Shown: in pieces, positions 1 to 64,000 of the stretch
Layout of the letters: every line of letters starts with the position of its first letter
Position numbering within the stretch: the first letter of the stretch is position 1
Assembly: GCF_000003815.2 (NCBI RefSeq)
Contig: NC_049980.1
Span: 9,918,964 to 9,982,963 of the forward strand
Source of the DNA: Branchiostoma floridae
Taxonomy: Eukaryota > Chordata > Leptocardii > Amphioxiformes > Branchiostomatidae
Reading direction: 5' to 3'
DNA: 64,000 bases
Notes under the pieces: model-generated
What the model was told of the DNA's origin: nothing
What the model saw: only the letters and a program-made list of their open reading frames with translations
The model's database searches: none
Position numbers and translations under genes: made by a program

Positions 1-3000
1 TACCCAGAGGAACTCAGTGTGATAGTCACAGAGGTGGTGGATGGCTGCCACTTCTGGGGCCAGGTTAATCAGGAGGTTTGTGCAGTGCTTTTAATAGTTG
101 TTGAGAATTAACTAGATACTGCATTACTTCATTTGCATACCGGTAGTTTATATATAGCAGATATTTCAGTGGAAAGTTCTCTCAGACACTGCAGTATTGA
201 AATCACTGTTGTCAAGCTTAGTTGGGCAACCAGAAACTCGGTGATAATTGAAAATAGATCGTGTAAAATCCAATGCAGACCACAATTAACATGTAGCTGT
301 GCATATTAACCGTCCCACCCATGGTGTATAGAGCCTACTATTCTAAGCTGTGCCCTAACTTTGTGCTACCGTACTTATCCCAGGGGAAGAACAACCTGTT
401 AGAACTGCAAGAGCTCCAGAAGGGTCTGAACCAGCTGTGTCCTGCCCCGCCCCTCCCCCCTGGAGACAGGATTGGGGCAGCACCTTTTGAAGGGGATTGG
501 TACAGGTATGGTGCCTCTATACATATAAGCATCCCAGTTCAGGGCATTGTTAGACTTCCTTAGAGTCAGAATATTAGTCTTACTCTTAGGGCTTTGTGCT
601 TTTGACTATCTTGTATTCTGATTACAAACTGCTTTGTACAGTATAGTCTAAAACTTTTTTTCGGAAATGGCCAAAAGTTGATGCACACGCAGATCTCATC
701 CAATTATAATCAGATCAACATGACCTTATGTGCTCATAACACTCAAGTCTTTGTTGTTAAGGACAAACTTCTTTGCCATTGTGTAGAGTGTGGATACAGG
801 AAGAACTCCCAGAAGACCAGCTGCAGATGGTGTTTGTGGACTATGGCAACTCTGCAGTATTACCACGCACAGAGGTTTCACCCCTGCTCATTCCACAGTT
901 TTGGGACCTTCCACCTCAAGCAGTACCCTTTAAACTAGCAGGTTGGTATCTCTGAAGGCATTCAACAATCATAAAGCTTAGTACAATGCTAAACTTTCTT
1001 CCAAGTTCACACAAAAGTGCACATAAATCAAATTTTCAACAACCACTGTCGCCTTCTTCACGATCAATACTAATGACCAATCACTTTAGAATGTAAACTT
1101 GTCAAACATGCCAGGAAGTACTAGGATTACTACCAACACAGATGAGCTTCCATGATAATCATAAAGCATGTCTTGTGTGCATTTGTATTATATATTGTTT
1201 CAAACCTCAGAGTGTTCATTTCTTGGTTCATTTGTTGTCCTGGATTTTAAATCCTTGAATTTTCATCTACAGGACTGAGCTCTGCCACAAGCAATGGACA
1301 TGACAAGCTGAAGGAGATACTGAGCTGGCAAGTGGTCTCAGTGAAGCAAAGTCAGTCCAGAACATGCGAGGTGGGTTCATCGGGATACAACGGTGTATCT
1401 TGGTATAAATTCACGAAACTAAAGGCATTGTAGTAATAGTCTTGAAATAATTGTAGCCATTTTTTTTTCAGTTTTGGTAGTAACGCTAGTTCACCTTTAA
1501 CCATTGTGTAACCTATATCCGTTGCTTTTAAAAACGTGGTATTTGGGGATATCATGTCAACGGACGTTGGTTTAAAATTGCAATATTTTCACTACATTGC
1601 AGCTTAAAACTACCACCTGTCGACTTGATGTGCCTAAGTGCACTGTTCTGAAAAACAACGGATATAGGTTACCCTGCGGATAAAAGGGAACCAGTGTTAC
1701 CTCTTTACTTTGATGTCATGACAATGTGTGTGTGTGTTAACTTTTTGTTTCCTCTGAGAAAACCTCCATTTCACTCTTTAATCCCTGCCAAAATAAATAG
1801 ATTTACAGCACCTTATAATTTGGCTTCATTGCAAACAGGAAAAATGACATATTGCGATGAAATTAACTCTCGATTCTTTAATACATATGTATATATAACA
1901 GTATATTGTTACTTCAACAGCCCCATATTCTAGAAGTGGAGGTTTACATTCCAGATGCCACAGACTCTACATCAGTCAACTCCATGATGAAAAGGGAGAC
2001 ATGTGAAGAGGGTCATTCATTCCCAGAGAAGACTAATAAAGGTGTCACACAAGAAGAACCAAATTGCCACCCCAACATCAGCACGTCTGTGCCAACAGTA
2101 GAAGACAGAACAAGGGAGCACAGTATTTCTAGACAAAGAGCTGAGAAAGCCACTACAGGTAAAACAGGAGGTATAGGAGATATTTTCTCTAACAGCACAA
2201 CTCTAAATCAAGAAAGAAAGCATTCCTCAGAACAGAAAGAAGCTGGCAGAAAGTTTGACAACGAGACATTCCAGCAGAGAAGTGGTGAAAGGAGTCACCA
2301 GAAGTTTCAGTCACCTTTCCTGAGTGAAAAGGAAGAAGCAGTGTTGAGGAGGATAAGTGAAGGTAACCAGAGAGTGTACCACACAGAGATGGGAAGAAGA
2401 CACCAGGAGACACCAGTAGGGCAGCAGCAAAGGTTGATTGGAGGACAGCATAGTACAGTTCAACATCAGCAAGGACTGCTGGGTACACCGATCAACAAAT
2501 ATGCCCCTCAGCTTCTGTTTAAAGGGAAAAGGTTTGCCCTCCTGGCAAAGGTTTCTGAGGTACGCTTCTTCCAACTTACAAGAATGATGGACACAAGCAT
2601 TAGTGTTTCTTACTATATTGTAACAAGACTTAGAGTGGCCTTTGAAGTACATGTACTTAGAATCTACTAGGTTCATGCACTAAAGAAAGCTCTGAACTTA
2701 GCCTACATCAAATTTTCATATCATTGTAATAATATACACGTAGTCTTTCTTTAGGGCTTCACATCTCCTACTCTTCAAAACACAGTAATTTTTTTTTTTT
2801 TACTCAATGGTCACCACGTAACAAGGCCTGAAGGCCACTCAAGGTTACGGGTTACATGATTGGAACTGTAACAGCAACTCTTCGCCCTAGGTCAGAAACA
2901 TCATGATTGAGACCAGCCCAATTGCTCACTATGAGTGAGGACTAACTGACCCAATAGGCAAAGCAGGGGTTACGAGGGCTGTGAGTAATGTTCCCAATGT

Positions 3001-5532
3001 GTGTATTGCTGTTCATGACAGTTGTGTGTGTTTTCTAGGTGGTGACACCAGACCGGTTCTACATCCAGTCTGCAGACAGCCCCCTGCTGAACAAGGTGTC
3101 TCAGAGTCTCCAGGAGGCAGCTAATAAAAGGACAGCACAGGTAGGGAGGAATGTCAGATTGGTTTATACTGGCATCAGTTTGTAGTTGTTCCTGTCTAGA
3201 AGTCTGGACCTTGGGATCTATTGAAATGGCCCATTGGATTTGATACTGTTCAAATTGACAGAATTTATATGAGAGATCTTTCAAATTGATCTCGTCAGTG
3301 TCTTTTGGTCATCTTTATTAAAGAAGTTCTTATAGTATGCTACCTTCAGGCATTTTTCCAGTATACTTGTCTTTATGTTGAGCTTTTATATTTTTGTTAT
3401 ATCTTTTTACAATTAGGAGTTGTCAGATTTGAGGACCCTGTGTTACGAGACTGGTCAGGTGATGTGCACTTACAGTGAGAAACACCACATGTGGAGGAGG
3501 GTGCGCATCGACGGTATTCTGCCAGATATGGTGAGTCTTAACTATACTGTAAAGGAATAGTAACAGTAACAGTATAGTCTTAACTATACTGTGTGATTTT
3601 GCATAGTCAGAATTCATTTGTGAAAAAGAGATTATTTTTGAAAGTAGTGAGAAAATTCAATTGTAATGTAAGATTGACGAAAACGTTTAATATTCAGATA
3701 TGCTTTTAGAAACCTTGATGTCTCTCCTCAGATTAATGTGCAGCATGTGGACTATGGAACCATGGAGCTGACTCAGCTGCACAACCTGTTCCCCCTCCCA
3801 CCTGACATACTGTCCGTCCCCATACTGGCCAGACCAGCGTGCCTTGCCAATACTGCCCCCCTCCCCAAGGATGGCCACTGGACAGAGGGAGCCAACGCCT
3901 TCCTCAAGGGGCTCACAGCCAACAAGGTCAGGAAAGATGTCTCAAACTTACATCTGGAAAAGAGTTCGTCTTAAATCTATATGCATTCATTTATTAGACT
4001 TAAGGGAAATGTAACAGTTTCATTCAGTTCTGCTTCCCCCCCCCCCCCCCCCCCAACTTCTCTAGGTCCTGTTTGCAGAGGTAACTGGAGAACAGGCAGG
4101 GGACAAGCTGGTGGTCACACTGTGGAGCTCCATGGACAAAAAAAACAACCTCTCCCAACAGCTCATGGATCAAAACTATGCGATCTACAGTCAGCCACTT
4201 CCTGTCACACAGATGCCTTCACAGAACCCAAGCTTTACCCAGGGGAAACCACTACCAGTACTTCTGCCTACTCCCCAGCCTCCGCAAATCAGCAACCAGC
4301 CCTTCTTTGATCAACAACCACACTTACCCATCCCACAATATCCACTGTTTACCCCTCATGTCCCTTACCAACATCCTAGGCCAAAACACAGGATGAAGGT
4401 GGGGGAAAGGTTCTCACTACTGGGCAATCAGAAGACACCGGCCCCATCGTTGGGAGGAGAAGGTGCCTTTAAGATAATTGTGAGAGCAGAAGAAGGGAAG
4501 GAAAGAACCACAAGTAGAGGAGAGAAGATTGAGCCTCCTACAGGTCAGTCCTCAGACAGTGCTCAGGGAAGATATGTCAAGGACCACAATTACGGAGCAA
4601 CAGACATGAATGGAAACAAGGGCCCCAGTTTTGCAACAGTGCAGCCCAGTAAGCTTGTTTCACACAATGTCAGAAGCACTGGAAAACAATACCATCCTGG
4701 CAACAGCAATAGAGCAAGCAGGAACAGTGGGAACAAGTTTGGAAAAGGTGGCAGTCCCCTATCTCTTGGTGCACAGAGAAACATCCTGCACCAAATAGTC
4801 GGTGATGTACAGGAGACAAGCAACAAGTCTCAGCCAAACTGTGAGTCTGGACAAGCAAACAAAGTGGAAAAGGAAAGGAGAGACTCTGGTGCCAGCAATA
4901 TATCAACTGAGCTGGAAAACAGGTTGGTGTTCAAATGAAAAAAAAGTATTTCTTCCTTGATAGGGGTGGGTACCTGACTACCGGTACAGAAAATTCAGGT
5001 CCAGGTCCAGGCTGTTTTAGACCAAGTTTGACTGTGGAGACTTGGTAAAAATGACTATAAACTCTTGGACCTTGTTAGCCCCCAAACACTAGAACGCCTG
5101 TCGGTTTAATCTGTCCATTATCTAATCAGTCCAAAGTCTGATGCACTGATTTTTTTCAGGTTGGGTTTTTCTGGACCGGTCCAAGAAGAAAAAAAAAACA
5201 TTTTGTACCGGTACCCAACCCTATTCCTAAATTAGACTCTATTTAGAGTCAACATGTGTAGCATGTTCATTTGGTAACATCAATGTGGCACCATCACAAT
5301 AAGATTGCTGAATGTTTGTTTGCACAGATTGCAGCAGCTTGTTCAGGTAGACACAGGCGAGGGGAGAGAAAATGCAGAAAACTGCACACCAACTAGTGAG
5401 GGTCTACCTACAAACCAGCACCAGAAGGGTCTGCTCGAGAGCGAGTTCAAGGGATGTTTGCCGACCACCAGTGGAATGTCAGCAGTTGACATCCTAACCT
5501 CCCAGCTTATTGAACTGCACACAGAGGAGTAG
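1..5532 (+). CDS. Tudor-domain protein, 3' part (5' end outside window)
   Basis: Exons 1-75, 384-505, 787-941, 1273-1370, 1921-2559, 3039-3140, 3417-3530, 3732-3926, 4066-4922 and 5328-5532 join with GT/AG borders and matching phases into 854 codons ending in TAG. Two extended Tudor domains are visible. The first runs over the first three exons with the hallmark VFVDYGNSAVL; the second covers 3039-4150 with the segment MWRRVRIDG and the hallmark VQHVDYGTMEL. A hydrophilic, probably disordered insert (exon 1921-2559) separates them, and a further low-complexity Q/P/S/N-rich tail of about 300 residues follows. Tudor domains of this type bind methylated arginine, and family members (TDRD proteins) usually act in germ-granule piRNA pathways. 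The N-terminus is missing, so I cannot say which TDRD this is; TDRD7-like or TDRD1/6-like are both possible. Confidence 0.85.
1508..1672. mobile_element. MITE, family A copy 1
   Basis: Terminal inverted repeats: it opens with GTAACCTATATCCGTTG and closes with the reverse complement. The ~165-bp unit is palindromic in its interior as well. A related copy lies at 21602-21770. It sits in an intron of the Tudor gene. Superfamily not determined and no clear target duplication seen. Confidence 0.8.
2798..2975. repeat. Dispersed repeat shared with 30481-31010
   Basis: The segment beginning TTTACTCAATGGTCACCACG and ending near CAGGGGTTACGAGGG is closely similar to sequence at 30481-30540 plus 30900-31010, where a further insertion splits it. 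Intronic. Class unknown. Confidence 0.7.
4961..5223. mobile_element. MITE with GGGTTGGGTACC-type ends
   Basis: Left end TAGGGGTGGGTACC and right end GGTACCCAACCCTA are inverted repeats around about 260 bp of non-coding sequence. It lies in the last intron of the Tudor gene. The end sequence resembles hAT-type MITEs, but I did not see a convincing 8-bp duplication. Confidence 0.7.
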
Positions 5533-6822
5533 TAACATGTTTTTTTTTGTAGTTAAATTTGTACTTGCAGTCTAACTAGAATTGATTGTAATAGAAATTT
5601 GACCAAGGGTATCTAGAGATGTGTACTATGCAAGCTAACCATCTAACAGTGCTTAGAGATCTAGAGCACCCCAGGTTCAGTTTAAAGATTGTCCAAGAGA
5701 TAGACCTTTGATTTTTTGTGCTGAAATTTTTGTGAAGCTATTTGATTGACGCACACTCAATCTGTAATCATCCTGCTTGATAACAAAGGTAATTGTTAAA
5801 TTGGTAGCTGTCAATTGAAGATAAATTGTGTGAAACTTTGTCAGGAAAAGGATGGTGCTGAAATGCAAGTTACTGCCTGATCATTGTTCTGTTCGAATTT
5901 ATGTCAGCAATATGTTGGAAGATGTTTTGTAGCAGTTCTTGTACGAATGAGACTTCTCTTTCTATGCCATTGTTTTATGATATTACATGTACTAGCCTTT
6001 GCACTTCAGCAGATTTCTAGTGGTGACCTTGAAGTGAAGCTCCAAATATGTTTGTACATCTTACATGTACGATGATCCCTTGTTTATGTTTATTATTTAT
6101 TCAAGAATAGCCCATTGTTATAGAACTAGCACCCTTAGCTTACAGACAGTATGCTTTGACAGTTGCCACCAAATGGTATCAAAACCAGTGAAAAAATTAG
6201 CTGTTTGTATTTTTTTCTTTGTCAAGGAACCCACTTAGTTTGGTTTATAATGGTGGTTGTGGCACAAGATTCTATATCTATTATACTAACAGTTGTTAAA
6301 TTTGTTATTTTGTCCTGTACATTCCATGAACAGAAAGAAAACCAGTAGTTATAGATGTATTATTTATTCACACAGACATTAGTTTAGTAGTTGTTCTATG
6401 ATGCTGAGTACTTAACTTTGCAAATATAACCAAGCTGTTACAAAATACATCAGATATTTGTCTTTTTTAGCCTCTTATTATTTGGACAAAATACTAAATG
6501 ATATCGAGTCTCTAGACTAGTGTATAATCACAATTATGTTCATCACCAACTGCAATTACAACTTAAAGATTTCATTTCCCAGATTGAAGTCTACTGTGAC
6601 TAATTAGAATTGCTTTTCATGAATAATGATTTCAATTGAAAAATACATTTGTATAAAATAAAGTTTTCTTTAAATCCCTTCAAGATTTTTCCATAGCCAT
6701 TTACAAATCTAAATTGAAACATGACTTGCAGAAATCATTGAATTAAAACAGATAATTACACATGCTGCAAACATGATAACTCTATCCCTGAGTATGAGAG
6801 TATCCCAGTGTGCTGTGTTGGA
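5533..6822. other. 3' UTR of Tudor gene and convergent intergenic region
   Basis: AT-rich with no coding frame I can support. A polyadenylation signal AATAAA at 6657-6662 is a good candidate for the end of the Tudor transcript. The DOLK gene converges from the other side, with its stop at 6823. Confidence 0.55.
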
Positions 6823-9800
6823 TCATGATGAAAGCCCACTGCTGAAGAGTGCATACATGTAGAGAGGGGTCACAATGTTGTCCACCTGGGAGGTGAAGGC
6901 TTCCAGTAATGACGTCAGACACACGGCTGTCACTATGGGGATCAAGTTGGCTGTGAACCCTGGCTGGATCCCTACAAACAAATAAAGCATAATTTGAAAA
7001 AGATGCCTGAATACATGTACAATGTACATGTAGGTCAAATTGTATAGTTACTGTTCTACCATGATATAAGAATCTTTTAGCCTGAAAACGTAAGATCCCA
7101 AAGTTTAACACAGGCATATTTTCTGCATAAAAAGTTTTTATATGTCACTTTGACACAATCATGTTGGCATTGGCCATGAGATACACAGTAATCACATACA
7201 AACTTCTCCACTCACCAAGTAAACTCAGTGTGCAACAGGCTGCCAATTGTGCTACCACAGCAGCCAGGGTGCCCTCTACTGTTTTCTTTGTACCTGTAAG
7301 AAAAAAAAGAGCTTCAATATTACAGTTACAGCAGTCTCTACATCAGGTATACAACCTTTTCTCTAAATGTATGCATAGGAAAAAAATGTATTTCTAAAAA
7401 TCACTAGATGATTACACAGTGATTTAGAAATTCTGATATGGTGAAGGATGTAGATATCCAGCATACATTTTATACTGAATAACAAAGCATGACTATACAT
7501 GTATGCAAGTTTTGACCCTTTAAATCACAATACCAGCTATATCCTTGTTGAAATCTTGGCAAATCATCAGAAATTACTCTAAATGCAGAAAAAAAATTGT
7601 AGTGTGATGCCAAACCTTGAAGTTACTCATATGCACACTTGTAAACATTACAGTAAAGTATATCTAATGATCACAATACCTGGCCATCTGTGTCTGCCCA
7701 GCTTTGATCCAATGACAGAGGCAGCAGTGTCCCCAACTCCCAAGGAGATGACACCACTGTACATCGCCAGCTCTGTACCTAGAACAATAACTTTGCTTTA
7801 CAATATCGGGGTACGGATACTACTGGCATTACGGACAAACGGTACTAACGCTACTGGGGGTACAGACACTACTGCTGGTACAGACACTACTGCGGGTAGG
7901 AACACTACTGGTGGTATGGACACTACTGGGGCTACGGACACTACTGGGGCTACGGACACTACTGGGGCTACGGATCTAACGAAGGTAAGTCTCAACCTAA
8001 CGCATGCCACAATGCTGATGTTGGGGGTGGCTAAATAATCACGTTTCCTAGCTGCCCTTTTCCGTTCAAGGGCAGTTTGATAGTCTGGTATCAAGACCTA
8101 CTATTAGATAGCTGTCAAATCTCTGCAAATTTATCATAGCTGCAGAATCATGTCTTCCTGCAAAAATATTTCCATTAGAGGATGTGGAGATTTGGCAGCT
8201 ATAAAGTTTAATACATGTGTAGTGTGTAGGTTTGGATAACTGGGTAGCAGTTTGATACAGGAAAGGGCAACTGCAACAAGGTGAACCATCTATCTTCTCC
8301 AAACATCTAGCCTTGTACATTGAGAAAGTGTGATGAGGTAAATCTGAACCATACTAAGAGAATGTCTTGTTATGTTTTTTATGCAAACATCTTACTTAAG
8401 CAACAGCTCAACCTACTCTATCTATTAGATTACCTATTGTGTATGCAGAAGGGTACAGCCATAGAGGCAGGGAACAGCCCAGCAGAAGGTAGATGTGGGT
8501 GAGGATGGCCACTCCTCTGTCCTTCTCATCAACAAACACACGCAGGGATGTGTGTAAGGATTCACCAAAGGGTTGGATTCTGTACATCCGCACATACTGT
8601 GGAACACAAACAACAGGCATTGATCACACCCATAACAAGATTGAAGTAATTCAAAGAGCAGAGCCACAAAAACAAGTTTTCCACTCTCAAAATAGAAGAC
8701 TATAGTATACATGTAGGTTATTCTGAACTCAAAGATATGACTACTACTTAAGGTAAATATATGCATGTTCAACTTGTGACAACTAGTTTTCAGGGCACAT
8801 GGTAAGTCACTGATTGTCAGTTGTTATTCCATAAAGTCAGCTGTTTACCAGTTGTTTATACATGTACCTGGAGGCAGGATAAGCTGATCTGCTACAAAGC
8901 ATCTTGTTCACACTTAATGATGACACATACACATGTATATGAGTCTTCTTTGCTTTTGGCTATGGAAATAAGATCTTTCAAACATAGCCTGGGTGCCATC
9001 CTCCAAAGTAACCATTGTCTCAATATTTTCCCTTGCTATCTGTGGTTAGCAAGTGAAGATTGAGCCAGCAGTTATTACAGAGAATGGCACCCAGGCTATC
9101 TAAAACATGCTTACTTCCAGCAGAATAAAGGCTCCCAAAGCTGCTACAGATCCTATGTACAGCAGCTGGGGATTCCGCATCAGTCCAGGTAAGAAAACTG
9201 CTATGGCGATCAGATGGAAATACTTCCTCACAATGGTGGAACCTGCACCTGCAGGGTTGGTCCTGTTCTGCCTGGCAACTGTTGCTATGGCAACCAATGT
9301 CATCACACTCCAGTAGCCAATCAGAGAGATCTAGAAAAGAGATGACCAGAAGAGCTGGAACTTTGAAGTACACCTTTTTTTATCAAAAGGGAACATTGAT
9401 TTTAGAAAAAGCACATTGTACATTGACCGATTGCATTCAGTAGGTCGTGAGTTTGATCCTCGGCCGAGTCATACCAAAGACTTTAAAAATGGTACATGCT
9501 GCTCTCTCTGCTTAGCACTAAGCATTCAGGAAAGAATATGGAAGTTAAACACACACCACTACCAGTGGACTTAAGACTCCTACTGTAGTGATTGCACAAA
9601 GTTGTGTGGCTCAGGGCTACTGATATGGAGATGGGTGCCGCCCTATGTGCCATCAAGCACAGGAAGGACTTTGACATTGTTCATGTACAAGTAACTGATA
9701 GAGAACAGGCAGAGATGGTCTTGGGTTAAGCTTCTTGAAACAGCCTTCAGCTATACTTACACTGCTGTCACAAGCCAGTATGAAGCCCATGAGCCACAGG

Positions 9801-12800
9801 ATCGGGATCCTTCCCAGAAGCCACCACAGGTGGGGGACACAGATGAGCACCACCACACTAAGTACCAGGATGTAGAATCTCAAGGAGTCTTTCCAGGATG
9901 CTGTGCTGGGATGGAAAGTAACAGTCAGTATTTTGTTTAAATCATTCCATGGCAGAGTAAACTACTAGATTTTCAAGTGATCCATCATCTTTAAGAATGA
10001 AGATAAGGTAAATGATACGTGTATGCATGTATGCAATTTTTCTACCTCTGTTTTCCTGTCTTGTCGTTTGTCACAAACATAAGCGCCGACGCTACTCCAA
10101 TGATTGCCAGGCCAAGCGCAACTGACTGAAATGAAAAATTGCATTTTCATAATGATAAAGCACTGAACAAACTTTACATTTGAAATTTATTTGGTTTGAT
10201 ATTGTAAAGGTTAAAACTGCATAGGTTTTGTGAACAATTCATCTACTATACACAAATCAAAATACACAACCTTGGCTTCACTATTCAGTAGTATATGAGG
10301 GTTGAATTTGTTAGGAGGCAACCTGAACAGTGAACACTGGTCATTTGCATTGCAATATCGATCTATAGACATCCTCAAAAAGAAAGTCCTTCTACCTGTA
10401 AAAGCTCATACTCCAAACTTCTGTTCCTATAGAAAACATTCTGACAGCTGTCAATCATCAGCAAGGCCACCCCCTCGGAGGCAATCATAGCCTCTCCCAA
10501 GGAGAGGCTGCTGGGAAGGCTGGTCAGCAGGCCATGGAGGACACAGAGACAGAAGACCACACCCAGAATCCCTATGGTAAAATTCCCTATACCTATGGTG
10601 GCAGAGGGGTTTTGTAGTTAGTACACATTCATGGTGAAATGGAGCTCACAATTTATCTTTTTTTTCATCCGAATTATTCTTTTTCCAGTAGCTAGCAGTG
10701 CAATGTGACAATTGCCCATGCTTTAGGCCATTACATTGGGTCCCCCTGTTCTTCAAGCAGAGGTTCTGGTCAGGTGGATTAAGTAGTGGCCAGGATTTCT
10801 TACTGCCACATTGCTTACAAAGCTGCAAGAATTCCAGCCACTACTACAAGTATTCCCACAAATGAAACTTCTGCTTGTACAATAGGTCACCCCTAATCTT
10901 CTCGAGAAGGGCGTTGGGTTATTTTATTTTCAGAAGTTCTGATGTCTGAGGCTGGAGCTCCCACATACAGGGGCTGCCAGCTTTATGTCACATGTACACA
11001 AACCAGCTCAGCAATAACATTAACATCATCTAAAAGTACTGAAAGCTCAGTTTAAGTCCAGTACTGTACCTAGTGGTAGATCCTGTAAAAGCAGGATGAG
11101 GAAGACAGAGATAGTGGTGGCTATGGTGCCCATGGTCCTGATGCTGGGTCTGTCTGGATGCAGGTCTGACTTACTGAGCCATACCAAACACACGGCAGCA
11201 TGGCTCATACACAGGCTGTAGGCACAGAACATCCCACTCACTCCTGTAACAACATGGGGAGAGACTTAGTCTGTATCACTACACACACCATACTAAACAC
11301 ACGGCAGCATGGCTCATACACGGGCTGTAGGCACAGAATATCACACTCACTCCTGTAACAACACGGGGAGAGACTTAGTCTGTATCACTGCACACACCAT
11401 ACTAAACACACGGCAGCATGGCTCATACACGGGCTGTAGGCACAGAATATCACACTCACTCCTGTAACAACACGGGGAGAGACTTAGTCTGTATCACTGC
11501 ACACACCATACTAAACACACCGCAGCATGGCTCATACACGGGCTGTAGGCACAGAATATCACACTCACTCCTGTAACAACACGGGGAGAGACTTAGTCTG
11601 TATCACTGCACACACCATACTAAACACACCGCAGCATGGCTCATACACATGTAGCTGTAGGCACAGAATATCACACTCACTCCTGTAACAACATGGGGAG
11701 AGAGTTTGTCTAAGTCACTGCAAGAAGTTAATGTTTGATAAGAAAAGGCAGAGACAATTTCTTGGCTCCAGAAGCTTCTTGATGATCTTCTTATTATAAA
11801 ACCAAAGGTTGCACAAATCCAACTCATGTTGTTACAGTCACAAATGTAAAGGAGTCCTTACAAAGGGCCACTATCTAATGTTAATCTGGCAGCACTCAGT
11901 ACCAGATGTGCTTACCATATTCTTTGGCATTTCCATGGAGATTATTGGCCACGAGGACCATGGGGATGAGAATGCTTCCTGTAACCAGCCCACTACCAGC
12001 TCCAGGTCTTACAAAAAGGGAAGGAGAAAATATTTCAACATGTGTTATTGAGCTCTAAACTAAAATTGCATATCAGTAATGTTTAGGCTAGATTACTAAA
12101 TATGTGAATTGCACAACAGAAAATTGAAACTATGAGTATGAGTTTTGCCGGGACTATCTCACTCAGTTATTTTCATCATCATACCTATAGTCAACTTTTA
12201 ATGAAATAAAATGCTTCCCATCAGCCCCTCCCTATTACCATCCTTACCTGAGGTTCCAGCCAAGTGTTTGATCAACAGAACATTTGGGCCATGTTGACTG
12301 CAATGAAAATGCTCCAATAAACACTGCAATGAAAAGGAAATAATTATTCTCATTACTAGTGCAGAACATACTGCCTCAATGTTTTCTGTGAAATATCCCT
12401 GAAAACGACAGCATAGGTGACATTCTAGCTCCCTTACTCTTCTCTTGGCATGGAAGCCATGGAAAACTTGACGGTCTGCCTAAACACCACAAACAACCAC
12501 AAACGACTCTAATATGCAGTGTATATGGTGTAACAACCTTGTGTGACGCACTGGAGACCATGTTTAATATGCATTTATGAATTTAAAAAACGCAGCAACT
12601 CCTACTTATTCACCAGTTATTTCGAGTTAGTCCGCTGGTTTCAAGATCGAAGCAATTCTTGGCCTCCATGTTGGATCGCCCATGCTAGGAGTCTGCATGG
12701 GGAAGTTCTCGCTACCTTCCTCTGCGCCATAGACGACAGAGCAATAAAAATATGGAAGCTGTTGGTTCATAGATTATAGCATACTGCAATTCTATCAAAG

Positions 12801-13820
12801 TTGAACTTATAAAACTTGTATACTAAGTGTTTTTCAGCCTCAAATTCAAGCAAGCTCAATCCAAAAATATGGTAGCCAAGAATTGCTTTAATCTCCAATT
12901 TGGACTAACTCGAAATAACTGGTGAACACGTAGGACTTGCTGCATTTTTTAAATTCATAATTGTATAAACAATGTCTCCAGAGCGTCACACAAGGTCCAC
13001 AAGACCCATATATACTGCATATTAGAGTTGTTTGTGGTCGTTTGTGGTGTTCAGGCAGACCCAAACTTAAACTAAAGTAAATTCAATACCACCCTGGCTG
13101 TAAAAAAAGTTAGGTACAGATGTATATGTAAATACTGTTATTAGAAATCTCAGTGCAACACAACTTAAAGGAGGGTTAGGACCACCCTTATACTGTAATG
13201 CTGTCATGTTTTCTATGATACCATTCAGACACAGTAATGGACGGGTTTCAATTTGATACCAGTGTGCAGGGTTGTAGCCAGCCTGAAATCCTTTTCAGTC
13301 CCCTTGATTTTGAATGGGAATCCTATCGAGCACCGAGGGCATGGCGTGACGTTGCTCGTCATTTCTAGGGGGTCTGGGTCCCAGAAAATTTTTGAATCAA
13401 GACCTTCTGAAACACTATTTCCTGCATTTTGAGGTGCAAATTTTGCTTGTAGACTAAGGCATCTGTTTTGGTGAAGAAGAACACATGGGTTTCAGTTTTT
13501 TTATACCTTTACATATCAATTTTTGTCTGTCCCAGGGGACGGAATGGGGAAAACTTTTTTCAGTCCCCAGCTGCAAAATTCCTTCAAAGGACTGAAGGAC
13601 AGGTGCTGGCTACAACCCTGCCAGTGTGTAATGTCAGTGAGCAAAGTAATTACCACAGCATAACATATCAGATGAGTCTTAATTTACCTATGATAGTAGG
13701 CAGGATGAGGTTGGGAGCCATGTTGTAAGCTGTCCACATCACACCTGTGAAGATGACCACACCCTCCCAAACCTCTGCTCCAGGTGTGGCACCTGCTGGG
13801 GTGGGCATCTCAGCTGCCAT
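6823..13820 (-). CDS. DOLK: Dolichol kinase
   Basis: This is the CTP-dependent kinase of the ER membrane that makes dolichyl phosphate, the glycan carrier for N-glycosylation, GPI anchors and O-mannosylation. Twelve coding exons on the minus strand (13688-13820, 12248-12323, 11916-12007, 11070-11243, 10396-10592, 10046-10125, 9761-9905, 9115-9330, 8434-8596, 7680-7778, 7216-7293, 6823-6971) give a continuous 533-aa frame; the human enzyme is 538 aa. Family signatures seen: [34 protein letters not shown], the CTP-binding-region [12 protein letters not shown] followed by GTKKTVEGT, and a C-terminal [11 protein letters not shown] segment. The protein is hydrophobic with many membrane spans. The start ATG at 13820 is the first in frame after an acceptor, so a 5' UTR exon probably lies upstream. 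Introns carry several repeats listed separately. Confidence 0.96.
7806..7985. repeat. 18-bp minisatellite in DOLK intron
   Basis: About ten tandem 18-bp units of the form GGTACGGACACTACTGGG, with decay toward both ends. The same unit, reverse-complemented, forms a larger array at 60955-61360. Because 18 is a multiple of 3 it produces open Thr/Gly/Asp-rich frames that are not genes. Confidence 0.9.
9418..9645 (+). mobile_element. tRNA-derived SINE, copy 1
   Basis: The head contains GGTCGTGAGTTTGATCCTC, a pol III B-box-like stretch (GGTTCGANNCC type). The body, including GCTTAGCACTAAGCATTC, ACTACCAGTGGA and GGAGATGGGTGC, is shared with 20936-21200 and, inverted, with 26903-27100. It may belong to the Deu-type SINE group known from amphioxus, which is inference only. 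Confidence 0.7.
11244..11705 (-). repeat. 109-bp tandem array containing copies of a DOLK exon start
   Basis: Four units with an exact 109-bp period (equivalent points at 11291, 11400, 11509 and 11618). Each carries a copy of the first part of the adjacent DOLK exon (11070-11243), its AG acceptor and some upstream intron. The exon copies are diverged (for example GTGATATTCTG for GGGATGTTCTG) and lack the rest of the exon and a donor at the normal place. Confidence 0.9.
12474..13060. mobile_element. Foldback element, 587 bp, long inverted repeats
   Basis: The sequence starting GTCTGCCTAAACACCACAAA returns as its near-complement at the right end (TTTGTGGTGTTCAGGCAGAC). Both arms extend well over 100 bp, through a shared CAGTTATTTCGAGTTAGTCC segment. 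Located in the first coding intron of DOLK. No coding capacity. Confidence 0.85.
13267..13620. mobile_element. hAT-type MITE with perfect 8-bp target duplication
   Basis: Ends CAGGGTTGTAGCCAGC and GCTGGCTACAACCCTG are perfect inverted repeats. The element is flanked on both sides by CCAGTGTG (13259-13266 and 13621-13628), the 8-bp duplication typical of hAT transposons. A partial related copy is at 36030-36272. Confidence 0.93.
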
Positions 13821-14654
13821 CTGACATGGCTGGTAAGAACAATCAGGCTGAAATAAAAGTTGACGACAAACTTGACTGTAAGGCTACGGTATTTCAAGAT
13901 CTGTCCTGGAAATGAGACTTATAAACATTGGATTATCTTGAGTAGAATTTCGTAGGTAAAAGTTGGCATGCATAGGTTGATAGGATGTTCCTGTCAATAA
14001 TTAAAGAATTTTGGCACTCTCAAGTTAAAGCCATCCAATAAAAATCGTTCCTGTCAATAGATGTTTGGGGCACTGTTGACAAGAAATCTTTGCATCATTG
14101 ACCAAATGTTCTTGTTAATAAGATGTCTTTGTACTATTGATGTTCCTGTCATTAAGAACTCTGTAATGGCATTATTGACAAGATATTATCGTCAAATTAA
14201 CGTTAACGTTATAAATAGTCACACCGAACAAAGTTTGTCGTCTGCTAAACATTATGTGAGGTCTAGTCGAATCGAGCTCTAACGCTAAATACCTTTGAAC
14301 ACAACGTAGACTTGGGATAAGGAACAGACTCTGCACCAAAAGACTCCACAGTACAGGACTGATACTTCGTGCAAGCAACGATGGTGAAGAAAACTTCCTT
14401 TATGGTGACAAATTTCGTAATGTTGCGATCACGCCAGCGATCAGCTGATATGGACCGGCCCAGTTTACAGCTGTCGTAAATCAGAGGTATGAAGGGAATG
14501 CTGTTAAAGATATGAAACTATATGCATCTATAGTCTTGCAAAATGCATATATTGGGGATATTTTCTCACAAAGGCAAAGTTAGATGCGTCAAAATAATAG
14601 AAAATACTATGTCGTAAAATAGGGGCGTATCGCGTTGGTGGCACTTTTTCCAAA
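13821..14654. promoter_or_regulatory. Divergent DOLK / SLC35A4 promoter region
   Basis: This 0.8-kb interval separates the DOLK start codon (minus) from the SLC35A4 start codon (plus). It should hold the DOLK 5' UTR exon and both promoters. A degenerate repeat around TTCCTGTCAATAA recurs several times between about 13985 and 14170 and again near 14990-15055. Just before the SLC35A4 coding start, CAAAATGGCGGC matches a YY1-type motif overlapping the ATG. No TATA box is evident. Confidence 0.6.
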
Positions 14655-17600
14655 ATGGCGGCGATTTCAAGAGAGGTAATTCCGAAATCAATGAAAATAT
14701 CATTTTTAAGTCGTTCTGTGTTTGTTTTTCTCGTATCGAATGGCTCCCTTGTGATGTTTGTATTTTCCAGAAGCTTCCACTGTACTTAAATGAGAGACAT
14801 GGGGACAGACAACCCAGCAGTCTTCAGTGGACCGTTATGTTGATATCTGGGTGAGGCACATACTAGTACTAGTATTGATCGATCTTTGAAATTTGATAAA
14901 TCTCTTATGTTTGTAATATGAACATGATGAGACTATAATAACTATGACAGATAATTGATGTATATTATTATTAAATACTTATTCAAATGAATTCCTGTCA
15001 ATAAGACTTTTTATTGCACCACTGGCAGGATGTTCCTGTCAATAACCATGGTGTTGACAGATTTCGCTTTTGTTTCACCAGTGTCTTGATCTACGGGTCT
15101 CACTCTGTACTACTGAACCTGTGTAAGGTGGACGGCAAGATTCCTTTTAACTCAGCATCAGTCGTTCTCATGATAGAGCTGACAAAGGTAAACTATATGT
15201 AATGTTAACGATGTTACTATAGCTAGTGATCTAGAAAACAATAAGTCATGTCCCTCATTTATCTTAATTATACAATCTGTTCTGTTTTGCTTTAAGTGTA
15301 AAAACCTCTATCATTGTGATCTGAACAGTGACAAACTAAGTGCATAATGTTGCTGATTCAATGTAAGAAACATTGATAACCTTTGAAGTTTGAGTATATA
15401 TCATACAACGATATGTTATGGATTTCTCGCTTGCACTACTAGTGCTATTCATTCTGAAACTTTGAATGAATGAAGTCTGAGTTCATTCTTAAAAATTTCT
15501 CCTCTAATGTGGATCAAGGCAAGCATCATTCGTTCATCATTAAGATTTTAAAGAAACTGTATCAGTATATGTTAAATTGTTTTGAGAGGTGAATATCACA
15601 TTAATAACATTCTATATTTGCAGCTGTTGTTTTCATTAACAATGCGGCGCCTGGAGCTGGGTATCAGAGTTGGTAGCGGCAGGCTGGGGTTACCCAAGGT
15701 GAAGTACTGGGTCCCCTTCAGTGTCCCCGCCCTGCTGTACTGTATCAACAATAACATTGTGGTGCACATACAACTGTATATGGACCCTGCCAGCTTTCAG
15801 GTATGGTATCTCCCTATAACTGACCAGTACCTTCCCCAACAACATGATAATCATCATCATTCTTGCCACACTTTGCCGCCAAAATATAACCAGAAAAAAT
15901 TATGATGGGAAGGATGCCTTCCCATTACTGCTGTATTGGCATGACTTGTAAGACATGTTTTCTAAACATTGTTTGGAAGTGTGTTTTTCCCTGTTTTACG
16001 TTAGGAAAATATTTGTTAATTAGGTCCTAAGCAGTGTTACTGTTTTTCAGGTATTGAGTAACTTGAAGATAGCAGCAACAGCTGTATTATACAGAATGGT
16101 CATGCAAAGGTAATTGCCTTTTCACATTGTTTACTGAATATAAATACTATACCGTAAACATCACAGATATAGAAATGTATGCTTGTGAAGTTCAAATAGT
16201 ATTTTTTTGTTTTGCTAATGGTGGTACCTGCCACCTATGTAGTATTTCTCATACAATGATTCTCTGTACAGACCACTTAATTTGCAAACGTGCTCCCTAC
16301 CAGAAGCTCTTGATGTAGTTCCCCCATGTTCCAACAGGAGGCTCTCCTGGATACAGTGGTCAGCTCTAGCACTGCTCACCATAGCAGGGATCAGTAACAG
16401 GTTCGTAACTTTTTAACAAATTCCTGCATGCTCAGCACTAAGGCAAACAGTTTCTAGTTATGGGCACCTATTGGCAACATACACAGTCATCTGTTTCTTC
16501 TTACATGCCAAGGATGTACTCTTTTGTTCATGCTCTTGTATGTGCTTTAAAAAGCTTGTAAGTTGTAGTCAAAGCTTCATAAGCTTTTGCCTGCAATGTA
16601 CACATACTAAAAGCATTCATGCTGTTGTTTTGACATTTGTCCCACAGCTATGGGGGCCTGATGAATGCTGGCACTGTTGATGAATATGACACATCAAGTA
16701 AAGTCCATGTCACCATGTGGGGTCTTGTGCTTGTCCTTACCTACTGTGCAATATCTGGTACATCAGGTGTTTATACAGGTAACTCCTTCAAGTGTATGAT
16801 GGGTTGTAACTGGGGGTAGTTTGCCGACAGCAAACAATTGTTGAAATGACTCATATTAGAAGTATTGAGACTATCAATGTGCAACTTGCATTGCTTATCT
16901 CACTTTGGCGTGCAGCATTGCATTTTGATTCATTTTCTTTGAAAACATTGTCAGTTCTTAGTATCAGTTCTATTGGGTAATGTATTTGTTAAAATGGTTG
17001 TATCTATTCCTTTACAGAGTTTATTTTGAAGAGACAACCACAGCTGTCTCTGCATGTTCAGAACATCTTGCTGTACATCTTTGGAGCTGTCCTCAACTTG
17101 TTCGTCTTCCTGGGTAGTAGTTGGTCAAGCACTGATGGTGAGGCAATAATCTCTTGCATTTGCCAACCACTGACATGAAAACTTAATGCTTTTTTTTCTT
17201 TTATTGAAAAGAGAATGATGATATGACGATTGATACGTTTCTTCAGGAACAGCAGATTTCTTTGCCGGGTATACTGTGATAACATGGGTGATCATCCTGA
17301 CACAGGTCAGTGGTTCATACATTCATGGAGGAGTGAATACTGTAGACCGATCTTGACTGTCCATCACAATTAGCACTTCAACCAATTATAGAATTACAAT
17401 TAGCTGTTTGACCAATCAGAGAATGGCTGTATGTCTACATTTGAACAGATGTTGGCAGGGCTATGGCCCAAAATAGGGATCAGTCTATTCAAGGTGGATA
17501 AAACCTCCAAGGTTTGTTGGGTGTGTAGTTTGCTTGCGGAAGTTTGATGAACATGTGTTTTCTACACAGCTTATTTTCTATGAGAAATTCTATCACTGTG

Positions 17601-17990
17601 TAGTGATGTTGATGATTGTCAGTGCTATATTCACACATAAATAGCATCAATGGCAATCATACTTTCAAGTTTCACTTCATCATTAGAATGAATGAAGAAT
17701 TACACATGATGCAACTAGAAAGCCATGTTGTGTTCCACTTTGTTGTTGGGGATGGGTGTGATGCTAATATAAATATGCATGCTTTTTTTATTTTGTAGGC
17801 AGGAAATGGCTTAATCATCTCAGCAGTGATGAAACATGCCAGTAACATCACCAGACTCTTCATCATCTCCTGTGCCATGCTGGTCACCACTGTAGCCTCC
17901 ATGGTGCTGTTTTCTCTGGAGCTCAACCTCTACTTCTGCTTCTCCTTTGTGTTAGTTATAGTAGCCATGGTACTGTACCATAGGAAATGA
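14655..17990 (+). CDS. SLC35A4: SLC35A4-type nucleotide-sugar transporter family protein
   Basis: Ten exons (14655-14675, 14771-14850, 15082-15187, 15624-15800, 16051-16109, 16338-16400, 16648-16778, 17018-17137, 17247-17305, 17799-17990) join in phase to 335 aa; the human protein is 324 aa. Diagnostic stretches: CKVDGKIPFNSAS, ALLYCINNNIVVHIQLYMDP, VLSNLKIAATAVLYR, GTSGVYTEFILKRQ and the GNGLIISAVMKHASNITRLF block. The whole is a set of hydrophobic helices typical of the drug/metabolite transporter fold. SLC35A4 is a Golgi member of the SLC35A family; vertebrate work links it to CDP-ribitol transport. The vertebrate transcript also carries an upstream microprotein frame; I saw no convincing equivalent in the short upstream interval here. 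Confidence 0.95.
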
Positions 17991-18644
17991 GCATGACGTA
18001 AATACATGTGCTTGGATATACAATGCTGGGGCAACCCCAAAAGTAAGGGTGTAGAAGTACATGTAGACACATTTGGTATTTTCTTTGGTGCTGAATTTTT
18101 TTATTCATTTGTTTATTGTATGGCAGGAAACTACAGATGTACATACGTTTAAAACAAAACTGGGGAACATTTACATATTGCTTGCAGGTACATGAACATT
18201 TTAGAATGTGTGGATGAATGTACAAATGTTAGAACATGTAAACCATTTATTGTAACTCTTATTGAAACTTAAGCAACTCTTACAGGTACAAGTCATGCTG
18301 TAATATTTCATCATTGCAAATATTTGATAACCAATATTTGAGAGAGTCATGTTTGTTCCTACATTTAAAATCAAATGACATGCCCTACTCTCTTCATTAA
18401 GGACTGCAATATTAATTGGATTTACAGTATTAAGTCACATCAAGTGTTATAACAAGTGCAATAATGCAGTATCTGTCTGTAATATGACAATCAAATGTCC
18501 AAAAAAAATGGAAGTTAGGACATGAAATATTTATTCAGTCAAACAGGAATAACTGTGTACATGTATTAATATTAAATCTAATACATTCTGTTTTTTAGTA
18601 TATAGGTTTGAGTTGTTGGTTTTGTTGTTGTTGTTGTTGTTTCA
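17991..18644. other. Convergent 3' region between SLC35A4 and the FCGBP-like gene
   Basis: AT-rich, no supported coding frame. Expected to hold the 3' UTRs of both convergent genes. A short TTG triplet run at 18619-18640 lies just past the minus-strand stop codon. Confidence 0.5.
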
Positions 18645-21600
18645 TCATGTCCAGGAAGCGACTTGTTGCCAGACCGTTTCCCCAGCGGGAAGTCTCAGAA
18701 TTCCTGTGTCATTAGCTGTAATGGTAGAGAAGACGTATTATAGGGTGCTACACAAAGTATGGTATTCAAGTTGCTCAAAAGATGTTATATGTATTCACAG
18801 TGCCAAAATCTATAAATGATTGGTAGTAAAGAAATTTGTGGACCAACAGGAAATGGTGTGATGAGCTCAAAAGTTTAGAACAGCCGTTCAGCACCATGGA
18901 GAAATCCAATGGAATACAGTACAGGAATTCATAGGATTTGGAATTTTTTCTGAAAGATGCAATACTGTGAGGTTGGAAGGTCTGTGTTGTAGGAAAAAAA
19001 AACTTTGGAACTGTAGGTATTAACGGAAAGTATTGGATTTGTATTATAGCAATGCCAAGAATGGAAATACATTTCTGTTATTTTAACCCGAAAATGAATA
19101 TCCAGAAGGTCTGGATTCAATGTGAAAACATAATTGTAGGCAATGCATTGAATATGAATGCAAATTCTCATTCTCATTGACAAGGTAACTTGTAAGGTGC
19201 ATCCTGACGAAAATGGTATGTTGTGGTTTAAGTAAAAGTTGCACACTAACCTCTCCATGTAGTCCCGTATGCTGTAGAGCCGTCTGCGTTTTCCCCTTCT
19301 CTTACCTCCATGGCGGGTACATAGTCCGCCCCCCTGGCCCTGGTCCAGTCGTCCCGCGGGACGGAGTACCAGTTCCTCCCGTCATCCTCGCTCACCATGT
19401 AGGCCCTGCCGCAGTGACTCACCCCGTACAGCTGGGACTCCGCCTGGGACACACCAAGCAGGCTGCCCAGCATAGGGCTCAGAACTACAACAGGGACAAA
19501 ATGTTTTAGTAGACTTCGTCAAAATATTTGGTACTACTTATTTTACTTGCTAATACTAATAACACTGACAATTTTTGAAATTATGACTCCACATAAGTTA
19601 ACACTATCCTGTATTTGTTAAGTTAAGATGGTTTGAATTTTTGGGACCATTTCCATATCGTTTTTTTCTCGAATTCTTGTTACATGCACACGCTTAATGG
19701 TTTCTCAATTCTATGATGAGAGCGCAAACGTGTCGAATAACTACAGTTTCCCCACCTCTCCAGTTCTCATGTTGGGACGGGTTGTTCTCATCGTGGGTAA
19801 AACAGGCATTTAAACCTCGACGGCGTCTGAAATGAAGTTCATGATAACTCCTTATAGTTGACCTTCGCAGGATGTGCGCATGTACATCAACAATTAAATT
19901 CCAGAGTTGGTCACTTTTGGGCGTGATAGGCCTAGTCGTATCATTAAAAGTAGGTATGAGCTTGCTGAGTCGAAGAGGGCTGTTTAGGTAGCATATAGTT
20001 ACGCTCTGTGATTGGTATTGTTAACATTACTTACCTAGCGTAGTTACAAAAGTACACCTTGCTGTGTTGAGAATCAACCAGAAAGCTCTTCTCATAAAAT
20101 TCTGAAATAAGAGAGGAAATTGCTAAAGTTTAGTTACCATTCAAGCACATGGATATTAATTATAACCGACGGCGGGCAAGACATTACAAATGAAATAACG
20201 TACAAGATCCAACATTAGGATTTCTTAACTACAGTTTTGTATGGTCTTTTGTTTTACTTACCTGGGACGGTCCGTCGGTCAGCCTCAGCTGTAAGAATGC
20301 CAAACAATAAATTACTTTCAACAGGCATCAGCTAAATTAATGCATGCAACTTCCTGATATTCCGAGAACAGTAATGCACATAGCACTGAGGTATCGCATA
20401 CAACATCTAGGTGCTTGACGAGTGTATGACAAGAAAACATAATCATCAGGAGGACAAAAAATCATCAAATCAACGTGGCGTGCGTTACATACGAAGTATT
20501 TTGTAGAAGAATTGCAGCAGCTTTGCCTCGGTACGCAGCCGTTTCCCCGGGAGGGCTGTCCCGCGGTACAGGGTCTCCACAGGCCCCACAAAGCGGTGGT
20601 CTCCCGCCCGCTCCTTTTGGTCAGGGTCGATCCGCATCTTAAATGTGAACCTGAGTCGATCGGTTAGGCCCAGCTGAGGCCACTGAGAAAAGATTTGGAG
20701 TGGTAGAAGCAAACATTGTTGATGTAGGTCTAACTCTTTTGAATGAAGAAAAGAACAGTCCACAGGAAATCTCGAGCAAGCTTATCTCATTGCAAACTTG
20801 CTTGCAAACAAGTTTGAAAACTTAGCAATTAGGAAAGCATTATTGCTTCCATCGACAAAATGCTACAAAGAAATGGCAATCTTATCAATTCAATATAGGC
20901 ACCACATCAATAGATGACGCTTTCTCTCCCTGTATCACGGGCGCAATGGTCAAAGGGATAGACTGTTAACCTTGCAGTCGGTAGGTCGTGAGTTCCATAC
21001 ACGACCGAATCATACATATCAAAGAGTGATAAAGAATGATACATGGTAATTTCTCTGCTGAGCACTAAGCATTTGAGCAAGTGTATGGTAGTTGAACACG
21101 TACAGTACTACCAGTGGAATATCCTCCTGCATACAGAGATTGCACAAAGCTGTGTGGCCAAAGGCTACAGGAACGGAGATGGGTGCTGCCCAGTGTACTA
21201 TTTGGTTAAAAAAGGATTCCTTTTTTCTCTCACTCCGCGTCTTACCTTGAACAGAATGGTATTCGCCTTAAGGACCACAGTTGGCTTTGACCCATCATCG
21301 AGTTTTCCGAAGCTGACGAACTTGACGAACGGTGTTGAGATGAGTTTGACCGTGACGTTATACGCCGTCGCCGTGGAGTTGGGGTCGTGACGTAGGTCAA
21401 CGTTAAACGTCACCATTTCCCTACAAATGATTGCTAACGGTTAACGATTTCATTTTAAATTTATACAAGTAAGAAGGGGATAAGCTTCTATACATGAAGC
21501 AGTGATTGTTGGTTAAGTTAAGAGTTAAACGTGATTCGAGAGAAGACCAGCGAATGTATTGACGTAGCGCTAGCCCTTTATCCGCGGGTCGCGAGGTACT

Positions 21601-24600
21601 AGTAACCTATATCCGTTGTTTATAAAAACAGGATATTTAGGGATATCTAGTCGACGGATGCGTTCGGCGGTTTTGATTTGAAATATTTCGATTATAGTGC
21701 AATCTAAAACCGCTGATGTGATACCCCTAAATGCCCTGTACATGTGTTTAAAGCGACGGATACAGGTTACCCGGCGTATAAAAGTGTAGTAGCGTTACGC
21801 TTTTGCTCGGGGATATGACAAGACAACACTTTCAGTGTCTGTATTGTAGTAATCTTCACGATAAGCTCCTACCCCCTGCCGAGGTTACCAGGGTCGGTGA
21901 CAGAGGCGTCCAGCTCCAGTAGCGGTTTGCCCCGTGGTACGACTGTGACGGGGATGGCACCAGTCCATATCACGGTGTCTAACGCAACGCAACCGGCACT
22001 GACCTTCAAAATCAGAAGAAGAAAAGAGCTGTAAGGACTGAACAGTTGATTTAAAATCTGGTGAAACGTTCTCAGTAAATAAAGAGGTTGCATCGATATG
22101 CCAATAGCATATAACGTTGCACCTTTATAATCTGTTAGTTAATTTTAGATTATAAATGTTATAAAATACTTTGAAGCAAATTGATATAAGTTCCGATATC
22201 GAATTAGTCAACCAATTATGAAGTGCAAGCATTACACAAGCTGCGTCTAGCCCGCTTGTGTTATAAAAAAACGGTTTGTTGTTGTTTATACCTACCCTTG
22301 CCCAGACTTCTTCTGGAGTCGAGAAGGCCTCGTCCCTCGTAAACTCGAATATAGCAACGAGCTTCAAGAAGTTGTTCTCTACCCCGAGTGTAGAGATATC
22401 GTCTAGTTCCAACACCCAGCGATCGTCCTGTGAAAAGTATCAAAGTTGACAAAATATTACGACATCTACGATCTCATACCTTCGCCAAATAACGTTGGAC
22501 ATTTCAGTCATCCTCCTGGAAAGGTTTTATTAACAAAAACACCCCTGCAGTCCCGATAGATCAAACTACCAGTGGGCCCAAACAGCATGCCCAGGATGTC
22601 CAGGATAGAACAAAAGATATCAAAAAGTTTTGCTGCAGTGCGAAGGGCATAGGCCTCATGTATCCAAAATCATAAATCACATTTGATGCGTATATTCTCA
22701 AATAGTCGACGTCTGTCAGTTACAACTGTTTTTGCAGGGCAGACCCTCCCTTTCAATACTGCATAGTCAACTTTACCTTCTTGATGATCGGTAACGAACT
22801 TTGCTGAGAGGTGCTGTTCCGTCCAAACAGCCGTACGTTCTCCTCGACCTCGGCAGGGCTGAAGTGTGTGATGGAGAGTGGTAGAATAGAACCCAGCGTG
22901 GGGAAATGCACTTCAACAACCAGCCTGTCCCATTTCAGCCGGGGGAGCAACACGATGATGGACATCTAGAGTTCAAGAAAAATTTGTTTATCTCTATGTT
23001 GAATGTTGTATAGGTTGTGTATATGAGATTCATTTATACGTTTTCTGACATGTAGACAATGTTCAAATTCTATCTAAAATTTAAAACTGTTGTAAAACCG
23101 AGTAATGATGACGTCAAGTACGACTATGAATAAGGGAAATAGATTAAGTCGTTTTAAAGACCTCAAAAATACTCCAATTTTGGAATAAAATTCTATAAAT
23201 ATTTCGCATAGCACAAAACAAACATGTAAGACATGATTTCCAACTCACGTTAAATTTCTCACCAAAGGTTATATTTCCCTCACTCAGCCAGGATATGTTG
23301 AACGTAGGAAGGGAGCCGGCTATGGCAAATGACGCGTTGTTGGGGTAAACCGGTCCCAAAAACTGTTCGTATCCGAAATTCCATACAGCGTAGGTCACAT
23401 TTATGTATACTGAAAGTTTCTGTCTGTAGTACACCGTATCTGAAAAAGGAACACAATGGATTCAGTTAGCAGTCAAGGATTGAATGAAATGATCGATTAA
23501 AGATTGTTCCCATTTCCACCTCTACAATACATTCAGCAGACTTCCATTCTTTTAGAGTAAGAAAATCATATAGACTTCTAAATGTCACACTTACCAGAAG
23601 TAAAATAACTACATGTACTTACAGTTTTATATGAATTGGAAACAGATGTAGCCTGAGTACCTCCAATAGTGCCAGCGGTCACTACGGGGGATGGCTAAAC
23701 AGAGAGGTTAAACATATACTTTTTAACCTCCTTGGGCTAAATAAGAGGAGCAACGCATCACATACCTTTGACGTTTCCAGTGATATTGCCGTTTAGTTCT
23801 AGTAGACTGGAACTGTTGGAGATGGTAATGGTGTTCAGGTCCTAAAGATCAACAAGTCAGTTGTACAATTGAATCCACAACTAGAATCATCATAGCATCA
23901 TTCGTCACCGATGTTACCGACGTTTGTTATGGCCTGAGCCGGGGCCCAAACCTACACAAGTTCTTGTTTACATCGAAAAGCTATTTGCCACCAAAACTCA
24001 AACCAATAGCATGTCGAAGACAAAAATTACAACAAAAAAAACGAAAGTTCTTCTGCAGTACCACGGTAACAGACCAGGGGCCCAAAACTTGACCTTTGTC
24101 TACTCAACCCACACACAAAAATCATTACCGGTTCTAAAGTTATGCTGACCACAAATATCCGGAAGCACAATACACACACACAGACACACAGACACACCAA
24201 AACCTCCATTTTTCATTGAGGTAATAAAGAGACTGTGGTACCTCCAGCGAGTCGGAATGGAACTGCAGTGTGATGTTAACCAGGGCCCTGTCTGACGCCA
24301 TGGTGAGGTTGTACTCCATCGTGACCAGATTCCCTCCCTGGAACCTGTCTGCCGGTTCACCTGGCGTTCTGAGATCCCACCTTAGCTGCACGTCTGTAGA
24401 AGCTGAAAGTTGAAAGGAATAATCTTGGAGGCATCAAAATAGAGCAATACATGTACTATCGCGCGCAATACATTCACTTACTTTTGGAGCTACGGTGTGC
24501 TCTATTGGAGACAACGTTGAACATACTTGAATGCAATAGTTCATCTGTAACCGTAATCAACATTATGTTACAATTTAAAACTTTATATCCGTACACAAAA

Positions 24601-27600
24601 CATCAATAAAGCGCTTACCAACAAGATTTCGATCATTCCTCTGATACTTATCAAGTGGAAATGACCCAAAGCCTTGCTGGTTAGCGCTTTACTTTGTGTA
24701 CGGATATAAAGCTTAAAATTGTAACATAACTTTAGACATGTTTATTTACATGACGAAAGTGGGAACCTTTGAAGAAAAAGTACAAGAAAGTCAATCACTA
24801 GTCAACCCTGTATGATTTGATTGTTTCATTTCTCTAACATCTTCCATGCTCAAATCAGACCTTTTTCACATTTGTAAGATTTGACTCACCGCAGTTGTGT
24901 TGAGAGAAGGCGACATCCATGTGTGGCGTCACCGCTACAGTGGCCCAGTCGATGACGTTGCCTCCGTTGTTGCAGTTGTAGAAGTCCATCATCTCCCGCG
25001 GCGAGAGGACATGGTCCCACACGTTGAAGCGTGCCAGGTCCCCTCTGTGTGCCTGAATCATGTAAACATTCACACAGACAGTTGCATGAAGTCATGCCTG
25101 TGGTATATAACACACATCCACCCACACTCCTTTGTACACATTTAGTCTTTAGTGTGAGAGAGATAACATCTGCTATCTTTTATTAGTAACGCTGAAGAGA
25201 TTTGGTTGGATAGCGGGTTTTACATCCTAACTAAGAATTGATATGCAATTAAAGAGTTGACGACAATTTCGCAGTCCAATAGGAAACAAGAGTAAGATAA
25301 TTTTCTGCTCTGATGACAAGAAACGTAATCACCCTGGCGTTCATGACAACTGCTACTCAACGAAAGGGTCTCCTTTCTGCGTTCATGGCAACCTTCGTTC
25401 TCCAGCCACTTTGTACTGTAGAAAATCTGTAAAGTACGATAAGTAACCTCGTTTGCGCTGAAGCCTCCTCCGAGGGTATCCGGGTCCTGTCCTAGAATCC
25501 AGACGCCATTGGCCCTGACCAAGTGACCTGCACCCAGTCCAGACCCAGCCCCCGTCTGTTGTCCATCCATGTAAAACGCCCATTCACCGTTATCACTTAG
25601 CCAGGTGATGCACAGGTGGTGCCAGCGATTGGCTTGTATGGGGAGATCGAATGCAGGGCCTCTGTCCCTGTTGATTATCAGCTGGACGAAAAGGGCCACA
25701 AGAAAAAAATAGATGAATGTAGTTTTCCAAGCGCATCGACTGGTAATCTCCAAGCAGATCCTACAATTGCATAAGATAGTGCCAAACTGCCGGCCAAGGA
25801 GTGTAGTCAGCCATGAGGTGTCCATTTGCCATGTATATAGCCAAACACACTCCTAAGCCGGCTTCACTCCTCTGGCAGCTTTTTATCTTATGCTACCGTA
25901 GGATCTGCTTGGAGATTAATTGAATGGAAGGATTTGGGTCTATCTCTTCGCTCCTTATATCGTGGATAAAATGATTTTATGTACGCTGGTTGGCCGTTAC
26001 TAATCGATTTCCCTTTATCTGCGAATACTATATGTGTCAGTAGATTTTATACGTAGCCTTCATACTTTAACTTGTACCGTACGTACATTTGCGTGCACTC
26101 GATTTCTGGATATGGATATGCATATTCATGAGTTATTCTTGCAAATCTTGTACATGTAGAGAAAAATGTCAAAACTACAAATATGAAATTTAACGGTCCA
26201 GGCCCCACAGGTCGTTGGAAAAATGATAGAAATTGGACAAACGTAAACAGGTAACATGTCGGACGAGTTAGCTGGGTCGCTAACCATAACTCTCGGTCAG
26301 CTAACTCATCTGGCATGTTATGTATCTATACATATTTGTCCAATTTGTACTATTTTCCTGCGACGTGTGGAGCCTGGTAGAGTCTAAGAGCTTCATACGC
26401 ACCTCAAACGGACTTGAATATATACCCATGTGTGATCCCACCTATATATGGTTACTCCATTTACTGACCCAATGACTCGATTTCGTTTTGAAATGCATCC
26501 TGGTTAACCTACTTCGTAAGTCGTTGTCCCCTGTCTCCCCCAGACAACAACTTCGTTACCACGCGCGCTCTCCGCCGTGGCGTAACTGAAGAGTGTACCG
26601 CTGGACGAGTCTGGAACCCGGAGCTTCATGCAGACGGTTAGCGCAGCGAGCGGAGCATCCATGGAGGCGTGAACCTCCACGTAGTTAGTGACGGACGGCT
26701 CCGAGGGAAATGTCATCTTCAACGTCTCTAATGTTTTCGGTCCTTGAAAAAGAAAAGGAAGAATACAAATGAAAAACAATTCCGTAAACAAGTTGAACAA
26801 TCTTTGGTTGAACAAGATCCAAAGGAACCATACCTTATAATGTACAATGCATTTTTTAAAAATTTAAAGTCCTGAATTCCGAATTCCCGAAACAGATCGT
26901 GCATAGACGACCCCCATCTCCGTTTCAGTAGCCCTGAGCCATACGATTTTGTGCAGTTACTATAGCAGGGGGCTAGTCCACTGGTAGTGGTGTGTGTTCA
27001 GCTTCCATACTCTTTTCCGAATGCTGAGTGCTAAGCAGGTAAAGCAGCATGTACCATTTTAAAGTCTTTAGTATTACTTGGCCGGGGATGGAACTCACTA
27101 TTCTCCAAGCAGAGGTTGGGTCACGGAGAAAGAGCAGTGGTCGGAATTTTTACCGGCGAGCTGGTAAAAATCCCAACCACTGCGATCTGGGAGAATACGG
27201 AATTCACGTCCTACCGAATGCAAGCCGAACACTCTACCCATTCGGCCATTGCACCGGCGCCTATGCACGTCAAGCAGCATGGAAAATTTTCAGGTGAGAG
27301 GACAAGACAGGGGACTACAATAAGCTGTTGGAAAATCATCTCTTAATGCACATCCCTAAAAGAACAACACTCACCATGGGCGTCCAAATACAGTGACACC
27401 GGTACCGACGAACGAATTAACTCACACCGGCCACGGCCACACGGGAATACATCTTCGCTACCCGTCTGACCGCTGTACAGGCGAACCTGTAGGACATGGT
27501 GAAAACACATTTTTTAAAAGGAACCTATAGGACCTAAGAATAAAATGACCATGCTGTAAACCTTTGTCGACTGGTTTATTGTCCACAAAAAGGGGGTTGT

Positions 27601-30600
27601 TGGCAACCTTAAAAGGCTGAATCGTACAGCTTTGACAGTACTAGTAAATACATGTTATTTCGCAGCTTGATAACACATGGAATGCACATACGAATTTATG
27701 GAGGACAAAATCACTCGACTATTCTTCCTATACAGTGCGTATTTGGTGCAGTAATTTTGCTAGCATTTTATGCCTATGATCCTACAGCTTATGTTTATCC
27801 CTGCACTAACCTGGTCTAGAATAATCTTGTCATTGCCACCAGTCCTCAGCTGAAGCATTTCTGGATGACGCAAATCAGAGGCCTCAAAGTAATGCAATCG
27901 TGCCCTGTTATATACATTGACAATACATAAGTGTAATGAAGTGTCATTGGACTTAGGAGTGAGTTGGTCGTATATGCCGTATATACAGACGGTGCGCGGT
28001 CACATAGGCCGTGCGATCATCGTACGATTTTGATGCCATAGGATTTTCAAGCAGGCCGTGACAGAACCAACCACCGACATGGATCAAAAACAGCATTTTG
28101 TGTACCAAGACAGATGAACTTTGCAGGAGACATACATTTCTGTCCCCCATAATGCCCGCAGTTAGCGATCGTACGACGATCGTGCGACGATCGCACAACC
28201 TATGTGACCGCGCCCTAAGGTTGACACGGTTGTTTTCCCAACATTACGGATCAATCACACGAAATACGTTCTACCCTTGTTTTCAGTCCACCTCTGGCCT
28301 GAAAAAGGAGTAGGTTCTATTGGCTTTCCTGTGGTACGTCATCAGTGGAAACTACAGGACTAAAGAGGATTACAAAACTCAGAGAAGGCTTTCTACAAGG
28401 AGACCTTATACAGAAGTGTACTGAAATGTACAATGCTGTTTGTTTACCTTCCTCGTCTGAAGTTGCCCGGCACAGTAGTGGACGCACACCAGCCACCACA
28501 GCCCGTAGAGTAGATCGTCACTGTCACATTTTCGCCTCCTGCTGCATATGGGACGTCAGCGACGTCCAATGACATTCTGTACAGGTTGGCTGGTTCATGG
28601 TGTCGGAAAGAAATGTTATTTCATTTTGCGTACGTGCGTTGAGTCGCCTATAACATTATCAATGTGATATTTACTTAATCTAACACTAATATAAAGAAAA
28701 ACACCGTACAATCATTTTGAATGTTGCCCTGCTTTACTCAATGTAAAAATGGTACATGTATATTCTGCTTGGTACTTCTTCCCAAAACTTTAACGTTAGT
28801 GCTAACAGAGTAAAGATAAAAGAGTAAAGAGTAAAGTTCAATTGCGGTAGAATTTTTTGCACGAAACTGCTTTATTAAGCTTTGACCTGCTGCAAGATCT
28901 TCGTCCACATCTCCGTCGCCATCGTTGTCCTGTCCGTCCAGCAGTTCTTCATCAATCCGGCCGTCACAGTCGTTATCCAGCCCGTCCCCGGGACCGGCGG
29001 CGGTGGGGCTGCAGGGTGCGGCGATCCGGGCCAGCCGCAGACCTGCCGGGTAGCCGTACGACTCGGCCCTGCTGAACCCGTACACGGTAACCCCGAAGGT
29101 GACGATGGGTGAGGTGTGGACCAGCGTGTGCGTGCCGGGAGGGATGTCCATGTGGGTCCCTGCCAGGTCGGTCCCTGGAATGGACGTCCATGTGACGCCG
29201 GAAGCTAGAGCCGTGCCGTCCAGACGTAGTCCGTCCTTCTCAGAATTCTTAAGAAATAAATAATTGGCGTATTGTTATTACAGACATTGAATGAATGAAC
29301 TTTACTGCACGATATTTGTACATAGTACAATGTAAGGCAAACATGATCAATGAATTTATACAATGCTACACATAATCTCGTAATACCCGCCTCACATTAT
29401 ATACGATCTTCGGACGTACTTCGCGATCGCAGGAAGGTCGGCTGATTGTAAGATCTTAAGATGGTCTTGCGTATTTTTCGCCCAAAATCTGTTCCCCTCA
29501 CATATAAGCGAGCCTCGTGCGATCGACGGTGAATAAATCTATGATAATGAACCTCCCATGACCTCTTGCACGCGGACAAGGGAACACAAAACGTTCCTCA
29601 AAAAAGGCAAGAGATCAATAAATGTTGCTTATTTTGTTATCGGAATCTTTTTAATCAATGAATGGAATGCGCGGGCATAATAGAAATGACACAAGAAAGG
29701 AAAGTGTTTCACAAAGCCAGCCTACATACTGCCAAAGGGGCCACAATGTTAGAATTACCCTCACATTCCCAGAAATTCAATATTTGTAAACAATCGGAAG
29801 TCGGGTGAACGTCGCCCGAACGTCACCCGACTAACGGGCGTTCGCCATCCGATTTGCGTTCGATGATTAATAACTATGTCTGTGCTCGCCTATCGGTCTT
29901 CAATCGTTGGGTTGACGCAAGACTATTGACCGATACCCTTGCGAGGTACGCACGATTTGCACGCACGATCTGCGACTCGGTAACGAGCTCTGCGATCTCG
30001 GAGATCTCCTGCGACTTGTCGCTTATGTTAAGAACATGTTTCGCTGCACCGTGACCGTCGTAAGACTCCTGAAAATTGCCGGCGATCCCTAAAAATCGCA
30101 AGATTATCGTGAGAACACCGGACATCTTACTCACGAAAATGTCATTTAGAGCTCGTAAACTAGTCTTCCGATCGAATCGCGCCTAATGTGAGGCGGGTAT
30201 AATGAGTCTGAGTATTACTAAGCAATGAGACTGAGTCACAAAAAGGAACTGTCGCCAAAGCTAATTGTCATTAATCTGAAATTGTTCCATGTTACCTTTA
30301 TTGCTATGTTGACATGATGAGTCAGTGTGCCGGGTTTGTGAATAAGCTGAGAGGTGGTAAAGGTGTAGTCAGCTGCGAACAGCTGTACGGGCGGGACCAG
30401 CAGCATGAAGGGGTCGCTGTCCGTGCTGTCGGCGGCACCGGTCTTACTATGGGGGAATCGGACGAGTGAAGGTCACACTTTTTTACTCAATGGTTACCAC
30501 GTAACAAGACCTGAAGGTCATTTCAAGGTGTGACCCGAAGACTGGGATACATATTTACAGCATACGTCGATGTAGGTTAGACATCCAGGTAATAAGATAC

Positions 30601-33600
30601 GCCAAAAATAGTTACTCAAGCAACTGGATATGGTTTTGAAACGGTCAGACGTTTCGGATAGAATCCACTATCCTTCGTCAGTGACACTGAAGAGATCTGG
30701 AAGAAACAGGTCTTTTATACTCTAACTTTGAATGAAGACAATTTCAGATGTCCAATAGGAAAGGTTGTGAGACAATTCAGACTGACGGACTGAAGACAAT
30801 TTGGATTCCAAAGAAAACAAAGCTAAGCCAAAGTCAAGCTGAAGACAATTTGGATTTCAAAGGATTTACAGCATATTTACAGCATATATTACAGCATATA
30901 TTTTCTCCCTAGGTCAAAAACATCATGATTGAGTCCAGCTCAATTGCTACACTAAGAGTGAGGCCTAACTGACACATTAGGCGAGGCAGGGGTTACGAAA
31001 GTTGCTCGGGAAAGCTCCCTACCAGACTTTTATATTGACGTTTAGATCCATGATCAGCAATTGAATTCACTTAAGGTAGATGACGAACTAACTTGCGCGC
31101 GCGCGTGGGCACACACACGCACGCACGCACGCACTCACGCACCTACGCACGCACGCACCCCCCCCACACACACACCCACCCCCACCCCCACACACACTTC
31201 GATATTGAAAAAAATGTGCAAAAAGTGAGTGCGTATGTGTGTGGCATGGCCATAACAGTCATCCTTACCTATACTGCATAAGCATGACGGGTTCAGTGGC
31301 AGAGACATGTAGGTATTCGTCCGAACCAGCTCCAAAGTTCCAGAAATCCCCGGCGTTGAGAGTGGTCGTGCTTTTTCCTGTGGCGTCGACCTAAAGTACC
31401 ACAAATGTATTATATTAACTTTATTGACTACCGGTATTTCAAAAGAAATCAGGAAGCTAGTGGTTTTTACCTTTATCTTGATGTGAAGGAATTTTATCGC
31501 ACGTAACCAATGTTTTTCAATAACCGACGTTTCGGCGGAGCGTCTGCCAAATTTCGTCGGAACAGTACTGATTTGTCTTACTTCCAACTGCAACTAGGTG
31601 TCGCTGCAGTGAGACTGATTCGGTCTTAAACGGGACTGATGAGTTTGTGCTTGAGCTTGTTTTCTCGTATTTTACTCTTTCAAGGATCCCATCGCATAAT
31701 GGGGAAACTATAAATAACGCAGGGGTGGGGGCAATATCATTACCATGGCAACTTAGACGGGGTACATTACGCATGCGCCACTTATGCGTTCTGTTGTCCT
31801 CAAAGGTAGCTCTATCTGGTCACGCCATGGTATGACGTCATAATGCGCCCGTGAAGTATTTTGAGGGTCTTGTGGAAAGGGCGACATGCTGTACTTTGCT
31901 TTGGTCCTATTTTGGCAAAGCAGTAAAGAAAGATTATATCTTTTTGTTTTCTAAACGTTGATATATGATGACATTAGGCTGAAATTATATGCGGTGATTT
32001 AAAGGTGACGGTTGTTATTAGAAACTCTGAGCCCAGAACCTCAAGGTAGACATTGTATGGAAATGCCATATATCTTTCTGTCAGATTGTTTGCAGTTTTC
32101 GGATATCTCGATAGAAGCCGCTGGTGCACGGTGTTTGACTTCGTCTACTATAATCATTCTACACATGTGCAAAGCAATGTGTCACCCTGTCGTTGAGCTG
32201 TGCACCCGTGTAACGTGATACGCCAGTTAAATCCTTGAATAGTTTGTACTGGCGTAGCTGGAACTCTGTGGTAAATACTTGCTATTTGTGCAGTCCCCAA
32301 GAGACGCTAAATGGCTGCAATTGGGATGACCTACGCAAGTCTTTCTCTGTTCATGGGACTGACGTCCTTGACACAAATCATCGGCCTTTCACCCCCCGAT
32401 CAGCCACCGTCATGGCCTTTGACTTTCTCGGTAAGTTTTCACGAAGAGCATCGGGTATGGATCACCCCCCTCGCCAGTAAAGCCCCCTTCACACGAGAGC
32501 ACGAATGAGCCGGAATGCCGTCCGAATGACCTTTTTTTCCTATACGTGGCAATTCCTCGCAATTCGTACTGCATTCTTAACATTCGTACTGCATTCCAGA
32601 TATTCGTCCCCGTTCTTTTGGCTGGCTCGAAAGTTTTTGACATGTTAAAAACTGTCGAGGTGCATTCGAAGTGGAGAAATATCGAATGGCATTCATAGTG
32701 GATTCTAAGTGCATTCTGCCTATTCTAACTGCAGTCTGACCGCATTCTACGGCATTCCAACATTGTTCGAAACATTCTTATCTCATTCGATGGAGAACCG
32801 AAATGGCAAGCCACTTCGAATCCTGCCCGAATGTGGCCGAAAGAATATCTCGAATGCAGTGAGAATACACTACGAATTCACAGGAACAGGAAAGAATTTT
32901 CATTCTGATAGCATTCTGGCTCATTCCTTCTCGTGTGAAGGGGATTTAAGGCCCATTTGGAATTCCCACCCGAATGACCCCGAATGTGGCACGAATTTTG
33001 CAAATACTTCATTCCGGCTGGTTCGGCTTGATTCCTGCTGATTCGGTTTCAGTGTGAAGGCCCTATAACGCCGGCGCCTGGCACTACGACTTCAGTATCA
33101 AGAGAGCAAGATTCGACCATTTGCAGGGCCAGATAGACAATTTTTGCCACGGTCGCGGTCTAGAGTTGAAGGACTCGCGCGGCGACTGCCATCTTCTGTT
33201 CAACACCACGGACATGTACGTGCACTACCCCCGGGAAGAGAAGTGTTGCCGTGCCTGTGGGGTCGCCGAGGGGTGCACCGTACTGAAGCCGACTTGGATG
33301 GCGGGGGCTACGTACCTCGGGACCGAAAACATCAACGGAACGGTGTGCCATGGCTGGGAGGCGGACGGGGCCGCCGCAAGGGACAGGTGCGTCTGAAATC
33401 ATCTTTCTTTTTTCCCTATAGCTACAACTTGAATGAAAGAAGAATTTTCTTCCCCATCGATCTGATGCATACTATATATAATTGTTGGACCACCGTTGAG
33501 GCGTCATCGTCATTGCATACAATGTCTGTGTGACGCCGTGGTCACATTCGCCGTAGTCACTTTTTAAGCAGGCTGTGACAGACAACCACTGACAAAGGTC

Positions 33601-36600
33601 TCAAACAGCATTTTCAGTATTACAAGAAGACAGCTGAATTTTGTACAATACGTAACGTGTTATGTATACATGCAAGTCTGAACTAACCCAATTATGCCCG
33701 GAGTTTGAGATCTTATACGACGATCGTACAACAACTTGTGTGACAACGCCCTCGGCCAACGGCTGTTAGCAAAGATTCACCACAATATTTAGCAAGTACG
33801 GTTGACTCTAACATTGTGTCTGGTAGCTTGTTTAACGTTGTTACACGATGTTGACAAAAAATTGCTGATCGAGTGACACCCAGAACCGGTAGCAACTTAC
33901 TGAGGGTCACCTTTATGAGGTTTATGTACACTGGCGCCACACTTACCGCCCCTTTGGGCAAATACTGCAATGCAGGAAACGCTGACGAAGGGGTTAAAGA
34001 TCTAGGACAGGTCAGTCAGTAAGCCAACATAGTGCGTGGTCGTCGTACTCGGTATAGTTAGTAGCTATAGGTCTTTTTGTGGACTGATAGCGCAAGTTGA
34101 TCAAACAGGTGAAGCATACCGAGCCTAACATCCCCAAAACAGTAAATCACATTACGCTATAATCTTTCGTCCTGTAATATATCAAATGCCAACATATTAT
34201 TTTTCTGTTGAAATCTGTATTAGTGTCTGCATAGCGAGTGCAGCTGATTTCAATACACAGGACGACCTGAAATTACATTTTTTTTCATTGCATGGAGAAG
34301 ATTTAGTAAAGTAGATGATGATCTATTATGTAGGTATGGACAGCGGGGTGCAGCTGCATGTTAGTAACTTTTTCCTCTCCCCTTCCATCTTTCCCGCTCC
34401 AGGTGGTACCAAGCAGAAGACGGCATCCCCTGTCGGTACTCGGAGACGATCAAATTCTGGCCGCACTCAAGTCACAACATCACCTTCAACATGAGGTCCT
34501 ACAGCCGCAACCCCATCCCGAATAGCGTCTTCAACATACCCACATACTGCCACACAAGATGTCCATTTCCCTGGCGGCATTTTCCCATAGAATAGAAGGG
34601 AAACACTATAGCACTTAGAGACTTGAAATGGTTTCATTTCTGTCCGGATAAATTTCTCTGGTTAACAACGTTTTCCACACGTAACCAATGCACGTATGTC
34701 ACCTGCCGACGTTTCGGTGGTTCAGCTGCCACTTTACCAGAATACTAGTAACACGGACTTGTTGTACTTCGCACTGTAGCTAGGTGGCGCTGTAAGTGAG
34801 AGGGATGCGATCCCAAACGTGACTGAGCTTGGGGATAAAGAAGACCTATGGGTAATAACGCAAAGAGGAGCGGGGGCAATATCATTACCATGGCAACTTA
34901 GACCGGATATAATACGCATGCGCTGCTTATACGTATCATTGTAATGATGTTGTTTCTGGTTTGCTCCCTTGCATTGATTATACCCATAGTTCCCCGTTTG
35001 TCCCATCATACCGTGTCAAATTTCTATAACAATATCAGCATCCACAGAGAGTGTGACCTTTATCGAAGGCACTTCAAATTATCGCCCCCCCCCCAAGGTT
35101 TAACTATGCTGTAAATCGCACAAGGCAGCTGTAAAATGAGAAAATATATGCCCTACATCTATAGAGTGATAACAATATATAGGAAAACGGATACTAATGT
35201 CATTATAAGGTCAAAGAAGGAGATATGAAAGAACAAAAATTAAAACTGTTATTTAGTATACCATACTCTGTGTGTTTAGTAATTTGTTCAACCTTCGTGA
35301 AAACTTTTTGTTTTGGCCAAACTGTTTTTTTTTGCACGCTCGCACCAACGTTGGGGTTTGCAGAGGATGTTGCCATCCATCCATATAATCAAATCAACAT
35401 GGCCTAACCTGTGTATTGTCTCTAGCTGCGATGACCCTGAAAACATCCCCCGCCGTCCTCTTTTTGAGCGGCACGGTGACGAACTGCCTCCCCCAGGTGT
35501 CCACGGGTGGGACCATCTCCACTATGTGGTCTCCTGATCCAGACCGCCCGTTACCAACGGTAACGAAAAGGTTTCCACTGAAGACCGCCACGCTCTTGTC
35601 GGAAGTGATATGAGACCCTGTAAAAATAACTAAGGTTTGTCATTACATTATAACCAAACGTTAGCCACTCGGATATCATTATCGCGCAGATATCAAAGAT
35701 TTATTTATGCGTTGTCATTTGGATTTTTCCTCCCGTTTTTTCCCCATCAACAATCCCCGTCCCATCGACCTTTATTATCTATTGTTCTTATGACTACTTT
35801 AGTTTGTACTCATCTGCATATGCGTTACGTTCAGTTTATTTCAGTTATTAATCATGTTTTGTTTGGCATTATTTCTATCTAATTTTTGCATACAAAACCT
35901 AGATGATGATTATGTTATTTCGTGTTCAGCTCTGATCTCTCCCGTTCAATTTAAGTCACCTCAGTTGATTTTGTTAATTTTTCTGTTTACAAATTTAGCT
36001 TAAATTTTTTCTGTTTACATATTTTGAATGAAAATCCTGTCGGACGCGCCACGATCCTGGGAGGGGGGTGCTTGAGGTATTCTCCCCAGGAAAAATCTTA
36101 AATGCTATTTCCTTTATTTTGAAGGGCAAATTTTGCTGGTAGCCTCAGCTGGTTGGCTCAAATAGAATCTTTATATGCCGATTTTTGCCGAGGACGGAAT
36201 GGGCATAATGTTTGCCCGGCCCAGCAGCAAACTTTCTTCAAAGGACGAAAGGACGGACGCTGGCTAGAACAAACAAACCTGTGAGGTCCCCATCACTCTG
36301 CAGTTGGAGGCACTGCAGCCGGTCCAGTGTAACGGTGATGGTCTGTCCGGCCGCGTACGCCAGCCCGTCAAACGTCACGCCCTGCTTCGGCACAATGCTC
36401 ACAGTGGTCCCATCGTCCGTCCCGACGACGCCAATCTGAGACGGAAACGAGCCGGACGGAGGGGAGCAGGACGCGAAGTGCTCCGTCCCCAGGACGTCGG
36501 TGGGAAGGGCCAAGAAGGCGTCAGAGGTCGCAGACTCAGTGAAGACTCCGTAAACAGTGATCTCCTCGGAGGCGGTGACGTGGATGCCTTTGTCCTGAAC

Positions 36601-38198
36601 TCCGCTACCTCGCAGTTCTACTGCAACACGGGGCAAGTCAACGGTCTTCACCTGAACACAACAGCAAACAAACAAACAAACAAACAAACATTAGAGGGAG
36701 TAATTCACAGTACCTTCCAATAAGACTATTCCATATTTTCGACCGAGAAATTCCAGATTACCAAGCCGATTAAGTCTTTCTGCTTGTTTTCATCAAAATT
36801 ACAGCTTTACAGCTGTCGAGAACGTATACGGGTAATACTATAGGCCTACGTCACATTTCCAAACCGGGGCCCGGCCGGGCAGCTTTCGGGAACGAAAAGT
36901 ATGATACAAAAGCCACCAAACTACAGAAGACGTAAAGAGAATAGCCGTGGGTATTATTTGTGTATATTTTTGCGTACACATTTCTATTTTCCGTTTCCAC
37001 AAACAGCCCGGCCGGGCCCGGTTTGGAAATGTAACGTTAGCCTAAGCCGATAAAATTGGCCAATGGGCCGACGAGCACAGCTAGCTACACATGAACACAC
37101 AGAGAAACAAACACTCAGTCAACCAAGCAAGCCTAGCTTCACGACTTACCTCTCCGAAGCTGACATTAAATGTCGTGGTGAATCCGACCGCTGGAGCCTC
37201 CACAGTGACTGTGGCGGGAGTCTGGGTCGTCCCCACCGCCTGTAGCTTCGCGTCGTGCTCGTCACGCTGCAGGTTCTCCGTGAACGTCAGAATGAACTCC
37301 GTGCCTTTGTTGTCACGGGCCCCTGTCAAAAAATTCCAAGTTTAGTGAAAAAGCAACACAACCATTAGAGGTGCAATAGAGGTACAATTCTGCAATACAC
37401 TTTTCAGCATCGTCTGACTCAGGATTCTCCAGCCAAATACCATTGTTGGCAACTTTGCAATCCAACCGACCAGCAAGCTTGGCGTGACAGATACACGTTC
37501 GTTATAGATTCCTGTAAACCACTCTATCCACTTTATAACGTTGTGTGTGCAGTCCTTGGGTATGGACTCTCCTGCCTAACGATATGCAAACGTGATCGAT
37601 TTTTTTTTACAATCAACAGATTCGTTACTTTTTTTGATGAGGTTCAGTCACAATATAAAATTAATAGGCATTTGATTGATTACATGCATATGGAGGGCAG
37701 ATTTTTTTTTATATCAAATGTAACAGGTACATGCGCAAACTTCAATACACTGTGTACAATTACCGACTGTTTGCGGAAACGAAAAATCAAATAAAGTTTA
37801 TGCCAACAAATATGCACAAGGCACCTTACGTGTCTCAGGCGCAGATTTGTACAGTACACATTTGTCTGGTCACGATTATCTACATTTCATATGCATGTAC
37901 ACCGACTATTCATGATCAACCAACAACCAATAAAATGTTAAGGCTACTACCTTCTTTTACAGCTTTATCTCTTTTCTAGGTTCTCCGTAAATACATATAA
38001 CGTTATCAAACAAAAGAAAAATCGTCATCAAGTAACATTTCTGTTAGCGAATGCTTCAGTATCATTCTCAGTATTCAGTACCATTTTGCCATTTGGTTTA
38101 GTCCACCTACCAGTGTTGCTAGCCGCTGAATCTGCCAGGTATCCTTTGAGAAGAAAGTTTGCGCTCAACAAGTACAGGGCTGTGATCCAAAAAGTCAT
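18645..38198 (-). CDS. Secreted IgGFc-binding / MopE-like / pentraxin-like multidomain protein
   Basis: Twenty-five minus-strand exons join in phase to 4074 nt (1357 aa): 38111-38198, 37150-37322, 36279-36651, 35409-35617, 31269-31390, 30296-30446, 28887-29247, 28448-28589, 27811-27904, 27375-27486, 26513-26742, 25448-25681, 24890-25052, 24242-24402, 23766-23841, 23249-23439, 22777-22965, 22296-22427, 21873-22003, 21246-21420, 20493-20682, 20262-20288, 20035-20101, 19251-19462, 18645-18715. Domains in order: signal peptide (MTFWITALYLLSANFLL); an IgGFc-binding N-terminal domain as in FCGBP (GNGRSGSGDHIVEMVPPV, WGRQFVTVPL, FRVIAARDNT, PVMLMQYS); acidic DGLDNDCDGRIDEE and DGQDNDGDGDVDED motifs resembling the MopE/EF-loop metal-binding pattern; a beta-rich region; a pentraxin/LamG-like domain (ANRWHHLCITW, GVWILGQDPDTLGGG, LARFNVWDHVLSPREM); then a half rich in N-glycosylation sites with DUF11/integrin-alpha-like strands. 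No transmembrane segment is obvious, so it is probably extracellular. The last three exons are the least certain. Confidence 0.85.
20936..21200 (+). mobile_element. tRNA-derived SINE, copy 2
   Basis: Begins with a tRNA-like head (GCGCAATGGTCAAAGGGATA followed by GGTCGTGAGTTCCATAC). It continues with a body matching the copy at 9418-9645, including GAGCACTAAGCATT, ACTACCAGTGGA, GCACAAAGCTGTGTGGCC and GGAGATGGGTGCTGCCC. Intronic in the FCGBP-like gene. Confidence 0.75.
21602..21770. mobile_element. MITE, family A copy 2
   Basis: Same ends as the element at 1508-1672 (GTAACCTATATCCGTTG, and near-complement GACGGATACAGGTTAC), same length class and related interior. Intronic. Confidence 0.8.
24563..24729. 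mobile_element. MITE with ~36-bp terminal inverted repeats
   Basis: The left arm TTATGTTACAATTTAAAACT continues to TTTATATCCGTACACAAA. The right arm is its complement with three or four mismatches. Length 167 bp, intronic. The ATATCCGT core also occurs in family A ends, but the arms differ. Confidence 0.85.
25743..25919. mobile_element. MITE with TAATCTCCAAGCAGATCCTA ends
   Basis: The left end TAATCTCCAAGCAGATCCTA is returned at the right end as TAGGATCTGCTTGGAGATTA. Further inward, the ATAAGATA and GGCAG blocks also pair. About 177 bp, intronic. Confidence 0.9.
26198..26377. mobile_element. MITE, near-complete palindrome
   Basis: The left arm from CCAGGCCCCACAGGTCG pairs with the right arm ending CGACGTGTGGAGCCTGG. 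Pairing continues through ATTGGACAAA/ATTTGTCCAAT to a small loop after GAGTTAGCTG/CAGCTAACTC. Intronic, 180 bp. Confidence 0.85.
26903..27100 (-). mobile_element. tRNA-derived SINE, copy 3 (inverted)
   Basis: The reverse complement matches the other two copies: CCCCCATCTCCGTTTCAGTA, TCCACTGGTAGTGG and TGCTGAGTGCTAAGCA appear in reverse order, ending at a degenerate B-box side (GGGGATGGAACTCAC). Intronic. Confidence 0.7.
27990..28216. mobile_element. MITE, family B copy 1
   Basis: Ends GGTGCGCGGTCACATAGG and CCTATGTGACCGCGCCC are inverted repeats. The interior near the right end is rich in CGATCGTACGACGATCG-type palindromes. A diverged relative is at 33533-33752. Confidence 0.85.
29383..30200. 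mobile_element. 818-bp element with inverted ends
   Basis: The left end ATACCCGCCTCACATTA is the exact complement of the right end TAATGTGAGGCGGGTAT. The interior has no coding frame but contains several ATCGCAGG/CGCGATC-type short palindromes and an internal inverted GCGTTCGCC/GGGTGAACGTCGCCC region near 29800-29850. Intronic in the FCGBP-like gene. Confidence 0.8.
30481..31010. repeat. Dispersed repeat, split copy
   Basis: 30481-30540 and about 30900-31010 together match the repeat at 2798-2975. The ~360 bp between them is a later insertion and includes a CAGACGTTTCGGATAG...CCTTCGTCAG motif common in invertebrate dispersed elements. Confidence 0.65.
31099..31199. repeat. CGCA / CA / CCCA simple repeat
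   Basis: Alternating GCAC and CACA runs followed by CCCCCACA units. Frames read through it (His/Thr/Pro-rich) are artefacts of the repeat. Confidence 0.9.
31491..31790. repeat. Dispersed repeat flanking the nested gene, left copy
   Basis: Contains CCGACGTTTCGG, a TAGGTGTCGCTG/TAGGTGGCGCTG block and GGGGCAATATCATTACCATG. All of these recur in the same order at 34670-34935, on the other side of the nested gene. Confidence 0.75.
32481..33065. mobile_element. MITE inserted in a coding exon, TAA target duplication
   Basis: The left end AGCCCCCTTCACACG and right end GTGTGAAGGCCCTA pair imperfectly. A second internal inverted pair (CTTCACACGAGAGCACGAAT against ATTCCTTCTCGTGTGAAG) ends near 32944, so two related units may be nested. 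Flanking TAA at 32478-32480 and 33066-33068 fits the 3-bp duplication of PIF/Harbinger-type elements. The interior is rich in GCATTC/GAATGC words. Confidence 0.75.
33533..33752. mobile_element. MITE, family B copy 2 (diverged)
   Basis: Shares the order of blocks with 27990-28216: GTCACA near the left end, AGCAGGC(C/T)GTGACAGA, AAACAGCATTTT, AATTATGCCC/AATGCCCG, CGACGATCGTAC, and a right end TGTGTGACAACGCCCT. It lies in the last intron of the nested gene. Confidence 0.7.
34670..34935. repeat. Dispersed repeat flanking the nested gene, right copy
   Basis: Direct-orientation relative of 31491-31790 (CACACGTAACCAATG, GCCGACGTTTCGGTGG, GGGGCAATATCATTACCATG, then ACGCATGCGC). Confidence 0.7.
36030..36272. 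mobile_element. Partial hAT-MITE related to 13267-13620
   Basis: Shares GCTATTTCCT..ATTTTGA, GCAAATTTTGCT, GACGGAATGGG and TTCAAAGGAC, and ends ...GACGCTGGCTAGAAC. The left terminal repeat is not preserved. It directly abuts an FCGBP-like exon donor at 36278. Confidence 0.65.
36840..37045. mobile_element. MITE with GC-rich inverted ends
   Basis: Left arm: TAGGCCTACGTCACATTTCC followed by AAACCGGGGCCCGGCCGGGC. Right arm: GCCCGGCCGGGCCCGGTTTG followed by GAAATGTAACGTTAGCCTA. Both are inverted repeats about 39 bp long. Intronic. Confidence 0.9.
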
Positions 38199-40849
38199 AA
38201 TGGCAGAGAATTTCGTGACTTTTTCCTTCTGAAGTACATGTACATGTCTCAGAATTCAAAGCGACCTTTCAGTGATATGACGCCTACGAAAGACGGACTT
38301 GCACGGCTGCTGTTACAGGTCATCACTTGTGCATACAGTATGTATGACGCTTTTATTATGTTTTCACCCGTACCTTTTCAGACAAAAGATATGATGAAAG
38401 CACTGATGAAGAATTTGTGATATGAAAGGAGAAGCGCTTTATAATCATTGTCGAAGACGCACGTTGGTAAAAGTTCACAATAGTTCCCCTGCGACCTGTT
38501 AAATCTTCTGTACACACATTGGAATTTGCTCTCATAAAATTTGCAACAGCTCATCTCGCGGCTTTCTCATCACATTATTGAAAGCTATTCTATGCTGAAG
38601 TAGGTGCAAAGGCGCACACAAAAGTGGCGTTGGCCCTTTTAAGCAGGGATAGATTATGTTTCAAAGCTGCTCATGCAAAGCGCCTTGGCGACAGGACGGT
38701 TGTACTCAAATGGTGAATCATTGCGCTTTTTGGTCTCATATACCAATCATGACCTGCCATTTGTTACAATTACTAAATACCCAACTTTTATGGGCGCAAA
38801 TCCATTCGGAAACAGTTTGTCCTTCCTATAGATGAATAGTACAGTACCTCGAGACCACGTCTAGCGATGGAATTTACGTTAAACAGTGATATTAACACCA
38901 ACAACAATAACTTGTAAATAGCTAGAATCTATAGAAATAGAAAACTTTATTAGAAGGTTCGGAGTCTGTTGCATGGAACTTCTGTTGCATGCCACTATAT
39001 AAAAACTCCGTCGACTCTCACTCACTTCTGCATAGGGCGGTACACTAGATACATAGTATTTTGTAAATTGAACACTTACACATATTGAAGTTGTTGAGAA
39101 AACTTTTTGCTACTTTTTTCTCAGATGGCCCATGCAGTTATTCTGTCACATGATATATGCAGTACTGATATCTTCCTATTTCAAGGTGCTGACCTGATGC
39201 AGCTGCTAAGTCTCCTTGGTGTGTGTTCTTCCAATGACATTCATTAAAGATTTATTTCTGGAGTGATATATCACTTGACATTGGAAGGTTATTTGCATAA
39301 TTTTACCAATGGTACTTTTAGTACAGTAGTTCCATAGACAATATCACTGTGGTAGCCCTCATGCAACAGCAACAGTTAGTCCCCAGGGTGGTATCATATT
39401 TCCATTCAATCTGACCAACCCAACCCACCGGCGGGAAAGTCTAACCATAAAGATCGCAGTTTTTTTAGCTGCACGCTGTCATATTGAACAAAATTTCATT
39501 TTTTGTTTGCTTACCACTTCCAAGAGATTGAAAATTCAAATAGTATTTGAATTTCATAAGAAGTACAAGTCCCTGACTACGTTGTTGTTTCGCTGACACT
39601 TCTGGTAACTTCGACCACAAAATTTTTGCGATGATTAAAAAGGACTTTAAAACCCATTCAAACGGTTTGATAGAAGATCCCTTTCTTTCAGTGATGACTT
39701 GGTAAGTTATGGCTACGCACTGAAATAATCGCCTAAACCCTGACTCCCGCTGTCGGGAGCCCGACGCGTTCTCTTTATACGCAGTTTGAAGTTGTCGGGG
39801 ACTCCCGCTGAGCCTACGGGCATGCACTTCGGAGTGGACGGGAGAAAATTTGAAGACAACGGGACTACAACGACGGGAACTCTGTTTACATGGGGCTCCC
39901 GCTCTCGCCAGTCCCGCTCTCGCGAAAACCGTAATGTAAAGTGGGCCTAAATCTCTTCTAGTTATAATCTAAGCCAAATTTAACAGCAGAATTAATAATC
40001 AAAATGTCCTTGTCAATCCCACTTATAGATGGCAAGCTGCTGGCAATGGAAACTTTGAAAAGTTCAGAAAACTGTTGTAGCCAGAGCGAACACCCGGCAA
40101 ACACCCCCCAAAACCAATGAGCAGTTGCTTAGAAGGGGAAAACAATTTCATCATATATTTGCAGTGACAAAATGCACCAGACAATACTTAACAAAGCCTC
40201 CACCACTTAACCCTGCTTGTACTATAGATTTAAAAGCAGGCCCAAAAATCAAGTGAATATGACTGGCCCAAAATTACCTGCATACAATATGGAAATGGCA
40301 TCACCAAAGAAACACAGGAAAAATCATACACATACCTTTCTCCTATGCTCATGCTCTATTCATTTCTGCTCCACTTTAGAAAGTTGTATCTTCTTCTGTT
40401 TAACCATGATTGCCAAACAGGGTAAAGGAACTTGTACCAGAACTCATGAAAACTCTGAGTATTATACAGCTGTCAAAACACCACAAAGACTAAGAAGCAA
40501 ACTCAAATTATACCCAACCAGTATGGCAGGAGCAAAAAGCACAAAAAATACCACCTTCAATGTCAAGGTCAAGCACCAGGAGGCCCAAAATCACACCTGA
40601 GTGTCAAGCTACCACCCCCAACCCACGTACCAAAAATCGTCGTGCTCGCACCATCCGTTCTCGAGATACAGCGCCCTAAATCCCCAGCTTCCAAAAATTC
40701 CCACGCCCATGAAAACCATACCTGCATACATGCAGGTAATCATGATTACAGGTTTGCGATAGCAAAACCTGTTCTGTTTTTCGTTGCATTTAGGGGCGCC
40801 GCCATTTTGTTTTGAGGTGTATGACGGGAAGGGTGGCGCCATTTGGATT
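38199..40849. other. Non-coding, upstream of the FCGBP-like gene
   Basis: Contains the FCGBP-like gene promoter by position. I find no exon chain. Open frames near 39465-39827 (minus) and 40217-40600 (plus) lack domain features or usable splice borders. 39720-39950 is GC-rich with repeated GACTCCCGCT / GGGAGTCC words and looks like an element without clear ends. Confidence 0.4.
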
Positions 40850-41520
40850 TGATGGATTAGTGTGTTGTATGAAGTGATGTGATAAGATGACTAGGAAATG
40901 TGATCTTGTGCTCTTGTCGGAAACGGAAGGACAGCAAGAGCCACAAGCATGAAGGGTTAGTGTGTTGTATGAAGGAATTGGATGGGATCTTTAGGAAATG
41001 TTGTTAGTGTGTTGTATGTAGGGATTGGATGGGATGGTTAGGAAATGTGATCTTGTGCTCTTGTCGGAAACGGCAGGACGGCAAGGGCCACAAGTATGAA
41101 GGGTTGGTGTGTTGTATGAAGGAATTGGATGGGATGGTTAGGAAATGTGATCTTGTGCTCTTGTCGGAAACGGCAGGACGGCAAGAGCCACAAGCATAAA
41201 GGGTTAGTGTCTTGTATGAAGGAATTGGATGGGATGGTTAGGAAATGTGATCTTGTGCTCTTGTCGGAAACGGCAGGACGGCAAGAGCCACAAGCATGAA
41301 AGGTTAGTGTGTTGTATGAAGGGATTAGATGTGATGGTTAGGAAATAATATGACCTTGTGCTCTTGTCGGAAACGGCAGGACGTCAAGAGCCACAAGCAT
41401 GATGGGTTGGTGTGTTGTATGAAAGGATTGGATGAGATGGTTAGGGAATATGATCTTGTGCTCTTGTCGGAAGCGGCAGGACGGCAAGAGCCACAAGTAT
41501 GAAGGGTTAGTATGTTGTAA
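40850..41520. repeat. ~100-bp tandem repeat array
   Basis: Five to six units. Each contains GGTTAGTGTGTTGTATGAAG, GGATGGTTAGGAAATG, TGATCTTGTGCTCTTGTCGG, AAACGGCAGGACGGCAAGAG and CCACAAGCAT. Repeat starts fall near 41098, 41200, 41299, 41401 and 41502. The first unit is interrupted and irregular (40940-41040). Confidence 0.92.
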
Positions 41521-42557
41521 AGTTAGGAAAATTACGACAACATCTCCAACTTGGACATGTAACAAATATATACAGGTTCCTTTAGTTGCCGACTGGAATT
41601 TGAAGATCAGCACATGAAGGATAAAGAAATGACGCAGAGACAAGAATTTCCGTACGCTAGGCACGGAATACGTTTAACGTTATAACAGACTTCATAATAA
41701 TGCTATCTCACTCAGGCCTTAACTGAAGTTCTCTATTGTCTCTCCTGAACTGAATGCTCTTACCTTACACTCTCGTCTTCACATTCTGTCTCAGTACCAG
41801 ACAAATGTCTGCTCTCCCGAACTGCCGTAGAAATCTTCCGTCTTTGTATTCTGTTTTACCTGACAGACATCTACTCAACTCCGCTCATATCACTCAACAT
41901 TGGTTACTTGTACATCTCGGTCTGTTGCAGTTTACGTCATCAAACGAATAACTGTCTAAGAATAACAATCATAGTACAATAATACATCACTACATTAATA
42001 CATTATTATATCTAGCAAACGTTGTGTTGTATCTTCTTGTAAGTGACGGAGTGAAAGGCTGCTGCAGCTTGTATGCACAATATACTTGTAAGGTCCCATT
42101 GACGTATTACTCCGAGATCCAAAAAGTCCCAAAAAGTAAACGGCTGCATGGACGTGTATTTGTAGCGTTGAGAAACTCCCGAAAACGTTAGATTGGTAAA
42201 AGTCTGTTTGTAACTCAAGAAATTTGCAGGCAACGTTTGAATTATGTAAATGACATGCTAGAAATAACATGTTGACTTATTCATATCTGTAAATATGCAT
42301 ATACGTCTGCTTAGTTGTATTGTATGTACTTGTTATAATCCTCACGAAAGTCGCTGTACTTTTGTCGTGTCAATAAAGATTTCATATACATTTGGTTGGG
42401 ATGTCTACCATTCGTATATCCACCCTTTAGACCGTCGTTGTCTAGGTCAATTGAATTATTTTTTTACATTCCTTAATATGACATAATAGAATAGACAACA
42501 GGTAATCGTAAAAGTCAAATAACGCAGACAGCACATGTATGTTAGTCCATGAATTCT

Positions 42558-43573
42558 CTAACTGCAGTCAGTTTTTCCTTCAATAGCAGCGCAATCGCTT
42601 GGTTGCACGCGGCTCTGCTGCCGGTCTGGCATTTCCCTCTCATGGCCTTGCTCCTTCGGGCAACATTGTTTCTGGTTTTGCATGGCACCCAGCCTCAGTC
42701 CCCTTGTAGCAATTTGCACACGGATGTCCTTCCCTTCAGTGATACAGCTCGTCTTCCAGTGTAAGCCATCAGCGACGTCCCTTGCGGCGGTAGGAGTTCG
42801 TGTGGATCTCTCTTGCCCGACCTGTGCTGAGTTCGAGAGATCAGAGAGACACACACATATCAACCTGTACCTGAACACTTATTGAGCCCAACAAAATATT
42901 CAAAATATTCGAATATGTTGATTCGCTTTTAAATAAGAATAAGAAGAATAAAAGTGATAAGGAAAAGAATAATAAGTCCATGTTGATGAGATGTTTCCTT
43001 TTCACTGCAAGTATTCTAGTTGTACTTCTTAGACATCTTTATGATGAGCCCCTGCAACAAGAATGCCAAAAAGGACAGGTCAATTGCATTTACCTATACA
43101 TTTGAAAAATCCAAAACTAACAATTAAATCAAGTTCATAATCCAACTATACCTGGCTCTGACCAAAGAACACGATCAATTATTCCTCTTGACTATGCAGA
43201 AGTGGAACTGGAAGCTGATTACTTACCGAATTGCAGTGCGTGGGGGCAGTCGCTATTAATCATCAGAGACAGGTCCCAGAGCCGTGTTGTCTCCTCTCTG
43301 CCTGGCAGCGAAATGACTGCTGTGTTCGTAATCAGCTTGGTTTACGTTGCATCTGCATTACGCAATATGAATCCTAGGCAGCTCATTGGCCAGCGACCAT
43401 GGGTTATTCCATAGCGGAAAAGGGGGGCTAGGAAAGAGGAGCAAGGTAGTAAAAAACCGGCCAACATGTAGAAAAAAAAGAATCTCACCAAACTTGAAAG
43501 CTTTGACATATTCTCCAAACATTCTATTGGCCGTGGCGGGGACTGCGGGTATGCTATAAGCCACAGCGACATA
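42558..43573 (-). CDS. Unidentified protein, three 3' exons
   Basis: Exons 43489-43573, 43227-43319 and 42558-42826 have AG acceptors and GT donors (GTGAGA, GTAAGT) and join in phase 0/1/1. The product begins YVAVAYSIPAVPATANRMF, continues through FAVISLPGREETTRLWDLS and ends in a hydrophilic, Cys-containing tail of about 90 residues closing GKTDCS. I do not recognise the family. The exon upstream of 43573 must lie beyond the LTR element, because only 88 bp separate them, so that element sits in an intron of this gene. The minus-strand frames at 48190-48620 could hold the upstream exon, but no join is convincing. Confidence 0.5.
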
Positions 43574-43661
43574 CTAGTATCATGTGTAAAGCACACGTAG
43601 AAAAAAACACCCTAACGTTAGTTCTAACATGATCTGTTCCCATTGTATTGCATGCGATTGT

Positions 43662-43839
43662 GCCAATAGGGAACACGTACGGTGACGACTCAAGGATGAC
43701 AGTGAGCGCATAGTCAGGAGCACAATCTATTTGGCAACATCTAGATGGAACCCATAATGATGAACAACCGGACCCTACCACTAGTTGCATGGGGGTGGTC
43801 CAAACCTCTTATAACATTAACACTATACAATAGTGGCGT
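43662..43839 (-). repeat. 3' LTR
   Basis: Identical over 178 bp to 47838-48015. It is preceded, on the minus strand, by the purine-rich tract at about 43845-43880. The copy ends TTGGCA at its outer edge, giving the CA end expected of an LTR. Confidence 0.85.
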
Positions 43840-44109
43840 GATCTGTCTCTTCTTTCCCTTCTCTTTTTTTTCCTTCTCTAACTCTCTGACTACTTAACAA
43901 AGGGTGAGTAAGAAGGTGTGGTAAAATGTCGTGTATTGGAAGTCTAAACTTGAATACTGTTGTCTTCAAATATTAACTTGCTACATATAAGGAACATGAG
44001 TTAAACTAACTACAGAATATGTGTTACGTGAACAAGTAAACAAATATAACGGTAACAATAACTTGAATAGAGTTTGTTGAAGCCTTGCATTAGGTTTTGT
44101 CCTTGCATT

Positions 44110-44810
44110 CCTTGTACTTTACATAAATTGTGCAGATATGGAAAAATAAACTGAGTAGAGTTCTGCTTTGACCTTGCCGTATATACTATTCTTGAGTCCC
44201 TTACACTCTAGATACGTTTTGTGTAGACATGGAGAAATACTAGTACATGGAATAAAGCTCTGTTTTAACCTTGTAGTATATACTGTCCTTGCGTTCCTGA
44301 ATCCTGGTACTTTAGAAAAATTCTGTGTTAACATAGATAGAGAAATAAATCGTCTTAAATTGTTTAAACCTCCCATTAGGTTCTGTCCTTAAGTTCCTTG
44401 TGATCTCAATAAATTTTGTGTTGATGGTGAGAATAAATGGAATAATATTCTGTATCAATCTTGCACTAGGTTCTGTCCGTGAGTTCTTTGTACTCTAGAG
44501 AAGTTCTGTGTGGAGTCCACGGACCATGAAAAATAAATTGAATAAAGTTCTGTTTTGATCTTGCGCATAAAGTTCTGTTCTTCAGTTCTTTGTACTTTCT
44601 TTGTACGCTAGATAAATTCTGTGTTGACCTGGAAACTAAATGAATAAAGTTCTGTTTTAACCTTGTAGTAGGTTCTGTCCTTGAGTTCTTTGTATAACTC
44701 TAGAGGGTTCTGTGTTCACCTTGAGAAAACGTTGAGCGTGAGTTCTGTTTTGTCTATGAAACAAAGTTCTGTGGGTGACCGTCGTGTTGACCCGGAAGCA
44801 CAGTCTCCCA
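44110..44810. repeat. Degenerate tandem repeat in the LTR-element 3' region
   Basis: Roughly 100-120-bp units built on GGTTCTGTCCTTGAGTTC, TTGTACTCTAGA, TTCTGTGTTGAC and GAATAAAGTTCTGTTTT, repeated six or seven times with decay. It lies between the stop of the repeat-encoding frame and the polypurine tract. No coding capacity. Confidence 0.8.
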
Positions 44811-44816
44811 GTTGAT

Positions 44817-47717
44817 TCACACAGACGGGGGTGGCTTAGGTGGGGGCCGAACCGCTGGATGATGATGTACAGGAGCATCGGACGGGTGTGGACGCTCTCC
44901 CTTCAGCTGCTGTGTTGCGCCTGCTGATGGAGGGGACGGTTGGTACTCTCCCTTTAGCTGCTGTGAGTCACCTTCTGCTGATGGAAGTGAAGGCTGGTTC
45001 TCTCCCTTCAGCTGTTGTGTGTCACCTTCTGCTGATGGAAGTGAAGGCTGGTTCTCTCCCTTCAGCTGCTGTGTGTCACCTTCTGCTGATGGAAGTGAAG
45101 GCTGGTTCTCTCCCCTCAGCTGTTGTGTGTCACCTTCTGCTGATGGAGGAGAAGGCTGGTACTCTCCCTTCAGCTGTTGTGTGTCACCTTCTGCTGATGG
45201 AGGAGAAGGCTGGTACTCTCCCTTCAGCTGTTGTGTGTCACCTTCTGCTGATGGAGGAGAAGGCTGGTACTCTCCCTTCAGCTGTTGTGTGTCACCTTCT
45301 GCTGATGGAAGTGAAGGCTGGTTCTCTCCCTTCAGCTGTTGTGTGTCACCTTCTGCTGATGGAGGGGAAGGCTGGTTCTCCCCGTTCAGCTGTTGTGTGT
45401 CACCTTCTGCTGATGGAGGAGAAGGCTGGTACTCTCCCTTCAGCTGCTGTGTGTCACCTTCTGCTGATTGAAGTGAAGGCTGGTTCTCCCCGTTCAGCTG
45501 TTGTGTGTCACCTTCTGCTGATGGAGGAGAAGGCTGGTTCTCCCCGTTCAGCTGTTGTGTGTCACCTTCTGCTGATGGAGGGGAAGGCTGGTTCTCCCCG
45601 TTCAGCTGTTGTGTGTCACCTTCTGCTGATGGAGGAGAAGGCTGGTACTCTCCCTTCAGCTGCTGTGTGTCACCTTCTGCTGATGGAAGTGAAGGCTGGT
45701 TCTCTCCCTTCAGCTGCGATGTGTCACCTGCTGATGGAAGTGAAGGCTGGTTCTCTCCCTTCAGCTGTTGTGTGTCACCTTCTGCTGATGGAAGTGAAGG
45801 CTGGTTCTCTCCCTTCAGCTGTTGTGTGTCACCTTCTGCTGATGGAGGGGAAGGCTGGTTCTCCCCGTTCAGCTGTTGTGTGTCACCTTCTGCTGATGGA
45901 GGAGAAGGCTGGTACTCTCCCTTTAGCTGTTGTGTGTCACCTTCTGCTGATGGAAGTGAAGGCTGGTACTCTCCCTTCAGCTGTTGTGTGTCACCTTCTG
46001 CTGATGGAAGTGAAGGCTGGTACTCTCCCTTCAGCTGTTGTGTGTCACCTTCTGCTGATGGAAGTGAAGGCTGGTTCTCTCTCTTCAGCTGCTGTGTGTC
46101 ACCTTCTGCTGATGGAAGTGAAGGCTGGTTCTCTCCCTTCAGCTGTTGTGTGTCACCTGCTGATGGAAGTGAAGGCTGGTTCTCTCCCTTCAGCTGTTGT
46201 GTGTCACCTTCTGCTGATGGAAGTGAAGGCTGGTTCTCTCCCTTCAGCTGCTGTGTGTCACCTGCTTATGGAGGTGATGACTGGTAATCTCCCTTCAGCT
46301 GCTGTGTGTCACCTTCTGCTGATGGAAGTGAAGGTTGGTACTCTCCCTTCAGCTGTTGTGTGTCACCTTCTGCTGATGGAGGAGAAGGCTGGTACTCTCC
46401 CTTCAGCTGCTGTCTTTCACCTTCTGCTGATGGAAGTGAAGGCTGGTTCTCTCCCCTCAGCTGTTGTGTGTCACCTTCTGCTGATGGAAGTGAAGGCTGG
46501 TTCTCTCCCCTCAGCTGTTGTGTGTCACCTTCTGCTGATGGAAGTGAAGGTTGGTACTCTCCCTTTAGCTGTTGTGTGTCACCTTCTGCTGATGGAAGTG
46601 AAGGCTGGTACTCTCCCTCCAGCTGCTGTGTGTCACCTTCTGCTGATGGAAGTGAAGGCTGGTTCTCCCCGTTCAGCTGTTGTGTGTCACCTTCTGCTGA
46701 TGGAGGAGAAGGCTGGTACTCTCCCTTCAGCTGCTGTGTGTGGTACTCTCCCTCATGTGCAGTGGAAGCCTCCGATGTTGGAGGAGAGAGTTGGTACCCT
46801 ACCTCTACCTGTGCAGTGGCAGCTTCTGCTGATGGTTATGAAAACTGGTAGTCTAAGTCTAACTCCACAGGTGTTGTGAGAGGCTGGTGCTTGTTCTTCT
46901 CTAGTATGGTAGGTGATCTTGCCTTTGTTGGCACTTCATTCATAGTAGGGTTGGGCATAGAGGTAGCATGGAGTATGTGCATGATCTTGGTTGACTGATG
47001 AGGTGTCATTCGGGTATCGGTTACTAGTCTGGGGCATGGCACGTTGTTGGTAAAGACACTGTGTATGCATGGCGTCGATTGCGTTGTGGATGGAGAATAG
47101 TTCGAGGTGTATCCATCAGAAAGTTGAATCTGATGTTTACTGAAGTTGATGATTAAACTGTTGGATTCCAAGAAAGAAGTTCCGGCTACAATAGGTTCGG
47201 CGAGGTCGTCAACCACGAAAGCATCAAATTTCAGAGGGACTTTCTCCCTGTAGAACGTAGTAGAGCACTCACCTATGACGGAGAGTCGCCGCCCATCTGC
47301 TTGGATTGACTTGAGATTTGCTGCGTGTTGCGATTTACGGACGGGTACATTCAGACGCTGTGCTTCGGCAGCTCGGATCAAGCTTGTTTCGGCTCCCGAC
47401 TTTAAGTTGATCCTGATTGCGTGCCCCTCATGGAAGGCATCCAAGCGAGGTAAAGCACGAACGCTGACTCCCCTCGCCTGCGCACGTGGGGAATCCCCGA
47501 CGTTGTCAGGACGTTGGTGGGGAGGGCGAGGGTACGATTTCTCTTCGCCTGACAAGAAAGGACAAGTGCTAAGGACGTGGTTGACATATGGGACAGATCT
47601 TCTTAGGTCCTCGTTTCCTCGGGTGTGATCTTGATGGACCCGGGGTAGAAAAGTGTGGAAGTTGAGTCGGTGTGGAACACCATTCATAAGGTCCCGGATG
47701 TTGACTCGCCATGACAT
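44817..47717 (-). pseudogene. Retroelement frame: gag tail / retropepsin-like domain / 18-residue repeats
   Basis: A minus-strand frame from 47717 to a TAA at 46836 encodes a retropepsin-like domain: HAIRINLKSGAETSLI, then IGECSTTF and IVAGTSFLESNSLIINF. The usual catalytic Asp of the D-S-G motif reads Lys here. Upstream, a CPIC half-knuckle lies in one frame and the H-x4-C half in the next, so a frameshift splits a CCHC zinc knuckle. After the TAA the same frame continues without a break in repeat-like sequence, then into about 34 copies of an 18-residue Q/P/S/E-rich unit (TQQLKGENQPSLPSAEGD type). It carries one more in-frame TAA at 46266 and ends PPPKPPPSV plus TGA at 44817. Confidence 0.75.
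44885..46745 (-). repeat. 54-bp minisatellite (~34 units)
   Basis: Nearly exact 54-bp units, a few shortened by 3 or 6 bp (for example near 45725, 46155 and 46260), so the reading frame is always kept. All three plus-strand frames stay open over hundreds of codons for the same reason. On the minus strand it is the repeat domain of the retroelement frame. Confidence 0.95.
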
Positions 47718-47837
47718 GTGCGGACTTGCTATTCTGCCCTTTTCCCCGGTCGTCGTTGCGCGTTATTTACCTGGTTGCGTGGCATCCAAGCTTCTTGGTG
47801 CGTGTGTGGGTTCTAGGAGACCAACCGGTGCCACCAC

Positions 47838-48015
47838 GCCAATAGGGAACACGTACGGTGACGACTCAAGGATGACAGTGAGCGCATAGTCAGGAGCACA
47901 ATCTATTTGGCAACATCTAGATGGAACCCATAATGATGAACAACCGGACCCTACCACTAGTTGCATGGGGGTGGTCCAAACCTCTTATAACATTAACACT
48001 ATACAATAGTGGCGT
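47838..48015 (-). repeat. 5' LTR
   Basis: Identical to 43662-43839. The inner edge reads TTGGCG followed at once by TGGTGGCACCGG on the minus strand. Confidence 0.85.
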
Positions 48016-51000
48016 TGCGCAATTCCATGCCACCTGAATGAAACCTTTGAAACCAAAGAATTCTAAAAAGCAAGATACACCGTCACGAATAGTAAAATGA
48101 AAACTGTATATGCAGACAAGTCGTCCATCTTGATATTTTCCTCGTTGGCTTCTCGGGTCCAAAATATAACTAATAATACTGTGCTGTCAATTTATAAATA
48201 TACACGACAACTACGTTTTCGCAAATATCTCAACACACTTAGGATATGTCGAAAAAGACCCACCGGTGCTAAATAGGTCACATGGTTCCTTGTGTTGTTG
48301 TTGTCGCAAATCCAGCGATGTCCAGCATTACAACAAGCTCCTCGGAGGTGGTGGGGTGGCGGGAACGTCTTAATACGTCGTACAAGAAATTGTTGGCGTT
48401 GGTCTGCATGATGTGGGCAACGTACGGAAGGATGCCTTTGTGTTATCCAAAATAATGAAGCCCTTGGTTGCGCCGAGGATGTCGCCACCGCCGTATGCAG
48501 GTAGCCAACAATCAGTAATTCCAGTGCATTTCCAAGTCTGTCTTCGGAAACAACGGACACATCGAAGGGAGACATTACCGTTCATGAAAAGGAACAGAAA
48601 TGAGACAGTAAACAAATATCAGGCCTGATTGTGGGAACCCCAAACGTTGTGTCAGACAGTATCAGCTTTCTCTGCTCCGGGGTCATCGGGTTATCGGGGT
48701 CATCAGAGAAATCCGGGTTTTGTCACGTTTTCAATTAAGCGGCAAAATAGCAAGGTGTCAGGTTCACACGCTTCCTGTCAATCATCCAAACTGTCATTTG
48801 GTTTGATTTCCTCTATCTTTTAACTGTCCCGTGTTCTGTGAAATAGGTGGGGGTTGTGATTTTAATGAAACGTAGACTTTTGGTGATCTACTCATTGGCA
48901 AACGCTCGGACAAATTGTGGCAACAGTTTGAAATAAACTTTCTTTCGGTCTCGTCGTGAAGACTGCGTTCAGTATGCTATACTTAAACAGTCTACCGTGG
49001 ACAAATAGAGTTTTATAACGACCTCTTTCTATCTCTAATGGATAAGCGCTTATTCTTAACTTAAAGCGCTTAGATATGGCGGATCTTTATTCGAACTCAG
49101 GTAATTTTCCATCGAATATATATTTGGACTTGAAACCTTAAAGGGCATATTGGCTTACCGTGATTTGTAGACGATTTGCAAAAGAATGTTTGACGTACAT
49201 ATCAGTAAGTCCTCCTTTAATTAACAATGTACATATATTTTCATTGCCTACAGGGTAATTGGTGTTCCATAAGAAGGAATATCACTCGGAAAGTTGGAGT
49301 AACCAGCTCTTCTTGCAATTATTTCACATATTGTATTGTTGACACAGTAAAACGTTCACCTGTAAGGGATGTGTGTGGATGTCCAGTTGCTTCAGTCTCA
49401 GCCAATACTTAAGTACAAGAACACTGATACTTCCATATCTATTTGGAATACCCCCAGTTTTGCCCTACTAGCTAGGTTACACGAATTTCTGTGTGCACTA
49501 AGGATCGGTGTTTTTACAAAAGCAGTTCTATATGTTAATATTTCAACAGGGCAATAGTCATTTGAGTGAACTTTGCTGGGGCTAGCCCTTTGTAATAGCC
49601 ATAGGCTAGTTGGGCAGCCCTGGCTGTGTGTTCGGTGCAGCCAAACCAATAAATAAATAAGTGAACTTTGCCTCAGATCTCAACAGCATTTATAGACTTG
49701 ATATATGCATTGTCATGTTTAAGTAGGGCCTTAGAGGATAACAAAGTCTACATGAGGGTTTTGATACCGAAAGCGGCTTTCTGTGCCTTTCAAGACAGTT
49801 GATTTAGCTAAAGAATAACTGCCTGACGAGGACAGGCCTGGATAAAGAGCGTCATTTGGAAACTTGATGTTCCTGAAAGTCCATCCTATTTTTTTTTAAA
49901 CCACCACTTTAGTTGTCTTTAGTCTTGAATCTTCCATTTCACACAAAAGACGTTATATAAGCTTGTCCAGTGTACGCAACACAAAACACGGTTCTCTACG
50001 TCTACGGCGACAGTGGTGTCGTGTCTGAACATGCACCTGCATGATCATGAGTCATGGGAAATTCCCTGACGAGGTGACGGCCCAAAACCCCCACGCCTCT
50101 ACGGCGACAGTGGTGTCGTGTTTGAACATGCACCTGCATGATCATGAGTCATGGGAAATTCCCTGACGAGATGACGGCCAAAAAAACCCACGCCTCCCCA
50201 CATGATCGTAAATGCGCGATTTTATTTTTACAAAAATGCATTTATGACGATTGTGAATAAAAGACATGCGGGATTTTTTTTCGAATGTCAATATGAATAT
50301 GTTTTTTTTTTTTTTTTTTGCAAATGTCAATATGACGATTGTGAGTGAAAGAAATACGGGATTCTTTACGGATGCAATTACGACGACTTTGAATTAAAGA
50401 AGTGTGGGATTTGTTACAAATGATGACGATGGTGAATGATAAAGACATGTGGGAAAGAAATGCTACTAGTTATAGCAGCACCCCAATGAGTCCACACAGT
50501 ACATGTATAGTCAGGACCGTGCAACTGAACATAAAATGGACATGCCAGAGAATGATTTGTTTTTCCGGTCATTATTTTGATCGCAGCTACCAGTAGTCTA
50601 CCGGAATCTGGCACCGATGATGACTAGCGTGTATGTTGGTTGACAAAGACATTGAGAAATGATTGTTTTCAATAGAAAATTTACGGGTGAGCAGTGACGC
50701 TTGTACCAAGGAGCTTCAAACTCTCCCTGCATGACAAATCCCCGGTGTGCTTATCTAAAGGTGCCCTCTCTCAGCGGCACATGCGTCACTGCGGGGTTCG
50801 TTCACTGCGTTACTGTTTTGCTATTTTCTCCGATATTTCATAATTTAGATATTGCGTAATACGTAAAAGTATGAATACGACAATATTACGCTATATTTTT
50901 AGATATTGACAGCAGAACTTGAAACAGCTAGACAAATATTAGCCTGGATGCCAGACGGCCTCCAATTTCTCGGCTCACGGGCTAACATGTATTCTCTACC

Positions 51001-52310
51001 AGACTGACTACGCTGGCTGTTATAGGGAGAATACTTTGCCTGGGAAGTTTTGCTACCAGAGGGTTTGGTCGGCCACGTAATCCCAACCTGATCTAACCTA
51101 ATAGCGTGTACTGATTCCCCTGGCCAATTTCCCGATTTTCTTGCCGAATTTCACGATCCCTGGACCCACGTAGGAAGGTGTAGTCTAGCCAGCATGCTCC
51201 GACTAAATAAATTCTACATCAGACCCCCCCCCCCCCCCCAGTTATATTTTACAGATACGTTGATATGTTTATCTTTTTTAGCAGAAGTGTTTTTGATGCA
51301 GGTGCCTATAGAAGAGTCCATCCTCACACAGGGAGGGGCAATCGTTTAAATGCAATTCTGGACAGGATGATTATGCGAAGTCCGTTCTTTGATGAGAGGA
51401 GCAGTAATTGAACGGGTCCATTTTACATGAAAATAGCACTACAATACTCCATTACCCCGCGAGAGAGTCATTTTGCTAAATTTAATTTTAGACTGGAGTG
51501 TTTAGGCAAAGTCCATTTTATTTTAGAGAAAGTGTTTCTAAACCATAACATTTGACATATGGGTGCTGGCCAATGGAAGAGTCCATTCTCGCACAGTTAA
51601 TTTTTAGCCTGATTAAATCTCGCTTAATCTGATTAAATCTCGCTGTATAGCAGCCCGCCCAACATCCACCCTTGAGGAGGGGCCAGTTACAGCCCAGCGT
51701 TGCACAGACTAAGTTAATTTTGGACTGTGGTCATTATGCAAAAGACAATTTTTGAGCAGAAGGGTTATTGAACTGGTCCACTACATTGTAGTTGTTGACA
51801 TATGTCAGAAGAAAGGTCCATTCTCTTTTTAAAGATTCAGTCTACGAATTTGATGATAATGCCTTCGGAACTTCTTTGGTAAGGCTCATGCATAGTCCAT
51901 TTTAACCGGAAGTGTTTTTAACGTCAATTTTAATATTCATGTTAATTTATCCCGCATAAATTACTCACACGCAAACCTGTATATATATTTGCTGGAACAG
52001 CTAATATTTAACTCTAGTTATGTCTGCACTCATGTGCACGCTGCTATTATGATGAATTCTGGGGTGTCTTACCTCTTCGAATTCACTTTGGGGCCCTTAA
52101 TGTAAATCGGGATTTACATCAAGGATCCCAAAATTATTGACTTTACTAGCACTGCTAGGCGAAATACTAGTGACTAGTAGTAGGTTGTTATGCTAACTTC
52201 AAACTCCCCCTCCTATGTAATTGGTACCGCCCTTCGTCATGACCTTTGACACTCATTTCCCCAGTTGAAGTGTGTGATTGCTGTCCTTCCACTGATGATG
52301 ACATGCCGGC
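48016..52310. other. Repeat-rich non-coding interval
   Basis: 48190-48620 has overlapping open frames on the minus strand with partly protein-like composition but no consistent splice model. The remainder shows no gene. It includes a 97-bp direct duplication at 50001-50194, a degenerate ~63-bp repeat around AATATGACGATTGTGAATAAA at 50210-50470, a poly-T run near 50302-50320, a poly-C run near 51224-51239, and recurring GAGTCCATT words at 51300-51900. The C3orf38 promoter must lie just before 52311. Confidence 0.5.
50001..50194. repeat. 97-bp tandem duplication
   Basis: The block starting TCTACGGCGACAGTGGTGTC occurs at 50001 and again at 50098 with only a few substitutions. Confidence 0.9.
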
Positions 52311-54302
52311 ATGCTGTCGGATAAAGAAAAGCGGTGCTTTGCAGAACTGTTGCAGCTCATCCCTCAAGACCAACTCTTGTCACTGAAGGACACGGTAACG
52401 AACAGGGCCATAGAAGTGCGAAGCAGAAATGGTAAGACGACAGGCATGGTAGATTTGTCTAGCTATGCACCCCTCCCCCTTCACACTTCCGGGTACTAAC
52501 CTGGTCGAAACATGGGCAAAGTCATTAGACAAAAATAACGGTAGGGGGTGGGGTAGAAGAGGCTGTATTTGAGGGGAGAATTCAAGCATCTGCATTTGAA
52601 CTAGGGTAGGGTTTATGCAATTTTGTGTCCGGGGGGTTGGGTCAGAAGTAGGATTGGGACCTCTTCCACCCCCCTTCTTTGAAATGAATAATCCTTGAAA
52701 CAGCCCATTGGGAACTCTATGCTATGAGGTGTGTGCAAATTTGTAGCTATTCTACCCTCCCCCATTTTTTTCATTTTTCAACAGCTACTTGAATAGCTCA
52801 ATAGAAAATGACAATTATAAGTTTCTGTTTCTCTAGCTATGTACATACAGGAATGAACTGTTGATAAGAAGCACATGAACATCAGGATGAATCTTCATTG
52901 TCTTATAAAAGAAATAATGCTACATTTAGATTACTGTTATTGGTGTTGCTATTTCCTCTTGACAAGTATTATGTGCAATTTTAATATTAACTTGTATATC
53001 AATGTCACAGTACTTTGTATGGATATAAAAGGTAGAATGTCTTCTGATTTGATGAGGAAGCCTGTGGTGCAAAGTCAACTGTAGCCCTGTTCTGTGCTGG
53101 AAATTGCTTTTATTTTTTTTGTGTTCGTAAGGTTTGGACAAGTAGACTAGGAGTGACAATAATGACTGTAACTCATGTGTTATACTATATGTCCACAGAG
53201 GCTGTCCGTGCCATTGTGTCCTACTCAGAGTCACCAGAACAACTCCTGAAGAGAAGGAAGATCAAGAGAGACTTACTGTTCCAGTACCTTGCCAGGAATA
53301 ATGTCATCATCACACCAACCGCAAGCAAGACAGACCTGATCCAGAGAGTACTGCAGTTCTGGGGGATTGAGGTGGCCAGAAATGTGCAATGGGAGGATGA
53401 GGTAGACATTCTTTCTGTAATTCCTTAAGTTTTTATTTGATTACCAAACATACATTGATAGCTTGGCTAAGATTGGTAAGACACAGAAAAAACTGTCACT
53501 CAATCAGGGGTCAATCAAGTGAGGGTTCCACTAGCCTGGAGTCTAGCCTCATTCTAAGCTTCCATGAGCAAAGAAGGCTGGACTCCAGGCTAGGGTTCTT
53601 CCTAACAAATTATCAGCACCCTGGCAAGAGATGAGATGTAATTATGGTAGAAGTAACGAAGATGTGACTTTTTGGACATATAGCTCACAGGATAAGTTGT
53701 GATCATGCAATTGATTCCATATTTTTAAGCTCTACCTATTAGAGTAACATACATATGAATTGATTTGATTCCAGGAGGACAAAAGGGTATCTGCACAAGT
53801 CAAACCTAAAGACGAGATTCAGCTGCTAGCAGAACAGTTCTGTACCTGGTTCTTCAACCTTCTCAACTCCCATCATCCTTTGAAGAACAGCCCTGTGGAA
53901 GGGTGGGGTCCTCAGCACTTCTGGGCCGACACCCAGCTCAAGATGGAGTACCACACCCCTGATCTGCACCAGGAACAGTACCAAGGGGCTGACCTGGTCA
54001 GCCAGAGACTTCTGGCCATCGTAAGGGATGACCTGCTGATATTCAACCCCAACATAGCAGCTGACGGTGTGAAGGGAAAGAAAGATCCACACGGTTTGGT
54101 GGCAGTCTTGGTTTGTGGTACAGTGCATCGACAAGAGAGATGCCTAGGCATGTTCGAACAGTGCTTCTGTCTTGTCAGCGATCCAGACAAGCACAACAAC
54201 TACAAGATCAAGTCTACAAACTTGAGGATTCGTGGGAGGGAAGTCATGGGTATTCCCAGACTTGAAGCTGGAAGTGATGAGCTACTTCCAATAACTGCTT
54301 AG
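52311..54302 (+). CDS. C3orf38: C3orf38 homologue
   Basis: Three exons (52311-52431, 53199-53401, 53775-54302) join in phase to 283 aa; the human protein is 329 aa, with a longer tail. Shared blocks are LLQLIPQDQLLSLKDTVTNRAI, the AVRAIVSYSESPEQLLKRRK segment, WGPQHFWADTQL, a KDPHGLVAVLVCGTVHR stretch and LGMFEQCFCLV. The second half (from about residue 110) is the conserved globular domain, with a nuclear-transport-factor-2-like flavour in some annotations. Human C3orf38 has been linked to apoptosis in overexpression work; its biochemical role is not established. The ATG follows a short 5' leader. No signal peptide or membrane span. Confidence 0.95.
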
Positions 54303-55923
54303 TCTTATGGAATCTCACATAAATGTTAGTGAGACATAACTGATTTACAGTTTTGATGTTTGTCTTTTCTGAGGCGTTGTTATCATTTATTGATAGGCTT
54401 TAAAGATAGTGCAAATTTGGCAACTTTGTGGCATCTGTTGGCATAACAGCCATGTGTTTGGCCCAGAACCCAAGAGGTCCTGGGTCTGAATTCTGTCATG
54501 TCACCTATCTTGTGCCCTCGGGATAGACACTTTGCATGACTTTCCTCAGGTAAAAATGAGTACCGAACTTTGGTTGGGGCCCTCCCTTTGATAGAACGTT
54601 TAATAGAGAAATCTTTATTGACGCGACAAAAGTACAGCGACTTTCGTAAGGTCTTACATGTATAACAACTACTTACAGTACAGCTAAACGGACATATATG
54701 GATATCTATAGGTATGAATGTACGTTAAATGTAAGTTAAATGTAGGTCATGTGTTTGTGGAAAGCCTGACCACAAACAAGAAACCATCACACTTATTGAA
54801 AAGAGTATATGTCTAGAGCTCTCAGACTGATTGGTTTTTAAGCAAGTAATAAGATAAAAGAAATTGGATGCTACCAACAACTTTTGCAGTCTACATGTCG
54901 TAGTATTTCTGCAATTGTGAAATTCATGTGTGCATAAATTAAGTTGTTACAGCTGTCAGGACTTTTTTTTTGCTAGATGCAAATTGCTACTGTTTGTTAG
55001 TTGTTATTGTTACCCTACAATAGAGACAATACATTGATCTTCAGTCAGTATTTGTTTTGTATTACAGGTCAGTTTCAATTTATTGTCAGTGTATTTGGAA
55101 TTCTGTCAGTTGGTACTGTTGTATATTTTTATGTACTTCTAAAGAAGGCTATAAGAAGAATTTTCAGACAAAGATGTTTTCTTTAATCCTGATGATATTT
55201 GTCATTCAGCAATTATTTTGTTATCTACAAGTTACTTATGTAGAAGAAAGTTATTCTTTTCAAAGAGTTTGAAATATGAGTTTTCTTCATCTACAAGACA
55301 CATACAGGAGTTGGCGCTTTAATGTAAGTTTACAGTGGAATTCGATCACATTGGTTCCATCTGTAATTTCTATACATTCAAGTAGTTACAATGTAGTCTA
55401 CATAATGTACAGATCTGTGGTGACCAATGTAAGTCAAGTGGTGCTGGGGAGGTACATGGATATTGAAGTGTAATAATACCAGATTAATTCCTCTATAATA
55501 GCAACAAATAATTAAGGAACATCAAGTCAGAAGAAAAGAAGTGCTTTTATTTTGCACCACCAATGGTACAATACATAAAACAAAGGAGTACAAAATTTGA
55601 CCAAGGAGCTTTCATCCAGCTGACAGCATGTATGTACTCAAATGATAATACAATGTATTTCCATAGTCCCAATTCTCATCAATATAGCTTGCTACAAAGT
55701 AATCTTAGGATGAGTCAATACAGTTTGCTACAAAGAAATCTTAGAAAAAAACAATAAAATGGTATCTACAAAGAACTCAAGTTAATCCTTATCCTTAAAT
55801 CACTGTCAGCTCTCTTAGAACATATTGACAATAACAAACAAAGAATGTAGATGTATATCATAGACCAGAATACTTCAGTATATCAAAAATAAAACAGGTC
55901 TCTGCAAAGATGCAGTGCTTGGA
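54303..55923. other. Convergent 3' region of C3orf38 and LSM6
   Basis: About 54430-54600 resembles a degenerate SINE (GGCCCAGAACCCAAGAGGTC..GGGTCTGAATT). 54605-54650 (ATCTTTATTGACGCGACAAA, AGTACAGCGACTTTCGTAAG) is the inverse of sequence at 42340-42385, a dispersed-element end. The minus-strand AATAAA at 55546-55551 is a candidate LSM6 polyadenylation signal. No coding frame supported. Confidence 0.55.
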
Positions 55924-57461
55924 CTATGCACGTCTTACAGCTTTCTGTGTACTGATGTACAGGACTGAAACAAGAAAAAAAAAGAAACACTTTAATCACA
56001 TTGCAAAACTCCTTGACAAAACTTATTGTTTGTACATCTGACTGCTGCCTATCCTGCGTCAGGGACTCCAGCAGCAGTATAATCAAACAACGGATAGTGA
56101 GTGAGTTATACTGCTGAATAGGTATCATTAGATATAAGATTGCAACCCTACTTTTAACACTTAAATTGTCACTAATGACTTTATTGTTTGTTGTAGCTCC
56201 ATATATCCTTCTTTCATCCAAAAAGAATTATTGTTCAACATTTTGCTTAAAAAAGCTTTCCATATTATATACAGGACCAGGGTTGGACAAGTTTTCTGAA
56301 ATTCACTTGTCCTATCAGGCAAGTAGTACTGTACATAAAAAATTTGCTTGCCAAACCAACTTTTCACATTCCCAAAATTTGAATAACATTCTAAAAATGT
56401 TTTTTTCACTTCCAGTATGGTACTCTTTTATTATTAGCTTTCTTTTTCTATGTTGACCAATGCTTGTTGCCATGATCATGACAGTGAAAGGTAACAAGTA
56501 TATCAAAACCTCACTCATGGAAAAATCTTACTTGTTCGATCGGGGAAGTGGGGTAGGACATGCACTTGCCCTGGACAATCGGGCTAGTGGACTTGTCCAA
56601 CCCTGAGGGCTTTATAGCTATATGGAATATTATATTTGCATGTACTTTTACAATTGTGCATAAATTTTTTGTACCTACCATTGTTCCCCCTGATGAATGC
56701 ATCGCCATATTTGTTTTTGAGCTGCCCGTTGACGTACTCCTCAGTCTGCTCCAGAGCTATGTTCATGTAGCCATCTAGGCAAGCCAGAACTCCTGCAATG
56801 CAAGATGATGGGTTACAAATTGGAGATTAGGGTTAGCAATGCAGAGCAACACTGTTCAGTTCAGAAGTCTGAAAGACAGGGAACAACGGACGCTACACAG
56901 GATAGGGAGCGTGAGTGAGTTTTGCCACCATTTTTCTATTATAGAACTTACTTAGCCTGATAAATCACGCATATTATAGCAGCCTGCCCAACATCCAACG
57001 GGCTCCCTTGAAGGCCAGATACAAGACGGCAGAGTTTGCCTGAAACAGACAACTTTCTGGCTACAGTAGATCTAATTCAGTAATTGGAATTTTATGTACA
57101 TTTTTGTGTACTATACATTGCACACAAAGATGATAAAATGGATGTTTTTCCCTAGAACTATTATATAGCATAACTTTGCTAAAGAGTGGGTCAAACCAAG
57201 TGGACCAGGCAAGGGCATCCTCAACAGATAGCAAAGGCTAGGGGTGACAGGTTGTTCAGTGTGATATAACCAGCTGCTGCCGCCCTGCATTCCTGCAAAT
57301 CTGGGGTGCACAGAAGGGCGGATCTGCTGGCTATACAGGTACAGAAAGGATGCATATGAGATACACATACCTCTGTAATCTACACCTGAGTTCAGCTTGA
57401 CCACCACCGGCCTGCCTATGATCTGCTTCAGGAAGTCGCTAGGTGTCTGCTTTCTGGACAT
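55924..57461 (-). CDS. LSM6: LSM6, U6 snRNA-associated Sm-like protein
   Basis: Exons 57371-57461, 56679-56792 and 55924-55964 join in phase to 81 aa. The product MSRKQTPSDFLKQIIGRPVV... is almost identical to vertebrate LSM6 through the Sm1 motif (VKLNSGVDYRGVLACLDGYM) and Sm2 (AFIRGNNVLYIST), and ends in a basic tail. LSM6 belongs to the LSm2-8 ring that binds the 3' end of U6 snRNA in the spliceosome and to the LSm1-7 ring in mRNA decay. The ATG follows an AG, so a 5' UTR exon probably lies upstream toward the divergent promoter with HSD17B4. The frame upstream of the ATG stays open to 57725, but that stretch looks intronic. Confidence 0.97.
56278..56605. mobile_element. MITE with CAGGGTTGGACAAGT ends
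   Basis: Left end CAGGGTTGGACAAGT and right end ACTTGTCCAACCCTG are perfect inverted repeats over 15 bp. Length 328 bp, within the second LSM6 intron. hAT-like ends, but no clear 8-bp duplication. Confidence 0.85.
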
Positions 57462-58161
57462 GACGGCTGTGGAAGTGATGTCGTGATGATCGGTTAGAAA
57501 AGCAAAACTAAGTGATATGCTTGTATAAGGATGACAGGGCGTCCCTTCAGGTCGAACCAGAACACAATATATCGTCAAAAACAGTGAACAAGCCGCTAGA
57601 CAAAGGACGTTAAAATAAACCTGCTTGGAGATATACCAAATGATGCTGACCGACCAAAAGGCAACGACATTAATGACCTGTTCCACAATTCTAAGAAGAT
57701 TTATGTGATTTCTGAAAAATGACATTACCCATAAACAATGTGCATCTTACAAATATAAAAGGGCAGAAGGCATGCCAAACTAGATAACGATGCAGCAAAG
57801 GGATTGTCCTGAAACACAGCTGCGAAAGCCTGAACATGACCAACTACACGTACAATAATCTGTCATCAGGAGATTCTCCTTACATTTATTAATAGGTTAC
57901 AAGATTTTGCCATTCTTTTGCAAATATTATTCACACTTTTTGTGTGCCCCCCTTCCCCCAGCAAACACACAACCACACAAAATTTCCCACTTGATCGCCA
58001 TACTCAGTGCATACATCAACATGTTTCCAAAAACATATCCTTGATACTAATTCAATCCTACCAAATGGAGAAAATAGTGCTTACATGGCGCAAGGTGTCC
58101 AAATTAAGCGGGATAAAACTAAACTGGACTGCAACAAAGCTGGAGAAGCATGGATAGCAGA

Positions 58162-58413
58162 GCACGTCACCGGAACGTACTGCGCCTGCGCGAAAAGTAT
58201 AGACATGCTAAACCTTGCTAAACCCCCGGTTTACTAAAGGGCCGCATCTAAGAAAGTACGTGCGTATATAAGGGTAAAATCCCGTGTACGTTTTACATTA
58301 AACCATGTCTCTAACATATACTGTGCAACAAGCGGGATTTCAATGCAACGTTGACCAAACCAAGCCCCAAAACACCAGGGTTCGCGCAGGCGCAGTACGT
58401 TCCGGTGACGTGC
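58162..58413. promoter_or_regulatory. Perfect 33-bp inverted repeat in the LSM6 / HSD17B4 divergent promoter region
   Basis: 58162-58194 and 58381-58413 are exact reverse complements. Each arm contains CACGTCA (CRE-like), ACCGGAA (ETS-like) and CTGCGCCTGCGCG (NRF1-like). The arms point in opposite directions, with 186 bp between them. The motif names are matches by eye, not tested sites. A MITE origin is the main alternative. Confidence 0.6.
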
Positions 58414-58642
58414 TGGATAGCAGCCACCTCTGACCTATTTCAGACTGTACCAAAAAATATAGGTGCTCTCTAATGGTATTTCCAGAAAACTTGAAAGTAA
58501 CATAGTGGATGATCTCATCTCAAAACAGAAAAAGTTGTAGATATCTGAAGTTATGATTTTCTTTGCAGGCAGCACTTTGAATCTGAATTTTAGGAATGTC
58601 TGATTTTACGCGCCACCCCTTCTTTCTTTGGTATCATCCATC

Positions 58643-61600
58643 ATGGCGGGTGAGCTGCGTTTTGATGGTCGAGTCGTTCTCATCACGGGCGCCGGGAACG
58701 GTAAGTCGGAAATATCAGGGAATTTTCATAATTTCTACTGATCAAACATCAACACAAGTTCAAGTTGAGCTGTTAGAATGGTTGTCCTCGCAAGTGTGGC
58801 CTGGTGAAAGGCGCGGAGTCGGTCCAACTTGCACCTGCTGCACCTCGAAAAAGTTGGAGCAAAGTTCACTGACACTACGGTTAATCACGCGACTTATATA
58901 TAACGTTAGTAGCTAGTAAGCTACACGTTTGCTACTCGTGTTTTCCTTAACTAATCTCTGTGGATTTACTGTGCTGTTCAATCGTGTAATATGATACATT
59001 TAGATACACAGATAGCATATATGTAAAAATGCCAAAGCGGTTGTCGCACATGTCGTTCACATGCTCAGAAAAAGTTTCAGATTCGTTTACAGAGGTGGGT
59101 GGGTACTTTTATGATTACATCAAATCAGAAAGGAAAGCTGTGTGTGTTTATTCAGTTACCAAAAATGTATGCATATTTTGTTGCAGACAAAAGATATCGT
59201 ATTTGTGTTATGTATTGCGCATTCACCACTTTTTAACAAGTCTTTTTTCCCATGATGATTATGGTAGAAAGCCTCAGGAAAGGTCAATGACCTAAAGGGC
59301 ATCAAACCTTTGTCCTTTGTGTAACAATCAATCTACTGCATATGGGCAAATACTACTAGTAGAATGTGATATGTTGAAGTACCAGCAAGGCAGTACTATT
59401 TTTTGTGGCTTTTACAATATAACTGTTCCTGTATATACAAATGTTTTAAGATCACAATTTGAATGAAGTCATCTGAATTCAATATAAAGAAAGTCTTACT
59501 TTTATATTTATACATACTAATGTCTGGCCTTTCCTTTCTATATGCAGGCATTGGTAGAGACTATGCTCTCGCCTTTGCAGAGAGGGGCGCTTCTGTTGTT
59601 GGTGAGTACTTGTATCTCTTTCTGACCTGCTGTGTTTTCTTCGATTCTTCCAGATATTCAATTTTTTTATAATTGTTTATTGTTTATTTGCACATAGATG
59701 TAATACATGAAGTGAATCAATTATATTGTTCAGATCATATGGTTTTCTTTCCTCACAGTGAATGACCTAGGAGGAAGCTTCACAGGGGAGGGTGCGAGTT
59801 CCCGCCCAGCTGATGTGGTGGTGGAAGAGATCAAGGCAAAGGGAGGGAAGGCCGTGGCCAACTATGGTGAGGGGAATCATTGCAGTTTTAGTGAAATGGC
59901 ATGGAATACATTTTTTAAGCTTATGCCTATGAATTGAGGTAGCCATTTCTAAGGGACACAAATAAAACTTTTTCAAGAACAGTGTTGTAACTAATGTAAG
60001 ATCATATTGTTGTCTCCATAGACTCCGTGGAGGATGGGGCCAAGGTGGTGCAGACTGCTCTGGACCATTTTGGTAGAATTGGTAAGGACTTTCAGGACAT
60101 TTATACATGTATACAACATTGCTTTGTATGTGAGCCTTGCACTCATTTTTTCTAGAATTAGAATCTAGCATCTTTTTTGGTTTGTTTCCTTGTAGAAGTA
60201 AAATGCAATACATGCATCTCCAAAGAACCTGTATTTTTACGTTACGCAACATTTGTTTTAATCTTTTGATAATGATAGCCCAGCATGTGCATCGTAACCC
60301 ATTTCTAAAATTCCTAATGAAACCAGTACTGTTTTATTGTAGCAGAGACTACTCTTCCAACCTATTCTCTTAATGTCTTACAGATGTAGTGATCAACAAT
60401 GCAGGGTGGGTACAGTTTTCTCATGAAGTCTAGAACACAGTTCTCTTTATCAAAATTTGTCAAATTTCATTCAGCGTAATCTTTAATTCAGTTTACTACT
60501 TGAATGTAGAGAGCAGCGTTGATGTCCCTGAGTGTCAAACAAGCAAGCTTAAATGATCCTTACCTAGCAAAGATTATAGATTATTTCATATAAAACATAT
60601 ATTCAGCATTAAATGCTTACGCTGCCTTACAACAGAAATGTTCTTGTTTTCCACAGTATCCTTCGTGACAAGTCATTTGCAAGGATCAGTGACACAGACT
60701 GGGGTAAGTGCACCATATTTCAAGACAGCAGTTTTATACATATCAATGCCTTTCAGAACTGAAGCAGTTGTTACTGATACGTTCATAGATTTATAATCAT
60801 AGACGTTAACTCTCTTGTTCTCCCCAGACTTGATCCACAGAGTCCACCTGAGAGGGTCCTTCATGGTGACCAGGGCTGCCTGGGAGCACATGAAGAAACA
60901 GAAATTTGGCAGGTGAGACTGTCACAAATGATCAATGAAATAAGCAATAGTGTTTGTGCCCCCTTTTGTGCCCATACACTCAGTATGGTCCGTACCCAAA
61001 GTAGTGCCCGTAGCCCCAGTAATCTTCGAACCCCCAGTAGTGTCCGTCCCCAAGTAGTGCCCATTCTCCAAGCAGTTTCTATACCCCCAGCAGTGTCCGT
61101 ACCCCCAGTAGTGTCCGTATCCCCAGTACTGTCCTGTACAGTAATGTCCTTACCCCCAATTAGTGTCCATACCCCCAGTAGTGTCTGTACCCCCAGTAGT
61201 GTCCGTACCCCCAGTAGTGTCCGTTTCCCCAGTAGTGTCCGTACTCCCAGTAGTGTCCTGTACAGTAATGTCCTTACCCCCTAGTAGTGTCAATACCCCC
61301 AGTAGTGTCCGTACCCCCAGTACTGCCTGTAGCCCCATATTGTCCACACCCCCAGTAGATATATTTCAGCAGGGACATATGATGACAGATGTTTTTTGTT
61401 TGTTTATTTGTTTTCAGGATCATCATGACAACCTCCAGCTCTGGTATCTATGGTAACTTTGGTCAGGCCAACTACAGTGCAGGTGAGTCAACAATGGGAA
61501 TGGGAAAGTGGTTGTCTAAGTTTCCTAATCAGGGACTTTATTGGGAACATTTCATAACATAGTGCAACTTTTAGAATTGTACAGTTTCTGAACAGCTTAT

Positions 61601-63866
61601 TGATCTGGTGAGACTTAGTGGAGGTATGATATTATCACAAGTAAAGATAGTTTTATTTTTTATTTAAAAATACCACACATTTAGTTCAGAGACAAAAACT
61701 GTTGATGATCTGTGTTCTGATTGTTTTTTTTTTATTTCAACAGCAAAGCTTGGCCTTCTTGGGCTTGCCAACACCCTGAGGTGGAAGGAAAGAAGTACNN
61801 NNNNNNNNNNNNNNNNNNNNNNNNNNNNNNNNNNNNNNNNNNNNNNNNNNNNNNNNNNNNNNNNNNNNNNNNNNNNNNNNNNNNNNNNNNNNNNNNNNNN
61901 NNNNNNNNNNNNNNNNNNNNNNNNNNNNNNNNNNNNNNNNNNNNNNNNNNNNNNNNNNNNNNNNNNNNNNNNNNNNNNNNNNNNNNNNNNNNNNNNNNNN
62001 NNNNNNNNNNNNNNNNNNNNNNNNNNNNNNNNNNNNNNNNNNNNNNNNNNNNNNNNNNNNNNNNNNNNNNNNNNNNNNNNNNNNNNNNNNNNNNNNNNNN
62101 NNNNNNNNNNNNNNNNNNNNNNNNNNNNNNNNNNNNNNNNNNNNNNNNNNNNNNNNNNNNNNNNNNNNNNNNNNNNNNNNNNNNNNNNNNNNNNNNNNNN
62201 NNNNNNNNNNNNNNNNNNNNNNNNNNNNNNNNNNNNNNNNNNNNNNNNNNNNNNNNNNNNNNNNNNNNNNNNNNNNNNNNNNNNNNNNNNNNNNNNNNNN
62301 NNNNNNNNNNNNNNNNNNNNNNNNNNNNNNNNNNNNNNNNNNNNNNNNNNNNNNNNNNNNNNNNNNNNNNNNNNNNNNNNNNNNNNNNNNNNNNNNNNNN
62401 NNNNNNNNNNNNNNNNNNNNNNNNNNNNNNNNNNNNNNNNNNNNNNNNNNNNNNNNNNNNNNNNNNNNNNNNNNNNNNNNNNNNNNNNNNNNNNNNNNNN
62501 NNNNNNNNNNNNNNNNNNNNNNNNNNNNNNNNNNNNNNNNNNNNNNNNNNNNNNNNNNNNNNNNNNNNNNNNNNNNNNNNNNNNNNNNNNNNNNNNNNNN
62601 NNNNNNNNNNNNNNNNNNNNNNNNNNNNNNNNNNNNNNNNNNNNNNNNNNNNNNNNNNNNNNNNNNNNNNNNNNNNNNNNNNNNNNNNNNNNNNNNNNNN
62701 NNNNNNNNNNNNNNNNNNNNNNNNNNNNNNGCCCATTGAGGATGTCACCCAGTGTTTTTTAATAGGGCTTTGTAGATACCGAAGAGTAGCAGGCCTACTG
62801 GGAAGCCGATTTCGCCTAGCCCGTACAAGCTTTCCGGTGTATATTCCTTTCCCGGCATATATTCCTTTCCCGGCATATTCCGGGTTAAAAATCGGGAATC
62901 GACCTATTAGTACCGCCTTACCCCCCCCCCCCCCCAAAAAAAAAAATTGCCAAGCTTCCCAGAGAGGCCGGTGAAGGAGGCTACACTTTGTAAGAGTTTA
63001 CTGAAACTGAAGTCAATTGTGCAGATATTTGCAAAGCAGTTGATTTCATTGTTCTTTTGTACTGTATGCACGTACAAATTGTCTTGAGTACATTTATGAT
63101 CTGATTCAGTACTGTTCAGTACAAATAATGCCTGGCTGCCACAAGTCTGCCTTTAGTTTATAATCTCATGTACATGTAGATGATCTTTTTATCCTCAATG
63201 AAACACGTCAAATGACATTGTAGAGCCTGACTCATTTCCCTGATAATATTCCATGTACAAATGTACATCCAATGTATTTTCCCACAGAGGTGCTGGACAT
63301 GCTGAACCCGAGCTACATCGCCCCACTGGTGATGTACCTGTGCCACGAGAGTTGTCAGGAGAATGGAGGCCTGTTTGAAGTGGGAGGGGGGTGGATCTCA
63401 AAGTGTACGTCATCTTATTACCATTTTCAGTACAGTAACTGCATGGGCTACTTTGTTGTCACTTTTCTGTACTACACTAAAGAGCTCATTTTTTCTTCTG
63501 GTGCTAAAGGACCTACTCAGGCCTGTCTGATAAAGTAATTAAATCCTCCTGTGGTTCCCACAGCTTTCTGTGTGTACATTGTATATGTAGTGGCAGTGCC
63601 CATTTCCCTCTGATCACACAGGCTACTATCATTAGGGCTAGTCTTCTTATAGTGGAGTGGAAGGCAAATGCTGCACCCCTAGACCATTGCTCCAGTGAAC
63701 TGCATGTATAATTTATTAGGGGAGGGAAATGTGCCAAGTTGAAAAAAAATGTTCCCTTCTTAAGGTGCATAACTGTGTAAAATTCTTCTTTGCATGACAG
63801 TGAGATGGCAGAGGACCCAGGGTGCCATGGTGGGCAGGCCTAACAAGACCATGACTCCAGAGGATG
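58643..63866 (+). CDS. HSD17B4: Peroxisomal multifunctional enzyme type 2, 5' part (runs off window, gap inside)
   Basis: Exons 58643-58700, 59548-59601, 59759-59866, 60022-60081, 60384-60405, 60657-60703, 60828-60912, 61418-61482, 61744-into the gap, 63288-63404 and 63801-63866 encode the SDR-type (3R)-hydroxyacyl-CoA dehydrogenase domain of peroxisomal beta-oxidation. Seen: the cofactor-binding TGAGNGIG split by intron 1, NDLGG, the NNAG motif, and the catalytic S/Y/K set in [19 protein letters not shown]. After the gap come [14 protein letters not shown] and [11 protein letters not shown]. About 25 codons fall in the run of Ns. The hydratase and SCP2 domains lie beyond the window. The coding start CATCATGGCGG resembles a YY1 site over the ATG. 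A one-base loss just before the gap is described under findings. Confidence 0.95.
60955..61360. repeat. 18-bp minisatellite in HSD17B4 intron
   Basis: About 20 units of the form ACCCCCAGTAGTGTCCGT, with two copies of a longer variant containing CTGTACAGTAATGTCCTTAC near 61135 and 61258. It is the reverse complement of the array in the DOLK intron at 7806-7985. Confidence 0.9.
61799..62730. other. Assembly gap (932 Ns)
   Basis: Run of N inside an HSD17B4 exon/intron. Long open frames that span it are meaningless. The sequence just after (62731-62990) is low quality or repetitive: a duplicated TATATTCCTTTCCCGGCA and a poly-C/poly-A run at 62920-62946. Confidence 0.99.
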
Positions 63867-64000
63867 GTATGTACATGACAATGTATACGTACGCTAGTTG
63901 CTGTGTGTATGGCAACATGGCTGTATATGTAGTTGCATTACAAATCTAACTCTATATCCCGACCTTGTGTAATGGCCAATCCATAATCAAACAACACATC

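Follow-up and report, generated by a model that had tools for sequence, protein, structure and literature searches.

We propose that the LTR element lying on the minus strand at 43661–48014 of the window (the whole 64,000-nucleotide stretch of Branchiostoma floridae DNA analysed here) is a non-autonomous Troyka retrotransposon, which retrotransposed once into a non-autonomous Helentron and then spread as the cargo of that Helentron; we regard this as the best explanation of the data, and as very probably correct. The element's last move, in other words, was made as Helentron cargo. Both partners are known kinds of element and it is the combination that is uncommon; it was absent from the titles and abstract openings surveyed on amphioxus, on Helentrons/Helitrons, and on nested or non-autonomous LTR elements.

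A first-pass annotation of this DNA had described identical 178-bp LTRs, and a direct repeat (43662–43839 and 47838–48015) does indeed run for 178 bases with no mismatch. This repeat had, however, been cut one base off, in that base 48015, the 178th identical base of its right copy, is part of the target duplication. The correct boundaries, shifted by a single base, place the 3' LTR at 43661–43838 and the 5' LTR at 47837–48014, both on the minus strand, with ends of the form CG..CG (CGCCA..TGGCG in the sense of the element); the pair so cut differs at 1 of 178 positions, namely the outermost base of the 3' LTR (43661), where it is unlike the other copies. The element is flanked by the 3-bp duplication TTG, at 43658–43660 on the left (a single TTG is found in L036, an LTR-free copy of the Helentron) and at 48015–48017 on the right. 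Across the 513 Mb of genome searched, the window LTR has 43 matches, and the surroundings of 20 of these sites were read. A 3-bp duplication was present at all eight independent insertions whose two ends could be read (TTG, for which the window and the copies C1 and C5b are counted once, CTG, CAG, CAA, TAT, CTA, TAA and CAG), the CTA site, offset by one base in the printout, having been read by eye; the remainder lacked one readable outer end, and L026–L028 were left out. A different cut, GCC..GGCG with a 4-bp duplication, was dropped, as CG..CG and a 3-bp duplication agree with every one of the eight sites.

The first-pass annotation had proposed a genome search for siblings, and the LTR search gave copies at C1:21.42M, C5:10.38M, C5:15.06M and C19:4.90M (hereafter C1, C5a, C5b and C19). 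At C1 and C5b the likeness to the window takes in the LTR element and its surrounding DNA alike, and at C5a it does so in part; the C19 copy, which diverges most among the four close copies (window, C1, C5b and C19), occupies another insertion site and has no Helentron arms. In the window the element is nested within a repeat that runs from 40746 to 52019 (plus strand; 11,274 bp) and is common to C1 and C5b, the DNA beyond it being unrelated between the three. All three carry the LTR element at the same insertion point, with TTG on both sides, and a Helentron free of the LTR element at C11:5.63M (L036), 94% alike, reads through this point with one TTG. As TTG is doubled in the window, C1 and C5b, and single in the C11 copy, the LTR element therefore entered once and was then carried; it jumped into the Helentron once, and the Helentron afterwards copied it to other chromosomes. 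Counting against this are the 6% divergence of the empty-site copy, and a second Helentron copy of fitting size, L037, which gave no match over the joined insertion junction.

These observations bear directly on the alternative that the LTR element itself retrotransposed here very recently, in trans. Such a jump would account for the near-identical LTRs, for the failure to detect a polymerase in the scanned frames, and for a Lys-for-Asp change in the protease that is common to the separate insertion at C19; yet it is at odds with finding, in the Helentron copies at C1 and C5b, the insertion point and the TTG duplication of the window, and with a zinc-finger deletion carried by only the window and C1 of the four copies, such that we find it scarcely credible. 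Nor does assembly duplication serve as a source of the direct repeats, the same structure being present at separate places in the genome.

The enclosing 11,274-bp repeat, a nesting that had been overlooked in the earlier annotation, has the features of a Helentron (a rolling-circle transposon of the Helitron2 type). Positions 40746 and 52019 are the ends of a repeat family: 37 of 41 matches begin at 40745/40746 (there being at least 41 matches, with the query reaching only 3 bases further out), and 35 of 40 end within 52017–52023 (at least 40 matches, with the query reaching 8 bases further). A 5' subterminal inverted repeat (40748–40758), together with its predicted hairpin (40748–40772; fold -8.1 kcal/mol, z -5.2), lies 2 nt from the 5' end; its exact complement, the 3' subterminal inverted repeat (51970–51980), lies 39 nt from the 3' end and is followed by a predicted 3' hairpin (51985–52007; -4.6 kcal/mol, z -3.6), all on the plus strand. 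As laid out in the excerpted text of PMC4067079 and PMC3627910, Helentrons/Helitron2 have subterminal inverted repeats near their ends, and hairpins, the repeats lying 0–4 nt from the 5' end and about 38–60 nt (a mite HINE) or 20–30 nt (Helitron2) from the 3' end; the 2 nt and 39 nt seen here fall inside the HINE range. Judged against the same excerpts, the window copy resembles Helentron/Helitron2 elements and their non-autonomous HINE/DINE-1 derivatives in its asymmetric subterminal repeats, hairpins at both ends, T-rich ends, internal tandem repeats and the absence of a Rep/helicase frame inside it, but differs from them in its length of 11.3 kb and in bearing a nested two-LTR Troyka. Helentron/Helitron2 elements insert into T-rich or TT targets and leave no duplication; TT stands at the left end of four Helentron copies and at the right end of three. 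Because open frames in the arms do not exceed 129 residues, we class the Helentron as non-autonomous.

Among the loci compared, an empty site for the outer ends of the Helentron was not found, which counts against the proposal; L020, considered as a paralogous empty site, was rejected, its homology stopping near 40740 with no resumption at the right flank. A canonical Helitron (5' TC, 3' CTRR, A/T target) was likewise set aside, CTAG being present near the 3' end but the 5' TC absent, and the subterminal repeats matching Helitron2, as was a terminal-inverted-repeat DNA transposon, for which none of the first 25 of 27 inverted pairs (minimum 14 bp) was present at both ends. The arms also hold tandem repeats of about 100 bp (41003–41519) and about 97 bp (50001–50196), and an 83-bp insert (49577–49659) that is missing from C1 and C5b, is bounded by a 12-bp duplication (49565–49576 and 49660–49671), and ends in a AATAAATAAATA tail; this SINE-like retroposed piece postdates the split of the Helentron copies.

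Divergence between the arms is low, at 0.87% for window versus C1, 1.8% for window versus C5b, and 0.31% for the left arms of C5a and C5b. Long arms with so little divergence are also what speaks for segmental duplication or ectopic recombination, rather than Helentron transposition, as the means by which the element spread, and so does the unevenness between window and C5b, where one right-arm piece differs by 3.3% and the other arm pieces by 0.9–1.2%. Against this, the homology breaks off at one fixed pair of points, both of them ends of the repeat family and marked by Helentron terminal structures; duplication of this kind is, in our judgement, highly improbable, and the uneven arms hint at exchange between copies, or at uneven change. 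On the favoured explanation, transposition of the Helentron, Rep/helicase proteins encoded elsewhere would have moved it, presumably by a rolling-circle mechanism; that it was copied to a number of sites and took the LTR element along is shown by the same insertion amid unrelated outer flanks. In an autonomous Helentron, Rep/helicase is fused to an endonuclease. The Rep domain (PF14214) has 79 matches in the genome, many within long open frames, and a candidate coding Helentron lies at C1:29.87M, where a 94% match to the Helentron 5' end is followed, in the same orientation, by a Rep domain about 17 kb downstream and by Pif1-2B and endonuclease domains about 20–21 kb downstream; the absence of a matching 3' end from the 7.5 kb read counts against this candidate.

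The age of the retro-insertion had previously been taken from the LTRs, as very recent. This is not supported, since the insertion predates the divergence of the Helentron copies, whose arms are 0.87% to 1.8% apart, and since the LTRs are not quite identical. Per 178 positions, mismatches within the LTR pair number 1 in the window, 3 in C1 and 0 in C5b, against expected means of 1.55 at the age of the window–C1 split and 2.1 to 3.2 at that of the window–C5b split, and the counts therefore cannot separate these ages. In C5b, two positions in both LTRs differ from the window and C1, one of them also in a C5a LTR, for which LTR-to-LTR conversion is a simpler reading than parallel change. The likeness of the LTRs comes from a short time, short LTRs and, probably, such conversion; near-identical LTR ends say little about the date of the retroelement's own last jump. 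Conversion between LTRs, giving ages that are too young, is described for nested LTR elements of plants in the excerpted text of PMC7251063; relative to that account, the source of error is alike, but the outer element here is a rolling-circle transposon and its sibling copies allow an independent check.

Troyka LTR retrotransposons were reportedly the subject of work by Kapitonov and Jurka in 2008. The marks given for them in the excerpted text of Kojima 2025 (PMC12440569) are LTR ends 5'-CG..CG-3', 3-bp duplications and a finger of the form CX2CX8-10HX4C, with a Pol that holds RT, RNase H and integrase in autonomous members; members without Pol are also counted as non-autonomous Troyka, 70 of which are mentioned, and amphioxus was one of the first two hosts. 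The group is named Kuafuorterviridae in PMC11673190, again as excerpted. Measured against that description (PMC12440569), the window element is like Troyka in its CGCCA..TGGCG ends, 3-bp duplications, LTR and interior lengths within range, retropepsin-like domain and, in its siblings, a CX2C-X9-HX4C finger; it is unlike autonomous Troyka in that no RT, RNase H or integrase was detected, and unlike Troyka as there described in its Lys for the catalytic Asp and in a long array of 18-residue repeats after the protease. It also differs from Ty3/Gypsy (Metaviridae), which, as most LTR retrotransposons, has TG..CA ends and 4–6-bp duplications. By its ends, its duplications and the finger of its siblings, we therefore assign the element to Troyka, and only to the non-autonomous kind, because no Pol domain is present in the scanned frames.

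Reading on the minus strand from the 5' LTR, the interior begins with a leader (47767–47837), a primer-site-like stretch adjoining the LTR that ends near a splice-donor-like CAG/GTAA (by eye), and continues with a zinc-finger region (47560–47606) in which the reported frame break is indeed present, together with a short deletion. An open frame at 46836–47717 holds a retropepsin-like domain, matched to Pfam PF13975 at E 0.0057 (short of the cut-off of that family), with, near 47400, the motif LKSGAE, and so, as first described, a Lys where the catalytic Asp is expected. Next comes a 54-bp tandem array of 34 units (44895–46741), encoding 18-residue repeats in the same frame as the protease; the two in-frame stops noted earlier are confirmed near 46836 and, within the array, near 46266. 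The non-coding part of the interior (44075–44760) contains diverged repeats, many of them spaced by about 90–100 bp, and is devoid of open frames of 100 residues or more; a purine-rich tract picked out by eye (43839–43890) adjoins the 3' LTR. The reported lack of a polymerase region also stands for the frames scanned with Pfam, which gave no polymerase domain, and no RT, RNase H or integrase; Pfam matches to the repeat arrays were discounted as low-complexity.

That these defects predate the last move, as had been suggested, is borne out for the Lys; it fails for the zinc-finger deletion and for the stops, all of which are absent from C5b. Lys replaces Asp in all four close copies, and the motif is LDSGAE in a relative, 51% identical across 144 residues of the protease, which lies in a 1631-residue open frame, with an RT domain (PF00078, E 3.5e-7) about 1 kb further on. 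Because the Lys is common to the C19 insertion, at its other site, and the RT-bearing relative has Asp, the change is most simply older than the retro-insertion and movement in trans follows, much as had been proposed. A Troyka that lacked RT and integrase, and that most simply had Lys for Asp by then, retrotransposed once into the Helentron, as the 3-bp duplication and the empty site show, with proteins probably supplied in trans. Relatives with long open frames lie at C1:20.81M, C10:6.15M, C14:2.64M, C1:27.57M and C12:7.19M. The RT-bearing relative is a candidate partner, known from its frame and domains, although it has only 51% of the protease stretch in common with the window, which counts against it. 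The short zinc-finger deletion is confined to the window and C1 among the four copies, the C5b and C19 copies having a CX2CX9HX4C finger, and arose on the Helentron, before the window–C1 split. A stop after YQFS is found, among the four, in the window copy only and arose there; the stop near 46836 is absent from C1, C5b and C19, and the C1 and C19 copies have stops of their own at other places.

Other relatives share parts of this interior. A genome search with the protease/leader stretch gave 41 matches, of which 33 cover the leader only (about 72 bp, 91–95%). Five such loci (L035, L038, L039, L040 and L041) have up to about 500 bp in common from the leader on (about 500 bp in four, about 260 bp before unread N in one), with a 72-bp direct repeat and a longer related LTR-like part, the latter seen in L035; this repeat was rejected as an autonomous partner, no frame of more than 178 residues being listed outside N at the five loci. 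A member of the LTR family of about 0.94 kb, L010 (C12:18.566M), retains only its two LTRs, part of the leader and the 3' interior, with the duplication CTG, and is a miniature (TRIM-like) derivative; its primer site resembles the 3' end of tRNA-Leu. Searching with the array as protein gave 18-residue repeat arrays at loci that the protease search did not pick up (C218:129186-135244, C4:33514163-33516293, C19:1420012-1422343, C18:6374826-6376104 and C3:7380203-7380550), one of which sits in a 1199-residue open frame.

The array varies from copy to copy (34 units in the window, 49 in C1, 23 in C5b and 25 in C19), and in C5b the 18-residue units run in frame after the protease, the frame staying open across the array, over 790 residues. 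This long frame, and similar repeats beside a protease remnant at C6:25.97M, are what would commend a functional protein of zinc finger, protease and repeats, kept by selection for use by the host or for particle structure. In the C6 relative an 88% leader stretch is accompanied by a remnant of the protease, in which Asp is apparently lacking, and by 51-bp repeats of its own with 46% likeness over 104 residues (a score of the kind that repeats inflate), but the frames there are broken; moreover, pN/pS ranges from 0.65 to 2.04 over the six pairs of the four copies, with few changes, and gives no sign of purifying selection on this frame, so a kept function seems very unlikely to us. We also entertain, as a speculative and on balance unlikely idea, a distinct Troyka lineage in which the polymerase has been replaced by the 18-residue array behind an Asp-less protease, with two diverged branches (the window type and C6), spread by borrowed retrotransposition machinery and as Helentron cargo, and with the repeat protein acting as a structural parasite of Troyka particles.

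Returning to the carriage of Troyka by a Helentron, the locus serves as an example, backed by sibling copies and an empty site, in which a DNA transposon accounts for the most recent spread of an LTR element. LTR identity alone would date this element as freshly retrotransposed, which urges caution in dating by short LTRs. Troyka, for which the rank of a separate superfamily has lately been proposed, also gains a non-autonomous form with this element.
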